Below, in pieces: positions 1 through 64,000 of a DNA stretch of 64,000 bases; position 1 is the stretch's first letter, and every line of letters starts with the position of its first letter. Below the pieces are notes generated by a model. The model was not told where the DNA came from and did no database searches. It worked only from the letters and a program-made list of their open reading frames with translations. The translations under genes were made by a program, and so were the position numbers. The DNA comes from Flagellimonas lutaonensis (lineage in GTDB: Bacteria > Bacteroidota > Bacteroidia > Flavobacteriales > Flavobacteriaceae): positions 1,058,501-1,122,500 of the forward strand of contig NZ_CP011071.1 in the NCBI RefSeq assembly GCF_000963865.1, in the 5' to 3' direction.

Positions 1-323
1 GGGCGATGACCCCACAACAGGTTTTCGGCAATTGGTTGGCCACTTTTTTGATGCGATTGTTCTTTGCTGCAAAATACACCGACCTGGGGCCCTTTAGGGC
101 CATCAAGTACAAAAAGCTCAAAGAACTGCAGATGGAGGACAAAACGTACGGTTGGACTGTGGAAATGCAGTTGAAGGCCTTGCGTAAAAAACTGACATAC
201 AAAGAGGTACCCGTACGCTATAAAAAAAGAATTGGCGTTTCTAAGGTATCTGGTACCGTAAAAGGTACTATATTTGCAGGCGTAAAAATTTTGGGTTGGA
301 TTTTTAAATACAGTATAAGATAA
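1..323 (+). CDS. Glycosyltransferase family 2, C-terminal fragment
   Basis: The gene is cut by the left edge; the open frame runs in from the edge and the first ATG at 6 is probably internal. About 105 residues remain. They look like the C-terminal part of a polyprenol-phosphate-type GT2 glycosyltransferase: an amphipathic LMRLFF segment, DLGPFRAI, then GWTVEMQLKAL and a basic PVRYKKRIGVSK region, which is the usual end of dolichyl-phosphate mannosyltransferase-like enzymes. The catalytic DxD part lies outside the window. It stops 2 bases before the next gene, so the three genes at the left end are very likely one operon for making or transferring a lipid-linked sugar. The family is fairly sure; donor and acceptor are unknown. 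Confidence 0.72.
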   Translation, partial: AMTPQQVFGNWLATFLMRLFFAAKYTDLGPFRAIKYKKLKELQMEDKTYGWTVEMQLKALRKKLTYKEVPVRYKKRIGVSKVSGTVKGTIFAGVKILGWIFKYSIR

Positions 324-325
324 TC

Positions 326-1810
326 ATGGCACTCACTTTAACTTACATCATTATTGCTATTTACAGCATCGCGTTGATGTTGATTTTCTTCTACAGTTTG
401 GCCCAGCTCAACTTGCTCATCAATTATCTTAGCTACAAAAAGCGCAACGACGAGGCCCCGAAATTCAACCTTATGGATCCAAGGGAAATACCCTATGTGA
501 CCATTCAATTGCCCATTTATAATGAGGAATATGTGGTAGAGCGATTGCTCGATAACATTTCAAAAATAGAATACCCAAAAAGCAAACTGGAGATTCAGGT
601 GCTCGATGACTCTACCGATGATTCAGTTTTGGAGACGGCAAAGAAAATTGAAGAACTTCAAAAACAAGGGCTCGACATAAAGCACATTCGCCGCGAAAAC
701 CGTCAAGGTTTCAAGGCCGGTGCTTTAAAAGAAGGGCTTGCCATCGCAAAAGGCGACTTTATTGCCATTTTCGATGCCGATTTCATGCCAGAGAGCGATT
801 GGCTCAAAAAGACCGTGCCTTATTTCAAGGATGAGGAAATCGGGGTGGTTCAGACCCGTTGGGGGCATATCAACCGTGATTATTCCACCCTTACAAAAAT
901 CCAGGCCTTTGCCTTGGATGCCCATTTTACATTGGAACAGGTCGGAAGAAACTCAAAGGGCCACTTCATCAACTTCAACGGTACCGCCGGTATTTGGCGT
1001 AAACAATGTATCATCGATGCAGGTAACTGGGAAGGTGACACCCTCACCGAAGACCTCGATTTGAGCTATCGTGCCCAGTTGAAGGACTGGAAATTTAAAT
1101 ACCTGGAGGATGTAGAGACCCCCGCTGAGCTGCCCGTGGTCATGAGTGCCGCCCGCTCTCAGCAATTCCGATGGAACAAAGGAGGTGCCGAAAATTTCAG
1201 GAAGACGGTCTGGAGCGTTATTACCGCTAAAAATCTTGATTTCAAGACAAAGTTTCATGGGGTAATGCACCTTTTGAACAGTTCAATGTTCTTGTGTGTG
1301 TTCTTGGTGTCTGTACTGAGCATCCCCATGCTGTATATAAAGAACTCCTATGGCCACCTTGCTTGGGTTTTTGAGGTTACCAGTTTCTTTATCGTCAGTA
1401 CCATTATTCTGTTTTTCTGCTACTGGTTTACCTACAAGAGTATGCAGGGAGGTGGTTTTGACAAGTTTGTAGACTATATAAAGCTGTTCTTCACGTTTTT
1501 CTCTGTGGCTCTGGGACTGTCGTTGCACAATTCAATCGCCGTACTGGAAGGCCACTTGGGCAAGCGAAGTGAATTTGTCAGAACCCCGAAATTTAACATC
1601 AACAGCCTCAGCGACACATGGAAGGGCAACAAATACATTACCAACAAACTCTCACCGAACATGTTGGTAGAGTTCGGGCTTATGCTTTACTTCCTTTTTG
1701 GAATGTACAGTGCCGTACCATTGAATGATTTTGGTCTTTTTCCCTTCCATCTGATGTTGTTCTTGGGCTTCGGTTTTGTATTCTTCAAATCGTTGACGGC
1801 CAAGGCGTAA
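326..1810 (+). CDS. Processive-type membrane GT2 glycosyltransferase (cellulose synthase-like)
   Basis: A 494-residue membrane glycosyltransferase. An N-terminal membrane helix (about 5-30) is followed by a GT-A catalytic domain with the expected acidic motifs: DD at 94-95, DAD at 150-152, TED at 241-243 and the QQFRW signature at 279-283. This D,D,D,QxxRW set is typical of BcsA/hyaluronan-synthase-like processive enzymes. At least four more membrane segments follow from about residue 315 to the end. It starts 2 bases after the preceding GT2 fragment and ends 3 bases before the next gene, so the genes are co-transcribed. No PilZ domain is visible, so it is not a complete cellulose synthase. 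The likely role is glycan or glycolipid assembly at the inner membrane; the product is unknown. Confidence 0.85.
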   Translation: MALTLTYIIIAIYSIALMLIFFYSLAQLNLLINYLSYKKRNDEAPKFNLMDPREIPYVTIQLPIYNEEYVVERLLDNISKIEYPKSKLEIQVLDDSTDDSVLETAKKIEELQKQGLDIKHIRRENRQGFKAGALKEGLAIAKGDFIAIFDADFMPESDWLKKTVPYFKDEEIGVVQTRWGHINRDYSTLTKIQAFALDAHFTLEQVGRNSKGHFINFNGTAGIWRKQCIIDAGNWEGDTLTEDLDLSYRAQLKDWKFKYLEDVETPAELPVVMSAARSQQFRWNKGGAENFRKTVWSVITAKNLDFKTKFHGVMHLLNSSMFLCVFLVSVLSIPMLYIKNSYGHLAWVFEVTSFFIVSTIILFFCYWFTYKSMQGGGFDKFVDYIKLFFTFFSVALGLSLHNSIAVLEGHLGKRSEFVRTPKFNINSLSDTWKGNKYITNKLSPNMLVEFGLMLYFLFGMYSAVPLNDFGLFPFHLMLFLGFGFVFFKSLTAKA

Positions 1811-1813
1811 CAT

Positions 1814-3178
1814 ATGCTTTCTTATTGGAAACTACACAGAATACCCATCCTGCTAGCGCTGGGAAGTGTGTTGTTTTATTGGGTCTTTGCCTACAACCTA
1901 GTACGTGAGGACAGTATAAAATTGTTCTCTCTTTTCGGTGCACTTTTCTTTTTCTATTTCAAATTGATCCAGTTTGAAAAATGGAACCTGAGGTTTATGG
2001 TTGTCTGCGGTGTACTCTTCAGATTGGTGTTTCTTTTGGCCGAGCCCAATCTTTCGCAAGATTTCTATCGGTTCATATGGGATGGTGAACTGATCAATAA
2101 CGGAATCAATCCGTACCTACATACTCCTGACGAGCTGATTCAGAATTCGGCATTCAAAATTCAGCATTCAGAATTGTTGCATCAAGGCATGGGTGCATTG
2201 AGTGCAAGTCATTTCAGCAACTATCCGCCCTTGAACCAATTGTTCTTTGCCATATCCACTTTTTTGGGCGGTGGGAGTGTTTTAGGCTCCATTATAGCCA
2301 TGCGGCTGAGTATTATAATTACCGATATCGGCATTTTCTATTTTGCCAGAAAACTGCTCAGAAAACTGAATATGTCGACCCATTTGGCTTTTTGGTATTT
2401 TTTGAACCCCTTGGTCATCATCGAGTTGACGGGCAACCTTCATTTTGAGGGGGTCATGATTTTCTTTTTTGTCTGGGCCATGTACCTGTTGTCAATCAAC
2501 AAATGGTGGCTTGCCGCGCCCATTTATGCGATGGCCATCATGCTGAAATTGGTGCCCTTGCTATTTCTACCCTTTTTCCTCCCTTTCTTGGGATTCAAAA
2601 AGAGTATACTTTTTTATATCCTTACAGGAATTGCCTGTGGCGTTTTTCTCTTACCGTTTTATTCCCCCGTTTTTATAGATAACTATGGTGACACAATAAA
2701 GCTGTGGTTTTCGAACTTTGAGTTCAATGCAGGCATCTACAATGCGGTCAAGCATAGTGCCGTGAACCATTATGGAGCCAAGCCTTGGGAATTGATAAAA
2801 GATTACGGAAGCCTTGTGCCACTTTTGGTGGTATTGGCGGTTCTGTTGCTGACCATCTTCAACAATAACAACAAACTTGAAGGCGTATTGAAATCAATGT
2901 TATCGGTTCTGGTACTGTATTATTTTCTGTCGACAACGGTACACCCCTGGTACATTATCTTTCCGCTGTTTTTGACGATTTTCACCGATTACCGTTTTGC
3001 GGTGGTCTGGTCGGCCATGATAATTTTGAGTTATTTCGCCTATTCAAATCCCGTCTTTGAAGAGAACCTTTGGCTCATCTTCGTTGAATATTTTGTGGTT
3101 TTTGGCTTCTTTATCTACGAAATCTTTAAAATTGAAAACCTGAAACGGCTATTTCAACAAAAATCGGAAGTCAAATAG
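1814..3178 (+). CDS. Multi-pass membrane mannosyltransferase-like protein
   Basis: A 454-residue protein with about ten hydrophobic segments. Its early loop DFYRFIWDG (residues 83-91), followed by NGINPY, matches the luminal acidic motif of GT-C glycosyltransferases that use polyprenyl-phosphate sugars (GT87/PMT-like families). It is third in a tight glycosylation operon and begins 3 bases after the upstream gene. Known family members move mannose or another hexose from a lipid-phosphate donor to an acceptor outside the inner membrane; the first gene of this operon may supply that donor (inference). An AT-rich repeat-like stretch at 2138-2176 is translated in frame as residues 109-121, which may be an insertion. 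The GT-C fold is fairly sure; the exact sugar is not. Confidence 0.7.
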   Translation: MLSYWKLHRIPILLALGSVLFYWVFAYNLVREDSIKLFSLFGALFFFYFKLIQFEKWNLRFMVVCGVLFRLVFLLAEPNLSQDFYRFIWDGELINNGINPYLHTPDELIQNSAFKIQHSELLHQGMGALSASHFSNYPPLNQLFFAISTFLGGGSVLGSIIAMRLSIIITDIGIFYFARKLLRKLNMSTHLAFWYFLNPLVIIELTGNLHFEGVMIFFFVWAMYLLSINKWWLAAPIYAMAIMLKLVPLLFLPFFLPFLGFKKSILFYILTGIACGVFLLPFYSPVFIDNYGDTIKLWFSNFEFNAGIYNAVKHSAVNHYGAKPWELIKDYGSLVPLLVVLAVLLLTIFNNNNKLEGVLKSMLSVLVLYYFLSTTVHPWYIIFPLFLTIFTDYRFAVVWSAMIILSYFAYSNPVFEENLWLIFVEYFVVFGFFIYEIFKIENLKRLFQQKSEVK

Positions 3179-3197
3179 GTCAGTTCTGCATAATTTG

Positions 3198-3205
3198 TAC
3201 ATTTA
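3198..3205 (+). promoter_or_regulatory. Possible -7 box of the arginine operon
   Basis: TACATTTA differs by one base from the Bacteroidota -7 consensus TAnnTTTG and lies just after the stop of the glycosyltransferase operon. No clear -33 TTG stands at the usual distance. If it is used, transcription would begin about at the ATG of the small arginine-rich frame at 3213, making that frame nearly leaderless. Confidence 0.4.
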
Positions 3206-3212
3206 CCCCATA

Positions 3213-3293
3213 ATGAACGAACAGCAAGACATACTTTCTTTGATGGGCACCTTCGCCCCAGTACGCCAGTTCGCTCCACGCCGTCGCCCGTAA
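3213..3293 (+). CDS. Putative arginine-rich leader peptide
   Basis: A 26-codon open frame (ATG 3213, TAA 3291) stands directly upstream of the arginine biosynthesis operon. Its last nine residues read RQFAPRRRP, with four arginines and three consecutive arginine codons (CGC CGT CGC at 3279-3287) shortly before the stop. That is the layout expected of an attenuator leader peptide for an arginine operon. A GTAA-loop hairpin (3285-3298) includes the stop codon, and a second hairpin lies at 3312-3333. The stretch is clearly more GC-rich than its surroundings. No Shine-Dalgarno is seen, which is normal here. It could instead be a decayed repeat or chance frame; conservation in related genomes would decide. 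This is inference from position and codon content. Confidence 0.45.
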   Translation: MNEQQDILSLMGTFAPVRQFAPRRRP

Positions 3294-3355
3294 GGGTGTG
3301 CTATATCTTTTGGGAATAGGTGAGTCCATTCCCGTAAACTCCAAAAAATCTTTTT
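3285..3355 (+). promoter_or_regulatory. Candidate attenuator hairpins before the arginine operon
   Basis: Two local stems follow the arginine codons. CGCCC (3285-3289) pairs with GGGTG (3294-3298) around a GTAA loop that contains the leader stop. Further on, GGGAAT (3312-3317) pairs with ATTCCC (3328-3333), extended by GG/CC past a bulged A around the loop TGAGT. A run of five T lies at 3351-3355, about 17 bases after the second stem, so it is not a textbook intrinsic terminator. A ribosome paused on the arginine codons would melt the first stem. Mutual exclusion of the two stems is not obvious by eye; folding is needed. Confidence 0.35.
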
Positions 3356-3377
3356 CAATCCAATAAAAACATCAGCA

Positions 3378-4037
3378 ATGGATATTGTTGTTGCCAACGA
3401 GTCACATTTTAAATACGCCCAAATAATCAGCGATACCATTTCAGAATCGGCCAAGGTTCGGGGTACAGGTATTGCCCAACGATCGCCCGAATACATCATT
3501 AAACGGTTACAGAACGGCAATGCCGTCATCGCCTTGGACGGTGACAAATTTGCCGGGTTCTGTTACATCGAGGTATGGGGGAACAAAGATTTTGTAGCAA
3601 ATTCTGGCCTGATCGTGCACCCCGACTACCGGGGCCAAGGATTGGCCAAAAAAATAAAAAAACGAATTTTTGAGCTTTCAAGGGAAAAATTCCCGGAGGC
3701 AAAAATATTTGGCATCACCACTGGCCTGGCGGTCATGAAGATGAACTATGAACTGGGGTACAAACCTGTTACCTTTTCAGAATTGACCGATGACCCCGAT
3801 TTTTGGAAAGGATGCCAGACCTGCAAAAATTTTGACATCCTTACCCGAACCGATCAAAAGATGTGCCTTTGTACCGGTATGCTGTATGACCCAATGGCAA
3901 AGAACAGCCATCCCCAAGCGGAAAAAATAAACAGAAAAACTTTTCAGCGATTGAAAAGCATCAAGGAAAGTCTTTTCCTAAAAAAGAAAAAGGTCTCCCC
4001 TGACCCTTCCAAAGGAAGGAAATTACCCAAAGGGTGA
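3378..4037 (+). CDS. GNAT acyltransferase, likely glutamate N-acyltransferase of arginine synthesis
   Basis: A 219-residue GNAT-fold protein and first gene of the arginine operon. The acetyl-CoA pyrophosphate-loop signature is visible as HPDYRGQGLAKKI (residues about 81-93). No argA or argJ is seen elsewhere in the window, so this is the natural candidate for making N-acetyl- or N-succinylglutamate, the first step of the pathway (inference from position). A cysteine-rich stretch (CQTCKNF ... MCLCTG) follows the GNAT core. The last 14 residues, VSPDPSKGRKLPKG, are encoded by an interspersed repeat and are probably a recent addition without function. Start chosen at 3378, after an A-rich stretch; upstream lie a putative leader peptide and hairpins. 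Confidence 0.72.
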   Translation: MDIVVANESHFKYAQIISDTISESAKVRGTGIAQRSPEYIIKRLQNGNAVIALDGDKFAGFCYIEVWGNKDFVANSGLIVHPDYRGQGLAKKIKKRIFELSREKFPEAKIFGITTGLAVMKMNYELGYKPVTFSELTDDPDFWKGCQTCKNFDILTRTDQKMCLCTGMLYDPMAKNSHPQAEKINRKTFQRLKSIKESLFLKKKKVSPDPSKGRKLPKG

Positions 4038-4184
4038 TATTTGGATTATTACCTTGAGGGAACTTTAGGGATGTCAAAAATATTAAAAACAATAAAGGGC
4101 TCTCCCTTTGGAAAAAGGGAGATGTCCGACAAATGAGGACAGAGGGATTGAAACAAACAGATTCCCGTTTTCACGGGAATGACA
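3993..4184. repeat. Interspersed palindromic repeats between GNAT gene and argG
   Basis: The gap and the end of the upstream gene hold three repeat-like pieces. The first is a CTCCCCTGACCCTTCC/GGAAGG unit at about 3993-4035 that is translated as the GNAT tail. The second is an inverted unit CTCCCTTTGG...AAAGGGAG at about 4100-4122. The third is ATTCCCG (4161-4167) with CGGGAAT (4174-4180), ending in GACAAAA just before the argG start. Similar pieces recur in the other gaps of this operon. Confidence 0.65.
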
Positions 4185-4197
4185 AAATGAAATGATT

Positions 4198-5388
4198 ATG
4201 AAAAAACTGGTTTTAGCTTACAGCGGCGGACTCGACACCTCATACTGTGCCAAATACCTTTCGAAAGAGAAAGGGTTTGAGGTGCATGCCGTAAGTGTCA
4301 ACACAGGCGGATTTTCAAAGGAAGAAATCAAAAGCATCGAAGAAAAGGCGTTGGCCTTGGGGGCTGCAAGCTACACTTCCATTGACGCGGTGCAACGTTT
4401 CTATGATAAGGTGGTAAAATACCTCATCTTCGGCAATGTGTTACGTAACAATACCTACCCCCTTTCGGTCAGTGCCGAAAGAATCATACAGGCGGTAGAG
4501 ATCGTGAACCACGCCAAAAAAATTGGTGCCAGCCATATTGCCCATGGCAGTACGGGTGCAGGCAACGACCAAGTACGGTTTGACATGATCTTTCAGATAT
4601 TGGCGCCCGAAATTGAAATAATTACCCCCATTCGTGACCACAAACTGGCCAGGGAAGAAGAAATTGCCTACTTACAACAAAACGGCGTCGATTATTCATG
4701 GGAAAAGGCCAAATACTCTATCAACAAAGGGCTATGGGGCACCTCCGTTGGGGGCGATGAGACATTGACCTCACATTTGCCCCTACCCGAGTCAGCATAT
4801 CCCAGACAATTGGAGGCCAAACTGCCCAAAGAGGTCAGGCTCACCTTTGAAAAGGGTGAGTTGGTGGCTTTGGATGGTAATGCTAATTCACCCGTGAACA
4901 ATATCGAAAAATTGAACGATATCGCCTCAAAATATGCCATTGGCCGGGATATTCATGTGGGCGATACCATTATCGGCATCAAGGGTAGGGTCGGTTTTGA
5001 AGCGGCCGCTCCGCTTATCATTATCAAGGCGCATCATTTGTTGGAAAAACACACCTTGAGCAAATGGCAGCAATACCAAAAAGAGCAATTGGGCAACTTC
5101 TACGGAATGTTGTTGCACGAAGGCAATTATTTGGATGCTGTGATGCGAAACATCGAAACATTTCTAGAAGACACCCAAAAGAATGTCAGTGGCGATGTCT
5201 TCGTGACCCTACATCCCTATCGTTTTGAACTGAACGGCGTAACCTCTGAACATGATTTGATGAACGCTTCCTTCGGAAGCTATGGCGAAATGAACAAGGG
5301 TTGGACAGCTGACGATGCCAAAGGCTTTATCAAGATTTTGAGCAATCCAGGGAAGATTTCTAATTACGTTTATCAGAAAGAACAATAA
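4198..5388 (+). CDS. argG: Argininosuccinate synthase
   Basis: Joins citrulline and aspartate at the expense of ATP to give argininosuccinate in the cytoplasm. The ATP-pyrophosphatase P-loop YSGGLDTSY stands near the N-terminus, and HGSTGAGNDQVRFD in the middle is the citrulline/aspartate-binding signature of the family. The length, about 396 residues, is normal. The frame is also open from an ATG at 4192 (MIMKKLV), but the ATG at 4198 giving MKKLVLAYSGG fits the usual short N-terminus. It is second in the operon, which places the late step (ArgG) ahead of the early steps and ArgH last. The 5' gap is repeat-derived, and its GACAAAATGA end sits immediately before the start codon. Confidence 0.96.
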   Translation: MKKLVLAYSGGLDTSYCAKYLSKEKGFEVHAVSVNTGGFSKEEIKSIEEKALALGAASYTSIDAVQRFYDKVVKYLIFGNVLRNNTYPLSVSAERIIQAVEIVNHAKKIGASHIAHGSTGAGNDQVRFDMIFQILAPEIEIITPIRDHKLAREEEIAYLQQNGVDYSWEKAKYSINKGLWGTSVGGDETLTSHLPLPESAYPRQLEAKLPKEVRLTFEKGELVALDGNANSPVNNIEKLNDIASKYAIGRDIHVGDTIIGIKGRVGFEAAAPLIIIKAHHLLEKHTLSKWQQYQKEQLGNFYGMLLHEGNYLDAVMRNIETFLEDTQKNVSGDVFVTLHPYRFELNGVTSEHDLMNASFGSYGEMNKGWTADDAKGFIKILSNPGKISNYVYQKEQ

Positions 5389-5402
5389 TATCATATCAAA
5401 CT

Positions 5403-5485
5403 GTCATGCTGAGCGCAGTCGAAGTACAGTCGAAGCCAAAGCGAGATATCTAGATTTCTCACTGTCTTGGCAGATTCGAAATGAC
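5403..5485. repeat. GTCAT...ATGAC palindromic element between argG and argC
   Basis: The element opens with GTCATGCTGAGCGCAGTCGA and closes with ATTCGAAATGAC. Inside are a second copy of CAGTCGAAG and an AGATTTCTC motif. It fills nearly the whole gap, and the closing ATGAC lies 15 bases before the argC start. Confidence 0.7.
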
Positions 5486-5499
5486 AAAAACAAAAACGA

Positions 5500-6474
5500 A
5501 TGATCAAAGTAGGCATTATTGGCGGTTCAGGCTACACAGGAGGCGAGTTGATACGGCTTTTGCTGAACCACCCAAAAGTGGAAATCGATTTTGTGTACAG
5601 CACCACCAAAGCTGGCAAACCGATTTCTTCTGCACATGGCGATTTATTGGGGCAGACCGATTTACAGTTTTCAGGGGAAGTCAATCCAGGGGTTGACGTG
5701 GTATTTCTGTGTTTGGGGCATGGTAATTCTGCACAGTTTCTAAAAGACAATGATTTTTCAGAAATTACCAAAATCATCGACCTCAGCAATGATTTTAGGC
5801 TACAAAAGGATGCTGGGTTCGGAGGGCGAAAATTTGTATACGGACTTCCTGAGCTGAACAAAGAGAAAATCACCAATGCGAATGCCATTGCCAATCCGGG
5901 TTGTTTTGCCACCGCCATTGAACTGGCCCTATTACCTCTGGCAAAGGCCGGATTGCTCCAAAACGAAGTACATATCAATGCCATAACAGGTAGTACCGGT
6001 GCGGGCATCAAACCCTCTGAAACAGGCCATTTCAGCTGGCGAAACAACAATGTGAGTTGGTACAAACCCTTTACCCACCAGCACTTGGGCGAGATTGGTG
6101 AAAGCTTGGCCTCCTTTAAAAATGAAGTCGGACAACTATACTTTCTTCCCAATCGGGGAAACTTTGCCCGTGGCATTTTTGCAACGGCCTATACCAAGTT
6201 TGGGGGAAGCCAGGCAGAAGCCTTTGAACTTTACAACGATTTTTATGCAGATGCCTTGTTTACCCATATTTCGGAAATGCCCATCCATTTAAAACAAGTG
6301 GTCAATACCAATAACTGTCACATCCATATACACAAACATGACAATGTACTATTAATCACTTCGGCCACAGACAACTTGTTGAAGGGAGCATCGGGACAGG
6401 CGGTACAGAACATGAACCTGATGTTCGGGTTTGAAGAACGAGAAGGGTTGAAATTAAAAGGAAGTATTTATTAA
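5500..6474 (+). CDS. argC: N-acyl-gamma-glutamyl-phosphate reductase
   Basis: NADPH-dependent reduction of N-acylglutamyl-phosphate to the semialdehyde, third step of the acylated branch. The nucleotide-binding loop GIIGGSGYTGGELIRLL is at the N-terminus, and the catalytic cysteine lies in NPGCFATA in the middle of the protein. The 324-residue length fits the shorter Bacteroidota-type ArgC. Start chosen at 5500 (MIKVGIIGG), which brings the Rossmann strand to the N-terminus; an overlapping frame beginning at 5481 starts inside the repeat element and is a shadow. It lies between argG and proC with repeat elements on both sides. Confidence 0.95.
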   Translation: MIKVGIIGGSGYTGGELIRLLLNHPKVEIDFVYSTTKAGKPISSAHGDLLGQTDLQFSGEVNPGVDVVFLCLGHGNSAQFLKDNDFSEITKIIDLSNDFRLQKDAGFGGRKFVYGLPELNKEKITNANAIANPGCFATAIELALLPLAKAGLLQNEVHINAITGSTGAGIKPSETGHFSWRNNNVSWYKPFTHQHLGEIGESLASFKNEVGQLYFLPNRGNFARGIFATAYTKFGGSQAEAFELYNDFYADALFTHISEMPIHLKQVVNTNNCHIHIHKHDNVLLITSATDNLLKGASGQAVQNMNLMFGFEEREGLKLKGSIY

Positions 6475-6478
6475 CCAT

Positions 6479-6554
6479 TAGGTCGAGCTGTCACATCGAT
6501 CGGAGGCGAGATGCGAGACCTGTTTAATTAGATTCCTGCTTTCGCAGGAATGAC
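6479..6554. repeat. Palindromic repeats between argC and proC
   Basis: An AGGTCGAG...GCGAGACCT unit (about 6480-6521) is followed by the hairpin ATTCCTGC (6532-6539)/GCAGGAAT (6544-6551), ending in GACAAAA just before proC. The same two-part layout occurs between argF' and argB. Confidence 0.68.
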
Positions 6555-6568
6555 AAAAAAAAAGAAAC

Positions 6569-7363
6569 ATGAAACTAGCAATTATAGGAGCGGGAAATCT
6601 CGGGCTGGCCATCGCCAAGGGCATTTTGCACACCAACGGGGCCACCACCATGTACCTCACCAAGCGCAACGTAGCCGAAATCAAGGATTTTGAGAAATAC
6701 GGTAACGTAACGGTAACCACTGATAATGCCGAGGCGGTCAAAAATTCTGACATTTTAATTTTTGCCGTGCAGCCAGGCCACTTTGAAGCCATTCTATATG
6801 ATGTCAAAGACCTATTGACCGAAAAACACGTGGTCATCAGTACCATCACGGGCTTCAGCATCGAAAAGATGGAGTCCATTATCGGCGCAGACAAGTACAT
6901 CATACGAAGCATGCCCAACACGGCCATCTCCGTGGGCAAGTCGATGACCTGTCTGTGCAGCAACGACTTGGGCAAAAAGCGCATCGATTTGGCCAAGGCC
7001 ATTTTTAACCGTATGGGGCCCTCCATGGAAATTCCAGAAACGCAAATGCAGGCGGCCACCGTTATCTGCGCCAGTGGCATTGCCTTTTGGATGCGCCTGA
7101 TCCGCGCAACCACCCAAGGCGCCATTCAATTGGGCTTTGATGCAAAAGAAGCGCAAGAATTGGCCATGCATACCTGTAACGGGGCAGCCAGCCTGCTGAT
7201 TGAATCAGGCAGCCACCCAGAAGAAGAAATTGATAGGGTAACAACACCTAAAGGCTGTACCATTGAAGGTTTGAACGAAATGGAGCACCAAGGGTTGAGC
7301 TCTTCATTGATACGGGGCATTGTGGCATCGTTTCAAAAGATTAGTGAAATACGAAAAGGCTAA
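6569..7363 (+). CDS. proC: Pyrroline-5-carboxylate reductase
   Basis: Reduces pyrroline-5-carboxylate to proline with NAD(P)H. The N-terminal Rossmann loop MKLAIIGAGNLGLAIAKG is clear, and the C-terminal dimerisation region with VTTPKGCTIEGLNEME matches the conserved V-T-P-G-G-T-type block of ProC, here with KGCT. The length of 264 residues is normal. Its place inside the arginine operon links proline and arginine synthesis, which share glutamate-semialdehyde chemistry; whether it also serves an arginine-to-proline route is not visible. The gaps on both sides are filled by repeats. The start at 6569 follows an A-rich stretch. Confidence 0.92.
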   Translation: MKLAIIGAGNLGLAIAKGILHTNGATTMYLTKRNVAEIKDFEKYGNVTVTTDNAEAVKNSDILIFAVQPGHFEAILYDVKDLLTEKHVVISTITGFSIEKMESIIGADKYIIRSMPNTAISVGKSMTCLCSNDLGKKRIDLAKAIFNRMGPSMEIPETQMQAATVICASGIAFWMRLIRATTQGAIQLGFDAKEAQELAMHTCNGAASLLIESGSHPEEEIDRVTTPKGCTIEGLNEMEHQGLSSSLIRGIVASFQKISEIRKG

Positions 7364-7367
7364 GGCC

Positions 7368-7536
7368 TCCCCTGGCCCCTCCCCTTCCTGTATCGTGCGA
7401 AGTCACGGTAAAATAAGGGGAGGTGGATTCCGCTGTCATACTGAGCACAGTCGAAGTAAAAGCGGAAGACAGAGGGGTCTGAAAAATTAATAGATTCCCG
7501 GCCCTATCTGCCAACAGGCAGGTTCGCGGGAATGAC
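7368..7536. repeat. Compound repeat block between proC and argD
   Basis: Two elements lie side by side. CCTCCCCTGGCCCCTCCCC (about 7368) is matched by AGGGGAGG near 7416-7423. Then GTCATACTGAGCACAGTCGA (7435) opens a composite that ends with ATTCCCG (7494-7500) ... CGCGGGAATGAC (7525-7536). This is the longest spacer of the operon (184 bases) and is almost wholly repeat. Confidence 0.68.
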
Positions 7537-7547
7537 AAAATGTAAAA

Positions 7548-8681
7548 ATGAAACTATTCGACGTATATCCGCTCTATGAGGTGACCCTGGTTTCCGCCAA
7601 GGGCATTGAGGTCATTGATGACAAGGGCAACATCTATTTGGATTTCTATGGAGGCCATGCCGTGATTTCCATCGGGCATTCACATCCACATTATGTAAAA
7701 CGGCTGAAAGACCAACTGGATAAAATAGCTTTTTACAGCAACTCGGTTCAAAATCCGCTGCAAAGGGAACTTGCCCAGAAGTTGGGCGAGCAATCGGGGT
7801 GTGAAGACTATGCGTTCTTTATGTGCAATTCTGGGGCCGAAGCGAACGAAAATGCATTGAAAATGGCTTCCTTCCATACGGGAAAGGCCAAGGTCATCGC
7901 CTTCAAGAACAGTTTTCACGGCCGTACTTCAGCAGCCGTGGCTGCCACAGATAATCCTAAAATCAATGCCCCGATCAATCAACAACAAAAAGTGGATTTT
8001 TTGCCTTTGAACAATTTCGAAGCTTTTGAAAAAACCATCGCCAAAGGCGACCATTGCGCCGTAATCTTGGAAGCCATCCAAGGGGTAGGCGGTTTGGATG
8101 AACCCACCACGGAATTCTACCAATTCATTGCCGAAAAGTGCAAGAAAAATGGGATTGTTTTAATTGCTGACGAGGTACAGTCTGGCTTTGGAAGAAGCGG
8201 CAAATTCTTCGCCTTTCAGCATCATGGGGTGACACCAGACATCATCTCAACCGCCAAAGGCATGGGCAATGGGTTTCCAGTTGGCGGAGTGCTTATACAT
8301 GAAAAATTCAAAGCTTCCTACGGATTGTTGGGCACCACTTTCGGCGGCAACCATTTGGCCTGTGCCGCCACTTTGGCCGTGCTGGAAGTGTTGCAAAACG
8401 AAAATCTAATTGAAAATGCCACTGCGCTCGGAACCTATTACAAAGAGAAAGCCCAAGAAATTCAACAAGTGAAACAGGTAAAAGGCCGGGGACTGATGTT
8501 GGGATTGGAGTTTGAACACGAGGTCAGCGAGCTCCGAAAAAAACTGATTTATAACCAGCATATGTTCACAGGTGGCTCGGCCAATAAAAATTTGTTGCGG
8601 TTTTTACCGGCATTGAACATAACAAAAGAACATATCGATATATTTTTTGAAAGATTGAAAAAAGAATTACTAACAACATAG
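7548..8681 (+). CDS. argD: N-acylornithine aminotransferase
   Basis: A pyridoxal-phosphate class III aminotransferase that converts the N-acylglutamate semialdehyde to N-acylornithine with glutamate as amino donor. Visible motifs are NSGAEANENALKMA for phosphate binding, ADEVQSGFGRSG with the cofactor-contacting aspartate, and STAKGMGNGFPVGG with the catalytic lysine. The 377-residue length fits ArgD. Its position between argC and the transcarbamylase makes the arginine role more likely than a general ornithine or GABA aminotransferase. The start at 7548 is 12 bases after a repeat end. The in-frame stop TAG lies right before the next repeat element. Confidence 0.92.
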   Translation: MKLFDVYPLYEVTLVSAKGIEVIDDKGNIYLDFYGGHAVISIGHSHPHYVKRLKDQLDKIAFYSNSVQNPLQRELAQKLGEQSGCEDYAFFMCNSGAEANENALKMASFHTGKAKVIAFKNSFHGRTSAAVAATDNPKINAPINQQQKVDFLPLNNFEAFEKTIAKGDHCAVILEAIQGVGGLDEPTTEFYQFIAEKCKKNGIVLIADEVQSGFGRSGKFFAFQHHGVTPDIISTAKGMGNGFPVGGVLIHEKFKASYGLLGTTFGGNHLACAATLAVLEVLQNENLIENATALGTYYKEKAQEIQQVKQVKGRGLMLGLEFEHEVSELRKKLIYNQHMFTGGSANKNLLRFLPALNITKEHIDIFFERLKKELLTT

Positions 8682-8682
8682 T

Positions 8683-8756
8683 GTCATTTCGAACGTATGT
8701 GAGAAATCTCAAGATCAATAAATAGATTTCTCCTCACTTCGTTCTGTCGAAATGAC
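8683..8756. repeat. Palindromic element with perfect 10-base termini between argD and argF'
   Basis: The ends GTCATTTCGA (8683-8692) and TCGAAATGAC (8747-8756) are perfect inverted repeats. Inside, GAGAAATCTC and AGATTTCTC are also inversely related. The element is 74 bases, starts 1 base after the argD stop and ends 9 bases before the next start, so it forms essentially the whole spacer. Confidence 0.75.
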
Positions 8757-8765
8757 TGAAAAAAT

Positions 8766-9707
8766 ATGAAACACTATCTATCCATACACGACATCGGCGA
8801 CCTGCAAACTACGGTCAACGAAGCCATTGCATTGAAAAAGAATCCGTATCAATTTGAACAATTGGGCCATCAAAAAACCATTTGCCTGTTGTTTTTCAAC
8901 AATAGCCTGCGCACCCGTTTGAGCACACAAAAGGCGGCCATGAACTTAGGTATGGAGGTCATGGTCATGAATTTTGGAAGTGAAGGTTGGCAATTGGAGT
9001 TTTCAGACGGTGCAGTAATGGATGGTGGCAAGGCCGAGCATATCAAGGAAGCCGCCCAAGTGGTGTCACAGTACTGTGACATTGTGGCCATACGTGCCTT
9101 TGCAGGGCTTTTGGACAAAAAAAAGGACGAGGCTGAAGAAGTGCTGAACGGATTCAAAAAATATGCTTCAATTCCCGTGGTGAACATGGAAAGCTCAGTG
9201 GCCCATCCGCTGCAGGCCTTGGCCGATACCATTACCATTGAAGAGCATAGAATAATTGAACGGCCCAAAGTGGTGCTGTCATGGGCACCCCATCCCAAAC
9301 CCCTGCCGCATGCAGTGCCAAATTCATTTGTGAACATGATGAGATTGCAAGAGGCCGAGTTCGTCATCACGCATCCGAAAGGGTACGAACTGAACCCTGA
9401 AGTAACAAAAGGCTGTAAAATTGTGCACAACCAACGCCAAGCCCTGGAAAATGCGAACTTTGTCTATGTCAAAAACTGGAGCAGCTATTCGGAGTACGGA
9501 AAAGTGCTGCACACAGATAAAAACTGGATGATGACGCAAGAAAAACTGGGCGATGCAAAATTCATGCACTGCCTACCCGTACGACGAAACGTGGTGGTCG
9601 AAGATGCCGTGTTGGACAGTCTGCAAAGCCTTGTCATCGAACAGGCCAATAACAGAACCTATGCTGCGCAAGTGGTTTTGAAAAGGATATTGGAGAATAT
9701 AAAATAA
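8766..9707 (+). CDS. argF': N-succinyl/N-acetylornithine carbamoyltransferase
   Basis: Transfers carbamoyl phosphate to an N-acylated ornithine to give N-acylcitrulline. The carbamoyl-phosphate motif appears as NNSLRTRLST (residues 45-54) instead of the STRTR of ordinary ornithine transcarbamylase, and the C-terminal HCLPVRRN motif is the N-acyl type. At residue 90 stands an alanine, in GGKAEHIKEA. From memory, the Bacteroides succinylornithine enzyme has Pro90 here and the Xanthomonas acetylornithine enzyme has Glu92, and replacing that Glu by Ala gives succinylornithine activity; this favours the succinyl substrate (inference, unaligned). The 313-residue length is normal. It sits after argD, as pathway order predicts. 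Confidence 0.88.
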   Translation: MKHYLSIHDIGDLQTTVNEAIALKKNPYQFEQLGHQKTICLLFFNNSLRTRLSTQKAAMNLGMEVMVMNFGSEGWQLEFSDGAVMDGGKAEHIKEAAQVVSQYCDIVAIRAFAGLLDKKKDEAEEVLNGFKKYASIPVVNMESSVAHPLQALADTITIEEHRIIERPKVVLSWAPHPKPLPHAVPNSFVNMMRLQEAEFVITHPKGYELNPEVTKGCKIVHNQRQALENANFVYVKNWSSYSEYGKVLHTDKNWMMTQEKLGDAKFMHCLPVRRNVVVEDAVLDSLQSLVIEQANNRTYAAQVVLKRILENIK

Positions 9708-9711
9708 AAAT

Positions 9712-9795
9712 GTCAGGTCGAGCGCAGTCGAGACCTAAATAAAGGGATTCCCGCCGAAGTCCATCCTGAGCGAAGACGAAGGGCGGGAATGACAA
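9712..9795. repeat. Palindromic repeats between argF' and argB
   Basis: AGGTCGAGCGCAGTCGAGACC (from 9715) is followed by ATTCCCGCC (9747-9755) paired with GGCGGGAAT (9782-9790) and the terminal GAC. Between the stem arms lies CATCCTGAGCGAAGACGAAG. The ATG in the terminal AATGAC is in frame with argB. Confidence 0.7.
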
Positions 9796-9797
9796 AA

Positions 9798-10574
9798 ATG
9801 GAAAAACTGAGTATCATAAAAATAGGAGGCAATATCATCGAAGATGAGACCCAGCTTCTGCAATTTCTTAAGCTGTTCGCTGCAATGGATAATCCAAAGA
9901 TATTGGTCCACGGTGGGGGCAAAAAAGCTTCTGAAATTTCCAAAAAACTGGGTATCGAACCCAAAATGCACAAAGGTCGCCGAATCACCGATGAAACTGC
10001 CCTTGATGTGGCCCTAATGGTCTATGGCGGGCTCGCCAATAAAAAAATTGTGGCGCGATTACAATCTTTGGGCTGCAACGCTCTGGGTATGAGCGGTGCA
10101 GACGGCAACACCATCAAAGCGCATAAACGACCTGTAAAGGAGATGGATTACGGCTTTGCTGGTGATGTGGACGGCATTAATGCCGATTTGATAACCAATC
10201 TTTTACATCTTGGGATCTCGCCCATTTTCTGTGCATTGACCCACGACCAAGAAGGGCAGTTGTTGAACACCAATGCCGACACCATTGCTTCCGAATTGGC
10301 GGTGGGATTGAGCGATGATTTTGAGGTAACATTGTATTACTGTTTTGAAATGAACGGGGTGCTGCGTGATGTTTCCGATAAGGGTTCGGTAATCAAAAAA
10401 ATCGATTCCACATCCTATCAAAAATTGATGTCCGATGGCATTATCAGTAATGGCATGCTCCCAAAACTGCACAACTGCTTCCACGCCCTGCAACATGGGG
10501 TGAACGAAGTAAGAATCGGTAATTTAGCCCTGTTTGAAAAAGGGAACCCCAATTATACAACGCTCACGTTATGA
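9798..10574 (+). CDS. argB: N-acylglutamate kinase
   Basis: Phosphorylates N-acylglutamate, second step of the acylated branch. An amino-acid kinase fold is seen: the glycine-rich KIGGNIIEDE near the N-terminus, LVHGGGKKASEI with the nucleotide loop, and a GMSGADGNTIKA block. The frame is open from an ATG at 9789 (MTKMEK), but those first codons are the end of a palindromic repeat (GGAATGACAAAA), so 9798 is the more natural start. The length, 258 residues from 9798, is normal. The stop overlaps the start of the next gene (ATGA at 10571-10574), the only junction of this operon without spacer. Confidence 0.93.
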   Translation: MEKLSIIKIGGNIIEDETQLLQFLKLFAAMDNPKILVHGGGKKASEISKKLGIEPKMHKGRRITDETALDVALMVYGGLANKKIVARLQSLGCNALGMSGADGNTIKAHKRPVKEMDYGFAGDVDGINADLITNLLHLGISPIFCALTHDQEGQLLNTNADTIASELAVGLSDDFEVTLYYCFEMNGVLRDVSDKGSVIKKIDSTSYQKLMSDGIISNGMLPKLHNCFHALQHGVNEVRIGNLALFEKGNPNYTTLTL

Positions 10575-11647
10575 CGCTAGATAAAGACACCTTGGCAAAA
10601 GAAGCCCTAGAATTGTTGAAAGAGCTGATATCCATTCCATCCTTTTCCGAAGAGGAAGACGGGACGGCAACCGCCATTGACAATTGGTTGGAAAAGTTTG
10701 GAGTTGATACCAAAAGGCAATACAACAACATTTATGCGTTCAACAAATACTATGATGAAAGCAAGCCCAATCTGCTGCTGAACTCACACCACGACACAGT
10801 GAAACCCAATTCCGCTTATACCAAAGACCCGTTCAATCCGCATATCGAGGATGGAAAATTGTACGGGCTGGGCAGCAACGACGCGGGTGGGGCTCTGGTT
10901 TCGTTGTTGGCGACTTTTGTCCACTTCTACGAGCGTCAAGACCTCAGCCATAATATCATCATGAGCGCCACGGCCGAAGAAGAGGATGCTGGTGACAAGA
11001 GTATTTCTGCTTTGCTGCCCATTCTTCCTGAAATAGATGTGGCCATTGTGGGCGAGCCCACCCAAATGCAATTGGCCATTGCTGAAAAGGGATTGGTAGT
11101 CTTTGAGGGAAAAGTGGAGGGCACGCCTTCGCATGCGGCACACCCGAATGACAACAATGCCATTTACAACACCATAGAGGTTTTGCAATGGTTCAAGAAT
11201 TACAGGTTTGAAAAAGTTTCGGAGGTCCTCGGGCCAGTGAAAATGACGGTCACCCAAATCAATGCGGGCAGCCAGCACAATGTGGTGCCAGGGCACGTTG
11301 ACCTTGTTATTGACACCCGTGTGAACGATTGTTATACCAACGAAGAGGTTTATGAAATCTTGAAAAAGGAAGCCCCTTGCAAACTGACGCCGCGTTCATT
11401 GAATTTGAGTAGTTCTTCGATTTCAATCAACCACCCTTTGGTGCAATCGGGCATTGCGCTGGGCAGGGAAACCTACGGTTCGCCAACATTATCCGATCAA
11501 GCAGAATTAAGCTGCCAATCGTTGAAATTGGGCCCTGGTGACAGCACGCGGTCGCACTCCGCCGATGAGTTTATTTATGTAGATGAGGTAATCGAGGGCG
11601 TTGGGCTGTATATTGATATTTTGGAGGGATTCTTATCAAAGAAATGA
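10571..11647 (+). CDS. argE: N-acyl-citrulline/ornithine deacylase (M20 peptidase family)
   Basis: An M20/ArgE-like zinc hydrolase that removes the acyl group from the pathway intermediate. In this lineage the natural substrate should be N-acylcitrulline, because the operon carries a transcarbamylase for acylated ornithine (inference). Metal-site motifs are visible: NSHHDTV around residues 72-78, LGSNDAGG with the bridging aspartate around 97-104, and TAEEEDAG with the catalytic and metal-binding glutamates around 137-144. The length of 358 residues is normal. It is translationally coupled to argB by the ATGA overlap and followed by a 77-base spacer before argH. Confidence 0.88.
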   Translation: MTLDKDTLAKEALELLKELISIPSFSEEEDGTATAIDNWLEKFGVDTKRQYNNIYAFNKYYDESKPNLLLNSHHDTVKPNSAYTKDPFNPHIEDGKLYGLGSNDAGGALVSLLATFVHFYERQDLSHNIIMSATAEEEDAGDKSISALLPILPEIDVAIVGEPTQMQLAIAEKGLVVFEGKVEGTPSHAAHPNDNNAIYNTIEVLQWFKNYRFEKVSEVLGPVKMTVTQINAGSQHNVVPGHVDLVIDTRVNDCYTNEEVYEILKKEAPCKLTPRSLNLSSSSISINHPLVQSGIALGRETYGSPTLSDQAELSCQSLKLGPGDSTRSHSADEFIYVDEVIEGVGLYIDILEGFLSKK

Positions 11648-11724
11648 GATATTGGACGTGAGGTTCTAGATTCCTCGTAATCAGTTCTTGCGTCTCACAT
11701 CGAAAATCAAACATCTAAAAAACA

Positions 11725-13011
11725 ATGAAACTCTGGGACAAAGGCTTTAGCACCGATAAAAAAATAGACCAATTCACCGTGGGCAATGACCGTGAGCTTG
11801 ATCTCGTTTTGGCAAAATACGATGTCATCGCCTCAAAGGCCCACGCGAAGATGCTGGGCAAGATGGGATTGATTTCCAAGGATGAATCCGATGCGTTGTT
11901 AAAGGAATTGGAGACCATTGGAAAATCCATCGCAAAAGGCAAGTTCACCATCGAGGATGATTTTGAGGACATGCACTCAAAAATCGAATTTCTGCTCACC
12001 AAGAGATTGGGCGATACGGGAAAGAAAATCCATACCGCACGTTCACGAAACGACCAAGTGTTGGTGGCCATGCAATTGTACCTCAAGGATGAACTGACCG
12101 AAATCAAGGCACAGGTCAAAACATTGTTTGATTTACTGCTGAAACTGGCCAAACAACACCAAAAGGTGCTGCTGCCAGGTTATACACATTTACAGCTAGC
12201 CATGCCCTCTTCGTTCGGACTCTGGTTTTCGGCCTATGCCGAGAGTCTGGTCGATGATCTCTACTTCGTACAAGCCGCCTACAAGGTTGCGGACCAAAAT
12301 CCGTTGGGGAGCGCCGCAGGGTATGGAAGCTCCTTCCCCATCGACCGAAGCTTCACCACCAAAGAAATGGGGTTCGAGACCCTCAAATACAATGTGGTCG
12401 CCGCCCAAATGGGCCGTGGAAAAGTCGAGAAGGCCACCGCTTTCGGTATTTCAAGCATCGCGGCCACGCTCTCAAAACTGGCGATGGACATCACGCTCTA
12501 CATGAGCCAGAACTTTGATTTTATCTCTTTCCCAAATGAACTGACCACGGGCAGCAGCATCATGCCCCATAAAAAGAATCCCGATGTGTTTGAATTGATC
12601 CGCGCCAAGTGCAACAAGATACAGGCCGTGCCCAATCAACTCACACTTATCACCAACAATCTGCCGAGCGGCTACCACCGGGACCTTCAGCTGGTCAAGG
12701 AAATCATCGTGCCTGCCTTGCAAGACATAAAGGCCTGTCTCGAGATGATGACCTTCAGTTTAAAGGAAATCAAGGTCAACAAAGACATTCTTGACGACCC
12801 AAAGTACGACTACCTCTTCAGTGTCGATACGCTGAACGAGATGGTCAAAAGCGGTATGCCCTTTCGTGATGCCTACAAGACCATGGGACAGGCCATTGAA
12901 AACGGCAATTTTAAACCGAAAAAGGACATCAAACATACCCATAAGGGCAGTTTAGGGAATTTGTGTTTGGATGAGATCAAAGCAAAAATGCAGAAGGCTT
13001 TAAAACCCTAA
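11725..13011 (+). CDS. argH: Argininosuccinate lyase
   Basis: Splits argininosuccinate to arginine and fumarate, the final step. The fumarase/aspartase superfamily signature TTGSSIMPHKKNPDVFELIR lies around residues 273-292, and HTARSRNDQV near residue 100 is the second conserved region; HLQ in PGYTHLQLAMP completes the active site. The length of 428 residues is slightly short but normal for the Bacteroidota form. It is the last gene of the operon. The spacer before it does not carry the clear GTCAT palindrome of the other gaps, only a TCTCACATC-type AT-rich tail. After the stop another repeat-like inverted stretch begins. Confidence 0.95.
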   Translation: MKLWDKGFSTDKKIDQFTVGNDRELDLVLAKYDVIASKAHAKMLGKMGLISKDESDALLKELETIGKSIAKGKFTIEDDFEDMHSKIEFLLTKRLGDTGKKIHTARSRNDQVLVAMQLYLKDELTEIKAQVKTLFDLLLKLAKQHQKVLLPGYTHLQLAMPSSFGLWFSAYAESLVDDLYFVQAAYKVADQNPLGSAAGYGSSFPIDRSFTTKEMGFETLKYNVVAAQMGRGKVEKATAFGISSIAATLSKLAMDITLYMSQNFDFISFPNELTTGSSIMPHKKNPDVFELIRAKCNKIQAVPNQLTLITNNLPSGYHRDLQLVKEIIVPALQDIKACLEMMTFSLKEIKVNKDILDDPKYDYLFSVDTLNEMVKSGMPFRDAYKTMGQAIENGNFKPKKDIKHTHKGSLGNLCLDEIKAKMQKALKP

Positions 13012-13013
13012 CG

Positions 13014-13072
13014 GCTCCCCGCCCTTGTCAGGGAGGGGTGGTTCCGACTTTGGCGGAGGCGGAGTATCGTTA
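13014..13072. repeat. Repeat-like inverted sequence after argH
   Basis: GGCTCCCCGCCCTTGTCAGG followed by GAGGGGTGG forms an imperfect CCCC...GGGG palindrome, resembling the CTCCCC-type units at 3993 and 7368. A GGCGGAGGCGGAG stretch follows. It may also act as a transcript end for the arginine operon, though no T-run follows directly. Confidence 0.5.
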
Positions 13073-13256
13073 GGTCAAATGGCGCCAATGGCCAGTACCA
13101 AAGTATTTTTTTGGAACCTATGGCATTCTTTGATAATTTTCAAGTCATTGTTTCGGTATTTTTTATGAAAAGAAGGTCTTGGAACCCGTTGATTGCCAAT
13201 AATCACAAAATAATTTGGTGTATATATCGTTTGAACAGAACACCAAACACTAACAC

Positions 13257-16200
13257 ATGGCAAAACCATTACGCTGCCTTTTACTTCTTTTTTCAACTTT
13301 CCAACTATTTTCGCAGACCCCTGTTCCAGATGTTAATTTTGAGCAATTTTTAGTCGATGAGGGCATTGACAGCAACGGATTGACCGGTGATATTCTCAAT
13401 GCCGATGCGGCCGCGGTGACCAATTTAAATATAACGGTGAACACCATTACCGATTTTACGGGGCTTGAAGCCTTTGTAAATCTTATTACCTTGAACGCTG
13501 GCCGCAATCAGTTCGCCACCCTACCATTAAATACCCTCACCGCATTGGAAGAATTGGTTTTTGATGACAATGATGCACTGGCATCGTTGGATCTCTCGAA
13601 CAACACTGCATTGCGCATTCTTGAATTGGATAGCTATATTCCAGGTCTTGTGCCGCACCCGCCAATCACTGTTTTAGATTTATCGAATAACATAAATCTA
13701 GAAGATTTGACCATTGGTTATATGGTGAACATCGATGATCTTATATTACCTGAAACTGCAAGCTTGACCGATATCGACATCAACCAAGTTCGGGAAGATG
13801 ACCTAAATTTTTCAAAGCTATCAGGCCTCGAAAATCTGCGGATTCGCGGAAGCGCGGCCGTTAATCCTGTTACCATTACCTTGCCCGATGAAAAAACGGT
13901 ATTGAAATCACTTTCCATTTCAGCAATCAATTTAGATACCGTAGACGTGTCAGAATTCATTGCTCTTGAAAACCTGTATTTGTTCGTCACCAATGTGCAG
14001 ACCCTTTTACTGCCCGCAACCAATACATTGACAGATATAGACATAAACAACCATCGAATCACCAATATTTCCTTTGTCAATCAACCCGGACTGATCAATT
14101 TGGAACTGAACAGCATTGAAAATGGTCTTGGCCCGCTCGTCGTAGATTTAAGTCAAAATCTTGCCTTGGAAGACCTTGATTTATCCAATAATGAGATGAC
14201 ATCTATCGACATCGTGAACAATGTCAACCTAACAGATTTGGACCTGGGCAGCAATGAACTGACCACTTTAGACATAACTTCAAATGTTCTACTTGAAGAT
14301 GTAAATGTTAACCGAAACCAATTGACCACATTGGATTTATCACAGAATCCGTTATTGGAGCGATTGAACATCAGTTACAATCAATTTCCTGGTTTGGACG
14401 TCACCAACAACCCTGAATTGGGCTCATTGATCATCAGCAACAACCTTTTCACGGGAACAGGTTTGGATCTTACGCAAAACCCCCAACTCTATTATATAGA
14501 TTGCTCCTTTAACCAAATTCAATCGTTGAATATCACCCAAAACACAAATTTGGCAAGCTTTATTGGCAATAACAACCTATTTTCCGGTACCGATATCATG
14601 GACCAATTTTACAACATACAGGCCGCACGTGGCGGTATTTATGCCTCTCAGCTGCTATATGTCCATTTTAATAATCTTTCTGGGAGAATCCCAGATTTTG
14701 CCGGCCTAATCAATCCCAATACCAATTATTTCAGGTTGCGTTTCAACGACAATAATTTCGAGTTTGGTGATTTTGAGGATGACCACGCTGAGTATGTATT
14801 CAATATGTCGGCAACCAACACTTTCAGTAGTACAGAGCTGCCCATCATGACCGAGTATCATTACGCTCCCCAAGCCAAGGTCAACAACATTGAAAACTTC
14901 ACGAGAAATGCTGGTGAAGACATCACCCTGACCACCATTGTGCGTGGTAGCCAGAACCATTACCAATGGTTCAAAGATGGTATGCCCTTGGCAGGTGCCC
15001 CCGATAGCCCAGAATTGGTATTGATCGAATTGGATGACTGTGATGCCGGTGTCTATTACTGTGAGATAACCAGTGATCTTGTGCCTTTTGAAAACGCAAA
15101 TCCACCGGGCACCGATGGCAAAAACCTGTTGTTGGTTCGAAACGACATCTCGCTGAACATCAACGTCAACAAGACGTGTGCATCCCTAATAAACCCATTG
15201 AACGCTGCTACCGATGTGCCTGTGACCACTGGCCTAACTTGGCGAGAAAACCCAAGTGCTTGCAGTTATATCTTGACCGTGGGCACCGCAACCGGAGCTT
15301 CAGATGTTGTGCCCGCTACCAATGTGGGCAAAGTGGAAACGTTCAACTTTGACACCGACCTAGCTTTCAACACAACTTATTTTGTTAATATCACGCCCGT
15401 TTTTTCAGATGGAAGTTTGGGCGGATGCACCGAAGAATCATTTACCACGGGCAGTGATTATGTAGTACCCGATTGCACCTCCCTGGTATCACCCGAAAAC
15501 GGTGCTCTCGATGTTGCCATTGATACCGATGTTTCATGGAACCACGCCAATGGTGCCGACGCGTATCGAATAACTATCGGCACAACCACTGGCAACAACG
15601 ATATTCTTGACAATTTTGACGTGGGCAACGTAACCACATATGATCTACCCACCGATCTGCCTGAAAACACCGAAATCTATGTAACGGTGACACCTTATAA
15701 TGTTGCTGGGGGTGCCATGGACTGTACCGAGGAAAGCTTTACCACAACCAATGTGGCGACCGTGCCAAGTTGTACAACACTTTCAAATCCTGCAAACGGT
15801 TCGGCAGACGTGCCATGGGATACTGATGTAACATGGAACGCAATAACAGAAGCTACAGGTTACAGGTTGACCGTTGGTACTTCTTCGGGAGCAAACGATA
15901 TTCTGAACAATTTCGATGTGGGCAATGTGACCACCTACGATTTGCCCAGTGACCTACCACATGGAACAACAATCTATGTTTTGACAACCCCCTACAATAC
16001 TGTAGGCGATGCAGTAGGATGCAGCGAAGAAAGCTTCACCACAGACCTTGCTTCCACTGTGGCCTGCGTACGATTGATCAATCCATTAAATGGTGCGACC
16101 AACGTTTCCGTGACGACCGACTTGACATGGGAAACCGAACCTATTGCCGATGGGTACCGTTTAACAGTGGCAACTTCATCGGGCGGCAATGATATTTTGA

Positions 16201-17552
16201 ACAATGTGGATGTCGGAAATGCAACTACTTATGACCTGGCTACAGATTTACCTGCCAATACCCAGATATTTGTAACCATAGTGCCCTACGATTCCGTTGG
16301 AAGTGCTTTGGATTGTTCTGAGGAGAGTTTCACGACCAGCACCCCAACGATACCCAGCTGCACAACATTGGTCAGCCCGATTGACGGAGCGGTCGATATT
16401 TCCATCACAACCGATTTAACTTGGAATTCGGTAAACAATGCCGATGGATACCGATTGAGTATCCGCGATGGGGCATCGGTGAGCTACAATATTTTAGATG
16501 ATGTAGATGTCGGGAATGTGACGGTCTTCGATTTGCCCAACGACCTACCGGAGAACAGTGACATCTATGTACTAATAGTACCCTATAACGACACAGGTGA
16601 TGCGATAGGCTGTACTGAAGCGTTTTTTGTGACCGGTGAAGAACCTACCATACCCGAATGTACTTCATTGCTAAGTCCGAACAATGGTTCTGCCGATATT
16701 CCCATCGATATAAATCTATCATGGAATATTGTTTCAAATGCCAACGGCTATCGATTGATTGTAGGAGCCGCTTCAGGGCAAAACGACATTCTCGATTCTG
16801 CAGACGTGGGCAATGTCACCTTTTTTGACCTGCCTAATGACCTGCCGATGAATACCGAGATTTTTGTGACCATCGTACCCTACAATTCTGTGGGAGATGC
16901 CACCGGATGTGTCGAAGAAAGCTTTACCACCTTCAACGACATGGGTAATTCGGTACCAAACTGTACCCGGTTGAACACCCCTGCAGATGGGGCAATGGAT
17001 GTTGCCGTTGATACCGACATTTCTTGGGATAGCATTGCCGCAGCCGACGGTTATCGATTGACCATTGGAACCGATTCTGGGGGCAATGATATTTTGAATG
17101 GGGAGGATGTAGGACTGTTGACCTCGTATGATTTGGCCGAAAACTTGCCGAATGCCCAGCAGATTTACGTGACGATCACTCCCTACAATGCCCAAGGCAA
17201 TGCCCTGGGATGCAACGAAGAATCGTTCACTACAATTGGACTTAGGGAAGAAGGCCAAGCAGAAACCCTCTTTGGGTTTTCACCCGATGGAGACGGCATC
17301 AACGATTATTGGGAAATCAACGGAATAGAGAACCATCCTGCCAATACGGTGATAATCTTTAACCGCTGGGGTGATATGGTGTTCAAGATCGAGGGGTATG
17401 ACAATGCCGGAAATGTATTCAGGGGCGAGGCCAACCAGTTGACGGGTATGGGGGCCGGACAGCTTCCTGAGGGCACCTATTTTTTTCAAATCAACATTCC
17501 AGAAGAACATAATCTAAAGACTACCCAAGGGTACTTGGTGTTAAAGCGATAA
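13257..17552 (+). CDS. Large surface adhesin: LRR, Ig-like, seven FN3-like repeats, T9SS type B C-terminus
   Basis: A 1431-residue exported protein. A signal peptide (about 1-20, ending LFSQ) leads into leucine-rich repeats with the LxxLxLSxN rhythm to about residue 420. An Ig-like segment follows (NAGEDITL ... YHCE-like VYYCEITS). Then come seven tandem units of about 100 residues, each beginning with a cysteine line such as CTSLVSPENGA and ending EESFTT; these look FN3-like. The final 95 or so residues (FSPDGDGINDYW ... IFNRWGDMVF ... GTYFF) match the CHU_C/gliding-type sorting domain of type IX secretion, type B. The next gene is a PorP/SprF-type protein 4 bases away, the usual partner of type B cargo. 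Likely role: surface attachment or gliding; the ligand is unknown. Confidence 0.85.
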   Translation: MAKPLRCLLLLFSTFQLFSQTPVPDVNFEQFLVDEGIDSNGLTGDILNADAAAVTNLNITVNTITDFTGLEAFVNLITLNAGRNQFATLPLNTLTALEELVFDDNDALASLDLSNNTALRILELDSYIPGLVPHPPITVLDLSNNINLEDLTIGYMVNIDDLILPETASLTDIDINQVREDDLNFSKLSGLENLRIRGSAAVNPVTITLPDEKTVLKSLSISAINLDTVDVSEFIALENLYLFVTNVQTLLLPATNTLTDIDINNHRITNISFVNQPGLINLELNSIENGLGPLVVDLSQNLALEDLDLSNNEMTSIDIVNNVNLTDLDLGSNELTTLDITSNVLLEDVNVNRNQLTTLDLSQNPLLERLNISYNQFPGLDVTNNPELGSLIISNNLFTGTGLDLTQNPQLYYIDCSFNQIQSLNITQNTNLASFIGNNNLFSGTDIMDQFYNIQAARGGIYASQLLYVHFNNLSGRIPDFAGLINPNTNYFRLRFNDNNFEFGDFEDDHAEYVFNMSATNTFSSTELPIMTEYHYAPQAKVNNIENFTRNAGEDITLTTIVRGSQNHYQWFKDGMPLAGAPDSPELVLIELDDCDAGVYYCEITSDLVPFENANPPGTDGKNLLLVRNDISLNINVNKTCASLINPLNAATDVPVTTGLTWRENPSACSYILTVGTATGASDVVPATNVGKVETFNFDTDLAFNTTYFVNITPVFSDGSLGGCTEESFTTGSDYVVPDCTSLVSPENGALDVAIDTDVSWNHANGADAYRITIGTTTGNNDILDNFDVGNVTTYDLPTDLPENTEIYVTVTPYNVAGGAMDCTEESFTTTNVATVPSCTTLSNPANGSADVPWDTDVTWNAITEATGYRLTVGTSSGANDILNNFDVGNVTTYDLPSDLPHGTTIYVLTTPYNTVGDAVGCSEESFTTDLASTVACVRLINPLNGATNVSVTTDLTWETEPIADGYRLTVATSSGGNDILNNVDVGNATTYDLATDLPANTQIFVTIVPYDSVGSALDCSEESFTTSTPTIPSCTTLVSPIDGAVDISITTDLTWNSVNNADGYRLSIRDGASVSYNILDDVDVGNVTVFDLPNDLPENSDIYVLIVPYNDTGDAIGCTEAFFVTGEEPTIPECTSLLSPNNGSADIPIDINLSWNIVSNANGYRLIVGAASGQNDILDSADVGNVTFFDLPNDLPMNTEIFVTIVPYNSVGDATGCVEESFTTFNDMGNSVPNCTRLNTPADGAMDVAVDTDISWDSIAAADGYRLTIGTDSGGNDILNGEDVGLLTSYDLAENLPNAQQIYVTITPYNAQGNALGCNEESFTTIGLREEGQAETLFGFSPDGDGINDYWEINGIENHPANTVIIFNRWGDMVFKIEGYDNAGNVFRGEANQLTGMGAGQLPEGTYFFQINIPEEHNLKTTQGYLVLKR
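15180..17240 (+). repeat. Seven tandem coding repeats of about 290-300 bases
   Basis: Within the adhesin gene a unit of about 100 codons recurs seven times. Conserved lines are C(T)xLxxPxNGAxDV, TDLTW, GYRLTVGTxSGxNDIL, DVGNxTTYDLPxDLP, and VTxxPYNxxGxAxGCxEESFTT. The copies differ clearly at DNA level, so this is an old internal duplication and not a recent array. Confidence 0.85.
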
Positions 17553-17556
17553 GACT

Positions 17557-18477
17557 ATGGCAAAAAAGTTTTTTTCAATGGTGGTTTTTGCCATTGCCTC
17601 CACATATTTGGCATGGGCGCAACAGACCCCGACCTTTACGGAATACAATTACAACACCTTTGTCATCAACTCGGCCTATGCCGGAGTATTTGATGGTGCA
17701 GAGGCCACATTGAGCAACATTGGGTTCGGCAATCCAGATTTTCAAGGCACTCCGAGAAGCTTTGCTTTCACCTTCAACACGCCATTGCAAAACCAGAAAA
17801 TGGGACTCGGTGCGGGGGTCATAAACGATGAGATCGGGGTTACTTCAGCAACACAGATTTTTGCCGCCTATTCGTACAAGATTTATTTGAACGACAACAG
17901 GCACCCCTACTGGAAAGTCTATGATCGTACCTTTATCTCTTTTGGCCTGAATGCAGGGGCACTGCTGTACAACCAAGACCTCTTGGGCTTGGGCATACAA
18001 GACGACCCCAACTTTACCGAGAACGTCAACACAACTTTGCCATTGGCAGGTGCGGGCATACTTTTTGGCCATGGCAACTTTTTTGTGGGGGCATCCATGC
18101 CCAATCTATTGGGCGACACTTTTGCCAACCAAGACAATCTACAGCTATCACGGCCCATTTACGCGTATACCGGATATCATATCGCCCTAAGCCGTTTTCA
18201 GCCCGATTTCGTGTTCAAACCCAGTATGCTCTTTAAGTATGAATCAGGGGCACCCTTTCAGGTCGATGCCAACCTATCGGTAAACATCAAAAATACCGTT
18301 GAAATCGGCGCAGGCTATAGAACCAGCAACACGTTGAACGCTTTTGCCGGCTTCTACCTCTTTAAAAATTTTAGGGCGCTCTATAGTTATACCCAAGGCA
18401 GTGCCGACTCGCCCATAGGCAACACCCACGGTATTGTCCTCAGTTATCGTGCAGGAAATGGCTACGCTGTTGATTGA
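17557..18477 (+). CDS. PorP/SprF family type IX secretion partner
   Basis: A 306-residue outer-membrane protein with a signal peptide ending at about residue 22 (AWAQ). TEYNYNTFVINSAYAG near the N-terminus is the hallmark of the PorP/SprF family, followed by alternating beta-strand sequence to the C-terminus. In Flavobacterium johnsoniae SprF is needed to secrete SprB, and type B cargo genes usually sit beside an sprF-like gene. Here it starts 4 bases after a type B adhesin, so it most likely serves that protein. It is last in its transcript; the next gene is convergent. Confidence 0.9.
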   Translation: MAKKFFSMVVFAIASTYLAWAQQTPTFTEYNYNTFVINSAYAGVFDGAEATLSNIGFGNPDFQGTPRSFAFTFNTPLQNQKMGLGAGVINDEIGVTSATQIFAAYSYKIYLNDNRHPYWKVYDRTFISFGLNAGALLYNQDLLGLGIQDDPNFTENVNTTLPLAGAGILFGHGNFFVGASMPNLLGDTFANQDNLQLSRPIYAYTGYHIALSRFQPDFVFKPSMLFKYESGAPFQVDANLSVNIKNTVEIGAGYRTSNTLNAFAGFYLFKNFRALYSYTQGSADSPIGNTHGIVLSYRAGNGYAVD

Positions 18478-18517
18478 TGGTCAAATATAAAAAAGGCGTT
18501 TTATCACTTGCAATTGA

Positions 18518-18958
18518 TTACTTATTGCCCCAGTTTTGCCCTGTTTTAAAGGCCAAAAAGCCAAATACTGCCAAAACCAAAATATAGAACACCTTTAAAC
18601 CAAGGTATACGTTTTTCCAAAAATCAGCTGTTGGGGTACCCTCCAAGCCATCATCAAAACCTGAAGCCATAAACAAAAACTGACTTGCGGGAACTATAAT
18701 AAACGCAGTCAAACCCCATGAAACCAACAATATAAGGTTAGATGACCTGCTCGAGAAACCATTTAGCAAACACTTCAATAAATAGCTGAAAGAAAAAATG
18801 GTTACGGTAATGCAAAACCAGAAATATTCGTTGGCAATTACAAAATAAGTGTCATGAATGTTCATATCAGTGACCCCCTTTGGGTCATTGGAAATCCATA
18901 CAAATATCAAGACAATAACAAGGGTTGAAAAAAGCCAAGTGAAATCTCCCCTTCTCAC
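18518..18958 (-). CDS. Small membrane protein coupled to the pseudouridine synthase
   Basis: About 146 residues with four probable membrane helices. No family is recognised. The open frame extends to 19006, but a GTG at 18958 overlaps the TGA of the upstream gene (GTGA), and starting there avoids 48 bases of overlap; this start is preferred. An IHDTYFVIANEYF stretch recalls the HDTYFVVAHFHY helix of cytochrome oxidase subunit I, but the copper and haem histidines that follow in that subunit are missing, so it is not an oxidase. Its function and any link to rRNA modification are unknown. A real protein is likely because of the coupled start and clean hydrophobic pattern. Confidence 0.62.
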   Translation of the reverse strand: MRRGDFTWLFSTLVIVLIFVWISNDPKGVTDMNIHDTYFVIANEYFWFCITVTIFSFSYLLKCLLNGFSSRSSNLILLVSWGLTAFIIVPASQFLFMASGFDDGLEGTPTADFWKNVYLGLKVFYILVLAVFGFLAFKTGQNWGNK

Positions 18959-19812
18959 TTTATCATCCCCAAATTGATCACCTCTTGTTGCGTCAAAGGC
19001 CGCCAATGGCCTCGCGGCAGGTCTTTTTTGGTGAGTCCGGCAAAAACCACACGATCTAGTTTTGTCACCGTATAGCCCAAATGCTCAAAGATGCGGCGCA
19101 CAATACGGTTGCGGCCCGAATGAATTTCGATGCCCACTTCCTTTTTGGTGGCACCCTTTACGTAGTCGACCTCATCGACCTCTATTTTGCCATCTTCCAA
19201 CTGCAGGCCCTCACGAATCTTTCGCAGGTCGGCGATTTTTAGGTTTTGGTCCAAGTGTACATGGTAAATCTTGCGGACCCCGTGTTTTGGGTGGGTCAAT
19301 TTTTTGGCCAGATCGCCATCGTTGGTAAAGAGAAGGAGTCCTGTAGTGTTGCGATCTAAACGGCCCACGGGATAGAGACGGTTCTTTGAGGCACTTGAAA
19401 CCAGTTCCATCACGGTTCTACGCCCTTTTTCATCGCTGGTAGTGGTGATAAAGTTCTTGGGCTTGTTGAGCAGCACGTACTCCTTTTTCTCGGGGTTCAG
19501 CTTTCGCCCATCAAACCGCACATCGTCAGTGCGCTTTACCTTGTGCCCCATCTCGGTAATCACCTTGCCATTTACGGTCACATTGCCCGCTTTGATGAAG
19601 GTGTCGGCCTCTCTTCGGGAACAAACCCCCGCATTGGCAATAAAACGGTTCAAACGAATAAGATTGGGGTCCTTTTTTAATTGGGGTGCTGTCTCTTTTT
19701 GTTGTTGGCTTCGTTTTATCGGAGAATTGCCACGGGCATTACTTTTTTCTCTATAACTGCCACCTTGCCTGCCCGAAGCCTTTCGGCCCTTGTAGTTGTC
19801 TGATTTCGCCAT
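18955..19812 (-). CDS. rluB: 23S rRNA pseudouridine synthase, RluB/RsuA type
   Basis: A 285-residue RNA-modifying enzyme. A basic, low-complexity N-terminus (1-50) precedes an S4 RNA-binding domain (about 51-105: RLNRFIANAGVCSRREAD). The catalytic domain has GRLDRNTTGLLLF with the catalytic aspartate at residue 153. NRIVRRIFEHLGY near the C-terminus is the conserved RsuA/RluB block. Family members turn one uridine of 23S (RluB) or 16S (RsuA) rRNA into pseudouridine; the extra basic tail is common in Bacteroidota RluB. Start at 19812 follows a perfect TATCTTTG -7 box. Specificity between RluB and relatives is inferred. Confidence 0.88.
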   Translation of the reverse strand: MAKSDNYKGRKASGRQGGSYREKSNARGNSPIKRSQQQKETAPQLKKDPNLIRLNRFIANAGVCSRREADTFIKAGNVTVNGKVITEMGHKVKRTDDVRFDGRKLNPEKKEYVLLNKPKNFITTTSDEKGRRTVMELVSSASKNRLYPVGRLDRNTTGLLLFTNDGDLAKKLTHPKHGVRKIYHVHLDQNLKIADLRKIREGLQLEDGKIEVDEVDYVKGATKKEVGIEIHSGRNRIVRRIFEHLGYTVTKLDRVVFAGLTKKDLPRGHWRPLTQQEVINLGMIK

Positions 19813-19829
19813 CAGTCCTTAAATTTTCG

Positions 19830-19837
19830 CAAAGATA
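19830..19837 (-). promoter_or_regulatory. -7 promoter box for the pseudouridine synthase
   Basis: On the minus strand TATCTTTG matches TAnnTTTG exactly, 17 bases upstream of the ATG at 19812. Confidence 0.6.
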
Positions 19838-19910
19838 GTCAAAGAATGGATGCAAGCCAGATTCGTTGTTTCAATATATTGCCAAGACCATTGTACAACA
19901 TATTAACCTG

Positions 19911-20861
19911 TTATTTAAAAAAAACCGTTGACTGCCGTTCTCTATTGACCAATAACTTTGTCACATCCGGACGAGAATAGTGCCCCACAGGGTCAAAATT
20001 TTGTCGTTCTTCATAGACTCGGTTGATATCGATGGTATGATGGATGATTCCCTCTGCACCCACAACAGGTTCCAAAACCCATTCGCCATCAGGGCCAGCG
20101 ATACATGAGCCACCATTGGCCAAAACATCAGGAGCCTTTTCCAAGATTTTATCCAAATGTGGCGTATCGGAAGGAAAATCCTTTTGGGTCATCATCGATG
20201 AAACCGAAATCACATAGCTTCTTGATTCGCGGGCAATGAATCGGGTAATGTCTTTCGTGTTGTTCAAGTTGCCGGGCCATACCGCAACGTGTAGGTTTTC
20301 GCCCTGACCATACAAGGCTGCACGGGGCAGGGGCATCCAATTCTCCCAACAATTGAGTCCGCCAACGGTGAACTGTTTCAAGGGGTGTACCTGCAGCCCA
20401 TTACCATCACCGGGCGCCCAGGTCAGCCGTTCATCATAGGTGGGTTGCAGTTTTCGGTGTACCGATTTGATTTCCCCATGTTGGTCGATATAGACCAATG
20501 CACAATACAGGCTGTGTCCTCCGCGGTCTTTGGCCCGCTCGATCATGCCTAGATAAAGAGCCATTCGATTTTCTTTGGCCATCTGGCATATGGCATCCAG
20601 TTCACCTGCTTCAATCTGTATGGAGTTTTGTGCGTAATGGGCATGTAGTTCTTTGTTCAATTGCAAATCCCAAGCCGCGCCATCGGTATAGGCCAACCAA
20701 AATGGGTAGCCGGGCAACAGTGCTTCACCAAAGACCAAAAGCTCGGTCTTCTCTTTGGCTGTTTCCTGAATTGCCACAAGGATTTTTTCAAGGGTTGCCT
20801 TTTTATCTAACCAAACAGGGGCTATCTGTGCCAGGGCGACTTTCAACTCATTTTCCTTCAT
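19911..20861 (-). CDS. Nitrilase-family carbon-nitrogen hydrolase
   Basis: A 316-residue nitrilase-superfamily enzyme. The catalytic triad is visible: Glu46 in FGEALLPGYP, Lys137 in HRKLQPTYDERLTW, and Cys171 in GGLNCWENWMPL. The GYPFW and CWEN contexts point to the true nitrilase branch (nitrile to acid and ammonia) more than to amidases such as omega-amidase. It starts at 20861 and overlaps the end of the UbiA gene by 4 bases, so it is transcribed with the mevalonate genes although no shared pathway is obvious. The substrate is unknown. Confidence 0.82.
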   Translation of the reverse strand: MKENELKVALAQIAPVWLDKKATLEKILVAIQETAKEKTELLVFGEALLPGYPFWLAYTDGAAWDLQLNKELHAHYAQNSIQIEAGELDAICQMAKENRMALYLGMIERAKDRGGHSLYCALVYIDQHGEIKSVHRKLQPTYDERLTWAPGDGNGLQVHPLKQFTVGGLNCWENWMPLPRAALYGQGENLHVAVWPGNLNNTKDITRFIARESRSYVISVSSMMTQKDFPSDTPHLDKILEKAPDVLANGGSCIAGPDGEWVLEPVVGAEGIIHHTIDINRVYEERQNFDPVGHYSRPDVTKLLVNRERQSTVFFK

Positions 20862-21763
20862 AAAATCCTATTTAAGACCAGGTCCACATCAATCAACAAA
20901 ATACTGAAAACACCCAAAACAATGATGAACTTTAAGATGTTGTGCAGCCATACATAATGTTTTTTTCCGGTTGCTTTCCAAAGCAGGAATATGAACAGTG
21001 CCAATAAAATGATGCTTCCCCAGAAATACAGGTACATATACCCCACATCGAATATCTTTATGAGAAGGTAAGCGGGTATCAAGGTCAATACGGCCAACGA
21101 GGTGACCAATGCCTTTGAAACCCGTGGGCCGAAAATCAGGGGAATGGTGCGGTAGTTCTGCGCCATGTCACCGGGCATGTTTTCTAGATCTTTTATCATT
21201 TCACGGGCCAGAATGAGCAAAAAAAGAAAAACAGCATGTACAAAGATGACGGTTTCAAAATTTCGATAGTACACAAAAACCACAAAAAAGGGTGCAATGG
21301 CAAGAGTGGCAGAGACAAAATTGCCCAATAGCGGAATTCGCTTTAGTTTGTGTGAGTAGAACCAAATGCCAAAAATATATGCCGAAAAGAACAGTACGGC
21401 CCGAAAGGAAATATAACTGGCGGTGAAGACTGCCACAAAATTGAGCACAAAATAAGTGGTCAACTTAAACCGCTGGCTCACAAGCCTGTCCAACATGCTT
21501 TTTGTGGGCTTGTTGATCAGATCTTTTTCGGCATCGTAGAAGTTATTGATGATGTACCCCGCGGCGATAACGAGGGCTGAAGCGGTGACAATCAAAAAAA
21601 GGTTGAGGTCAAAAACCACCTTTGCCAATGGCAGGTCTGGCGCCAGAATGTAGATAGAAGCCAGGTACTGTGCCAATGTAATCATGAGTATGTTGTACCC
21701 ACGTACCACAGAAAAAAGGCTCAGCAATTTGAAGAGATAGAACCTTTGCTTTCTGTTGAGCAT
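20858..21763 (-). CDS. UbiA-family prenyltransferase
   Basis: A 301-residue integral-membrane protein with about eight helices. Both aspartate-rich motifs are seen: NNFYDAEKDLINKP (around residues 67-80), where the prenyl diphosphate magnesium binds, and DLENMPGDMAQNYRTIP in the second half. The family joins a prenyl chain to an aromatic or other acceptor; the NKP context resembles geranylgeranylglycerol-phosphate or chlorophyll-synthase-like members more than UbiA/MenA proper. It follows mevalonate kinase by 9 bases, so isoprenoid supply and prenyl transfer are encoded together. The acceptor is unknown. Confidence 0.82.
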   Translation of the reverse strand: MLNRKQRFYLFKLLSLFSVVRGYNILMITLAQYLASIYILAPDLPLAKVVFDLNLFLIVTASALVIAAGYIINNFYDAEKDLINKPTKSMLDRLVSQRFKLTTYFVLNFVAVFTASYISFRAVLFFSAYIFGIWFYSHKLKRIPLLGNFVSATLAIAPFFVVFVYYRNFETVIFVHAVFLFLLILAREMIKDLENMPGDMAQNYRTIPLIFGPRVSKALVTSLAVLTLIPAYLLIKIFDVGYMYLYFWGSIILLALFIFLLWKATGKKHYVWLHNILKFIIVLGVFSILLIDVDLVLNRIL

Positions 21764-21772
21764 TACGTATTT

Positions 21773-22705
21773 CTAGAAATTGTAGACCACCTCTAGCTTG
21801 TGGCCCTTCAAAGCCTTTCGGGCCCTGTCGATATCTTCAGTGAAGCCGAGAATATAGCCGCCGCCGCCAGAACCACAAAGTTTTAGGTAGTAATCGTTGG
21901 TCTCAATCCCCTTTTTCCAAAGAGAGTGGAACTGCTTGGGAATCATGGGCTTGAAATGGTCGAGCACTACGTGCGAAAGTTGCTTTACATGCCCGAACAG
22001 TCCTTTGATGTCGCCGTTCAGGAAGTGCTCGACACAGGCATCGGTATGTTTGACAAACTGGTCTTTTATCACATTTCTAAAACCCTCTTGTTTCATCTTT
22101 TCCATGAACAACTGTACCATGGGGGCCGTTTCTCCCGTCATGCCGCTATCGAGCAGAAAGACAGCGCCCTTGCCCTCTTTGTTCTGTGAAGGTATGCTGG
22201 TCGACTCTATATTGTCTTTTGAATTGATCAAAATGGGCAGGCTCAAATAACTGTTCAAGGGGTCAAGACCTGACGATTTACCATGGAAAAACGATTCCAT
22301 CTTGCCAAAAATATCCTTTAGTTTCAGCAGTTTTTCTCGGGTAAGGTTCTCCAATACCGTAATCTTATCATGGGCGTATTTATCATAGATGGCCGCCACT
22401 AGGGCCCCGCTGCTTCCGATACCGTAGCCTTGGGGAATAGAACTATCAAAATACATTCCTTTTGAAACATCTTCCTTCATCGAAGAAATATCGAAGGTGA
22501 CCAACCCATCATCTTGTATTTCTTCCAAATAATCAGCAAAACGCCTTAGGCCCTCATTTGACTTTTTGGCTTCCTCAAATAGATTCTCGGTGGTCTTCAA
22601 CGCCCCTTTGAAAAAGTTATAGGGAATGGAGAGTCCTTTGGAATCTTTGATGATGCCGTACTCCCCGAATAGCAGAATTTTTGAATAAAACAATGGACCT
22701 TTCAT
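21773..22705 (-). CDS. Mevalonate kinase-like GHMP kinase
   Basis: A 310-residue GHMP-family kinase. The N-terminal SKILLFGEYGII block is the substrate-binding start typical of mevalonate kinase, GYGIGSSGALVAAIY (about residues 93-107) is the ATP-binding loop, and LCGSGGGGYILGF near the C-terminus is the third GHMP motif. It follows diphosphomevalonate decarboxylase in the same direction and precedes a prenyltransferase, supporting a role in the mevalonate route to isopentenyl diphosphate. Phosphomevalonate kinase is not in the window. Mevalonate kinase is the best call, but a phosphomevalonate role cannot be excluded from sequence alone. Confidence 0.8.
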   Translation of the reverse strand: MKGPLFYSKILLFGEYGIIKDSKGLSIPYNFFKGALKTTENLFEEAKKSNEGLRRFADYLEEIQDDGLVTFDISSMKEDVSKGMYFDSSIPQGYGIGSSGALVAAIYDKYAHDKITVLENLTREKLLKLKDIFGKMESFFHGKSSGLDPLNSYLSLPILINSKDNIESTSIPSQNKEGKGAVFLLDSGMTGETAPMVQLFMEKMKQEGFRNVIKDQFVKHTDACVEHFLNGDIKGLFGHVKQLSHVVLDHFKPMIPKQFHSLWKKGIETNDYYLKLCGSGGGGYILGFTEDIDRARKALKGHKLEVVYNF

Positions 22706-22776
22706 AGCTAATTATCAGACGTTTGATGTGCAAATGTACTGAATCGACGATTTCGGTCGAATATTATAACGATAAT

Positions 22777-23859
22777 TTACAATTTTTTTGCCCCAAAACC
22801 TATTCGATCACAAATGTGGTGGCCGTTCTCGCAATGCTGCAACAATGACTCACAGATAAACTGATAAACCGGTTTCTTTTCAGATTCTGGGTACAGTACA
22901 TGTACATTGGCCCCTGCATCCAAGGTAAAACAGACATGTCGCCCGGTCTCTTTTCGATACTCCCAAATTTTATTGATGATTTCGAGTGTATTGGGCTGCA
23001 TCAGCATAAAATAGGGTTGGCTGGTCATCATCATGGCGTGCAGCGTCAGTGCCTCGCTCTCAACGATTTCAATGAAGGCATCAAGGTTTCCATCGGAAAA
23101 AATGGCTTTCAGCCTTTCAAGATTGCCATGCGCCTGCTGAAACCGCTTTTCGGCAAACGGGTGGCCGTGCATCAAATCATGCCCCACCGAACTGCTCACT
23201 TGCTTCTGGCCCTTGTGCACCAACAGAATGGTATCATGAAAGTTCTTGAAATTTGGGTGTACCGGATAAGGATATTTGATTCCATATAAATCAGAGCTTT
23301 CGGGTATCGTAGGTGTCTCGCCCCATTGAATCACATCTCCCTCAATACTGCGACAGGCACTGCCCGACCCCAACCGGGCCAAAAAGGAGGCCTTTCTGAT
23401 AAAAAAATCTTCTGACATTGCAGGGTCAGCCTCTTTTTCGATTGAAAGAAGACAAAGCGCCAAAGCCGCCATTCCACTGGCAGAAGAGGCTATTCCTGAG
23501 CTATGCGGAAATGAATTTGATGTTTCGATCACAAAATGGTATTGCTTCAAAAAAGGCAGATAACTCTCGACCCGCCCGAAAAACGTGCTGATTTTTGCTT
23601 TGAAGCTTTCTTTGGGTTTTCCCTCAAAGTAAAAATCGAATGAAAATTCTTCACCAGCGGTTTTCTTTCTTTCGAATGAGAGCGTTGTCGTCGTGGCACA
23701 GGCATCCAACATAAAACTAATGGATGGGTTCGCGGGAATCTGGTTGGCCTTCTTTCCCCAATACTTCACCAGTGCAATATTGCTGGGTGCCTTCCACGTT
23801 ACCTTTCCGCCTGTTGCCAGGCCATCGGCTTTTTTAGAAAGAAAATCCTTTTCTGTCAT
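22777..23859 (-). CDS. mvaD: Diphosphomevalonate decarboxylase
   Basis: Converts diphosphomevalonate to isopentenyl diphosphate with ATP. APSNIALVKYWGKK near the N-terminus is the family signature, and SSGIASSASGMAALALC is the nucleotide loop; LGSGSACRSIEGDVIQWG follows. Start chosen at 23859 (MTEKDFLSKK), giving about 360 residues. The frame is open further to 23910, but a perfect TATCTTTG -7 box lies at 23883-23876 inside that extension, so a longer protein could not be translated from this promoter. It heads the run mvaD, mevalonate kinase, UbiA, nitrilase. A divergent tspO gene lies upstream, with palindromes between them. Confidence 0.92.
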   Translation of the reverse strand: MTEKDFLSKKADGLATGGKVTWKAPSNIALVKYWGKKANQIPANPSISFMLDACATTTTLSFERKKTAGEEFSFDFYFEGKPKESFKAKISTFFGRVESYLPFLKQYHFVIETSNSFPHSSGIASSASGMAALALCLLSIEKEADPAMSEDFFIRKASFLARLGSGSACRSIEGDVIQWGETPTIPESSDLYGIKYPYPVHPNFKNFHDTILLVHKGQKQVSSSVGHDLMHGHPFAEKRFQQAHGNLERLKAIFSDGNLDAFIEIVESEALTLHAMMMTSQPYFMLMQPNTLEIINKIWEYRKETGRHVCFTLDAGANVHVLYPESEKKPVYQFICESLLQHCENGHHICDRIGFGAKKL

Positions 23860-23875
23860 CAAAAAACAATTTGGG

Positions 23876-23883
23876 CAAAGATA
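23876..23883 (-). promoter_or_regulatory. -7 promoter box for the mevalonate gene run
   Basis: TATCTTTG on the minus strand is an exact TAnnTTTG match, 16 bases before the mvaD ATG at 23859. It decides the start of that gene. Confidence 0.65.
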
Positions 23884-23893
23884 CATACGAGGT

Positions 23894-23946
23894 GGCACCT
23901 GTTCACACAATTGTGAGAATTTCCTATTTTAGTAGTGACAGGTGCC
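23894..23946. promoter_or_regulatory. Nested palindromes between mvaD and tspO
   Basis: An outer perfect 9-base inverted repeat, GGCACCTGT (23894-23902) and ACAGGTGCC (23938-23946), encloses a nearly perfect 18-base palindrome, TTCACACAATTGTGAGAA (23902-23919). The inner palindrome lies about where the -33 region of the mvaD promoter should be, and the outer arm ends 4 bases before the tspO ATG. A TATTTTAG box for tspO lies at about 23925-23932. This looks like an operator region shared by the divergent genes; no regulator is identified. Confidence 0.5.
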
Positions 23947-23950
23947 AACC

Positions 23951-24424
23951 ATGAAAAAAAAACTCGTTTACATCGCCATATCGATGACCGTATGCCTTTT
24001 GATAGGCATATTGGCGAGTTTTGCCACCCAAAGCTCGGTCAATGATTGGTACCAGACCCTGAACAAACCGAGTTTTAATCCGCCGAACTGGATTTTTGGG
24101 CCCGTCTGGGGAGTTCTCTATATTTTGATGGGCGTGGCCGCCGGTATCGTTTGGGCCAAGGGCATCTACCATCTATGGGTCAAAACAGCGTTGTACCATT
24201 TTGCCTTCCAATTGCTGTTCAATGCGCTATGGAGCATTGTTTTCTTTGGATTTCAAAGTCCGTTTTGGGCCTTGATAGTCATTTTAACGCTATTGATACT
24301 TATTTTTTTGACTATTCGTTGGTTCAAAGTGGTCAGCAAAACAGCTGCCGTATTAATGGTTCCTTACTTTCTTTGGGTCTGCTTCGCGGCCGTATTGAAT
24401 TACAAGATTTGGGAGATGAATTAA
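23951..24424 (+). CDS. tspO: TspO/MBR family tryptophan-rich sensory protein
   Basis: A 157-residue, five-helix membrane protein. LNKPSFNPPNWIFGPVWGVLY is the conserved first loop and second helix of TspO, with its P, W and G residues, and FQLLFNALWSIVFFG carries the conserved N-x-x-W of helix 3. Known relatives bind porphyrins and respond to oxygen, light or stress in bacteria. The ATG at 23951 is preferred to an upstream in-frame GTG at 23942, because the GTG lies inside an inverted-repeat arm. It is divergent from mvaD and shares its palindromic upstream region. Its biological role here is not shown by the sequence. Confidence 0.9.
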   Translation: MKKKLVYIAISMTVCLLIGILASFATQSSVNDWYQTLNKPSFNPPNWIFGPVWGVLYILMGVAAGIVWAKGIYHLWVKTALYHFAFQLLFNALWSIVFFGFQSPFWALIVILTLLILIFLTIRWFKVVSKTAAVLMVPYFLWVCFAAVLNYKIWEMN

Positions 24425-24545
24425 GCCCTTCCTAACCTACCCAAACAGGAGGAAAGCGCAAGCTCAAGATTCAAGTGCAATGGTTTTTAGACACAAAAAA
24501 CACGAATTTTTGAGGTTGCAATGACGTTCGCAACATACGTGGGTC

Positions 24546-24594
24546 TAGGCATTGAATTGTGAATTCCCCCTTTTGGGGCCAGGGGCCTTTTAAA
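24546..24594. repeat. Decayed CCCC/GGGG repeat before the DUF1697 gene end
   Basis: The stretch GAATTCCCCCTTTTGGGG with GCCAGGGGCC after it resembles the CTCCCC-type units of the arginine operon. It lies in the 172-base space between the convergent tspO and DUF1697 genes; the rest of that space shows nothing clear. Confidence 0.4.
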
Positions 24595-24596
24595 CT

Positions 24597-25130
24597 TTAA
24601 CCAGGCATTTCAATCAACTTTTGTATGGTTCTCAAATTGCGGGCAGTAGCCTCGACTTTTAGTTTGCGCTCGATTGAATTGTTGTTTAGTTTGGCCTCTG
24701 CAAAGCCAATTTTACAATTCAGGTACACACAGGCATTGGTAATGTGAAAGTCTTCGCCTTCAAATTTTAATTTATTGAATTCATCGATCAAGGCTTTGGC
24801 CGGTGGCTGTTTTAGCAGTACAAAGAACAACTGCCTTGTATTTTCTTCTTTGGAAAAAGGATTGTTCTTCAAGATATTTTCTAAATCCTCTGCCGTTCTC
24901 ACCAAAACCGGCACATCAAATCCGAAATCATCAAGAATGGCCTTTTTAATGCCTTCTTCAAGTTCGAACAGCTCCCCGCCCTTGTTTATAAAAACGATGT
25001 TCCCACTTTGAATATAGGTCTGTACCCCTTCAAATCCTCTTTTGTGAAGGCTTTTCCGCAAATCGGCCATTTTTATGGTCTTGTGGCCACTGACATTAAT
25101 GCCCCTTAACAGGGCGATATAGGTTTGCAT
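24597..25130 (-). CDS. DUF1697 family protein
   Basis: A 177-residue protein. The N-terminus YIALLRGINVSGHKTIKMADLR and the following VQTYIQSGNIVF are the characteristic opening of the DUF1697 family; NPFSKEENTRQLFFVLL follows. Members are soluble and widespread in bacteria, without a proved function. It stands alone: tspO is convergent and glpK is divergent, 76 bases away. The start at 25130 gives the standard N-terminus of the family. Confidence 0.88.
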   Translation of the reverse strand: MQTYIALLRGINVSGHKTIKMADLRKSLHKRGFEGVQTYIQSGNIVFINKGGELFELEEGIKKAILDDFGFDVPVLVRTAEDLENILKNNPFSKEENTRQLFFVLLKQPPAKALIDEFNKLKFEGEDFHITNACVYLNCKIGFAEAKLNNNSIERKLKVEATARNLRTIQKLIEMPG

Positions 25131-25206
25131 TCCTTCACTTTAAAAAATCCACTTCCAATCTACTGATTTATTTTAGTAAATTCAGACACATTTTTGATTC
25201 GCATTC

Positions 25207-26703
25207 ATGGACAAGTATATTCTCGCCCTAGATCAGGGCACCACCAGCTCACGGGCCGTTGTTGTCGATAAAAAGGGAGCCATCGTCTCGGTGGCGCAAA
25301 AAGAATTCACACAGATTTTTCCGAAACCGGGATGGGTCGAACACGATGCCAAAGAAATCTGGTCAACCCAAGCCGGTGTCGCCGCCGAGGCGGTTTCAAA
25401 GTTGGGATTGGATGCTGCCCAAATCGCTGCCATCGGTATTACCAACCAACGTGAAACGGCCGTTGTGTGGGACCGCAATACCGGCGAACCCATTTACAAC
25501 GCCATTGTCTGGCAAGACAAACGAACGGCCGATTTTTGCGATCAACTCAATAAAGAGGGTAAGGCTGAATTGATTCGAAAAAAGACTGGTCTGGTCATCG
25601 ACTCTTACTTTTCCGCCACGAAAGTGAAATGGATTTTAGACCATGTCGAAGGGGCCAGAAAACGCGCCGAAGCAGGCGAATTGGCATGGGGCAGCATTGA
25701 TTCTTGGCTCATTTGGAAGATGACCCAAGGCAACCTGCACATCACCGATGTAGCGAATGCCTCTCGGTCATTGATATTCAATATCAATACCATGGACTGG
25801 GATGACGAACTGCTCGAACTGTTCACCATTCCAAAGAGCACCTTGCCCGAAGTACGCCAATCAAGCGAGGTGTATGGCCATACAAGTCCGAATTTCTTTG
25901 CGGGCAAAATCCCCATTTCGGGCATTGCCGGCGATCAACAAGCGGCCCTTTTTGGGCAGATGTGCACCAAACAGGGCATGGTCAAGAATACCTATGGCAC
26001 CGGTTGTTTTATGCTGATGAATATTGGTGAAAAGCCCATCATCTCAAAGAACAATCTATTGACGACCGTTGCCTGGAAAATCAACGGGAAAACACATTAT
26101 GCCTTTGAAGGAAGCATTTTTGTTGCGGGAGCGGTGGTACAATGGCTTCGCGACAGCTTGAAGATCATTAAAACTTCTTCTGAGGTAGAAAAACTGGCAG
26201 GTTTGGTTGATGGTGCGGAGGGTGTTTATTTTGTTCCCGCATTCGCGGGATTGGGCGCTCCGCACTGGAACCAACATGCCCAGGGCACCATCTTTGGGCT
26301 GACACGCGGTAGCACAGATGCCCATATAGCAAGGGCAGCTTTGGATTCCATCGCCTATCAGACCATGGATATTTTAAAAGCGATGGAGGCCGATTCAGGA
26401 ATATCCATCAAAGAATTACGGGTCGATGGTGGGGCCACCGTCAACAATATGTTGATGCAGTTTCAGGCCGATGTGTTGAACACGGTCACGGTGCGCCCAA
26501 AAATTGTGGAGACCACCGTAATGGGTGCGGCCTATCTTGCCGGATTGGCCGTTGGATATTGGAACAGCGCCGAAGAAATACAGGATATTTGGGAGGCCGA
26601 TGTGCATTTCAGCCCCACGCCTGACAGAAGACCCATCGAAGATGGAATCAAGGGCTGGTATCGGGCCATTGACGCTCTTGAACATTGGTCAAAAAATAGT
26701 TGA
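25207..26703 (+). CDS. glpK: Glycerol kinase
   Basis: Phosphorylates glycerol to glycerol-3-phosphate with [17 protein letters not shown] at the N-terminus is the FGGY-kinase phosphate loop, [14 protein letters not shown] the substrate-side signature, and [30 protein letters not shown] the family-wide C-terminal signature region. The length of 498 residues is normal. It is followed 112 bases later by a glycerol facilitator, so uptake and trapping of glycerol are encoded together. No glpD or regulator is in the window. Confidence 0.96.
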
Positions 26704-26815
26704 TGGTGACTAGACAGCAATCATATGTTCAATTATTGACCCGACCATATCATGGTATCACTTTTTGTGATACACTAAACAAATAACTGATAACCAATAA
26801 CCTAATAACCGAACT

Positions 26816-27547
26816 ATGACACCATTTGTGGCCGAGATCATCGGCACCTTTTTATTAATGCTTTTGGGCTGTGGCGTGGTTGCCAATGTTGCCCTTTCTA
26901 AAACGTATGGCAACAATGGAGGGTGGATTGTCATTACAACGGGCTGGGCCATGGCCGTATATGTAGGGGTGGTGGTGGCGGCCCCTTACAGTGGGGCACA
27001 TATCAATCCGGCGGTAACAGTGGGATTGGCGGTTGCCGGAAAATTTCCTTGGCAAGAAGTACCCCCTTATATTTTGGCCCAGTTTATCGGTGCCATGTTG
27101 GCTGCCTTCTGTGTGTGGCTGGTGAACAAAGAACATTTTGATGCCACCGAAGATGGCAATACCAAACGGGGCGTTTTTTGTACGTCCCCGGCCATTCCCA
27201 ATACGGCGTTGAACCTGTTCAGTGAGGTTTTGGGCACTTTTGTGTTGGTTTTCACAGTGCTTTATTTCAGCGATGCGACCCTCAATGATTCAAAGCCCAT
27301 TATTATTGGTCTGGGATCTTTGGGCGCTTTGCCCGTGGCCTTGCTTGTTTGGGCAATAGGCCTGTCTCTTGGCGGCACTACGGGGTATGCCATAAACCCT
27401 GCGCGTGATCTGGGTCCCCGAATCGTTCATGCACTGCTGCCTTTGAAAAACAAGGGTTCCAATAATTGGGACTATTCTTGGATTCCTGTAGTGGGCCCAA
27501 TAATCGGAGGTTGTTTGGCGGCTTTTTTGATGTTGGCCCTTAACTAA
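26816..27547 (+). CDS. glpF: Glycerol uptake facilitator (MIP/aquaporin family)
   Basis: A 243-residue, six-helix channel. Both pore NPA motifs are visible: HINPAVTVG (first) and YAINPARDLGPR (second). The aspartate directly after the second NPAR (NPARD) and the extended loop before it are typical of glycerol facilitators and not water-specific aquaporins. Position after glpK supports glycerol as substrate. Its last 8 bases overlap the end of the convergent oxidoreductase gene (27540-27547), leaving no space for a terminator between them. Confidence 0.93.
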   Translation: MTPFVAEIIGTFLLMLLGCGVVANVALSKTYGNNGGWIVITTGWAMAVYVGVVVAAPYSGAHINPAVTVGLAVAGKFPWQEVPPYILAQFIGAMLAAFCVWLVNKEHFDATEDGNTKRGVFCTSPAIPNTALNLFSEVLGTFVLVFTVLYFSDATLNDSKPIIIGLGSLGALPVALLVWAIGLSLGGTTGYAINPARDLGPRIVHALLPLKNKGSNNWDYSWIPVVGPIIGGCLAAFLMLALN

Positions 27548-28817
27548 AGTCAGTAGAGATGGCCTTGGCAGCAATATAGGCCCCTGTCCAAGCATTTTGA
27601 AAGTTAAAACCCCCTGTAATGGCATCGACGTTGATAATTTCGCCTGCCAAATAGAGGTTGGGCACAATTTTGCTTTCAAACGTCTTGAAATTGATTTCCT
27701 TTAAATCGACACCCCCGGCGGTCACAAATTCTTCTTTATACGTGCTTTTTCCATTCACCTTTAAAGAACAGGCGGTCAATTCTTTTGCCAAATTTTTAAG
27801 GTCATCATTTGTGGCACTGGCCCATTTCAAATCTTTTTCGATTCCGGCGGCCAAAACCAACCGGTACCATAAACGTTGCGGTATTTCGATGGCCCTGCTT
27901 TTTATTACGGTCTTTTTGGGTTCCATCTCTTTGATCTGCCTTAGATACCCATACATCGATTCAGTGGTATATTCGGGCATCCAGTTGACCTCGACCCTAA
28001 AGTCATATTGTAGGTCGTGCAGCAAATTGGCCCCCCAGGCCGAAAGCTTCAGAATAGCCGGGCCACTGAGCCCCCAGTGGGTAATGAGCAATGGCCCTTC
28101 GGAAACCATTTCGGGTTTTTTTGGCAATCCGCTTTTGAGCTGTATCTTGATTTTTGGGTTGTACCTGTTCTTTTGATAAACTGCCACTGAAACATTACAG
28201 CATATCCCCTGTAGGCCATTGATACGGGAGTCTTTGATATTAAACGTAAAAAGCGATGGCACAGGGGGCACAATGGTATGGCCCATCTGCTCCAGTAATT
28301 TCCAGATTTTGCCATTGCTTCCAGTGGCCAAAAACAATTTTTTGGCGAAGTAATGCTTATTCATGGTGGTCACCTGCCACTGGCCTTGACCGTCAACCTT
28401 AAATTCTTTGACCGAACTGTTTCTTAAAATGGTAATGCCCAATCGGTCAGCTTCGGACAGAAAAAAATCGATAATGGTCTGAGAAGAGTCGCTCTTGGGA
28501 AAGACACGGCCATCTTCCTCAATTTTTAAGGCGATGCTGTTTTCTTGAAAAAAGGCCATGGTGTCACCCGTGCAGTGCTCATGAAATGGGCCCAACAGTT
28601 CTTTTTCGCCACGGGGATAATTTTTAACCAGTTCGTGAGGTGAAAATTCCGCATGGGTCACATTGCAGCGGCCCCCACCTGAGACCTTTACCTTTGACAG
28701 TACGTTTTTACCGCGTTCAAAAATGGCTATCTTGAGCTTCGGGTTAGCCCGGGCCATGTGGATGGCCCCATAAAAACCGGCCGCACCGCCACCAACAACG
28801 ATAACATCAAACATCAA
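27540..28817 (-). CDS. NAD(P)/FAD-dependent oxidoreductase, HI0933/YhiN family
   Basis: A 425-residue flavoprotein. The N-terminal IVVGGGAAGFYGAIHMAR is the dinucleotide-binding loop. VKVSGGGRCNVTHAEF is the family signature of HI0933/YhiN, and AGGVDLKEINFKTFESK ... LYLAGEIINVDAITGGFNFQNAWTGAYIA is the conserved C-terminal block. Members are putative flavin oxidoreductases with no firmly known substrate. It is translated from an ATG overlapping the end of the upstream phosphodiesterase gene (28814-28817), so the two are coupled. Confidence 0.9.
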   Translation of the reverse strand: MMFDVIVVGGGAAGFYGAIHMARANPKLKIAIFERGKNVLSKVKVSGGGRCNVTHAEFSPHELVKNYPRGEKELLGPFHEHCTGDTMAFFQENSIALKIEEDGRVFPKSDSSQTIIDFFLSEADRLGITILRNSSVKEFKVDGQGQWQVTTMNKHYFAKKLFLATGSNGKIWKLLEQMGHTIVPPVPSLFTFNIKDSRINGLQGICCNVSVAVYQKNRYNPKIKIQLKSGLPKKPEMVSEGPLLITHWGLSGPAILKLSAWGANLLHDLQYDFRVEVNWMPEYTTESMYGYLRQIKEMEPKKTVIKSRAIEIPQRLWYRLVLAAGIEKDLKWASATNDDLKNLAKELTACSLKVNGKSTYKEEFVTAGGVDLKEINFKTFESKIVPNLYLAGEIINVDAITGGFNFQNAWTGAYIAAKAISTDFS

Positions 28818-29572
28818 CGAACACGTTCTGGATAGTCAGAAATGATACCGTCAACCCCAAATTCTTTCATCTTTTCGATGTCTTCAGGGTTGTTGACCGT
28901 CCATGTATAGACTTTAAAACCTGCATCCTGAATTTTGTCAACTATTTCTTGTGTCAATTGCCTATAATCAGGGTTGATGGCGACCGCATTCAATTCTTTT
29001 GCTACGGGAATTGCCTGTAAGGGGTCTTCTTCGGTCAATACAGCGATGGCAATATCAGGATTTGCTTCACGCATTTTTTTCAACTCATCCCAGTTGAAGC
29101 TGGAAATCAAAAAATTATCCCAAGACCAGCCTTTTTCCCTTACATAATAATCAAGTATGAAGTTGACACGGTTTGCGGTATCCGCTCCTTTCAATTCTAT
29201 ATTCAGAGTGGTCTGGTTGTTGATGAGCTTAAGCACATCTTGAAGCATTGGTATTTGGTGGTTGCCATCAAGCACCACTTGTCTCAAATCAAAGATGTTG
29301 TACTCTTCTATTCTTCCCCCGGCATTGGAAAGTCTTTCGAGGCGCTCATCATGGAACACTACAATTTCACCGCTATCAATCTTAAATACGTCAATTTCGA
29401 TCATGTCTGCATTCAACTCCATTGCCTTTTTAACAGAAGCCAACGTATTTTCGGTCTCATGGCCCATGGCACCCCTGTGCCCAATGACCAAAGGAACGGA
29501 ATTTCTCATATTGCAGCATCCAAAAAATACCATTATTACAATTAGTGCTATCGCGGTCTTTCCCATATTCAA
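28814..29572 (-). CDS. Glycerophosphodiester phosphodiesterase lipoprotein
   Basis: A 252-residue GDPD-family enzyme that splits glycerophosphodiesters into glycerol-3-phosphate and an alcohol. The N-terminal VIMVFFGCCNMRN is a lipobox, so it is likely a periplasmic or surface lipoprotein. Active-site motifs are IGHRGAMGHETENTLAS, EIDVFKIDSGEIVVFHDERLER (metal-binding Glu and Asp, catalytic His), and LNIELKG. Together with glpK/glpF nearby it may feed glycerol-3-phosphate use (inference, since it is on the other strand). Start 29572; an alternative ATG lies two codons on. Confidence 0.92.
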   Translation of the reverse strand: MNMGKTAIALIVIMVFFGCCNMRNSVPLVIGHRGAMGHETENTLASVKKAMELNADMIEIDVFKIDSGEIVVFHDERLERLSNAGGRIEEYNIFDLRQVVLDGNHQIPMLQDVLKLINNQTTLNIELKGADTANRVNFILDYYVREKGWSWDNFLISSFNWDELKKMREANPDIAIAVLTEEDPLQAIPVAKELNAVAINPDYRQLTQEIVDKIQDAGFKVYTWTVNNPEDIEKMKEFGVDGIISDYPERVR

Positions 29573-29716
29573 AGATTATGCTGCACAAAAATACAATTTG
29601 GAAACAGAACTCAATAGACCTAATCTAACTCATAAATACCCATTGTATTAACATTAAAATTGAAATTTATTAAATATTTTCATTTTGTTGATGTGATATT
29701 CGTAAAATATATTTAA

Positions 29717-29724
29717 TAGATTTG
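29717..29724 (+). promoter_or_regulatory. -7 promoter box of a small membrane protein gene
   Basis: TAGATTTG is an exact TAnnTTTG match, 30 bases before the ATG at 29755. No -33 TTG at the standard distance was found; two TTG lie 26-29 bases upstream. Confidence 0.5.
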
Positions 29725-29754
29725 CCATATTACTAACCGATTAAATAAACCAAC

Positions 29755-30177
29755 ATGTTTTCGAAATCAAATTTATTGGCCACTCTTGTCAGTGGTATTT
29801 CCATGTTCGTACTAGGGTACGTTTTTTGGGGAATGTTGGGTGAAAGCCTGATGGAAGGCCACACCCTGACCAATGTGATGAAAGAAGAACCTGATTTCAT
29901 CCACTTATTCTTGGGTTGCTTGATAGGGGCCTTTGCCTTTAGCACCCTTTATGGGAAATGGGCACGGGGCCATCACTCTGCCAAAGAAGGAGCCGAGTTT
30001 GGCCTTTGGATAGGTGTATTCGTCGGATTGGGAATGGGCCTTATTTGGTTCGCCACCTCTACTATGATGGATCTTACCGGACATCTTATGGATGCTGTAA
30101 TCAACATCATCTACTACACCATCATCGGGGTAATAGTTGCCATGATCTATAGAGCCACGAGTGCCAAAAACCCATGA
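29755..30177 (+). CDS. Small four-helix membrane protein (DUF1761-like)
   Basis: A 140-residue protein with four hydrophobic segments: about 8-29, 45-62, 78-100 and 110-131. The layout, with FVLGYVFWGMLG in helix 1 and a short loop with many glycines in helix 3, resembles the DUF1761-type membrane proteins, but the identity is not certain. It has its own -7 box and ends before a strong GC-rich hairpin, so it is probably a single-gene transcript. No function can be inferred from its neighbours, a phosphodiesterase (divergent) and an alpha-amylase (convergent). Confidence 0.65.
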   Translation: MFSKSNLLATLVSGISMFVLGYVFWGMLGESLMEGHTLTNVMKEEPDFIHLFLGCLIGAFAFSTLYGKWARGHHSAKEGAEFGLWIGVFVGLGMGLIWFATSTMMDLTGHLMDAVINIIYYTIIGVIVAMIYRATSAKNP

Positions 30178-30187
30178 TAAAATATCT

Positions 30188-30210
30188 GAGCGGGCCAAGG
30201 CCCGCTCTTT
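30188..30210. terminator. Intrinsic terminator between convergent genes
   Basis: GAGCGGGCC (30188-30196) and GGCCCGCTC (30199-30207) form a perfect 9-bp stem with an AA loop, followed by TTTTA on the plus strand. On the minus strand a run of A/T precedes it (AAAATA), so it may work for both the small membrane protein and the alpha-amylase. Confidence 0.85.
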
Positions 30211-32081
30211 TATTGGGCAATACGAAAAATAAAAGACTGTAAAGGGTCAAGCTCAATGGCAATCTTTCCTTGCCCTTCTTCAACCTTCAACTTGTTTTTT
30301 TGTTCCCCATAGAGATTTTCTTTCAACGGATAGATGCCATCGGCCAAGCCCCATTTGGCTATGATATCTTGAGGAATCTTCAAATCGAACCTATAGTTTT
30401 TCTCCCGATCAAAATTAGAGACTATAACCAGCTTTTCGTCGAACGACCAGCGAACATACGACAACACGCGATGGTCGTAAGTGGGTGTGTTATCTTTATT
30501 GTAAAAATGGATTTCTTGGTATTCGCCCATCAACGCAGGGCTATTGATGGTGAAATTCAATAAGTTTTTGTAAAAGTCACGCAGGCTTTTTTCTTTTTCG
30601 GATAATTGTCCACCATCAAATTTTTTGTTGTTCATCCACCGTTGATGGGCAGGCACACCGATATAGTCAAAGATGGAAGTTCTGCTGGGCCTTCCAAAGC
30701 CTGCCTCTTCAGAACCATCTTCACCCACTTCTTGACCGAAGTAGATCATGGTCGGTGAGGTACTGATGGTGGCCGATACCACCATGGCCGGCTTGGCAAT
30801 TTCTGGATCTCCTACGAATTCAGGACTTGCGATTCGCTGTTCATCATGGTTCTCCAAGAAATGTAGCATATGGTGCTCGATATCTTTCAACCCATTCTGT
30901 ACAACAGGTATATGGTCTGTCCACCCATGGCCCTGCATAATATGTTTGATGCTATCGTACAGTTCTACCTTGTCGTAGAGATAATCCATTTTTCCTTTGT
31001 GGATGTAATCACGGTAAAGGCCCGGGTTATAGACCTCGGCCAACAAGAACGCATCGGGGTTTTTCATTTTTATGGAAGCGTTCAAAAAACTCCAGAACTC
31101 TACGGGCACCATTTCTGCCATGTCGAACCTGAAACCATCGACCCCAAAATCTAGCCAATAGAGGGCAATATCCCTGAACTTATACCAAGAGTCGGGCAAA
31201 TCTTTATCCTTCCAAAACTCAAAGTGGTCTTCATAACCCTTCATGGCATATTCAGGGGGCAACTTTTCAAAATCTTTGCTGCCATCGGGCCGCACCCCGT
31301 AGTTGATTTTAACGGTCTCGTACCAATCATTTTGTTGGGGCTGTGGCGCACGCGAGCCATTGCCCGTCCATTTTGCGGGCTCTTCGGTAAACTTACCATC
31401 GGCCAAGGGATGGTTTTCGCCACCCAAGGGCCGATAACCATCTTGCCACTCGGGCACCTTGAAAGCTGTACCCGGTATGTAGTAAAAGTTATTGTTTCTG
31501 GTGTATTCGACGGAGGTGTCGTCACTGACCCCAAAATCTTCAATCCCTTCAGGATTGGTCAACCCCTCATAACGACGGGCCACATGGTTTGGCACAATAT
31601 CAATGAGCAGTTTAAGTCCGTTTTTATGGGTTCTCTCGATTAGCTCCTTAAACTCATCCAACCGTTTGGCAGGGTCCACAGCCAAATCTGGGTTCACATT
31701 ATAATAATCTTTTACTGCATAAGGGGATCCCGCACGGCCCTTTACCACATCAGGATCATCGTTTGATATGCCATAAGTGGTATAGTCGTTGATGACGGCA
31801 TGGTGTGGCACACCTGTATACCAAATATGGGTAACCCCTAGGGCCTTGATCTCTTGAAGCGCCTTGTCGTCAAAATCAGCAAATTTTCCGACACCGTTCT
31901 CCTCAACGGTGCCCCACGGTTTGTTGGTGGTATTGGTGTTGCCGAACAGTCTGGTAAAAACTTGGTAAACAACTTTTTTTCGCTCTTGCATTTCTTCTGA
32001 TTTGCTTTTTTTGGGATTTTCAGCACATGACACAGTCAATAATACACCGATCAATAAGACTAAGACTGTAAAGGGCTTCAT
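30210..32081 (-). CDS. Alpha-amylase family lipoprotein (GH13)
   Basis: A 623-residue GH13 enzyme. The signal peptide ends in LLTVSC with lipid Cys19, so it is anchored on a membrane, probably the cell surface or periplasm. Conserved regions are in order: DIVPNH (161-166), DGFRFD with nucleophile Asp320, LLAEVYNP with acid Glu349, and ENHDEQR with Asp413. The role is cleavage of alpha-glucans such as starch or maltodextrins. Its ATG overlaps the GH65 stop by 4 bases (32078-32081), so the two are coupled. Together with SusC/SusD and LacI it forms an alpha-glucan use locus. The exact product specificity cannot be read. Confidence 0.92.
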   Translation of the reverse strand: MKPFTVLVLLIGVLLTVSCAENPKKSKSEEMQERKKVVYQVFTRLFGNTNTTNKPWGTVEENGVGKFADFDDKALQEIKALGVTHIWYTGVPHHAVINDYTTYGISNDDPDVVKGRAGSPYAVKDYYNVNPDLAVDPAKRLDEFKELIERTHKNGLKLLIDIVPNHVARRYEGLTNPEGIEDFGVSDDTSVEYTRNNNFYYIPGTAFKVPEWQDGYRPLGGENHPLADGKFTEEPAKWTGNGSRAPQPQQNDWYETVKINYGVRPDGSKDFEKLPPEYAMKGYEDHFEFWKDKDLPDSWYKFRDIALYWLDFGVDGFRFDMAEMVPVEFWSFLNASIKMKNPDAFLLAEVYNPGLYRDYIHKGKMDYLYDKVELYDSIKHIMQGHGWTDHIPVVQNGLKDIEHHMLHFLENHDEQRIASPEFVGDPEIAKPAMVVSATISTSPTMIYFGQEVGEDGSEEAGFGRPSRTSIFDYIGVPAHQRWMNNKKFDGGQLSEKEKSLRDFYKNLLNFTINSPALMGEYQEIHFYNKDNTPTYDHRVLSYVRWSFDEKLVIVSNFDREKNYRFDLKIPQDIIAKWGLADGIYPLKENLYGEQKNKLKVEEGQGKIAIELDPLQSFIFRIAQ

Positions 32082-34381
32082 GCTTGTATGGTTTCCCCAG
32101 GTTTGAGCACCACCCGTTGGCCGTTTACCCGAATGGACATCTCCTCGGTGCCTGTCAGCTCATAGCTAGACCCCTCTTTGGTCACGGTTACTTTAAGAAT
32201 GCGGTTTCTGAAATTTATTTTGAACGAATAGGCTTCCCACTTCTCAGGAAGTTGGGGTGTAAAATTCAATTTATCCTCAATGATTCGCATGCCCGCAAAA
32301 CCTTCGACGATACTCATCCAGGTGCCGGCCATTGAGGTAATGTGCAGCCCTTCTTCCACTTCCTTGTTATAATCATCGAGGTCAAGACGCGAGGTTCTAA
32401 GGTAGAACTGATAGGCTTGGTCCATTCTGCCCAGTTTGGCAGCTTGAATACTATGTACACAAGGCGACAGGGACGACTCGTGTACCGTAAAGGGCTCGTA
32501 GAAATCAAAGTGTTTGCGCAACTCTTCTTTGGTAAAATGATCTTCAAAGAAATAGAACCCTTGCAACGTATCGGCCTGTTTTATGTAGGGCGAGCGCAAA
32601 ATGCGGTCCCAGCTCCATTTTTGGTTCAACGGACGTTCACTCTTGGGCAATTCAGATACAGGTATCAATTCCTTGTCCAAGAAACCGTCTTGCTGTAGAT
32701 ACACGCCATGTTCTTTGGAATATGGAAAGTACATATTGTCGGCTACTTTCTTCCACTTTTCGGTCTCCGTCTCGGTCAGATGGGTTTTGCCGATAATCCT
32801 TTTGTAATCATCAGGATAGCCCTCTTTTACTTTTTCAAGCTGTTCAATGGCATACTCAATGCACCATTTGGCTATATAGTTTGTATACCAGTTGTTGTTC
32901 ACATTGTTTTCATACTCGTTGGGTCCGGTAACACCCAGTATCACGTACTGCCCCTTGTGTTCAGAAAAGTTGGCCCTTTGGTGCCAAAAACGGGCGATAC
33001 CTATAAGTACTTCAAGGCCCATTTCAGGAATGTAGCTATAATCTCCCGTAAATCGGAAATAATTGTATATGGCGAACGCAATGGCCCCATTCCTGTGGAT
33101 TTCTTCGAACGTGATCTCCCATTCGTTATGGCACTCTTCGCCGTTCATGGTCACCATTGGGTACAGGGCGGCCCCATTTTCGAAGCCCAGTTTTTGGGCG
33201 TTTTCAATAGCCTTTTCAAGGTGGTTATAGCGATATTTCAAAAGCCTTCGGGCCACCTCTTGGTTTTTGGTGGCCATGTAAAAGGGAATGCAATAGGCTT
33301 CGGTATCCCAATAGGTGCTGCCGCCATATTTTTCGCCCGTAAAGCCTTTTGGGCCTATATTCAATCTCGAATCGGTACCCAAATAGGTCTGGTTCAGTTG
33401 AAATATATTGAACCGGATTCCTTGTTGGGCCTTGACGTCTCCTTTAATGGCGATATCGCTCATCTGCCAAATATCGGCCCATGCCTTTTTCTGCGTTTGC
33501 AGCAACCCATCAAAACCAATAGCGGAAACCTTGTCAAGCACTTCATTCGCCGCTTCGATCAATTTGTTTTTGTCATGGTTTCTATCAACGGTATAACCAC
33601 CATATTTTATAACGGTAAGCTTGCCTCCTTTCTTTAGGGCAGTATCGAAGGTCAATGAAACCTTGGTATCGGTTTTTTGTGGCGATGATGGCTTTACTTG
33701 TTCGTTGTGGGCTTCGGCAGTGGCCATCATAAAAGTACAGGTGGCAAAGTTGGTCTTCATGGTGTGCGCCTCTATGAAGCCCCTGCTGCCGTCAGCAACA
33801 ATATTCGTGGTGTTCCAAAACTGGTCATCCCAATTGCTATCTTCATTTTTGATACCACTGTCAAGGTATGGCATTGCCGCAACCCCGACATCTTTGTTCA
33901 AGACCTCCAGTTCATATTTTATGGCCCCGACCTCATCATATTTAAGGCTTAGAAACCTTGTCACAACCGCCTTCACCTCTATTCCATTGGGCATGGTGGC
34001 TTCAAAACTTCTTTGGTACCAGCCTTCTTTCATATTCAGTTCACGCCTGTAGTTGTCGACTTTGGTACAGGTGTTGAGATCTAAGGGTTCTCCATCAATA
34101 GAAATATCGATACCGATCCAGTTGGGGGCGTTCAATACTTTGGCGAAGTACTCAGGGTAGCCATTTTTCCACCAGCCTACCCTGGTCTTGTCAGGATAAT
34201 ACACTCCTGCTATATAACTGCCCTGAAAGGTTGGCCCAGAGTAGGTTTCCTCGAAATTGGCCCGTTGTCCCATAGCTCCGTTACCGATGCTGAACAGGCT
34301 TTCTGATGATTTCACGCGATTCTTGTCAAAGCCCTCCTCTATAATGGACCACTCGTCTGGCACAATATAATCTTGATTCAT
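32078..34381 (-). CDS. GH65 glycoside phosphorylase (maltose phosphorylase-like)
   Basis: A 767-residue family GH65 protein, normal length. The loop KGFTGEKYGGSTYWDTE (345-361) and the catalytic region GEECHNEWEITFEEIHRN (414-431), with the general-acid glutamate, are family hallmarks. GH65 enzymes split maltose, trehalose, kojibiose or nigerose with phosphate, giving beta-glucose-1-phosphate and glucose. No signal peptide, so cytoplasmic. A beta-phosphoglucomutase gene, the usual partner, is not in the window. It lies between the LacI gene (24 bases upstream) and the GH13 lipoprotein. Maltose is the likely substrate from context (inference). Confidence 0.88.
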   Translation of the reverse strand: MNQDYIVPDEWSIIEEGFDKNRVKSSESLFSIGNGAMGQRANFEETYSGPTFQGSYIAGVYYPDKTRVGWWKNGYPEYFAKVLNAPNWIGIDISIDGEPLDLNTCTKVDNYRRELNMKEGWYQRSFEATMPNGIEVKAVVTRFLSLKYDEVGAIKYELEVLNKDVGVAAMPYLDSGIKNEDSNWDDQFWNTTNIVADGSRGFIEAHTMKTNFATCTFMMATAEAHNEQVKPSSPQKTDTKVSLTFDTALKKGGKLTVIKYGGYTVDRNHDKNKLIEAANEVLDKVSAIGFDGLLQTQKKAWADIWQMSDIAIKGDVKAQQGIRFNIFQLNQTYLGTDSRLNIGPKGFTGEKYGGSTYWDTEAYCIPFYMATKNQEVARRLLKYRYNHLEKAIENAQKLGFENGAALYPMVTMNGEECHNEWEITFEEIHRNGAIAFAIYNYFRFTGDYSYIPEMGLEVLIGIARFWHQRANFSEHKGQYVILGVTGPNEYENNVNNNWYTNYIAKWCIEYAIEQLEKVKEGYPDDYKRIIGKTHLTETETEKWKKVADNMYFPYSKEHGVYLQQDGFLDKELIPVSELPKSERPLNQKWSWDRILRSPYIKQADTLQGFYFFEDHFTKEELRKHFDFYEPFTVHESSLSPCVHSIQAAKLGRMDQAYQFYLRTSRLDLDDYNKEVEEGLHITSMAGTWMSIVEGFAGMRIIEDKLNFTPQLPEKWEAYSFKINFRNRILKVTVTKEGSSYELTGTEEMSIRVNGQRVVLKPGETIQA

Positions 34382-34405
34382 TTGATGTCAGTTTTTTGGT
34401 TGCTA

Positions 34406-35452
34406 TTAATTTCCCGACCCTGCACCATTTGGGTTCAAAGTTGATTCCCTGGCAACTATGGTGGGCTGAATTATTTCGGTTTTATATGTTTCTTCCTCTA
34501 CATCGCTCTCGACCTTTTCTATAAGCATTTTTGCAGCGATTTCTCCCATTTTATCACCGTGCTGCGCCACGGAGGTCATACTCGGATTGGCGTGTTTTGA
34601 CAACAGTCCGTCGGTAAAGCCAATTACCGAAATATCATCTGGAATCACATAGCCCTTTCTCTGAAGTACCCGCATTGCGTTAATTCCAAATATCTCATTG
34701 ACGCTCAAAACACCATCCACCTCAATTCTATCAAAAAAATCGCTGATGACCTGCTCTTCAATATCCATATAGGGCAGTCTTAAGATATAGTCGTCCTTGA
34801 TCTCAAGCCCACTGTCTAGCAATGCTTTTCGATATCCTTCATTACGGTCTCGGCTAACACTAAAATAATCATGGGTGGTAAGCAATGCAATTTGTTTTCG
34901 CCCTTCATCGATTAATTTTTTGGTGGCCATATAGCCCCCTTGCTGGTCATCGATAACCACCTTGTCACAATCGATTTCATCAGTGACCCTATCAAATAGC
35001 ACCACAGGTATGCCCTGTTCGGTAACCTCTTTTAAATGGTTGTAGTCATCATTTTCTTGGGTGCCCGCTGAAAGAGACATAATAAAACCATCGATGCTGC
35101 CATTGGCCAACATCTCCATGTTAATGACCTCTTTATCAAAAGATTCGTCTGAAAGACATACTATTACATTATACCCTTTTTGGTTGGCGTATTTCTCTAT
35201 CCCTTTGACGACCGTTGTAAAAAAATGGTGCACAATGTCAGGAATCACCACCCCGATATTCTTTGTTCGCTTGTTCTTGAGGCTTATGGCAATGTTGTTC
35301 GGCTTATAGTTGTACAACTTGGCAAAAGCCTGAATTTTCTCTTTGGTATCCCGACTGATTTCCTCGCTATTTTTCAGTGCTTTGGATACAGTGGAAATAG
35401 ACACATCAAGTTCTCGGGCAATGTGTTTTAAGGTAATCTTCTTTTTTAACAT
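34406..35452 (-). CDS. LacI-family transcriptional regulator
   Basis: A 348-residue regulator. The N-terminal helix-turn-helix ITLKHIARELDVSISTVSKALKNS is the LacI DNA-binding domain, with a hinge (YNYKPNNIAISL) and a periplasmic-binding-protein-like sugar sensor domain from about residue 60. It is first in the minus-strand run with GH65 and GH13 and divergent from SusC. A LacI-type palindrome lies at 35693-35710 just after the SusC promoter. It most likely represses or adjusts the alpha-glucan locus in response to a sugar or sugar phosphate; the inducer is unknown. Confidence 0.92.
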   Translation of the reverse strand: MLKKKITLKHIARELDVSISTVSKALKNSEEISRDTKEKIQAFAKLYNYKPNNIAISLKNKRTKNIGVVIPDIVHHFFTTVVKGIEKYANQKGYNVIVCLSDESFDKEVINMEMLANGSIDGFIMSLSAGTQENDDYNHLKEVTEQGIPVVLFDRVTDEIDCDKVVIDDQQGGYMATKKLIDEGRKQIALLTTHDYFSVSRDRNEGYRKALLDSGLEIKDDYILRLPYMDIEEQVISDFFDRIEVDGVLSVNEIFGINAMRVLQRKGYVIPDDISVIGFTDGLLSKHANPSMTSVAQHGDKMGEIAAKMLIEKVESDVEEETYKTEIIQPTIVARESTLNPNGAGSGN

Positions 35453-35651
35453 GAATCGCGTTATAAATCAGAGTTTATTTGGTAAAGAATACCTTCGCCA
35501 TCTTTTGGCACGACAAGTATATACAGCGGACATATTTATAACCAAAAATAACGGCTTAAGGCGGCAAGAAATAAAAATATACTATATTTAGCAATTATTT
35601 GACGATTTCTTATACCTATTATACGATTAGTGAAGAAAACACAAATTGCGG

Positions 35652-35680
35652 TTGGTACAACTGACCAAATGGTAGTTTGG
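35652..35680 (+). promoter_or_regulatory. Putative SusC promoter
   Basis: TTG at 35652-35654 and TAGTTTGG at 35673-35680 (one off TAnnTTTG) are separated by 18 bases, the usual Bacteroidota spacing. The predicted start of transcription, near 35686, is just before the palindrome. Confidence 0.5.
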
Positions 35681-35692
35681 CAAAGTTATTAA

Positions 35693-35710
35693 CACGAAAC
35701 CGTTTTCGTG
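35693..35710. promoter_or_regulatory. LacI-type operator
   Basis: CACGAAACCGTTTTCGTG is an 18-base palindrome with a central CG and 16 of 18 symmetric bases, the shape of LacI-family operators. It lies immediately downstream of the predicted SusC transcription start, where a bound repressor would block transcription. The adjacent lacI-family gene is the obvious binder. Confidence 0.65.
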
Positions 35711-35803
35711 GCTGTTAGGCCAAGCAATAAAAGGGTTTTAACGCTTTTTTTACATATGTTTATCGTTTAATTTAAAATTAACTCAACTTAAAATTAATTA
35801 CTT

Positions 35804-38800
35804 ATGAAGATTACGCTACTTAAAGGCTTTGTGCTGCTCGGGGCATTTTTATGCTTTGGCATTGCGAAAGCTCAAACGGTATCTGGTACTGTTTCTGACG
35901 AAACTGGTCCTTTACCTGGGGCGAGCGTTTTGGTTAAAGGAACCACTAACGGTACCCAAACTGATTTTGACGGTAATTACACCTTGAACGATGTGGGCAG
36001 CGATGCTGTTCTGGTGTTTAGCTACATTGGTTACAAGACCCAAGAAATTGCGGTCAATGGTCAGTCGACCATTAATGTGGTCATGGAAGAAGATGCCCAA
36101 GCATTGGATGAGGTAGTAATCATCGGTTACGGTCAAACAACGGTGAAAGACGCAACCGGTTCGGTAACTGCGGTCACCTCAGAAGATTTCAACCAAGGTA
36201 TTATTGCATCGCCCGAACAGTTGATCCAAGGTAAGACCGCGGGTGTGAACATTCAACAGACCAGTGGTGAGCCTGGTGCCGGAGTTCAGGTAAACATTCG
36301 AGGCTCTAACTCAGTTAGGGGTAACAACAACCCTCTTTTTGTCGTTGATGGTGTTCCTCTTTTTGGCGAAAATACAGATGCCGCAGGAGACACAGGTCAA
36401 GGAGGAAGCGAGGTAAGTAACCCGTTGAACTTTTTGAACCCCAACGACATCGAGAGCATCAGTATCTTGAAAGATGCCTCTGCAACGGCCATTTATGGGT
36501 CCAGGGGCGCCAATGGTGTGGTCATTATTACCACAAAAAGTGGTAAGGCCGGTGGCACAGGAGTGTTGGAGTTCAGCTCTACACTAAGTATATCAAAGCC
36601 AGTCAGAAAATTCGATTTGTTGGATAGGGATGAGTACCTTTCAGCTGTCGAGCAATTTGGAGGTAACGCTGCAGCCAATGACTTCGGAGCCAATACCAAC
36701 TGGCAAGAAGTAGTTTTAAGATCCACCGCTTCTACCAATAACAACATCGCCTATTCAAAAAACTACGGTTCGGGCAATGTAAGGGCCACTTTCGGGTACC
36801 AGAAACAATTTGGTGTTATTGAAAAGTCCGAGTTCGAAAGAATTACGGGAAGATTGAATTTGAACCAACGGTTTTTGGATGACAAACTTTTGTTGGGTAT
36901 CCAGACCTCAATTGGTCGGGTAAACATTGATAAACCGCCAGTAGCTTCAGGAGCGGGGTTCAGGGGAGACATCTTGGGTGCCGCCTATTCCGCCAACCCT
37001 ACATGGCCTGCAAGCCCAAGTTTTGATGATGGTGGTGGTCTTATCCAACCTGCCAACTATTTGGCCGAGACACAAAACGTGACCAACACCAATCGTTTTC
37101 TCTTGAACGGCTCGATCGAATATAAGTTTACCCCGGAACTTTCGGGAAAAGTGAACTTGGGTTATGACCGCTCAGACAGTGAAAATGTATCTGTACTTAG
37201 TGCGAACTTGCAAAACTTCAATGGTATTGAAGGTATTGGTTTTGGAACCTTCAACTCATTGGAACGAGAAAACTCAACACTCGAAACTACTTTGAGCTAC
37301 ACCAAACAGTTTGACAATTCAAACTTGGATGTTGTGGTCGGGTATGCCTTTCAAGATTTTAGAACTTTTGGTTTTAATTCACAAGGTAGAGGTTTTGGAA
37401 CAACTGATTTGAATGGAATGAGCAGTGATCTTGTTGCGGTCATCAACGCTGCAAGAAACACTATTGACGGCTCTTTCCAACAGTTTGCCTACGGTGTCAA
37501 TACAGATGGTTTGGTAATCAACAGACTGTTTCCAGCACCGGTTACAGAGACTATCCCGTACCAATTCTTAAGAGAGGTAAGATCTGCTACTTTTGACAAC
37601 TTTGACAATACCGATGAACTTCAGTCATTCTTCGGAAGGGTCAACTACAGCATCGCTGGTAAATATCTTTTTACAGGCACATTTAGGGCGGATGGTTCGT
37701 CGCGCTTTGGCCCTGACAACCAATACGGCTACTTCCCTTCGGGTGCTTTTGCATGGCAAATTGGAGAGGAAGACTTTATTGGAGACAACGTTTCAACTCT
37801 TAAGCTACGCTTAAGCGCAGGTCTAGTGGGTAACCAAAACGGCCTTGGCTACGGTAACTTTGTTACTAGGGAGCGTTTCAGGGGTATTGGAACCCAACAA
37901 AGCCTTGAGGTATTCCCTGACCAGTTCGGTACGGCACCAGTGGCTTTTGAAAGAACTGACCTAAAGTGGGAAGAAACATTGAGTTTGAACGTTGGCCTTG
38001 ATTTTGGCTTCAACAATGATAGGCTTAATGGTAGCATCGATGTATATCGCAACGATACCCAAGACCTATTGCTGCAGTTGCCACCGGCATTTCCATCGGC
38101 GAGTGCCTTCCAATTTGGTAACGTTGATGCAAGCATTATTAACCAAGGGATTGAATTTGCGTTGGCATACGACTTTGTTCAGACCGAGGATGTGAATTTC
38201 AATGCTTCTTTTAACATTGCCTACAACCAGAACGAGATCCAAGACTTCGAAGGCGCCATCAACACCGGTGAAATCAATGGCCCTGGCCTATCAGGTGCGT
38301 TTGCACAGCGCTTTGAGGCTGGCAGGTCGCTCTTCTCATACTACATGGCAGAGTTCCTCGGCTTTGATTCTGAGGGCAACCCAACATATCGCGATGTTGA
38401 CGGTAATGGAATAGGAGATCCTGATTCTGACAAGTTTTTTGTTGATGAGGATGGTCTACCTGATGTTACTACAGGTCTGAATTTGAGTGCCAGCTACAGA
38501 AATTGGGATTTTAATGCCTTTTTCGCAGGCCAATTTGGTTTCTCAGTGTACAACAATACTGCCAATGCCCTGTTCAACGCAGGCCAAATTGGTACGGCTA
38601 GAAACATTACACGCGATGTCGTTACCAGCGGAGAAAACCCAGGTGCCTCAACTGCTGTATCGACCAGATTCTTGGAAAAAGGAGACTTTGTAAGGTTCCA
38701 GAACGCAACCGTTGGCTACAACGTGCCTCTTAGTGAAGATAGCCTCTTTAAGAGCTTGCGTTTATCCGTTAACGGTCAAAACTTGTTCTTGATTACAGAT

Positions 38801-38932
38801 TACAGTGGTGTAGACCCTGAAGTGAACGTACCTACTGCAACACTCGGCTCGGGTGTACCCACAAGAGGTGTAGACTGGTCAGCATTCCCCAGACCTATGA
38901 CGATTAACTTCGGTGTTAATGCTACTTTTTAA
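35804..38932 (+). CDS. SusC/RagA-type TonB-dependent outer-membrane receptor
   Basis: A 1042-residue receptor. A signal peptide (1-23, ending AKA) is followed by a carboxypeptidase-regulatory-like domain (QTVSGTVSDETGPLPGAS ... TDFDGNYTL, about 24-100) and the ALDEVVIIGYGQ segment that serves as the TonB box region. The plug (ITSV-like, ANPVRGNNNPLFVVDGVP and SATAIYGSRGANGVVIITTK) and a 22-strand barrel end in VNATF. It imports glycans through the outer membrane with SusD as lid, powered by TonB. The locus context (GH13, GH65) suggests maltodextrin. It starts after an AT-rich leader with a LacI-type palindrome and ends 20 bases before SusD. Confidence 0.95.
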   Translation: MKITLLKGFVLLGAFLCFGIAKAQTVSGTVSDETGPLPGASVLVKGTTNGTQTDFDGNYTLNDVGSDAVLVFSYIGYKTQEIAVNGQSTINVVMEEDAQALDEVVIIGYGQTTVKDATGSVTAVTSEDFNQGIIASPEQLIQGKTAGVNIQQTSGEPGAGVQVNIRGSNSVRGNNNPLFVVDGVPLFGENTDAAGDTGQGGSEVSNPLNFLNPNDIESISILKDASATAIYGSRGANGVVIITTKSGKAGGTGVLEFSSTLSISKPVRKFDLLDRDEYLSAVEQFGGNAAANDFGANTNWQEVVLRSTASTNNNIAYSKNYGSGNVRATFGYQKQFGVIEKSEFERITGRLNLNQRFLDDKLLLGIQTSIGRVNIDKPPVASGAGFRGDILGAAYSANPTWPASPSFDDGGGLIQPANYLAETQNVTNTNRFLLNGSIEYKFTPELSGKVNLGYDRSDSENVSVLSANLQNFNGIEGIGFGTFNSLERENSTLETTLSYTKQFDNSNLDVVVGYAFQDFRTFGFNSQGRGFGTTDLNGMSSDLVAVINAARNTIDGSFQQFAYGVNTDGLVINRLFPAPVTETIPYQFLREVRSATFDNFDNTDELQSFFGRVNYSIAGKYLFTGTFRADGSSRFGPDNQYGYFPSGAFAWQIGEEDFIGDNVSTLKLRLSAGLVGNQNGLGYGNFVTRERFRGIGTQQSLEVFPDQFGTAPVAFERTDLKWEETLSLNVGLDFGFNNDRLNGSIDVYRNDTQDLLLQLPPAFPSASAFQFGNVDASIINQGIEFALAYDFVQTEDVNFNASFNIAYNQNEIQDFEGAINTGEINGPGLSGAFAQRFEAGRSLFSYYMAEFLGFDSEGNPTYRDVDGNGIGDPDSDKFFVDEDGLPDVTTGLNLSASYRNWDFNAFFAGQFGFSVYNNTANALFNAGQIGTARNITRDVVTSGENPGASTAVSTRFLEKGDFVRFQNATVGYNVPLSEDSLFKSLRLSVNGQNLFLITDYSGVDPEVNVPTATLGSGVPTRGVDWSAFPRPMTINFGVNATF

Positions 38933-38952
38933 TTAAAAAATTGTTAGAAATC

Positions 38953-40599
38953 ATGAAAAGAAATTCTTCTAAAATTTATCTATTAACCTTCCTCTCGGTA
39001 CTGGGGCTCGCTTCATGTACCGACTTGGAAATCGAGGAAACCGACTCTTTTATCAGTGAAGGTTTTCAAGGATTACAAGACCCGCAGGCCAGTGTGAACG
39101 CTCTTTACGGGCAAACCTATAGCCAGTTGGGCGACCAAGCAAACACTTATGCCTTACGTGAGGTAACGACCGATGCCCTTTTGGTGCCGACCAGAGGTGC
39201 CGACTGGGGAGACAACGGCCGTTGGAGAAAACTTCACCAGCACGAATGGGGCTTGGAAGAAACCGATATCATCACACCATTTCAACAATGGACATCGGCC
39301 CAGTTATTGGCCTCGCAGGTATTGGACCCAAGAAGTAATGCAGATGCCACTACAGCGGCTGAGGCAAGATTTCTACGTGCCTATGCTATGTGGACAACAC
39401 TTGATCTTTACGGTCAGGTTCCCTTCAGGGATACGCAGCTTCCAGATTCTGAACTGCCAACCGTATTGTCTGGCGCAGAAGCGGTCACTTTCATTTTGAA
39501 CGACCTAGATCAAGCTATCTCTGGATTGCCTGCTACTGCAGCTGGTTCCATTGATGACCTTGACAAGGCGAGCAAGGCAGCGGCCAGATTCTTAAAAGCC
39601 AAAGTATTATTGAACAGGCACATCTATGAAACTCAGCTTACAGGTGGAGGGGGAACTCCGAATCCTGCAGACATGGCTGAAGTCATTGCGTTGGTAGATG
39701 CCATCGCCGCCGATGGCTTTGAACTTGAAGACAACTACTTTGAAATGTTCAGAAATAGCGCGGATACCGAAACCATTTGGTGGGCAGCAACAGCGATCGG
39801 AAACCGTATTTTCAACGGACTGCACTACAACTCTACCGGTATCGGTGGTGGTGGTTGGAACGGTTTTAGCACCCTTGCCGAATACTATGACCTATTCGAA
39901 GGAGACCCCAATAGCAACCGAGTTGACTTAGATGGCAATCCTTTGGATGGCCAAGAAGAGCGTAGAGGCGGTGTGCCTCCAGCTGGTCTGCCTGTAGGAA
40001 GCATTACTGCCAACCCAGGTGAAGAAGTTGCCGATGGTAATGACAATGGCATTATCGATGGAAGTAATGTAGGTTTTGGTTTCTTGATTGGTCAGCAGTA
40101 CAGCGAGACCGGAGACCCACTTACCGATAGACAAGGAGCTCCATTACAATTTACCAGAGAGTTCTTGGATGGCAACGGCCAGCCTAGCCTTATCAACAAT
40201 AACGAACGTACCGGGATACGGGTAATGAAGTATAGTCCACGTTATGGCGGCTTTGTGAACCATAGCCCGCAGTTCCGTTATGCCGATGCGCATTTGATGA
40301 AGGCCGAGGCCCTGATGAGAAGTGGTGGCGACCCCACAGCTTTGGTCAACGAGTTGAGAACTGCCCGTGGTGTTGATCCACTTGGTGCGGTAGGCGAACA
40401 AGAGCTTTTGGCAGAAAGAGCGAGAGAGCTCTTTGCAGAAGGCTGGAGAAGAAACGATATGATTCGCTTTGGCCAGTACCTACGTCAATGGGAGTTTAAA
40501 GGATCTAATGAGACCGGCAATGCTACAAGATTGCTTTTCCCTATCCCACTTCCACAGTTGTTGGCGAATCCTAATTTGCAACAAAACCCAGGGTATTAA
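38953..40599 (+). CDS. SusD/RagB-type glycan-binding lipoprotein
   Basis: A protein of about 548 residues, surface lipoprotein lid of the SusCD pump. The signal peptide ends SVLGLASC with lipid Cys22. LRAYAMWTTLDLYGQVPF is the tetratricopeptide-like SusD helix pair, and ELLAERARELFAEGWRRNDMIRFG with FPIPLPQLLANPNLQQNPGY is the classic SusD C-terminus. The ATG at 38953 is preferred to an upstream TTG at 38941, which would add four residues. It follows SusC and is ended by a strong hairpin. It most likely binds the alpha-glucan that SusC imports. Confidence 0.95.
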   Translation: MKRNSSKIYLLTFLSVLGLASCTDLEIEETDSFISEGFQGLQDPQASVNALYGQTYSQLGDQANTYALREVTTDALLVPTRGADWGDNGRWRKLHQHEWGLEETDIITPFQQWTSAQLLASQVLDPRSNADATTAAEARFLRAYAMWTTLDLYGQVPFRDTQLPDSELPTVLSGAEAVTFILNDLDQAISGLPATAAGSIDDLDKASKAAARFLKAKVLLNRHIYETQLTGGGGTPNPADMAEVIALVDAIAADGFELEDNYFEMFRNSADTETIWWAATAIGNRIFNGLHYNSTGIGGGGWNGFSTLAEYYDLFEGDPNSNRVDLDGNPLDGQEERRGGVPPAGLPVGSITANPGEEVADGNDNGIIDGSNVGFGFLIGQQYSETGDPLTDRQGAPLQFTREFLDGNGQPSLINNNERTGIRVMKYSPRYGGFVNHSPQFRYADAHLMKAEALMRSGGDPTALVNELRTARGVDPLGAVGEQELLAERARELFAEGWRRNDMIRFGQYLRQWEFKGSNETGNATRLLFPIPLPQLLANPNLQQNPGY

Positions 40600-40617
40600 T
40601 CCTGATTGTTCATAAAA

Positions 40618-40652
40618 CCAAAAAAGGGGGGCAAATTGCCACCCTTTTTTGG
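40618..40652 (+). terminator. Terminator after SusD
   Basis: CCAAAAAAGGG pairs with CCCTTTTTTGG, extended inward by GGCAA/TTGCC past one G-A mismatch. The arm itself supplies the T-run on the plus strand. It closes the SusC-SusD transcript. Confidence 0.8.
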
Positions 40653-41198
40653 TTCTCCCCACACTGTCTTGCAAACCAATCAAGGAAGTGCACTTATTTG
40701 CATAGTTCCAGCCATGAAGTTTTTCCTCCGTTTAGCGTTGACTAGCACTTATACTCCCTACATAAAATATCAAAACCTAACAATAGTTTTATATATGCTG
40801 TTTCAGTCTATGTGCATTTGGAATTCAGGTTTTCGTTGGCAACCAAAAGTCTGAAACAACAAGCAAACATCCGCTTTTAATAACCATTGGAAATACCGAA
40901 AGTTCTTAAGACCCTACCATAAACCTACAGTTGGTTCGATGTTATGTTCGTTGCATCTTATTGTTGCCCATAATATTCTAGAAACGAAGGTCGGCTCTTG
41001 CTGATAGCTATCCACATTGTTCTAAGTGGCAGATGTAAACAATTCCAGTCTCCATGACCCGAAAAAAAGAAATTAAGGCATGGGCAAGTAACCCAGGAAT
41101 CAAACCCAAAAGTTCGACTGGCGAATATGTAAAACGAAACCCCAACCATCTATAGATAGGGGCATAAATTGTTGTTACAGTAAGTGTTTCTATGGGGT
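40653..41198. other. Gene-free spacer between SusD terminator and symporter
   Basis: No convincing gene is seen in either strand across this stretch of about 550 bases. Short minus-strand frames at 41008-41256 and 40958-41149 have no start signal, no family resemblance, and one overlaps the symporter end. A possible remnant of a decayed gene cannot be excluded. Confidence 0.5.
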
Positions 41199-42875
41199 TT
41201 ATCGGAACACCCACCATAACACGAGAACCACGGCTATAATAGCCATTGTAAGCCAAATTTCCTTGCTCTTGAACAGACTTTCCTTTTTCTCTGTGGGATG
41301 GTAATCGTAAAGAAGCGCAGGATCCAATTCTTTGGCTGTCTTTTGGGTGCCCAGACTTACCACTACCATGATCACTATACTTGTCACGAATAGGAAGATG
41401 GCGTAATGCAAAAAGTTCATCGTCACCAAGGTGCCCAGCAGAGAAGTCTCAGAAATGGCAAGCCCCCCTTCTTGGCTCATAAATTCGAGAACCAATCGAC
41501 CTATGCCCAAAACAAAACCCGTCCACAAGGCGGCCAGAGCACCCTTTCCATTAATCTTCTTGTAAAAGATGCCCAACAAGAAGGCAGCGGCAATCGGCGG
41601 TGAAATGTAGGCCTGAACACTTTGTAAATACTTGTAGATACCTCCACCCTCGGTGAGCTTTTTCATAAAAGGAATCCAGGCCAAACCAACAATCACAAGC
41701 AAAACGGTGGCCACTCTTCCTATCATCACCAGTTCTTTTTCAGATGCCTGGGGTTTCCATTGCTTGTAGAAATCAAATGTGAACAACGTGGAGGTACTGT
41801 TGAAGACACTTGACAATGAGCTCATCAGGGCCGCCAAAAATCCAGCGACCACCAACCCTTTAAAACCTACTGGCAAAACCCTTAATATCAATGCAGGCAA
41901 TGCCGCATCGGTCGTAGTCTTGGTTTCTCCGGTGATTGGATTGGTCACGGTAAACATATCTGGAAATTCAGTGACCGAAAGTGCATATGCTATAATACCG
42001 GGAAACACGAAGATGAACAGCGGCAATAGCTTTAAAAAACCGCCAAATATGGTACCCTGTCGGGCCACCTTGATGTTCTTGGCCGAAAGCACCCTTTGCA
42101 CTATAAACTGGTCGGTACACCAATACCAGATTCCCAATATGGGCGCTCCGAGCAATACGCCGGTCCAAGGGTATTCTTCATGGCGCCAGAGACTCATAAA
42201 AGTGTCGGCATTTGGGGCATTGTCTTGAATGGCAATCACCACATTGTCCCAACCGCCAATGGCCTGAAGGCCAAAATAGGTAGCAGCGGCCCCACCAAGG
42301 ATGAATATGATAGATTGTACCATATCGGTATATATAACGGCCTTTAGCCCTCCGAATACCGTATAGATTCCAGTGGCTATGACCGTGATAATGGCACCCG
42401 TCCAGAATGGAATGCCCAGCAACACCTCAAAAACTAGGGCCCCCGCAAAAATTGTGAACGATATTTTGGTCAACACATAAGAAACGATAGAAATCAACGA
42501 CAGGTACATTCTAGAACCCCTATTGTACCGGCGCTCTAGAAATTCCGGCATGGTAAATACACCACTTTTAATGTAGAATGGCACAAATACCCAGCCCAAC
42601 AAGAGCAAGATAAGTGCTGCCAGAATTTCGAACTGTGCCTCAGGAAAAGCACCCCGTGCGCCCGCACCAGATAACCCAATCAAGTGCTCAGACCCAATGT
42701 TACTGGCAAAAAGCGAAGCCCCTATGGCAAACCAACCAAGGTTTCGGCCGCCCAAAAAATAGTCTTGCGAGCTTGCCCCGCTCTTTTCTTTTACAGTTAC
42801 AAACCAAGCAATACCAAAAACAAGAATGAAGTAAAGCGCAACGACAATGAAGTCAATAGTGGTAAGGTTTCCCAT
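41199..42875 (-). CDS. Sodium:solute symporter (SSS family, SGLT-like)
   Basis: A 558-residue transporter with about 14 helices. GRNLGWFAIGASLFASNIGSEHLIGLSG is the conserved TM1-2 region of vSGLT-like sodium/sugar symporters, and PILGIWYWCTDQFIVQRVLSAKN matches the sugar-binding TM7 region with the WYWCTDQ motif of SGLT proteins. It takes a substrate, probably a hexose or similar sugar, across the inner membrane with sodium. It lies beside an alpha-glucan locus, on the opposite strand from SusD, so glucose uptake is a reasonable guess (inference). It is a single-gene unit, divergent from the ASPIC operon. Confidence 0.9.
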   Translation of the reverse strand: MGNLTTIDFIVVALYFILVFGIAWFVTVKEKSGASSQDYFLGGRNLGWFAIGASLFASNIGSEHLIGLSGAGARGAFPEAQFEILAALILLLLGWVFVPFYIKSGVFTMPEFLERRYNRGSRMYLSLISIVSYVLTKISFTIFAGALVFEVLLGIPFWTGAIITVIATGIYTVFGGLKAVIYTDMVQSIIFILGGAAATYFGLQAIGGWDNVVIAIQDNAPNADTFMSLWRHEEYPWTGVLLGAPILGIWYWCTDQFIVQRVLSAKNIKVARQGTIFGGFLKLLPLFIFVFPGIIAYALSVTEFPDMFTVTNPITGETKTTTDAALPALILRVLPVGFKGLVVAGFLAALMSSLSSVFNSTSTLFTFDFYKQWKPQASEKELVMIGRVATVLLVIVGLAWIPFMKKLTEGGGIYKYLQSVQAYISPPIAAAFLLGIFYKKINGKGALAALWTGFVLGIGRLVLEFMSQEGGLAISETSLLGTLVTMNFLHYAIFLFVTSIVIMVVVSLGTQKTAKELDPALLYDYHPTEKKESLFKSKEIWLTMAIIAVVLVLWWVFR

Positions 42876-43038
42876 TATATTTTGAGTTTGTTAGTTGAGT
42901 GATTGCAATTTAACCAAATTTTTGAAGGATTCTAAGCAACTTTTCGGCCGTAGCCGTATCCTTAACAAAGACCAAGATAAACATTCTTTATAGTCTTATT
43001 AAGTTTAACTATCTTGCCTGCTTTCTTTAAGGTGATTT

Positions 43039-46000
43039 ATGATAAGGAGTCTTGCACTTGCAATATCAATATTGGTTATTGGTATATCATGTGGTGACAG
43101 AAAGGAAAAACTGTTCAGGCCACTGGATCCTGACCAAACGGGCATACATTTTGCCAACAGCCTAAACGATTCGCCCGACCTGAACATTCTAAATTACCTC
43201 TATTACTACAATGGGGGCGGTGTGGTAGCCGCTGATTTTAACAACGATGACCTTGTTGACCTATATTTTGTGGGAAACCAAGTGGCAGATGAACTCTACA
43301 TCAACAAGGGCGATCTTTCTTTTGAAAGGGCCACCGACCGGTCGGGCATTGACAATGCAACCGGCTGGAGCACCGGGGCCACCCATGTCGACATCAATAA
43401 CGACGGGCTTTTAGATATTTATATCTGTAAGGTAGGGCGATACCGCTCCATTAAAGGCAAAAACCTTTTGTATGTCAATAAGGGAATCGATGAAAACGGA
43501 TTTCCCTTGTTTGAGGAACAAGCTGCCCAATACGGATTGGATTTCATTGGATTCTCTACCCAAGCGGCCTTTTTTGACTATGATTTGGATGACGATTTGG
43601 ATATGTTTCTGATGAACCACTCAGTGCATCCCAACAGAACCTATGGAAGAGGAAGCATTCGAAAGCGCTTTGACCCTCTTTCTGGTGACGTTCTGTTTCG
43701 CAATGATGGCGGAAAGTTTATCGAGGTATCTGAGGAAGCAGGCATCTTTCAAGGAAAGATCGGCTACGGGTTGGGGCTTTCCATAAGCGATGTGAACAAC
43801 GATGGCTACCCCGACATCTATGTGGGCAACGATTTTTTTGAAAATGACTATCTGTACATCAATCAACAAGATGGCACGTTTAAGGATTTGATATCAGCTG
43901 ACAACCTTAGATTGGGGCACACAACGCACTACTCCATGGGCAACGATATTGCCGACATAAATAACGATGGCTTGATGGATATTGTCTCGCTTGATATGCT
44001 TCCCGAAGATTTGAAAACCTACAAAACCTCTGGCCTTGAGTATGCCTACCCCATCTACCAACAGTACCTCAGAAACGGTTATGCCCCCCAATACATGCAA
44101 AACACCTTGCACCTGAACCTAGGCAACGGGAACTTTTCAGAAATCGCGCATATCAGTGGCATTGCGGCAACCGAATGGTCTTGGGGAGCCTTGCTCGCCG
44201 ATTTTGATAACGATGGACTCAAAGACATCTTCATAACCAATGGCATAAAGGGGGCGACCAACGATATGGACTATATGAACTTCATCGCCAATGAAGATCT
44301 GCAAAGACGTATCGATACCGGTATGGACCATACCGATATGCCGCTGATCCATGAAATTCCTGAAAAGAAAGTTCCCAACTATTTTTTTAAGAACAACGGG
44401 GACTTGACTTTTACAAATACCACGGAAATATGGTCAGAAGCAAGGGCTTCGTTCAGCAACGGCACCACCTATGCCGATCTGGACAATGATGGCGATCTCG
44501 ACATCATCGTCAGCAACATCAACGAAAAGGCCCTGATACTGAAGAACAATGCCCAAAACAACAATTTTCTTCAAATAACATTCGATGGGGCTACCAAAAA
44601 CAAATTCGGCATTGGTGCCAAAGCCATCGCTTTTGTGGGCAACAAGGTCTATTCAGCCGAGAATTTTGTTATTAGGGGATATCTTTCCAGTAGCCCCAGT
44701 AAGTTACATCTAGGGCTAGGAAAAGACAGCATTATAGATAGTTTGACAGTGGTTTGGCCGGGCGGTGCTTTCGAGACTCTTCAAAATGTCAGGGCAAATC
44801 AGTTGCTAGAGGTCTCCCAAAAGAACGCCACTGGCAATTACTACGAAAAAAGAATGGCAAGTCCGGTATTATACACCATGAACGATACCTTGGTCGCTTT
44901 TGTTCACAAAGACCCCATTTCCTTGGATTTTGACCGTGAGCCCTTGATTCCGTATGCCGGTTCAAACAAAGGTCCGGCATTGGCAGTGGCCGACATAAAC
45001 AACGATGGGCTGCATGATCTGTTCTTGGGAGGGGCCAAAAAGCAGTCCTCTGCCCTGTATGTGCAGAATGCCTCCGGGGGCTTTTCTAATTGGCAGCCAG
45101 AGCTGTTCGAAGCACATGCCACCAACGAAGATGTGGCCAGCACGTTCATAGATGTAAACGGCGACGGTTTCAAAGATTTATTGGTCGGCAGTGGGGGCAA
45201 CGAATTCAAAAAGGGGCTACCCTTACAGCCCCGGCTATACCTGAACGACAACGGGAAATTTGCACTTGACCCTAACCAGTTTGCCAAAATCGCGGCAAAT
45301 GTTTCAAAAATCGCACCCTCAGATTTTGACCAAGATGGCGATATCGACTTCTTAATGGCCTCAGACCAGATAAGCACTCAATTCGGAAAAACTCCAAAAC
45401 AATATTTTTTTGAGAACGATGGCACAGGTAAGTTTAAGAATGTGGTCAAGCAGATAGCACCCGATCTTGAGAGGGCCGGTAATATTACAGATGCAGTGTG
45501 GATAGATTTGGATGGTAACGGATATGACGACCTCATCGTCGTAGGCCATTGGATGCCCATCTCAATTTTTTTAAATGATGGGCAAGCGCTAAAGCCCTAC
45601 ATGGCCAAAGGCCTTGATAAAACCCATGGTTGGTGGAACACGGTAAAGGTTGACGACTTTGACAACGATGGTGATTTTGATATCGTTGCCGGTAATTGGG
45701 GATTGAACAGCAAGTTCAGCGCCTCTCTTGACAAACCCATTAAACTCTATAATAATGATTTTGACGAAAACGGCACTTTAGATCCGATCGTAACCTACTA
45801 CCACCAAGACATCGAGACCCCTTTTGCCTCGAAAGACGAGCTGGTCAAGCAACTGCCAGACCTCAATAAAAAATTTCTTTTGTACCAAGATTTTGCCGAT
45901 GCCACAATGCAAGACCTTTTTGGCAAAGAAAAGCTACGGGCTGCTGAGAAAAAATATGTATACGAACTTGCAAGCTGTTATTTTGAGAACCAAGGTAATG

Positions 46001-46335
46001 GCCAGTTCGTGAAAAGGCCTTTTCCATTGGCGGCACAGTTCTCTGTGGTCAATGACATGGTGGTAGACGATTTCAATTCAGACGGTTATAAAGATTTGTT
46101 AATCGTGGGCAACAACTTTGAAATTAGCACGCAGCTCGGTAGATTGGATGCCCTTCATGGACTATTTTTGCAGAACGACCAAAACGGTGGTTTTATGGAA
46201 CGTTTTGACACTACCGTCGACATCTCCGGAGCAGCAAAAACAATGGAAAAAGTCACAATAAACGGCCAAAAAAGCTACATAGTCGGCCGCAACAACGATT
46301 CACCGATTTTCTTGATCAAAAAAGAAAAAGAATGA
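43039..46335 (+). CDS. FG-GAP/VCBS repeat lipoprotein with ASPIC/UnbV domain, copy 1
   Basis: A 1098-residue exported lipoprotein (lipobox VIGISC, lipid Cys18). The N-terminal half holds many calcium-binding FG-GAP/VCBS units with D-x-N-x-D-G-x-x-D lines such as DINNDGLLDIYI. An ASPIC/UnbV domain follows (about 505-590: NFLQITFDGATKNKFGIGAKA ... LTVVWPGGAFETLQNVRANQ), then another beta-propeller half with the same repeats. CRTAC1-like proteins of this build are common in Bacteroidota near SusCD genes; their role is unknown, with surface binding or adhesion likely. It is first of a tightly packed run of six genes; its TGA overlaps the next ATG. Confidence 0.88.
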   Translation: MIRSLALAISILVIGISCGDRKEKLFRPLDPDQTGIHFANSLNDSPDLNILNYLYYYNGGGVVAADFNNDDLVDLYFVGNQVADELYINKGDLSFERATDRSGIDNATGWSTGATHVDINNDGLLDIYICKVGRYRSIKGKNLLYVNKGIDENGFPLFEEQAAQYGLDFIGFSTQAAFFDYDLDDDLDMFLMNHSVHPNRTYGRGSIRKRFDPLSGDVLFRNDGGKFIEVSEEAGIFQGKIGYGLGLSISDVNNDGYPDIYVGNDFFENDYLYINQQDGTFKDLISADNLRLGHTTHYSMGNDIADINNDGLMDIVSLDMLPEDLKTYKTSGLEYAYPIYQQYLRNGYAPQYMQNTLHLNLGNGNFSEIAHISGIAATEWSWGALLADFDNDGLKDIFITNGIKGATNDMDYMNFIANEDLQRRIDTGMDHTDMPLIHEIPEKKVPNYFFKNNGDLTFTNTTEIWSEARASFSNGTTYADLDNDGDLDIIVSNINEKALILKNNAQNNNFLQITFDGATKNKFGIGAKAIAFVGNKVYSAENFVIRGYLSSSPSKLHLGLGKDSIIDSLTVVWPGGAFETLQNVRANQLLEVSQKNATGNYYEKRMASPVLYTMNDTLVAFVHKDPISLDFDREPLIPYAGSNKGPALAVADINNDGLHDLFLGGAKKQSSALYVQNASGGFSNWQPELFEAHATNEDVASTFIDVNGDGFKDLLVGSGGNEFKKGLPLQPRLYLNDNGKFALDPNQFAKIAANVSKIAPSDFDQDGDIDFLMASDQISTQFGKTPKQYFFENDGTGKFKNVVKQIAPDLERAGNITDAVWIDLDGNGYDDLIVVGHWMPISIFLNDGQALKPYMAKGLDKTHGWWNTVKVDDFDNDGDFDIVAGNWGLNSKFSASLDKPIKLYNNDFDENGTLDPIVTYYHQDIETPFASKDELVKQLPDLNKKFLLYQDFADATMQDLFGKEKLRAAEKKYVYELASCYFENQGNGQFVKRPFPLAAQFSVVNDMVVDDFNSDGYKDLLIVGNNFEISTQLGRLDALHGLFLQNDQNGGFMERFDTTVDISGAAKTMEKVTINGQKSYIVGRNNDSPIFLIKKEKE

Positions 46336-49300
46336 TGAGAGCACATTTAGCAACAACCCTTTTATTGGCAGTATTGGTGCTGTCGTGCAACCCTAAAGAA
46401 AAAGAGGTTGCCGAAAACAAAGACCAGACCCTTTTTGAACTTCTAAAACCCGAGCAGACAGGCATTGACTTTGTAAACAGGGTCGAGAACCAAAAAGACT
46501 TCAATATTTTCAAATACCGTAATTTTTACAATGGTGGTGGTGTGGCCATCGGCGACATCAACAACGATGGCCTGGCCGATATCTACCTCACAGGAAATAT
46601 GGAACCCAATAGGCTGTACCTGAACAAGGGCGGACTGAAATTTGAGGACATCACCGAAAAAGCTGGTGTTCAGGGCAACAAGCCATGGTCTACCGGTGTG
46701 GTCATGGTCGACATCAATGCAGACGGCCTGTTGGATATCTACGTAAGCAACGCGGGCAACCTCGAGGGAAACAACCATGACAATGACCTCTATATAAACA
46801 ATGGGGACCTTACATTTACTGAAATGGCGTACGAATATAACCTGGCAAAAACAGGTTTTTCGACCCATGCCTCCTTCTTTGACTATGACAAAGACGGCGA
46901 TTTGGATGCCTATATTTTAAATAACAGCAATATTCCGGTGAGTAGTCTGGGGTATGCCGAGCAGCGAGAGGTACGTGCCCAAGATTGGGAAGGGGTTCCG
47001 CACATCTTTCGTGGTGTGGGCGATATGTTGCTTCGCAACGATAATGGCAAATTTGTCGATGTCAGCGAAGATGCCGGTATTTATGGCAGTTTGATCGGCT
47101 TTGGTCTCGGTGTTATGGTGACCGATATCAACAACGACCTTTACCCAGATATTTATGTGTCGAACGATTTTTACGAGCGTGACTATCTCTACATAAACAA
47201 CCAAGACGGCACCTTTAGTGAAGAAATCAAAAAGTGGACATCGCACCTAAGCCTTTCTGCGATGGGAATCGATATTGGCGATATCAACAACGACGGGCAC
47301 AATGATATCTTCATCACCGATATGCTTCCCGAAGAGGAGAAAAGGGTCAAATCGGTTATGGAATTTGAAGGATACAATGTCTTCGACCTCAAGCAAAAGA
47401 AAGATTTCTACCAGCAGTATATCCAAAATACGTTGCAACTCAACAACGGTAACGGCTCTTTCTCAGAGGTGGCCTACTATAGCGGGGTAGATGCCACCGA
47501 CTGGAGCTGGGCCGGCCTGCTCTTTGATATGGACAACGATGGCCTAAAGGATATTTTTATAACAAACGGCATCAACCATGATCTGACAGACCTTGATTTT
47601 GTCGATTTCTTTGCCAACGAGATCATCCAAAAAATGGCCCTCACCGGCCGTAAGGAATCCATTGATTCAATCATTGCCAAGATGCCCATTAGGCCACAGC
47701 CCAACTATGCCTATAAGAACAATGGCGACATAACCTTTACAAATGCCAATGCTGAGTGGGGTTTTGACCTGCCCACCATGTCAAACGGAGCCGCCTATGG
47801 CGACTTGGACAATGACGGTGACCTTGACCTGGTCATCAACAATGTGAATACCGAGACCTTTGTTTATGAGAACAAGACCAACGAATTATTGAAAGACCAT
47901 AATTTCATCAAACTAAAGTTTGAAGGCGAGGGCAAAAATCCCTTTGGTGTTGGCGCCATAGCAAAATTTTACTTTGCCGATAACATTGTCAACCAAGAAC
48001 TGATACCCTCAAGAGGGTTTCAATCTTCCATAGAATATATCATGACCATTGGCTTGGGCCGGCACAAGATGCTTGACTCCATAAGGATTATATGGCCCGA
48101 TGACCGTTCACAACTGTTTACAAATGTAAAGGCCAACCAACAATTGGTGGTCAAACAGTCAGAGGCGGATGAGACCTATACACCCAACCCCAAGACCGAT
48201 ATAAAAACACTTTTCAAAGAACTGGACAATCCATTTTTGATTGCCCACAAAGAGAACAGCTATAGTGATTTTGACTACGAGGGCCTGATATACAAAAAAG
48301 TATCACAAGAAGGGCCCGCAATGGCCGTGGGCGATGTAAACGGCGATGGCAATGACGATGTGTTCATAGGTGGTGCCAAGGGAGCCCCCGGAGTACTTTA
48401 TATGCACCAAGGCAGTGGCCAATTACGTCCTTCTCGGCAGCCTATATTGAACTCCCACAGCGATTTTGAGGACACCGCAGCGGCCTTCTTCGATGCCGAC
48501 AATGACGGTGACTTGGATCTTATGGTAGGTTCGGGTGGCAATGAAGTGGGCAGAGAACAGACCTATAGAACCAGATTGTACCTCAACGATGGCAAAGGCA
48601 GCCTTTCCGTGTCAGAAAAGACCATACCCTCGACCTTCAAAAATGTTTCGGTCATCGCACCCTTCGACTTTGATGCCGATGGTGACCTAGATGTCTTCAT
48701 AGGGTCAAAGAGCGTAGTCGGCGTCTATGGGCTGGATCCTGACCATTTATTGCTTGAAAACCGTGGCGAAGGCCAGTTTGTCGATGTGACAGAGCGCGTG
48801 GGATATGACCTAAAAGATGCCGGCATGGTATCAGATGCCATTTGGGCCGACATCAATAACGATCAAAAAGCCGACTTGATAACGGTCTCTGAATGGGGCA
48901 CCCCAAAAATCTATCAGGGTTCGGGCAGACGGATCATGAAAATGGACACCGCCCTCGATAGCCTCGATGGATGGTGGAACACTGTTGAAGTGGCTGACTT
49001 AGACAATGACGGCGACCTCGACCTAATCTTGGGCAACCAAGGTGAGAATCTACATTACCGACCTGAAGAGGGCAAACCCATGAAAATGTATATCAATGAT
49101 TTTGATAACAATGGTACCATCGAACAAATCGTTACGCAGCACGAAAACGGTGGCGACTACCCGATTCACCAAAAGAAAGAGCTTACCGAACAGCTGGTTT
49201 CATTGAAGAAACAGAATCTCAAGGCCTCCGATTATGCCGGTAGAACCATTCAAGAACTGTTTCCGAAAGAACTAATGCAGAAATCCATCGTAAAGCGGAG

Positions 49301-49679
49301 CACCATATCGTCTTCGGTGATCGCCATCAATGAAGGTAATGGAAACTTTACCATAAAACGACTGCCCTACCGAACACAATTGTCATGCATCTGCGATGTC
49401 AGCTGCACCGATGTCAACAACGACGGAAATCTTGACTTGGTGATGGCTGGCAACGATTTTGAATACAAGCCCCAGTTTTCACGCCTTGATGCCGGTTATG
49501 GCCATGTGCTCTTAGGGGACGGAAACGCGAATTTTGAGTGGCAAGATTACGGCAAAAGCGGTTTCTTCATCAGAGACGAGGTAAAGCACCTGAAGACGAT
49601 AAAAGACTCGTCTGGGCAACATTTTTTGGTGGCGGCCATCAACAATGACAAACCTAAGATTTTTGCAATAAATGAATAG
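46332..49679 (+). CDS. FG-GAP/VCBS repeat lipoprotein with ASPIC/UnbV domain, copy 2
   Basis: 1115 residues, the same build as its two neighbours: lipobox LAVLVLSC (lipid Cys19), an opening LLKPEQTGIDFVNRVENQKDFNIF that parallels copy 1, FG-GAP units with DINNDGLADIYL-type calcium loops, an ASPIC/UnbV domain in the middle (IKLKFEGEGKNPFGVGAIAKF ... IRIIWPDDRSQLF), and a second propeller with the closing block LVMAGNDFEYKPQFSRLDAGYG. The start ATG overlaps the TGA of copy 1, and its end overlaps the start of copy 3 by 8 bases. It is clearly divergent from the other copies, so the duplication is old. Function unknown, probably surface binding. Confidence 0.88.
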   Translation: MMRAHLATTLLLAVLVLSCNPKEKEVAENKDQTLFELLKPEQTGIDFVNRVENQKDFNIFKYRNFYNGGGVAIGDINNDGLADIYLTGNMEPNRLYLNKGGLKFEDITEKAGVQGNKPWSTGVVMVDINADGLLDIYVSNAGNLEGNNHDNDLYINNGDLTFTEMAYEYNLAKTGFSTHASFFDYDKDGDLDAYILNNSNIPVSSLGYAEQREVRAQDWEGVPHIFRGVGDMLLRNDNGKFVDVSEDAGIYGSLIGFGLGVMVTDINNDLYPDIYVSNDFYERDYLYINNQDGTFSEEIKKWTSHLSLSAMGIDIGDINNDGHNDIFITDMLPEEEKRVKSVMEFEGYNVFDLKQKKDFYQQYIQNTLQLNNGNGSFSEVAYYSGVDATDWSWAGLLFDMDNDGLKDIFITNGINHDLTDLDFVDFFANEIIQKMALTGRKESIDSIIAKMPIRPQPNYAYKNNGDITFTNANAEWGFDLPTMSNGAAYGDLDNDGDLDLVINNVNTETFVYENKTNELLKDHNFIKLKFEGEGKNPFGVGAIAKFYFADNIVNQELIPSRGFQSSIEYIMTIGLGRHKMLDSIRIIWPDDRSQLFTNVKANQQLVVKQSEADETYTPNPKTDIKTLFKELDNPFLIAHKENSYSDFDYEGLIYKKVSQEGPAMAVGDVNGDGNDDVFIGGAKGAPGVLYMHQGSGQLRPSRQPILNSHSDFEDTAAAFFDADNDGDLDLMVGSGGNEVGREQTYRTRLYLNDGKGSLSVSEKTIPSTFKNVSVIAPFDFDADGDLDVFIGSKSVVGVYGLDPDHLLLENRGEGQFVDVTERVGYDLKDAGMVSDAIWADINNDQKADLITVSEWGTPKIYQGSGRRIMKMDTALDSLDGWWNTVEVADLDNDGDLDLILGNQGENLHYRPEEGKPMKMYINDFDNNGTIEQIVTQHENGGDYPIHQKKELTEQLVSLKKQNLKASDYAGRTIQELFPKELMQKSIVKRSTISSSVIAINEGNGNFTIKRLPYRTQLSCICDVSCTDVNNDGNLDLVMAGNDFEYKPQFSRLDAGYGHVLLGDGNANFEWQDYGKSGFFIRDEVKHLKTIKDSSGQHFLVAAINNDKPKIFAINE

Positions 49680-52600
49680 GCACCTAACGTATATCATATG
49701 TTTTTTAATGATGGTGGCCTGTAAAAAGGGCGGCGACCTCTTTAAAAATCCTTCGCCCAACAAAACGGGCATAACCTTTGCCAATACCATTACCGAAACC
49801 GATGATCTGAACATATTGGATTATCTCTATTTCTATAATGGGGGCGGGGTTGCCGTGGGCGATATCAACAATGACGGCCTTGTCGACATCTTTTTCAGCG
49901 GCAACCAAGTGAAGAACAAGTTGTACCTGAACAAAGGAAACCTACGGTTCGAGGACATCACTGAAAAAGCGGGTGTCGAAGGCAACAGCACCTGGAACAC
50001 AGGGGCCGTTATGGGTGATGTGAACGGCGATGGCCTTTTGGATATTTATGTATGCGCCGTTGTGGGCATCAACGGTTTTAGGGGGCATAATGAACTGTAC
50101 ATCAACCAAGGCGATTTGACATTCTCGGAAAGCTCGGCCCAATACGGTCTTGATTTCGATTCGTACAGCTCGGGTGCCGCTTTCTTGGACTATGACCTCG
50201 ATGGCGATCTAGACATCTACTTGCTCAACCATGCTGTACATACCTCAGAATCGTACGGTACCGCTGATCTTCGCCACCAACGAAACTACGAGACCGGCGA
50301 TAAATTACTTCGTAACGATAACGGCAGGTTTGTAGATGTCAGTGAAGAAGCGGGCATCTACGGGGGCATCAACGGCTACGGATTGGGTGTCGCGGTCTCT
50401 GATTTCAACCAAGACGGATACCCTGACATTTATGTGGGAAACGATTTCCATGAAGACGATTATTATTATCTGAACAACCAAGACGGTACGTTTACCGAAA
50501 GCAGCAAGAAGTATTTTGGCCATACAAGCCGTTTTTCCATGGGCAGTGACGTGGCCGACATCAACCAAGACGGACTTCCAGACCTGATTTCTTTGGATAT
50601 GTTGCCAGAAGACGAGGTGGCCCTGAAATCTTCGGAAGGGGATGATAACATACAAACGCAAAAATTGCGCACCGAACAGTACGGTTACCACTACCAGTTC
50701 ACACGAAACATGCTGTATGTGAACCAGCCCGACGGCAATTATTTGGAGACCGCCATGCTCAGTGGGGTGGCCGCCACCGATTGGAGTTGGAGCGCCCTTT
50801 TCGGCGATTTTGACCAAGATGGACGGCAAGACCTCTTTGTCTCAAACGGTATTCCCAAACGACCCAATGATTTGGATTATATCAAATTTTTATCAAGCGA
50901 CCAGATCCAGAACAAAATCAACAATACGAAATTGGTCGACCAAAAGGCCATTGACATGATGCCTTCGGGTGCCGTGCACAACTATGTTTTTAAAGGAATC
51001 GGGAATCTCGGCTTTGAGGACAAATCAGGGCAGTGGATAGCATCTGACACACTCATTTCGGGTGCTACGGCCTGGGGAGATTTCGACAATGATGGCGACA
51101 TTGACCTAGTGGCCAACAATCTGAACAGGCCCGCCACCCTTTACATCAATCAAACAGACGACGATTCAAACTATCTCAAAATTCATCTAAAATACAAGGG
51201 GCCAAATCCTTTCGGGGTGGGCACTAAAGTGGTATCGTACCACAATGGTGAGCTTCAATACAAAGAATTATATACTTGCCGTGGGTTTCAAGCCTCATCG
51301 GAGCCCATCATCCATTTTGGGTATGGCAATGCCAAGAAGATTGACTCCCTTAAAATCATTTGGCCCGATAAAACCTTTCAATTGCTGGCTGACATTCCGG
51401 TAAACCAAACCCTCGAGATTTCACCGAAGAACGTGGGTCCTTTCGACTATAAGGCTTTAAAGCCCAAAACCAGGCAACTGTTCACCAAGGTGAAAGGCAA
51501 CTTGGGTATTGATTATAGGCATATTGAAGACCCGTACATTGATTTCAACCGTGAAAAATTGATCCCCTACAAGATATCAGATAGGGGCCCGGCCCTAGCA
51601 GTGGGCGATTTGAACGGTGACGGCATGGACGATATTTATCTTGGCGGGTCAAAGTTCATTGCATCCAAAACATACTTGGCGCAAGATTCAACTTATGTCG
51701 AAAAAAAATGGCCAACTTTGGCACAAGATTCCGTACAGGAAATCATCGATGCCCAAATTGCCGATTTCAACGGTGATGGAAGCAACGATATTTTTCTGAC
51801 CGCTGGCGGGGGTGATTTTTTTGGTTCTTCCCCTGCCCTGTTGGACTCTTATTTTTTGGCAAAAGACTCGACTTTCACAAAACAATCCCTCCCTGAAATT
51901 TACCAAAACAGTTCTGTGGTGCGGGCCCAAGATTTTGATGACGACGGTGACCTTGATGTTTTTATCGGTGGCCACACGCTGACCTCTAAATTTGGTGCTC
52001 CGGCCAGCTCCCATTTACTGGAAAACCAAAACGGCCACTTCAGCTTGGTCAATGGTTCGGTATTTGCCCTACAAGGTATGGTGACCGATGCCGTATGGAG
52101 TGATTTCAACTCAGATGGCAAAATAGACCTGATCGTGGTGGGCGAATGGATGGCACCCAGATACTTCAAGAACACCGGCAATTCGTTTGTGGAAGAGCAC
52201 AAACTTGAATTAAACGGTCTGTGGCAAAGCATCGCGCCTTTTGATATTGACCACGATGGCGATGTCGATTACCTATTGGGCAATTGGGGAACCAACTCTA
52301 AATTCAAGGCATCTTCTACCCATCCCTTAAAGATGTACTTTGCCGACTTTGATGGCAACGGACAGACGGAAACCGTTACCGCCATTGAAAAAGATGGGCA
52401 TTACTATACCCTTGAAGGGCTCGACGGCCTGGCCGACCAAATGGTTTTTCTTCGCAAGAAATTCAATAATTACAAATCGTTCGCCGGCAAAAAACTCGAA
52501 GAGATATTCGACAGAAAATTGCTCGATGGGGCCACTTTGCTTACCGTGAGCGAACTACGGTCTGGGTATCTTAAAAATGAACAGGGGCAATTTATGTTTG

Positions 52601-52932
52601 TACCTTTTGCCGCACCGATGCAGGTTTCGCCAATCATGGCTTTCACCGTACACGATTTTGATGGCGACGGACAAGACGAAATCCTTGCCGGGGGCAACTA
52701 TTTTGGGGTTAAGCCCTATCAAGGCAGGTTCGACAGTTTTCCCGGTGCGTTGATAGAAAGTGAAAATGATGTAATTTTGGGCAGTCAAATCGGGCTTGAT
52801 TTCACCCAAAAGTCCGTTCGGCACCTAACCATCTTAGAACGGGGCAATAAAAAATTTCTTCTTGTAACCTATAACAACGACAGAGCAGAAGTTTACGAAT
52901 TCAACAACAAAAACAATGAAGATGAAAAGTAA
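49672..52932 (+). CDS. FG-GAP/VCBS repeat lipoprotein with ASPIC/UnbV domain, copy 3
   Basis: 1086 residues, the third tandem paralogue. Lipobox CFLMMVAC with lipid Cys17; the opening [46 protein letters not shown] is close to copy 1. FG-GAP calcium loops, the ASPIC/UnbV core ([20 protein letters not shown] ... [13 protein letters not shown]), and a second propeller with the closing [22 protein letters not shown] line are all present. It begins 8 bases inside the end of copy 2 and overlaps the haloperoxidase gene start by 17 bases. The line [14 protein letters not shown] parallels NDFEYKPQFSRLDA in copy 2 and NNFEISTQLGRLDA in copy 1, a shared family C-terminus. Role unknown. Confidence 0.88.
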   Translation: [1086 protein letters not shown]

Positions 52933-54268
52933 CGTAATCTTACTATTCGGAATATTTATTCTGATGGCCTCATGTGAAAAAAATGAGCCTATCACAATTT
53001 CACCTGAAGATTACCATGCATCGGTCGATAAGGTTACCGAGGTAATGGTACATGATATCTTCTCTCCACCTGTGGCCAGTAGAATCTACGCTTACCCAAA
53101 CATTGCCGCCTACGAGATTTTAGCTTTGAAAGATAATCGGTACAACTCGTTGGCAGGGCAGGTCAGCGAGCTTACCCCTATTCCCCAACCCCCTGGTCCA
53201 GTGAACATCAATACGGAACTGGCAGCTCTTGTCGCCCATATCGACGTGAGCCGTAGATTGATTTTTTCCGAGGATAAGATAAAGGCCTTCCGTGACAGCC
53301 TTTATGATATTTGGCAGAATCAAAATCCGAAAGTATTTGAAGCTTCGCGTGACTATGGCCTTCAAGTGGCCGAGCACATAGCGGCTTGGATGGATGGGGA
53401 CAACTACAAACAGACCCGTACCATGCCAAAGTTCACCGTTGATTCAGAAGACCCATCGAGATGGCAGCCCACACCACCGGCCTACATGAACGGTATTGAG
53501 CCCCATTGGAACAAAATCAGGCCTTTCGTCATCGATTCGGCTTCGCAGTTTCGACCAACGCCTCCGCCACCTTTTTCAATGGAGGAAGGTTCTGACTTCT
53601 ACAAAGAGGTCAAAGAGGTGTACGATATCAGCAAAGAGATCACCGCAAAGGGCGATGAATCGGAAGAAGTGGCCATCGCGCAGTTTTGGGACTGCAACCC
53701 CTATGTTTCGGTAACGCGCGGACACCTTATGTTCGCTACCAAAAAGATAACACCCGGTGCCCATTGGATCGGCATTACCAAAATTGCCAGTAGAAAAACA
53801 AATGCAGATTTTGCAGAAACTGTGCACGCCTACACGAAAACCTCTATCGCCATAGCCGATGCCTTTATCAGTTGTTGGGACGAAAAATACCGCAGCAACC
53901 TCATTCGGCCCGAGACCCTTATCAACGTACACATAGATGATAGTTGGGAGCCCGTGCTACAGACCCCCCCCTTTCCGGAATACACCAGTGGCCACAGTGT
54001 TGTCTCGGGTGCGGCCGCTACGGCCCTGACCGAAATATTTGGCGATAATTTTGCCTTTGATGACGATACAGAAGTAGCCTACGGGTTACCCGTAAGATCC
54101 TTCAATTCGTTCAAAGAGGCCGCAGATGAAGCCGCTATCAGCAGAATGTATGGTGGCATACACTACAGGGCTGCCGTAGAGGTAGGGGTCAAGCAAGGTA
54201 GAGACCTCGGTAAATTTGTTGTGAACAACCTTAAAATGAAAAACGAGAAACAGGTTACCTCAAACTAA
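52916..54268 (+). CDS. Vanadium-dependent haloperoxidase/PAP2-like lipoprotein
   Basis: A 450-residue lipoprotein (lipobox ILMASC, lipid Cys20) of the vanadium haloperoxidase/acid phosphatase fold. All metal-oxyanion ligand positions are visible: K-x6-RP (Lys324, Arg331), SGH (358-360) in EYTSGHS, and SR-x5-H (Arg410, His416). Known members either oxidise halides with vanadate or act as phosphatases; sequence alone does not settle which. It is fourth of the six-gene run, starting 17 bases before the end of the third ASPIC gene; an ATG two codons later is also possible. Location is the periplasm or surface. Its repeated association with ASPIC proteins suggests a shared task (inference). Confidence 0.85.
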   Translation: MKMKSNVILLFGIFILMASCEKNEPITISPEDYHASVDKVTEVMVHDIFSPPVASRIYAYPNIAAYEILALKDNRYNSLAGQVSELTPIPQPPGPVNINTELAALVAHIDVSRRLIFSEDKIKAFRDSLYDIWQNQNPKVFEASRDYGLQVAEHIAAWMDGDNYKQTRTMPKFTVDSEDPSRWQPTPPAYMNGIEPHWNKIRPFVIDSASQFRPTPPPPFSMEEGSDFYKEVKEVYDISKEITAKGDESEEVAIAQFWDCNPYVSVTRGHLMFATKKITPGAHWIGITKIASRKTNADFAETVHAYTKTSIAIADAFISCWDEKYRSNLIRPETLINVHIDDSWEPVLQTPPFPEYTSGHSVVSGAAATALTEIFGDNFAFDDDTEVAYGLPVRSFNSFKEAADEAAISRMYGGIHYRAAVEVGVKQGRDLGKFVVNNLKMKNEKQVTSN

Positions 54269-54275
54269 GGGTGTT

Positions 54276-55178
54276 GTGAAAAAAATAAGCGCTGTCGTTG
54301 CCATTGTTATCATTGGTATATTGGTCGGGTATCTCTTTTTATGGCCCCAAGACTATCAAATACGTTTTAATGTCAACACGTTTCCGGGGGCCATCAACCA
54401 AACGCTTAAGGTATGGAACAAAAATCTTGACAACCCCGGCGAGATCGTTCAGGGCGCAACCATTGAGCAGCTTAGGCAGACCCTCACGTTTGGCGATTCA
54501 ACGCATATCTACAAATGGCGCATTAAACGATTGACCGATTCAACCTCAAGGGTCATAGTGAACATAAAAGACATGGACCACAGTCTGATGAACAAGATCA
54601 AGGTGCCCTTTATGGATACAGATTTTGAGAAAAGGTCACGAAAGACCGTGTTGGATTTCAGCGAGCTGCTGACCCAGCATATAGACCGGTTCAAGGTCAC
54701 CATTGTAGGTGAAAGTGAGGTGCCGACCACCTATGCCGCCTATGTCACCATAAAGACCACACAACACAAAAAGGCGGCAGGCATGATGGATAACCTTCCT
54801 TTGCTATCGAATGCAATGCTTGAACATGGAGTAGAACCTAACGGGCCACCACTAATTGAAGTGCTCGATTGGAACATGAAGACCGACAGTGTCACCTATA
54901 ATTTCTGTTTTCCGATCGTACGGTCAGAAAAACTACCCATCCATCCTGAAATAAAATATAAACGCGTTTTTTCAAAAAAAGCCTTGAAAGCCATCTACAA
55001 TGGCAACTACATCACCTCTGACAGGGCTTGGTACGCCCTTCTACATTATGCCAAAAAAAACAATATTGAGGTAGATCGCAAGCCGGTCGAGATCTTTTAC
55101 AACAACCCCAACACAGGGGGCGATGAGGTCAACTGGAAGGCCGAAATATTCATGCCCATAAAAGAAACTCATGAGTAA
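54276..55178 (+). CDS. Membrane-anchored SRPBCC/GyrI-like effector-binding protein
   Basis: A 300-residue protein with a single N-terminal membrane helix (about 4-25). The first half (26-150) resembles an SRPBCC ligand-binding domain. The second half, including PPLIEVLDWN, KALKAIYNGNYITSDRAWYALLHYAKKNN and VEIFYNNPNTGGDEVNWKAEIFMPI, matches the GyrI-like (AraC effector-binding) fold. Such anchored two-domain proteins occur in Bacteroidota and are uncharacterised; small-molecule binding is the best guess. The start is a GTG at 54276, seven bases after the haloperoxidase stop, and the 3' end overlaps the next gene by 8 bases. Confidence 0.72.
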   Translation: MKKISAVVAIVIIGILVGYLFLWPQDYQIRFNVNTFPGAINQTLKVWNKNLDNPGEIVQGATIEQLRQTLTFGDSTHIYKWRIKRLTDSTSRVIVNIKDMDHSLMNKIKVPFMDTDFEKRSRKTVLDFSELLTQHIDRFKVTIVGESEVPTTYAAYVTIKTTQHKKAAGMMDNLPLLSNAMLEHGVEPNGPPLIEVLDWNMKTDSVTYNFCFPIVRSEKLPIHPEIKYKRVFSKKALKAIYNGNYITSDRAWYALLHYAKKNNIEVDRKPVEIFYNNPNTGGDEVNWKAEIFMPIKETHE

Positions 55179-56034
55179 GACCCTACAGTTTCTCACCATT
55201 CTTTTTTTGCTCTCTTGTGGCCTGCAGGATTTCGGAAAACTTGAGTTTGTGGCCAAACTGCCCTCAAAGATGGATGAAAGTTCAGGGATTGCCGTTTTCA
55301 ATGATTCAACGATCTGGACCATCGAAGACAATGGAAATGCCGACAACATCTATCAGATCGACATTCAAGGAAACCTGTTGACCTCATTCGATGTCAAGGA
55401 TGCCAAAAACAACGATTGGGAAGATTTGGCAACCGACGGCGAAAAGAATGTCTATATCGGTGATTTTGGCAATAACAACAACAAACGAAAAGATTTGGTG
55501 ATCTACAAACTGCCAAATCCTGAAATTGAAAAAGGCGACCGTATTGATGCTGTGAAAATACGGTTCAAGTATCCTGAGCAAACGGCCTTTCCACCCTCCG
55601 CAGAAAAGCTTTTTTATGATGCCGAGGCGTTCTTTCACTATGGCGATTCGTTGTATATCATCACCAAAAACAGGTCAAGGCCTTTTAATGGAAAAGCAAT
55701 GGTATACCAAATACCCGACACAGAAGGCAACTACAAGGCCAAAAAAATAGGAAGCTTTGCCCCGTGCGAGGAAGAATTTAGCTGTGTGGTCACTTCGGCC
55801 GACATTTCAAAAGATGGTAAAAAGGTAGTGCTTTTGGGCTACGGCAAGCTATGGGTCTTTACCGACTTTGCGATGCCAGATTTCACAAAAGGAAAAATGA
55901 GAACCGTTGACCTGCAAACAGAATCCCAATTAGAGGCGGTGGCCTTTTTAAACGACAGCACCTTGTTGCTTACCGATGAAAGAGGCCCACATTCAGGTGG
56001 AAACATCTATCGTTTCAAACTGCCAAAAGATTAA
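55171..56034 (+). CDS. Propeller-like lipoprotein of unknown function
   Basis: A 287-residue lipoprotein (lipobox FLLSC, lipid Cys16). The remaining sequence shows recurring beta-strand lines of a propeller or SdiA-regulated-like fold: ESSGIAVFNDSTIWTIEDNGNADNIYQID, NNDWEDLATDGEKNVYIGDFGNN, and LEAVAFLNDSTLLLTDERG at the end. Such proteins are common in Bacteroidota without known function. It is the last of the six-gene run and ends 4 bases into the convergent metallophosphatase gene, so the two stops overlap. Start 55171 ATG overlaps the upstream gene by 8 bases. Confidence 0.72.
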   Translation: MSKTLQFLTILFLLSCGLQDFGKLEFVAKLPSKMDESSGIAVFNDSTIWTIEDNGNADNIYQIDIQGNLLTSFDVKDAKNNDWEDLATDGEKNVYIGDFGNNNNKRKDLVIYKLPNPEIEKGDRIDAVKIRFKYPEQTAFPPSAEKLFYDAEAFFHYGDSLYIITKNRSRPFNGKAMVYQIPDTEGNYKAKKIGSFAPCEEEFSCVVTSADISKDGKKVVLLGYGKLWVFTDFAMPDFTKGKMRTVDLQTESQLEAVAFLNDSTLLLTDERGPHSGGNIYRFKLPKD

Positions 56035-59000
56035 AACCCGAAACCAAGGCCAAACGAAAAACGCAGTCCGTCGCTACTGTTGAAAAGGCCTATGTTGGCT
56101 GACAAAACATCCGCTCCGTTCACAAAAAATCCACCCCCGAACGAATTGTGCCATTTGGTGGAGCTATCGTCGGGCAACCAAACACGGCCATAGTCGAACC
56201 CCCCATAGATACCTGGCGTAACGGGCAGCAGCCCAGTTCTTTGTTTTCTAAAACTATACCGAATATCGGTATTCTGAAAATAAGCAGTCTTTCCTGTAAA
56301 CCGCTGAAACCTAAACCCACGAAGACCGTTGTTGGCCCCGATACTTGCGCCTTGATAAAATTCAAAATCGTTGCCGATATTGAAATGCCCCTTGAACTTG
56401 GTGGCCAGCACCAAGCGCCCATCGGGGCTGATCTTATAGTTAAAGGATAGGCTCGGAACCACATAGCCGAACGACCTATCTGATTCGCTCACATTGGTTT
56501 TAAAACCACCGTTCAGTGAAAATGCCATGCCCATGGTGGGAAAAGCGTCGTTGTCGGTGTTCGAGTAACTATATTCTGCATCAAGTGCAAAAAATTCCTT
56601 CGAATTTTCCTGTTGGTTCTGTATAAAAAAAGTATTGATAAATCGGCCTTCAGTTTCTTCGACCTCAATTAATTCGTAACCAATGCCCAGCCTTATTTTG
56701 GAGCCTAAATGACCCCGCCAAACTAGTGCTGGGGCTATTTTGATAGTCTTAAGGCGTACTCTGTTAAAGTCTAGCCCCAGATCATCATCCAGATTATCCG
56801 TCTCATTTCCAAAACCAAAAAAATTGATTGCGAAATTGGGGCTTGTAAACTTTGTGGTAATTTCAAAGTTTATTTTTTCAAAAACATTCGCAAACTCACC
56901 GACATAGGACAGATCAAAACCGTTGGTTGCAAAATATACAGCTCCGTTAATCGTATGCTGCGAAGTGAAGGGATTCTGTCTAAAACCATTGTGGGTGTAT
57001 ATATCGGTAATGCCTATGCGAAAACCATCATCAGGGTTGAATCCCAGGGCCGGCAAAATCTGGTTATTGCTCGCCTTGATCTTGAGAAACTGATAGGTGT
57101 TCACATCATAATCATTGGTCTTGTGTATTTTGCCCCCAAAGGTCTCACCGTAGGTATTCTTTTTGTATTTATGGTCATAAACGTGTACAGCCCTTGATTT
57201 CTCGGCAATTTTGTACACATCATTGTTTTGGCCGCCAATCAGCCGCACTTTTATCTTTCCAGTGTTTCCTGACACCTCAAAGACATCATCATCATCAAGG
57301 CCGTACACCCACACCTCTTTGGTATATCGGGGGTCGTACACTTTATCAAAAAAAAGGTCTTTCAACTTTCCCTTTATTATCCTATAGGCCCTGACGCCCA
57401 ATTTTCCATCGGATAAGGGGGTGATCATAAAATGGTCGTCTTTGTCGGTACCGGTCACCACACTGTATTTGTTCAGGATCTTATAGTATTCCTTGGCGGT
57501 TTGTGCCAAGTTCTTTTTCCGGGCCAACAATATGCGCTTCAATTTGTCAACGGTCTCATCGCGTACCTCCTCCGGAAATTCTTGAAAAGCCCTATCGACA
57601 ACTGTTTCATCAATGTTTCTTTGGATGCATCTGGCCTGATCGATCCAATCGTCCATTGTGGTCTGCGAGAGCAGTGCCATGTCGAGCGCAAATGTCTTGG
57701 GTGATGAATTGAACCCCTTTACACTTCTTATTTCTTCATTAAAGCCCTCAAAAAGCTGCAATGATGGTATGGCCCTGGTACCAAAGGCCATCAATGCACC
57801 ATCGCCCATAATCGAATAGGCCTGGTCTCGATCACGGGGTATGGGCCTGAAAATTTTGTTTCCCTGGCCATCTTCAACCTGGGCCCACCTCCATTGGTCG
57901 TTATGGCGGTCCCAATCGCCTATCAACATATCGAAAAGCCGTGCCCGCACATATAGTTCTTCATCCAACTTAAAGTCCTCGTCTTTTCTGAGCTTCTCCA
58001 TAAAATCATCGGTACCCATGATTTTGTCGGCATGGCCCAGACTGGCCACTTCACCGTGCCCCTCTGAAAGGTGCTCTTCGATAATATAAAGTTCATCGCC
58101 AAAGGTATCATTGAAATCTTCCAATGCGGCCTGTTTGGGCACATAGTACAGTTTCGGGTTGGTATGGTAAATACCGACCGCATCAGACAAGGTGCCCACG
58201 GTAAGAGGCGCATAGGGGTGCGACCCGGTATAAAAATCGAGCAGAAGCGCTTCGGTATACGTATCTTCAAAATCGCCTACGATGTACCGATCCTTGAAGG
58301 CAATGGCCTGAAGGTATAGCTCGGCACTCTTTTTAAGGGCCCGCATTACAAATTGGCGACCGTCTTTATGCTCAAGGCGTAGTGATTTGGTTTGGTGGCC
58401 ACCCCCCTTGCGTACCGGTTTCAATCCTCCGTAAAGGGTGTCCAATCGAACAGTGGGCGCTTTTACCCTGGTGGCATAGTATTTACGGTACCGCTCGCCC
58501 CAAAGTGTTTTAAAAAAGTTCGATTTATCGACCTCTTCTTCTGTATAGATGGAAGTTGACACATATTTAGGAAAGTCTTCATGGCCTTTGAATCGAACAG
58601 TCTTGCGTTCAGGGGGCAACACTTGGGTACTGAACAACAACGCTTCATTGTTGCCCTCGACACCATAAAATTCGACCCAAGAAGAGCCATCCCCAAAAAC
58701 TTTCAAAATGGCATACCCTCTTTTTCCTGTAGAGAACCGGCTGCCGTTCAAAAGGCGTGCCGCTCCTTCTTTGGCCCCCGAACCACTTACAATTTGGGGG
58801 GTGTTCTCTTCAACAATGTACTGTAGGGTATGCTCATGGCCAGAGGCCAAAATCACGTTTTCTGAATACTGTGCCAAGGTCACCACACGTTTTTTGAGTT
58901 CATTGTAGCGTTTGTTCTGCATATCGGCAATCGAGGCCCCTGAGGTGCGCCGCAGTACATTGATCAAGGTGCCGAATCCCGGCAATGGGATCGTATGGCC

Positions 59001-59738
59001 TTTCGGATAAATGTGTTTTTCCAATGAATAATGGCCCCCATGCGGACCGTAAGAGAACATAGGATGGTGCATGGCGATCAGGGTGGTTCTGTCGCGGTTC
59101 TTTTTGATAAGGCTTTCGAGCTCTTCGAAAAATCGCTCTCGGTCTCTGATATCGCAATTGTCGTTGATGTCCGGCCTTTTGTTCCAATTGGTCAGATACC
59201 ACTCGGTGTCGATGGTAATGACCAAAATGTCATCACCGATCTTGAAATGCTCCATGGCGCATCCGTTCTCAGGAAAAAACACTTCTTTGCTATCGAGTTT
59301 TTCCTCAATATAGTTCTCTTGGCGTTTGAGACCGATCAGTCCTTCGGTGTACCAATCATGGTTGCCGGGAATAAAAACAGGTTTTCCCTTATAGTTCTCG
59401 AGAGTGGCCAACTGGGCATCTAAATGGCTCTTGGCCTCTATGTAAGCCTGGGTCGAATCTTTTTTATCAGGAAGCCCCGCGGGGTAGATGTTATCGCCCA
59501 AAAAAATGGCGGTACTGTTCTTGGGGGCTTCAGACAATCGCGACCTAAATTTCTTGAGTACCGGATTCATGCCACCAATAGGGGATTTCCCTGCATCGCC
59601 TATCAAATAAAAAGTATGCGCCACCTTCTTGTCAGGTGTGGCCCGGATGGCCGACTGAGCATCTGAATACTGCACCTTTTTTGTGGCGCAAGCCGATAAA
59701 AACAGTACAGATAATACAATAAGGCAGTTTTTTTTCAT
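56031..59738 (-). CDS. Metallophosphatase / kinase-like / Omp85-type barrel fusion lipoprotein
   Basis: A 1235-residue lipoprotein with lipid Cys17 (FLSAC). Residues about 40-310 are a calcineurin-like metallophosphatase with all motifs: GDAG (Asp48), GDN (81-83), GNHD (125-128), HH (224-225), GHEH (300-303). Residues about 430-760 hold a second, unrelated region with GDWDRHNDQW (607-616) and PIPRDRDQAY (632-641); this arrangement of an aspartate/histidine loop followed by a DxD recalls HipA, CotH and FAM20-type kinases, so it may be a kinase-like fold (inference). From about 900 to the end come beta-strands with GLRGFRFQRF and a final FSFGLGFGF, as in Omp85/surface-antigen barrels. Large Bacteroidota proteins of this build are undescribed. 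It is a single gene, convergent with the ASPIC run. Confidence 0.78.
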   Translation of the reverse strand: MKKNCLIVLSVLFLSACATKKVQYSDAQSAIRATPDKKVAHTFYLIGDAGKSPIGGMNPVLKKFRSRLSEAPKNSTAIFLGDNIYPAGLPDKKDSTQAYIEAKSHLDAQLATLENYKGKPVFIPGNHDWYTEGLIGLKRQENYIEEKLDSKEVFFPENGCAMEHFKIGDDILVITIDTEWYLTNWNKRPDINDNCDIRDRERFFEELESLIKKNRDRTTLIAMHHPMFSYGPHGGHYSLEKHIYPKGHTIPLPGFGTLINVLRRTSGASIADMQNKRYNELKKRVVTLAQYSENVILASGHEHTLQYIVEENTPQIVSGSGAKEGAARLLNGSRFSTGKRGYAILKVFGDGSSWVEFYGVEGNNEALLFSTQVLPPERKTVRFKGHEDFPKYVSTSIYTEEEVDKSNFFKTLWGERYRKYYATRVKAPTVRLDTLYGGLKPVRKGGGHQTKSLRLEHKDGRQFVMRALKKSAELYLQAIAFKDRYIVGDFEDTYTEALLLDFYTGSHPYAPLTVGTLSDAVGIYHTNPKLYYVPKQAALEDFNDTFGDELYIIEEHLSEGHGEVASLGHADKIMGTDDFMEKLRKDEDFKLDEELYVRARLFDMLIGDWDRHNDQWRWAQVEDGQGNKIFRPIPRDRDQAYSIMGDGALMAFGTRAIPSLQLFEGFNEEIRSVKGFNSSPKTFALDMALLSQTTMDDWIDQARCIQRNIDETVVDRAFQEFPEEVRDETVDKLKRILLARKKNLAQTAKEYYKILNKYSVVTGTDKDDHFMITPLSDGKLGVRAYRIIKGKLKDLFFDKVYDPRYTKEVWVYGLDDDDVFEVSGNTGKIKVRLIGGQNNDVYKIAEKSRAVHVYDHKYKKNTYGETFGGKIHKTNDYDVNTYQFLKIKASNNQILPALGFNPDDGFRIGITDIYTHNGFRQNPFTSQHTINGAVYFATNGFDLSYVGEFANVFEKINFEITTKFTSPNFAINFFGFGNETDNLDDDLGLDFNRVRLKTIKIAPALVWRGHLGSKIRLGIGYELIEVEETEGRFINTFFIQNQQENSKEFFALDAEYSYSNTDNDAFPTMGMAFSLNGGFKTNVSESDRSFGYVVPSLSFNYKISPDGRLVLATKFKGHFNIGNDFEFYQGASIGANNGLRGFRFQRFTGKTAYFQNTDIRYSFRKQRTGLLPVTPGIYGGFDYGRVWLPDDSSTKWHNSFGGGFFVNGADVLSANIGLFNSSDGLRFSFGLGFGF

Positions 59739-59790
59739 AACTGAATTGTTCGGGGCAATTTTTGTAATTTGTCAACTCTTAGCAACCTAT

Positions 59791-60984
59791 ATGTCAAGCA
59801 TAGTAGAAAAGACTGAAGCATTCGTAAGCGATTTATTGACCCACGAGCTTTCTGAAAAGTATCTCTACCACAACTTACGCCACACCCAGCGGGTAGTTAA
59901 AAATACGAAAGAATTGCTTGAACATTACGGGCTCAATGATTCGAAACAAGAGTTATTGCTTTTGGGTGCATGGTTGCACGATATCGGTTACACCAAGGGC
60001 CACACCAAGCATGAAGAAAAAAGCTGTGCCATTGCCGAGCGGTTTTTGACCGATCAACAATATGACAATGATAAGATTGCAGAAGTAAAAAAGCTCATCA
60101 TGGCCACCGAACGCCACTATGAGCCCCAAACCCTCGAAGAAGAGATTATACGTGATGCAGATGCCTCGCACTTGGGCTCAAAAAGCTATCTAGAAACATC
60201 TGAACTGCTCAGGGAAGAACTTTTTCTTTTGGGCATTGCCACATACTCGCAAAGTGAGTGGTGTGAAGAAAACATCAAAATGTTCAGAACAGAACACCGT
60301 TTCTATACCGATTATGCCAAAGAGCACTGGCAACCCCGAAAAGACAAGAACCTTCGAAAACTCATCAAGGCCAAAAAGGAGGAAAAGAAAATCAGGAAAA
60401 AGGAGGCCTTAAAGGCAAAGTTCAAGAGCGAAAGCCCCGATAGGGGCATTCAAACACTCTATCGCGTCACGCTTAGAAACCACCTGACATTAAGCGATAT
60501 CGCAGATACCAAGGCCAACATTCTTCTTTCGGTAAATGCCATTATTATCTCTCTGGCCTTGGCCAACCTCATACCCAAGCTCGACAACCCCTCAAACTCC
60601 TACTTGATCTACCCGACGGTGATTTTTATCTTGTTCAGCATCATTTCAATGGTACTTGCCGTATTGGCCACACGACCCAATGTTACCAGTGGTGAGTTTA
60701 CCCAAGAGGATGTGAAAAACAAAAAGGTAAATCTGTTGTTTTTTGGCAATTTCCACAAGATGCCGCTTGCCGACTACGAATGGGCCATAAAAGAAATGTT
60801 GAACGACCGAAACTATATTTATTCATCGTTGACCAAAGACCTTTATTTTTTGGGGTTGGTGCTAAACAGAAAATACAAACTGCTACGGTGGACCTACACC
60901 ATTTTTATGGTGGGCATGATTATCTCAGTCATTGCTTTCGCCATTGCATTTAAATACTTCGGCCCTGAACGATTGCCTCTCTAA
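59791..60984 (+). CDS. HD-domain phosphohydrolase with Pycsar-effector-type membrane domain
   Basis: A 397-residue protein. Residues 20-175 are an HD phosphohydrolase: His31, His63-Asp64 and Asp122/Asp124 are the metal ligands (HNLRH, WLHDIGYTKG, IRDADASHLG). A charged linker (180-215) leads to three membrane helices (about 244-262, 272-293, 366-388) with LSDIADTKANILLSVNAIIIS (from residue 234), the hallmark of the PycTM effector domain of Pycsar phage defence (PF18967/DUF5706 from memory). No nucleotide cyclase gene lies beside it, so this is probably a chromosomal relative and not a complete Pycsar system. Start chosen at 59791; the frame is open from 59683, but that would run through the upstream gene and a TAATTTG promoter-like box. 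The gene after it is convergent, 12 bases away. Confidence 0.82.
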   Translation: MSSIVEKTEAFVSDLLTHELSEKYLYHNLRHTQRVVKNTKELLEHYGLNDSKQELLLLGAWLHDIGYTKGHTKHEEKSCAIAERFLTDQQYDNDKIAEVKKLIMATERHYEPQTLEEEIIRDADASHLGSKSYLETSELLREELFLLGIATYSQSEWCEENIKMFRTEHRFYTDYAKEHWQPRKDKNLRKLIKAKKEEKKIRKKEALKAKFKSESPDRGIQTLYRVTLRNHLTLSDIADTKANILLSVNAIIISLALANLIPKLDNPSNSYLIYPTVIFILFSIISMVLAVLATRPNVTSGEFTQEDVKNKKVNLLFFGNFHKMPLADYEWAIKEMLNDRNYIYSSLTKDLYFLGLVLNRKYKLLRWTYTIFMVGMIISVIAFAIAFKYFGPERLPL

Positions 60985-60996
60985 AGGTCTTATACA

Positions 60997-63369
60997 TTAC
61001 GATTTCAGTTCTTCCATCAAGTCGTTGTACGTATAGGTCGTTTCTGAGGCGGTATCTTTCTTGTAAAGAATCTCGGCACGGATTGCCTTGAGCCCAGCAA
61101 CTCCCTGTAGGCCTTCCAATTCCACTATCTCGATATTGTTCGTGAAATAGCCCTTGGCCTTGAGAAACTTGATGTACCTGAGATATTCGAGCTCATCTTT
61201 CTTCTGTGAGTACACAATGGCAAGTTTGCCCTTTTGGGTCAACCGTTCGTTGGTGCCCTTTATATATGATTTATCTATTCGTTTCTTGATTATTTCGTAC
61301 CGTGCATTATAGGTGCCATCTACATCGAAGCGTTTTTCATCCATCCTGAATCGAATGGAAAGCGAGGTACTGTACACCAAAATCAAAGAGGCCACGTCTA
61401 ATTTAATGGGCAATTTGGGCTTTAGCTCGTAATACCGGTTCTCCATATCGCACATAACCTGCAACTGCCACAATCTTAGATTGTTAAGGTACAACTGGTT
61501 AAAGGTGAGGTCTTTCGCTATAGAGCTGCCGATGTACATATTATGCTCTACCCCATCGGTTTTGTATCTTTCAAAATAATGGGGAAACATTTTTTGTGCC
61601 TCTAATTGTTTTTTATCTAGAAGAGCCGCCAATTGCATATTGGCCTCCATCACACTTTCGTCGTAGTTTCGACGATGATCGTAATATGACTCGGTGCCCA
61701 TATCGATTTTGCTCTCGTAGGCAGTGATCAAGTTGTTCAACTCTTTGTCTTCATCTTTCAAATGCCTTAATACAGGATTCACCTCATCGTTCACAAAATC
61801 GAAGACCGCTTGCTCCGTATTGGTGTGCAGTGCTTCCCGAACCTCATCAAGATGGTTGTTGACCCTAAAAATCAACTCGTCGTATATGGGCAAGTTCGTT
61901 TTTTCAAAGGCCTTCTTCAATATGGCATTGATCTCAGATAGCTGGATCATCAAATCTCTTTGAATGGCCTTGTTGCGTTCTTTTGAAGAATCTTTGATGT
62001 CGATTTGCCCATAGAGCGGATATACCTCTTTAAAGACAATCTCTTGAAATTCGGGTTGTTTGCCCTGTAGCTGATTGACCATAAAACGTTTGGCCTCTTC
62101 TTGAAATTTCCAATATACCGAAGAATGCACAGTAGTGCATTCGTGCTGAATAATGGCATCTATCAAATTCTGCTCTTCTTCTATAGAGCGAAGCACCGCC
62201 GATACAATAAAGGGCATTACATCGGCCAATTTATTGGCGTTGACACTGTTGAGCTCATTCACCTTTGAGGATACGATCTCGAGCACGCCCAACAATTGGC
62301 CATCGTCTGCAATGGGTGCTAGAATAGCACTTTTAAGCCCTTGCTCCTTGAGGTTCTTGTAAGGTTGCATTCCTTTTGACTTCTCAAAAGATGCATCAAT
62401 ATTCGGGATAGCGAAAAAAGCACTTTCATTCAAGAGTTTTCCATAACAATAGCTGCAAGATAGGATATCCTTTGCCCCTTGTTCTTCGCCCTTTAGAATA
62501 AAGCTTTCAATGCCTTTTCCGTGAATTTTTAGAAATCGGTTGGCTCCTTGGTCGTACCCTGTAAACCCGACCTTTATGTTGTTAAGACTAAAAAGCGATC
62601 TGAAGGTATCTTGAAAATTATCCATGAACACCCCACTGCCACGCTTGTTGCCCCCAATCAGTGTCGATTTGATCTCTGAAATGGAATGTTCTGCGGTAAC
62701 ATCGAACATATTGCAGATCACGAAACCTTTTGAAATGAAGCTATTTGGCGGAATCTTCTCTTTCCACAGCTCTAGGTTGTCAAAGTTCGCCAGCAGTTCA
62801 TCGAAATCTTTTTGGGTCAGTTCCTTGGCCTTGTCTGTAGGTTCCAACTCCATGAAATCGGCATTGTACAGAATTCGATAGTGGCGCATGACCCCTTCAG
62901 CATCGGGAATATCAAAAAAGATGGGGCGCTTAAAATCTACTTTGTAACCGTAGTAGAAGGCTAAAATCACCGTGCACTGCATGATATAGTGCATATGTTC
63001 CGGTAGATTTCCTATCTGCAATTCATAATCATCCCCGGCCTCTTCAAGAATTTTCTGAAAACGCTTTGATGAGTTGAACACCAGATTGGCAAAGGGAATG
63101 GAGGCAGCCTTTATTTCGTTATGGGTCAAGACTGGCGAAAAGGTGTCGGCCAAGATTATCTTTATGACATCCTTTCGCTTCTCTAAAATACTGAGGTCGG
63201 TAAACCCTTCTCTGAGTTCTGGATATGGGGCCTGGGCTTCAAGCACATGTTTGGCCCTTTCGGCAAGAAACTTGTCCTTGCTTTTCAGTTGCTCATCATA
63301 ATGCTCCAACAATTTGTTGAAACTGACCAATTGAACCAAGGGAGCTTCTCCTTCGTAACACTTTTCCAT
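60997..63369 (-). CDS. Large GAF-like domain protein
   Basis: A 790-residue cytoplasmic protein with no membrane segments. The central part (about 235-410) with GYDQGANRFLKIHGKG ... GLKSAILAPIADDGQLLGVLEIVSSKVNELNSVNANKLADVMPFI is GAF-like, the latter half being the conserved GAF C-terminal strand. The N-terminal third and the long helical C-terminal part (450-790) are not recognised. It may sense a small molecule and act through the helical part, but no output domain is recognised. It is transcribed alone on the minus strand, between the HD-PycTM gene (convergent) and the metallophosphoesterase gene (divergent). Confidence 0.68.
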   Translation of the reverse strand: MEKCYEGEAPLVQLVSFNKLLEHYDEQLKSKDKFLAERAKHVLEAQAPYPELREGFTDLSILEKRKDVIKIILADTFSPVLTHNEIKAASIPFANLVFNSSKRFQKILEEAGDDYELQIGNLPEHMHYIMQCTVILAFYYGYKVDFKRPIFFDIPDAEGVMRHYRILYNADFMELEPTDKAKELTQKDFDELLANFDNLELWKEKIPPNSFISKGFVICNMFDVTAEHSISEIKSTLIGGNKRGSGVFMDNFQDTFRSLFSLNNIKVGFTGYDQGANRFLKIHGKGIESFILKGEEQGAKDILSCSYCYGKLLNESAFFAIPNIDASFEKSKGMQPYKNLKEQGLKSAILAPIADDGQLLGVLEIVSSKVNELNSVNANKLADVMPFIVSAVLRSIEEEQNLIDAIIQHECTTVHSSVYWKFQEEAKRFMVNQLQGKQPEFQEIVFKEVYPLYGQIDIKDSSKERNKAIQRDLMIQLSEINAILKKAFEKTNLPIYDELIFRVNNHLDEVREALHTNTEQAVFDFVNDEVNPVLRHLKDEDKELNNLITAYESKIDMGTESYYDHRRNYDESVMEANMQLAALLDKKQLEAQKMFPHYFERYKTDGVEHNMYIGSSIAKDLTFNQLYLNNLRLWQLQVMCDMENRYYELKPKLPIKLDVASLILVYSTSLSIRFRMDEKRFDVDGTYNARYEIIKKRIDKSYIKGTNERLTQKGKLAIVYSQKKDELEYLRYIKFLKAKGYFTNNIEIVELEGLQGVAGLKAIRAEILYKKDTASETTYTYNDLMEELKS

Positions 63370-63483
63370 ACCCTATTTGTCTCGGTTGAGCCTATAAAAT
63401 TACAAAATCTGGGGGCAAAGTTTTATTCAGTGATTTTTTACGGGTCTTGTGCTTTTTTTGGATATTTAAGGAAATAAACTTTC

Positions 63484-64000
63484 ATGTCTTCCAACTCACG
63501 ACTTAACCGTGCCTATGAAAAGGCCAAGGTCATCGCTTTTGACGATGAATCAAAATTTATTTTTTTCAGTGATTGCCACAGGGGAGACAACAGTTTTGCA
63601 GATGACTTTGCCAACAACCGTAACATCTATTTTCATGCCCTGAACCACTATTACAGGGAAGGGTTTCATTATTGCGAGCTGGGCGATGGCGATGAGCTAT
63701 GGGAGAACCTTCACTTTGAATCTATTTTTGAAGCCCATAAGAATGTCTTTCAACTTCTTCGGCAATTTCACCTAGAGAACCGCCTGCACATGGTGTGGGG
63801 AAACCATGATATGGTGTACCAAGACCCTAAATATGTTGAAAAACACCTTTATCACTACTTTGAACCCATAGAAGGAAAAGACAAAGAACTTTTTGAGAAT
63901 ATCCAATACCATGAGGCCCTGTTGTTGCAACATACCGAAACAGGTCAGGAAATTTTCTGTGCCCATGGCCACCAAGCCGATTGGTGGAACTATGTCTGTT
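63484..64000 (+). CDS. Metallophosphoesterase, 3' end beyond the window
   Basis: The frame opens with ATG at 63484 and is still open at the right edge; 172 residues are visible. It is a calcineurin-like metallophosphoesterase: FFSDCHRGDN (metal ligands Asp and His), LGDGDELWEN, VWGNHDM (Asn and His), and CAHGHQADWWN for the last histidines. The GDGDELWEN variant and short loops resemble LpxH-like and related UDP-sugar or lipid phosphatases, but the substrate is unknown. It starts 114 bases from the divergent GAF-protein gene. Confidence 0.8.
   Translation, partial: MSSNSRLNRAYEKAKVIAFDDESKFIFFSDCHRGDNSFADDFANNRNIYFHALNHYYREGFHYCELGDGDELWENLHFESIFEAHKNVFQLLRQFHLENRLHMVWGNHDMVYQDPKYVEKHLYHYFEPIEGKDKELFENIQYHEALLLQHTETGQEIFCAHGHQADWWNYVC

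Follow-up and report, generated by a model that had tools for sequence, protein, structure and literature searches.

Ribosome-mediated attenuators of the his and trp type combine a short ORF rich in codons for the product amino acid, placed before the cognate operon, with a promoter just upstream and hairpins past the stop codon. In the Pseudomonas carAB leader, leader-peptide control is tied to arginine supply, at a gene and in a phylum that differ from those considered here, and the fungal arginine attenuator peptide, TnaC, and SpeFL are short upstream peptides in which arrest occurs near the stop codon and depends on conserved nascent-chain residues. In Salmonella orf34-speF, pausing at Arg codons works not through a terminator but through Rho and RNase G, and the position of the stop codon is critical (PMC6386406). 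A general mention of leader-peptide attenuation at amino-acid operons exists for F. psychrophilum (PMC9723704), and the Bacteroid-trp RNA motif (RF01692) is likewise a leader of an amino-acid operon in Bacteroidetes; its model gave no match to the window (the whole 64,000-nucleotide stretch of the Flagellimonas lutaonensis genome analyzed here) or to the related leaders scanned. No description of an arginine leader in Bacteroidota was found in the openly accessible literature (an earlier description in a subscription paper is possible), in line with the initial annotation, which knew of none in Flavobacteriia. Nor was a description found there of the control of arginine synthesis in Bacteroidota without ArgR, for which the leader reported below offers a candidate.

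The initial annotation had placed a 26-codon frame with three consecutive Arg codons 84 nt before the first arginine gene, and this arrangement was present as described (Table 1), the distance being counted from the leader stop (3293) to the GNAT ATG (3378). Upstream of the leader, a GT87-like gene ends at 3178. As in the his and trp attenuators, codons for the product amino acid stand in a row before the cognate operon, with a promoter just upstream and hairpins past the stop; unlike them, the arginine leader of the window's clade has neither a U-run terminator nor a visible terminator/antiterminator pair, its stop codon lies inside a covarying hairpin (H1), and a second hairpin (H2) carries an invariant loop. 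Like orf34-speF, it places Arg codons back to back in a small ORF ahead of the regulated gene, a similarity of architecture; orf34 controls ornithine decarboxylase, not arginine synthesis, the peptide, RNA, and phylum differ, and the involvement of Rho and RNase G is that described for Salmonella (PMC6386406). Rfam, with its leader, T-box, and riboswitch families, gave no match in window positions 1-12000 at E values up to 5, and only unrelated sub-threshold matches in 16 related loci. The leader looks like an apparently undescribed, unusually built sensor with which this marine bacterium would match its arginine production to supply.

Table 1. Coordinates of the arginine leader and of the genes that follow it in the window.
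Feature	Position	Strand	Details
-7 promoter box	3198-3205	+	TACATTTA (Bacteroidota consensus TAnnTTTG); predicted start ~3210, 3 nt upstream of leader ATG; inferred
Arginine leader peptide ORF	3213-3293	+	MNEQQDILSLMGTFAPVRQFAPRRRP; 26 codons; ATG 3213, TAA 3291-3293; tail RRRP-stop
Run of three Arg codons, proposed pause site	3279-3287	+	CGC CGT CGC
Hairpin H1, in-frame stop codon in loop	3285-3298	+	CGCCC-GUAA-GGGUG; -7.9 kcal/mol; compensatory changes
Hairpin H2	3312-3333	+	GGGAAU-A-GG-UGAGU-CC-AUUCCC; bulged A, GG:CC, UGAGU pentaloop, no U-run after; -10.2 kcal/mol; concerted stem changes
G-poor unstructured spacer before GNAT	3334-3377	+	low G content
GNAT acetyltransferase, first gene of arginine cluster	3378-4037	+	Pfam PF00583, E 9.5e-8
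argG, argC, proC, argD, argF' (acetylornithine-type carbamoyltransferase), argB, argE, argH	4192-13011	+	ORFs in this order

Within the cluster, argG was assigned by PF00764, argF' and argE by NCBIfam, and argC, proC, argD, argB, and argH from the translated sequence. The GNAT matched NCBIfam PRK07757 weakly, far below the cut-off, and its PDB matches were generic GNATs; judged by position, it probably serves the cluster as N-acetylglutamate synthase. The gap between GNAT and argG (4038-4191) is rich in hairpins with several short inverted repeats and resembles dispersed intergenic repeats.

A total of 80 GNAT loci from named genomes were compared, of which 79 were complete and one (L003) was truncated inside the ORF. 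A short ORF with an Arg-rich tail, mostly RRRP-stop or RRRRP-stop, was present in 79/79 complete loci and ended 87-98 nt before GNAT, while the truncated locus retained H1 and H2. The promoter box had the form TACWTTTR, which fits the Bacteroidota -7 consensus, and was located 5-9 nt upstream of the leader ATG in 80/80 homologues. The Bacteroidota -7 box occupies -12 to -5 relative to the start (PMC9723704), and the transcript should, from the position of the box, begin some 3 nt ahead of that codon in the leader, the ATG. The leader mRNA is probably almost leaderless, because the box stands at this distance from the ATG in all 80 sequences. The promoter box that the initial annotation had placed before the frame was thereby borne out, with the predicted start upstream of the frame rather than downstream of 3293. 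Every complete relative had the frame, the run of Arg codons, the promoter box, and the two hairpins, and a chance origin of the leader was rejected.

A covariance model of the leader (R1) found one copy per genome, and all convincing matches were within Flavobacteriaceae; matches at E values of 0.002-0.01 in other families were judged to be due to chance, two (L103 and L105) after reading and the rest by score. Multiple copies in the present genome were excluded, a single good match being found. A broader model (R2) identified the leader in 180/299 Flavobacteriaceae genomes and 148/236 genera, with exactly one copy in each, and in the divergent set the gene after the leader was GNAT in nearly all loci where it was read. 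Three Flavobacteriaceae loci of one genus (L119-L121, genus g2) had neither the leader nor argR, which counts against the reading preferred below. The leader is a compact, easily tested element that occurs in most of the Flavobacteriaceae genera sampled.

At the end of the leader, Arg occupied positions -4, -3, and -2 in 77/80, 78/80, and 80/80 homologues, respectively. The first two codons of the run drifted between CGT and CGC among relatives, and the third, which belongs to the H1 stem there, was CGC throughout the core set. Among the 122 codons with a single change in 27 disjoint pairs of relatives, 64 had changed synonymously, against 34.9 expected (p 2.8e-8), and because of this excess the leader ORF is judged to be under coding selection. 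Such a signal would also be expected of a functional small protein acting in trans, with the hairpins serving GNAT translation; the N-terminal part of the peptide was nonetheless poorly conserved, and conservation was concentrated at the Arg codons and the RNA elements, which makes a trans-acting protein very improbable. Readthrough or frameshifting beyond the leader stop was discarded, since the length of the spacer varies by one base and the frame is lost. The alignment of relatives that the initial annotation had proposed as a check contained both the small frame and the Arg run, and its arginine leader peptide was upheld by the conserved frame, the Arg codons with synonymous drift, the covarying stems, and the conserved upstream promoter.

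Both stems that had been noted downstream of the Arg codons were confirmed, both covaried, and both were found in all complete relatives. In the DNA, two blocks, CGYCGCCCGTAAGGGTG and GGAAATAGGTGAGTCCATTTCC, recurred in relatives with a spacer of nearly constant length between them. The distance from H1 to H2 is 13-15 nt. Among divergent relatives, the H1 stem was CGCAC/GUGCG in L268, L273, and, in extended form, L285, and CGCCC/GGGCG in L102 and L275; its loop drifted among GUAA, UUAA, UUAG, and CUAG, mostly with retention of an in-frame UAA or UAG. Across 28 distinct H2 sequences, the core GG-UGWGU-CC and a bulge of A or UA were kept while the stem varied, the loop being UGAGU or UGUGU only, and several pair types occurred at four or five stem positions; one of the changes, in the inner GG:CC, was compensatory. 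The core alignment had more paired cells, more cells with both sides changed, and a higher covariation score than shuffles, but the number of such pairs was not higher (2 observed, with 124/500 shuffles equally high). The folding energy of the whole leader was unexceptional (z 0.06), and the case for structure is one of conservation and covariation, not of energy. Three further candidates were rejected: a pseudoknot between H1 CGCC and H2 GGUG, as L117 has a GA:UC pair in H2 with no matching change in H1; docking of the H1 GUAA tetraloop into H2, as the loops vary (UUAA, CUAG, GUUU); and a Shine-Dalgarno mimic (AGGUGA) in the H2 loop, which neither L117 nor other families retain.

The C-terminal RRRP-stop was nearly invariant within the core clade, as might be expected if free arginine arrested the nascent chain at this end, much as arrest occurs in TnaC, SpeFL, or the fungal arginine attenuator peptide. 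The terminal residue nonetheless follows the H1 stem: in L268 and L273, the change from CGCCC to CGCAC turns the Pro codon CCG into ACG (Thr). Because Pro becomes Thr when the stem changes, the terminal Pro seems to be driven by the RNA, with selection on the stop position and stem rather than on Pro. The leader thereby differs from the arrest peptides, whose C-terminal residues are conserved; other relatives end in RRPLGA-stop or RPFGYDLH-stop, and the remainder of the peptide is highly variable. Arrest by arginine is accordingly regarded as improbable, with odds of about the lowest rank but one among the alternatives weighed here.

The same genome contains his and trp leaders that are, by their layout, textbook attenuators. 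The his leader (MRNKNTHHHSVTCAQAR; L292:1170-1223, + strand) is followed downstream of its stop by a strong hairpin and U-run (ACCCGTTTGAGCAATCGAACGGGTTTTTTT; -16.5 kcal/mol) and then by hisG, and the trp leader (VKQTTVHTWWWTTLRQMS; L293, minus strand, reverse-complement 1251-1307), which has a GTG start, is followed by a strong hairpin and U-run (AAAAAGGCCTGTCGTCACGACAGGCCTTTTT; -21.0 kcal/mol) and then by trpE. The near-leaderless promoter layout is common to all three leaders: the arg, his, and trp ORFs (window 3198-3215, L292, and L293) each begin 5-8 nt after a TAnnTTTR-like box, and the mRNAs from which leader peptides are translated in this genome may be almost leaderless.

No + strand terminator was found in the arginine leader, and no intrinsic terminator lies between its ORF and the first gene. 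Directly after H2 there is no U-run in the window, and within the window's clade 70/80 leaders have no more than two T among the first 10 nt past H2. A tract rich in pyrimidines, in some cases U5-U7, does come after H2 in 48 more divergent relatives, and because of it a weak terminator may be ancestral. Folds and covarying pairs revealed H1 and H2 only; no antiterminator pairing was visible in a non-exhaustive search, and the candidate CGCC x GGUG was absent in L117. The two weak points that the initial annotation had conceded, an offset T-run and the absence of an obvious mutually exclusive pairing, are therefore real features of the locus, the second within the limits of that search. Classical transcription attenuation, in which H2 would be a weak intrinsic terminator set by ribosome position as in the his and trp attenuators, would account for the pyrimidine tract of the divergent relatives and would be in keeping with the canonical attenuators of the same genome. 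The scarcity of T after H2, the lack of a visible antiterminator, and an invariant loop that a plain terminator would not need all speak against it, and it is considered unlikely, though less so than any other single alternative. The switch of stems into a terminator by a pausing ribosome, as first proposed, found no support in the window's clade, where H2 lacks a U-run and a non-exhaustive search turned up no alternative pairing, whereas the his and trp leaders have real terminators. The sequences instead suggest that this genome uses leaders of two kinds side by side, his and trp attenuators of the textbook form and a terminator-less arginine leader with an invariant hairpin loop, so that a new output of leader-peptide control can be put directly to the test.

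The reading preferred here, with a probability of roughly two in three, is that the arginine leader acts in cis and senses translation through ribosome occupancy of its Arg codons. Transcription would begin a few nucleotides before the 26-codon ORF, so that the ribosome would be close behind RNA polymerase. When charged Arg-tRNA is scarce, the ribosome would pause at the last Arg codons, where it covers the 5' side of the H1 stem, leaving H1 unfolded and the operon on; when arginine is plentiful, it would terminate in the H1 loop and depart, H1 would fold 13-15 nt before H2, and expression of GNAT and the arg genes would drop. The parts of this model that are read from the sequences are the ORF, the Arg codons, the promoter position, the stop within H1, the covarying H1 and H2, the invariant H2 loop, and the place before the cluster. 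Pausing, the direction of control, and an output via Rho, RNA cleavage, or an H2-bound factor rather than a U-run terminator are what we infer from them. The covering and release of H1 fits the leader anatomy; a ribosome on the Arg codons or at the stop would not reach as far as the start of H2, and the model gives no account of why the H2 loop is invariant. In the core clade, the G content of the 52 nt before GNAT was 7.8%, against 15.8% before other genes, and such a spacer would be suited to Rho; the effect was absent in a class-wide comparison, which gives this no support.

Outside the family, GNAT was found in 99/295 Bacteroidia genomes, and an Arg-rich leader ORF preceded it in 53/89 upstream regions read, against 7.6 expected from shuffles, with tails such as SPSRRRPYMPRA, RRNRFTYRV, and RRFRRPSGV before the stop. 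Compared with shuffles, these leaders had more structure around the stop (mean z -1.05; control stretches -0.65) and just after it (mean z -1.53; control stretches -0.56). A different conserved hairpin loop of the H2 type, CC-UNYGY-GG, occurred in 16/89 of these Bacteroidia loci, against 0.46 expected. Together with the near invariance of the Flavobacteriaceae H2 loop, it would be compatible with H1 and H2 forming a binding site for arginine or a regulatory protein, the peptide merely tuning ribosome access. This is improbable, if marginally less so than nascent-chain arrest, given the conservation of both Arg codons and frame and the lack of a match to any Rfam family. The loci with the CC-UNYGY-GG loop upstream of GNAT, all outside Flavobacteriaceae, are L127, L128-L130, L132, L136, L146, L162, L164, L176-L178, L181, L184, L188, and L193.

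ArgR (PF02863) was found in 12/295 Bacteroidia genomes and was absent from the present genome, which sets the cluster apart from an ArgR-regulated operon and favors the ribosome-occupancy reading. An extension of the ribosome-occupancy reading can be put forward tentatively, at about half the odds given to that reading itself: in much of Bacteroidia without ArgR, an Arg leader would report the ribosome stop inside H1 through the sequence-specific loop of H2 and a putative factor, with no intrinsic terminator. Leader and adjacent argR were negatively associated (Fisher p 0.016, with loci counted as independent despite their kinship). In seven loci (L156, L157, L160, L171, L180, L195, and L123), argR stood immediately before GNAT with no convincing arginine leader; the lone automatic leader call among them, in L157, was a 13-residue ORF in the gap.
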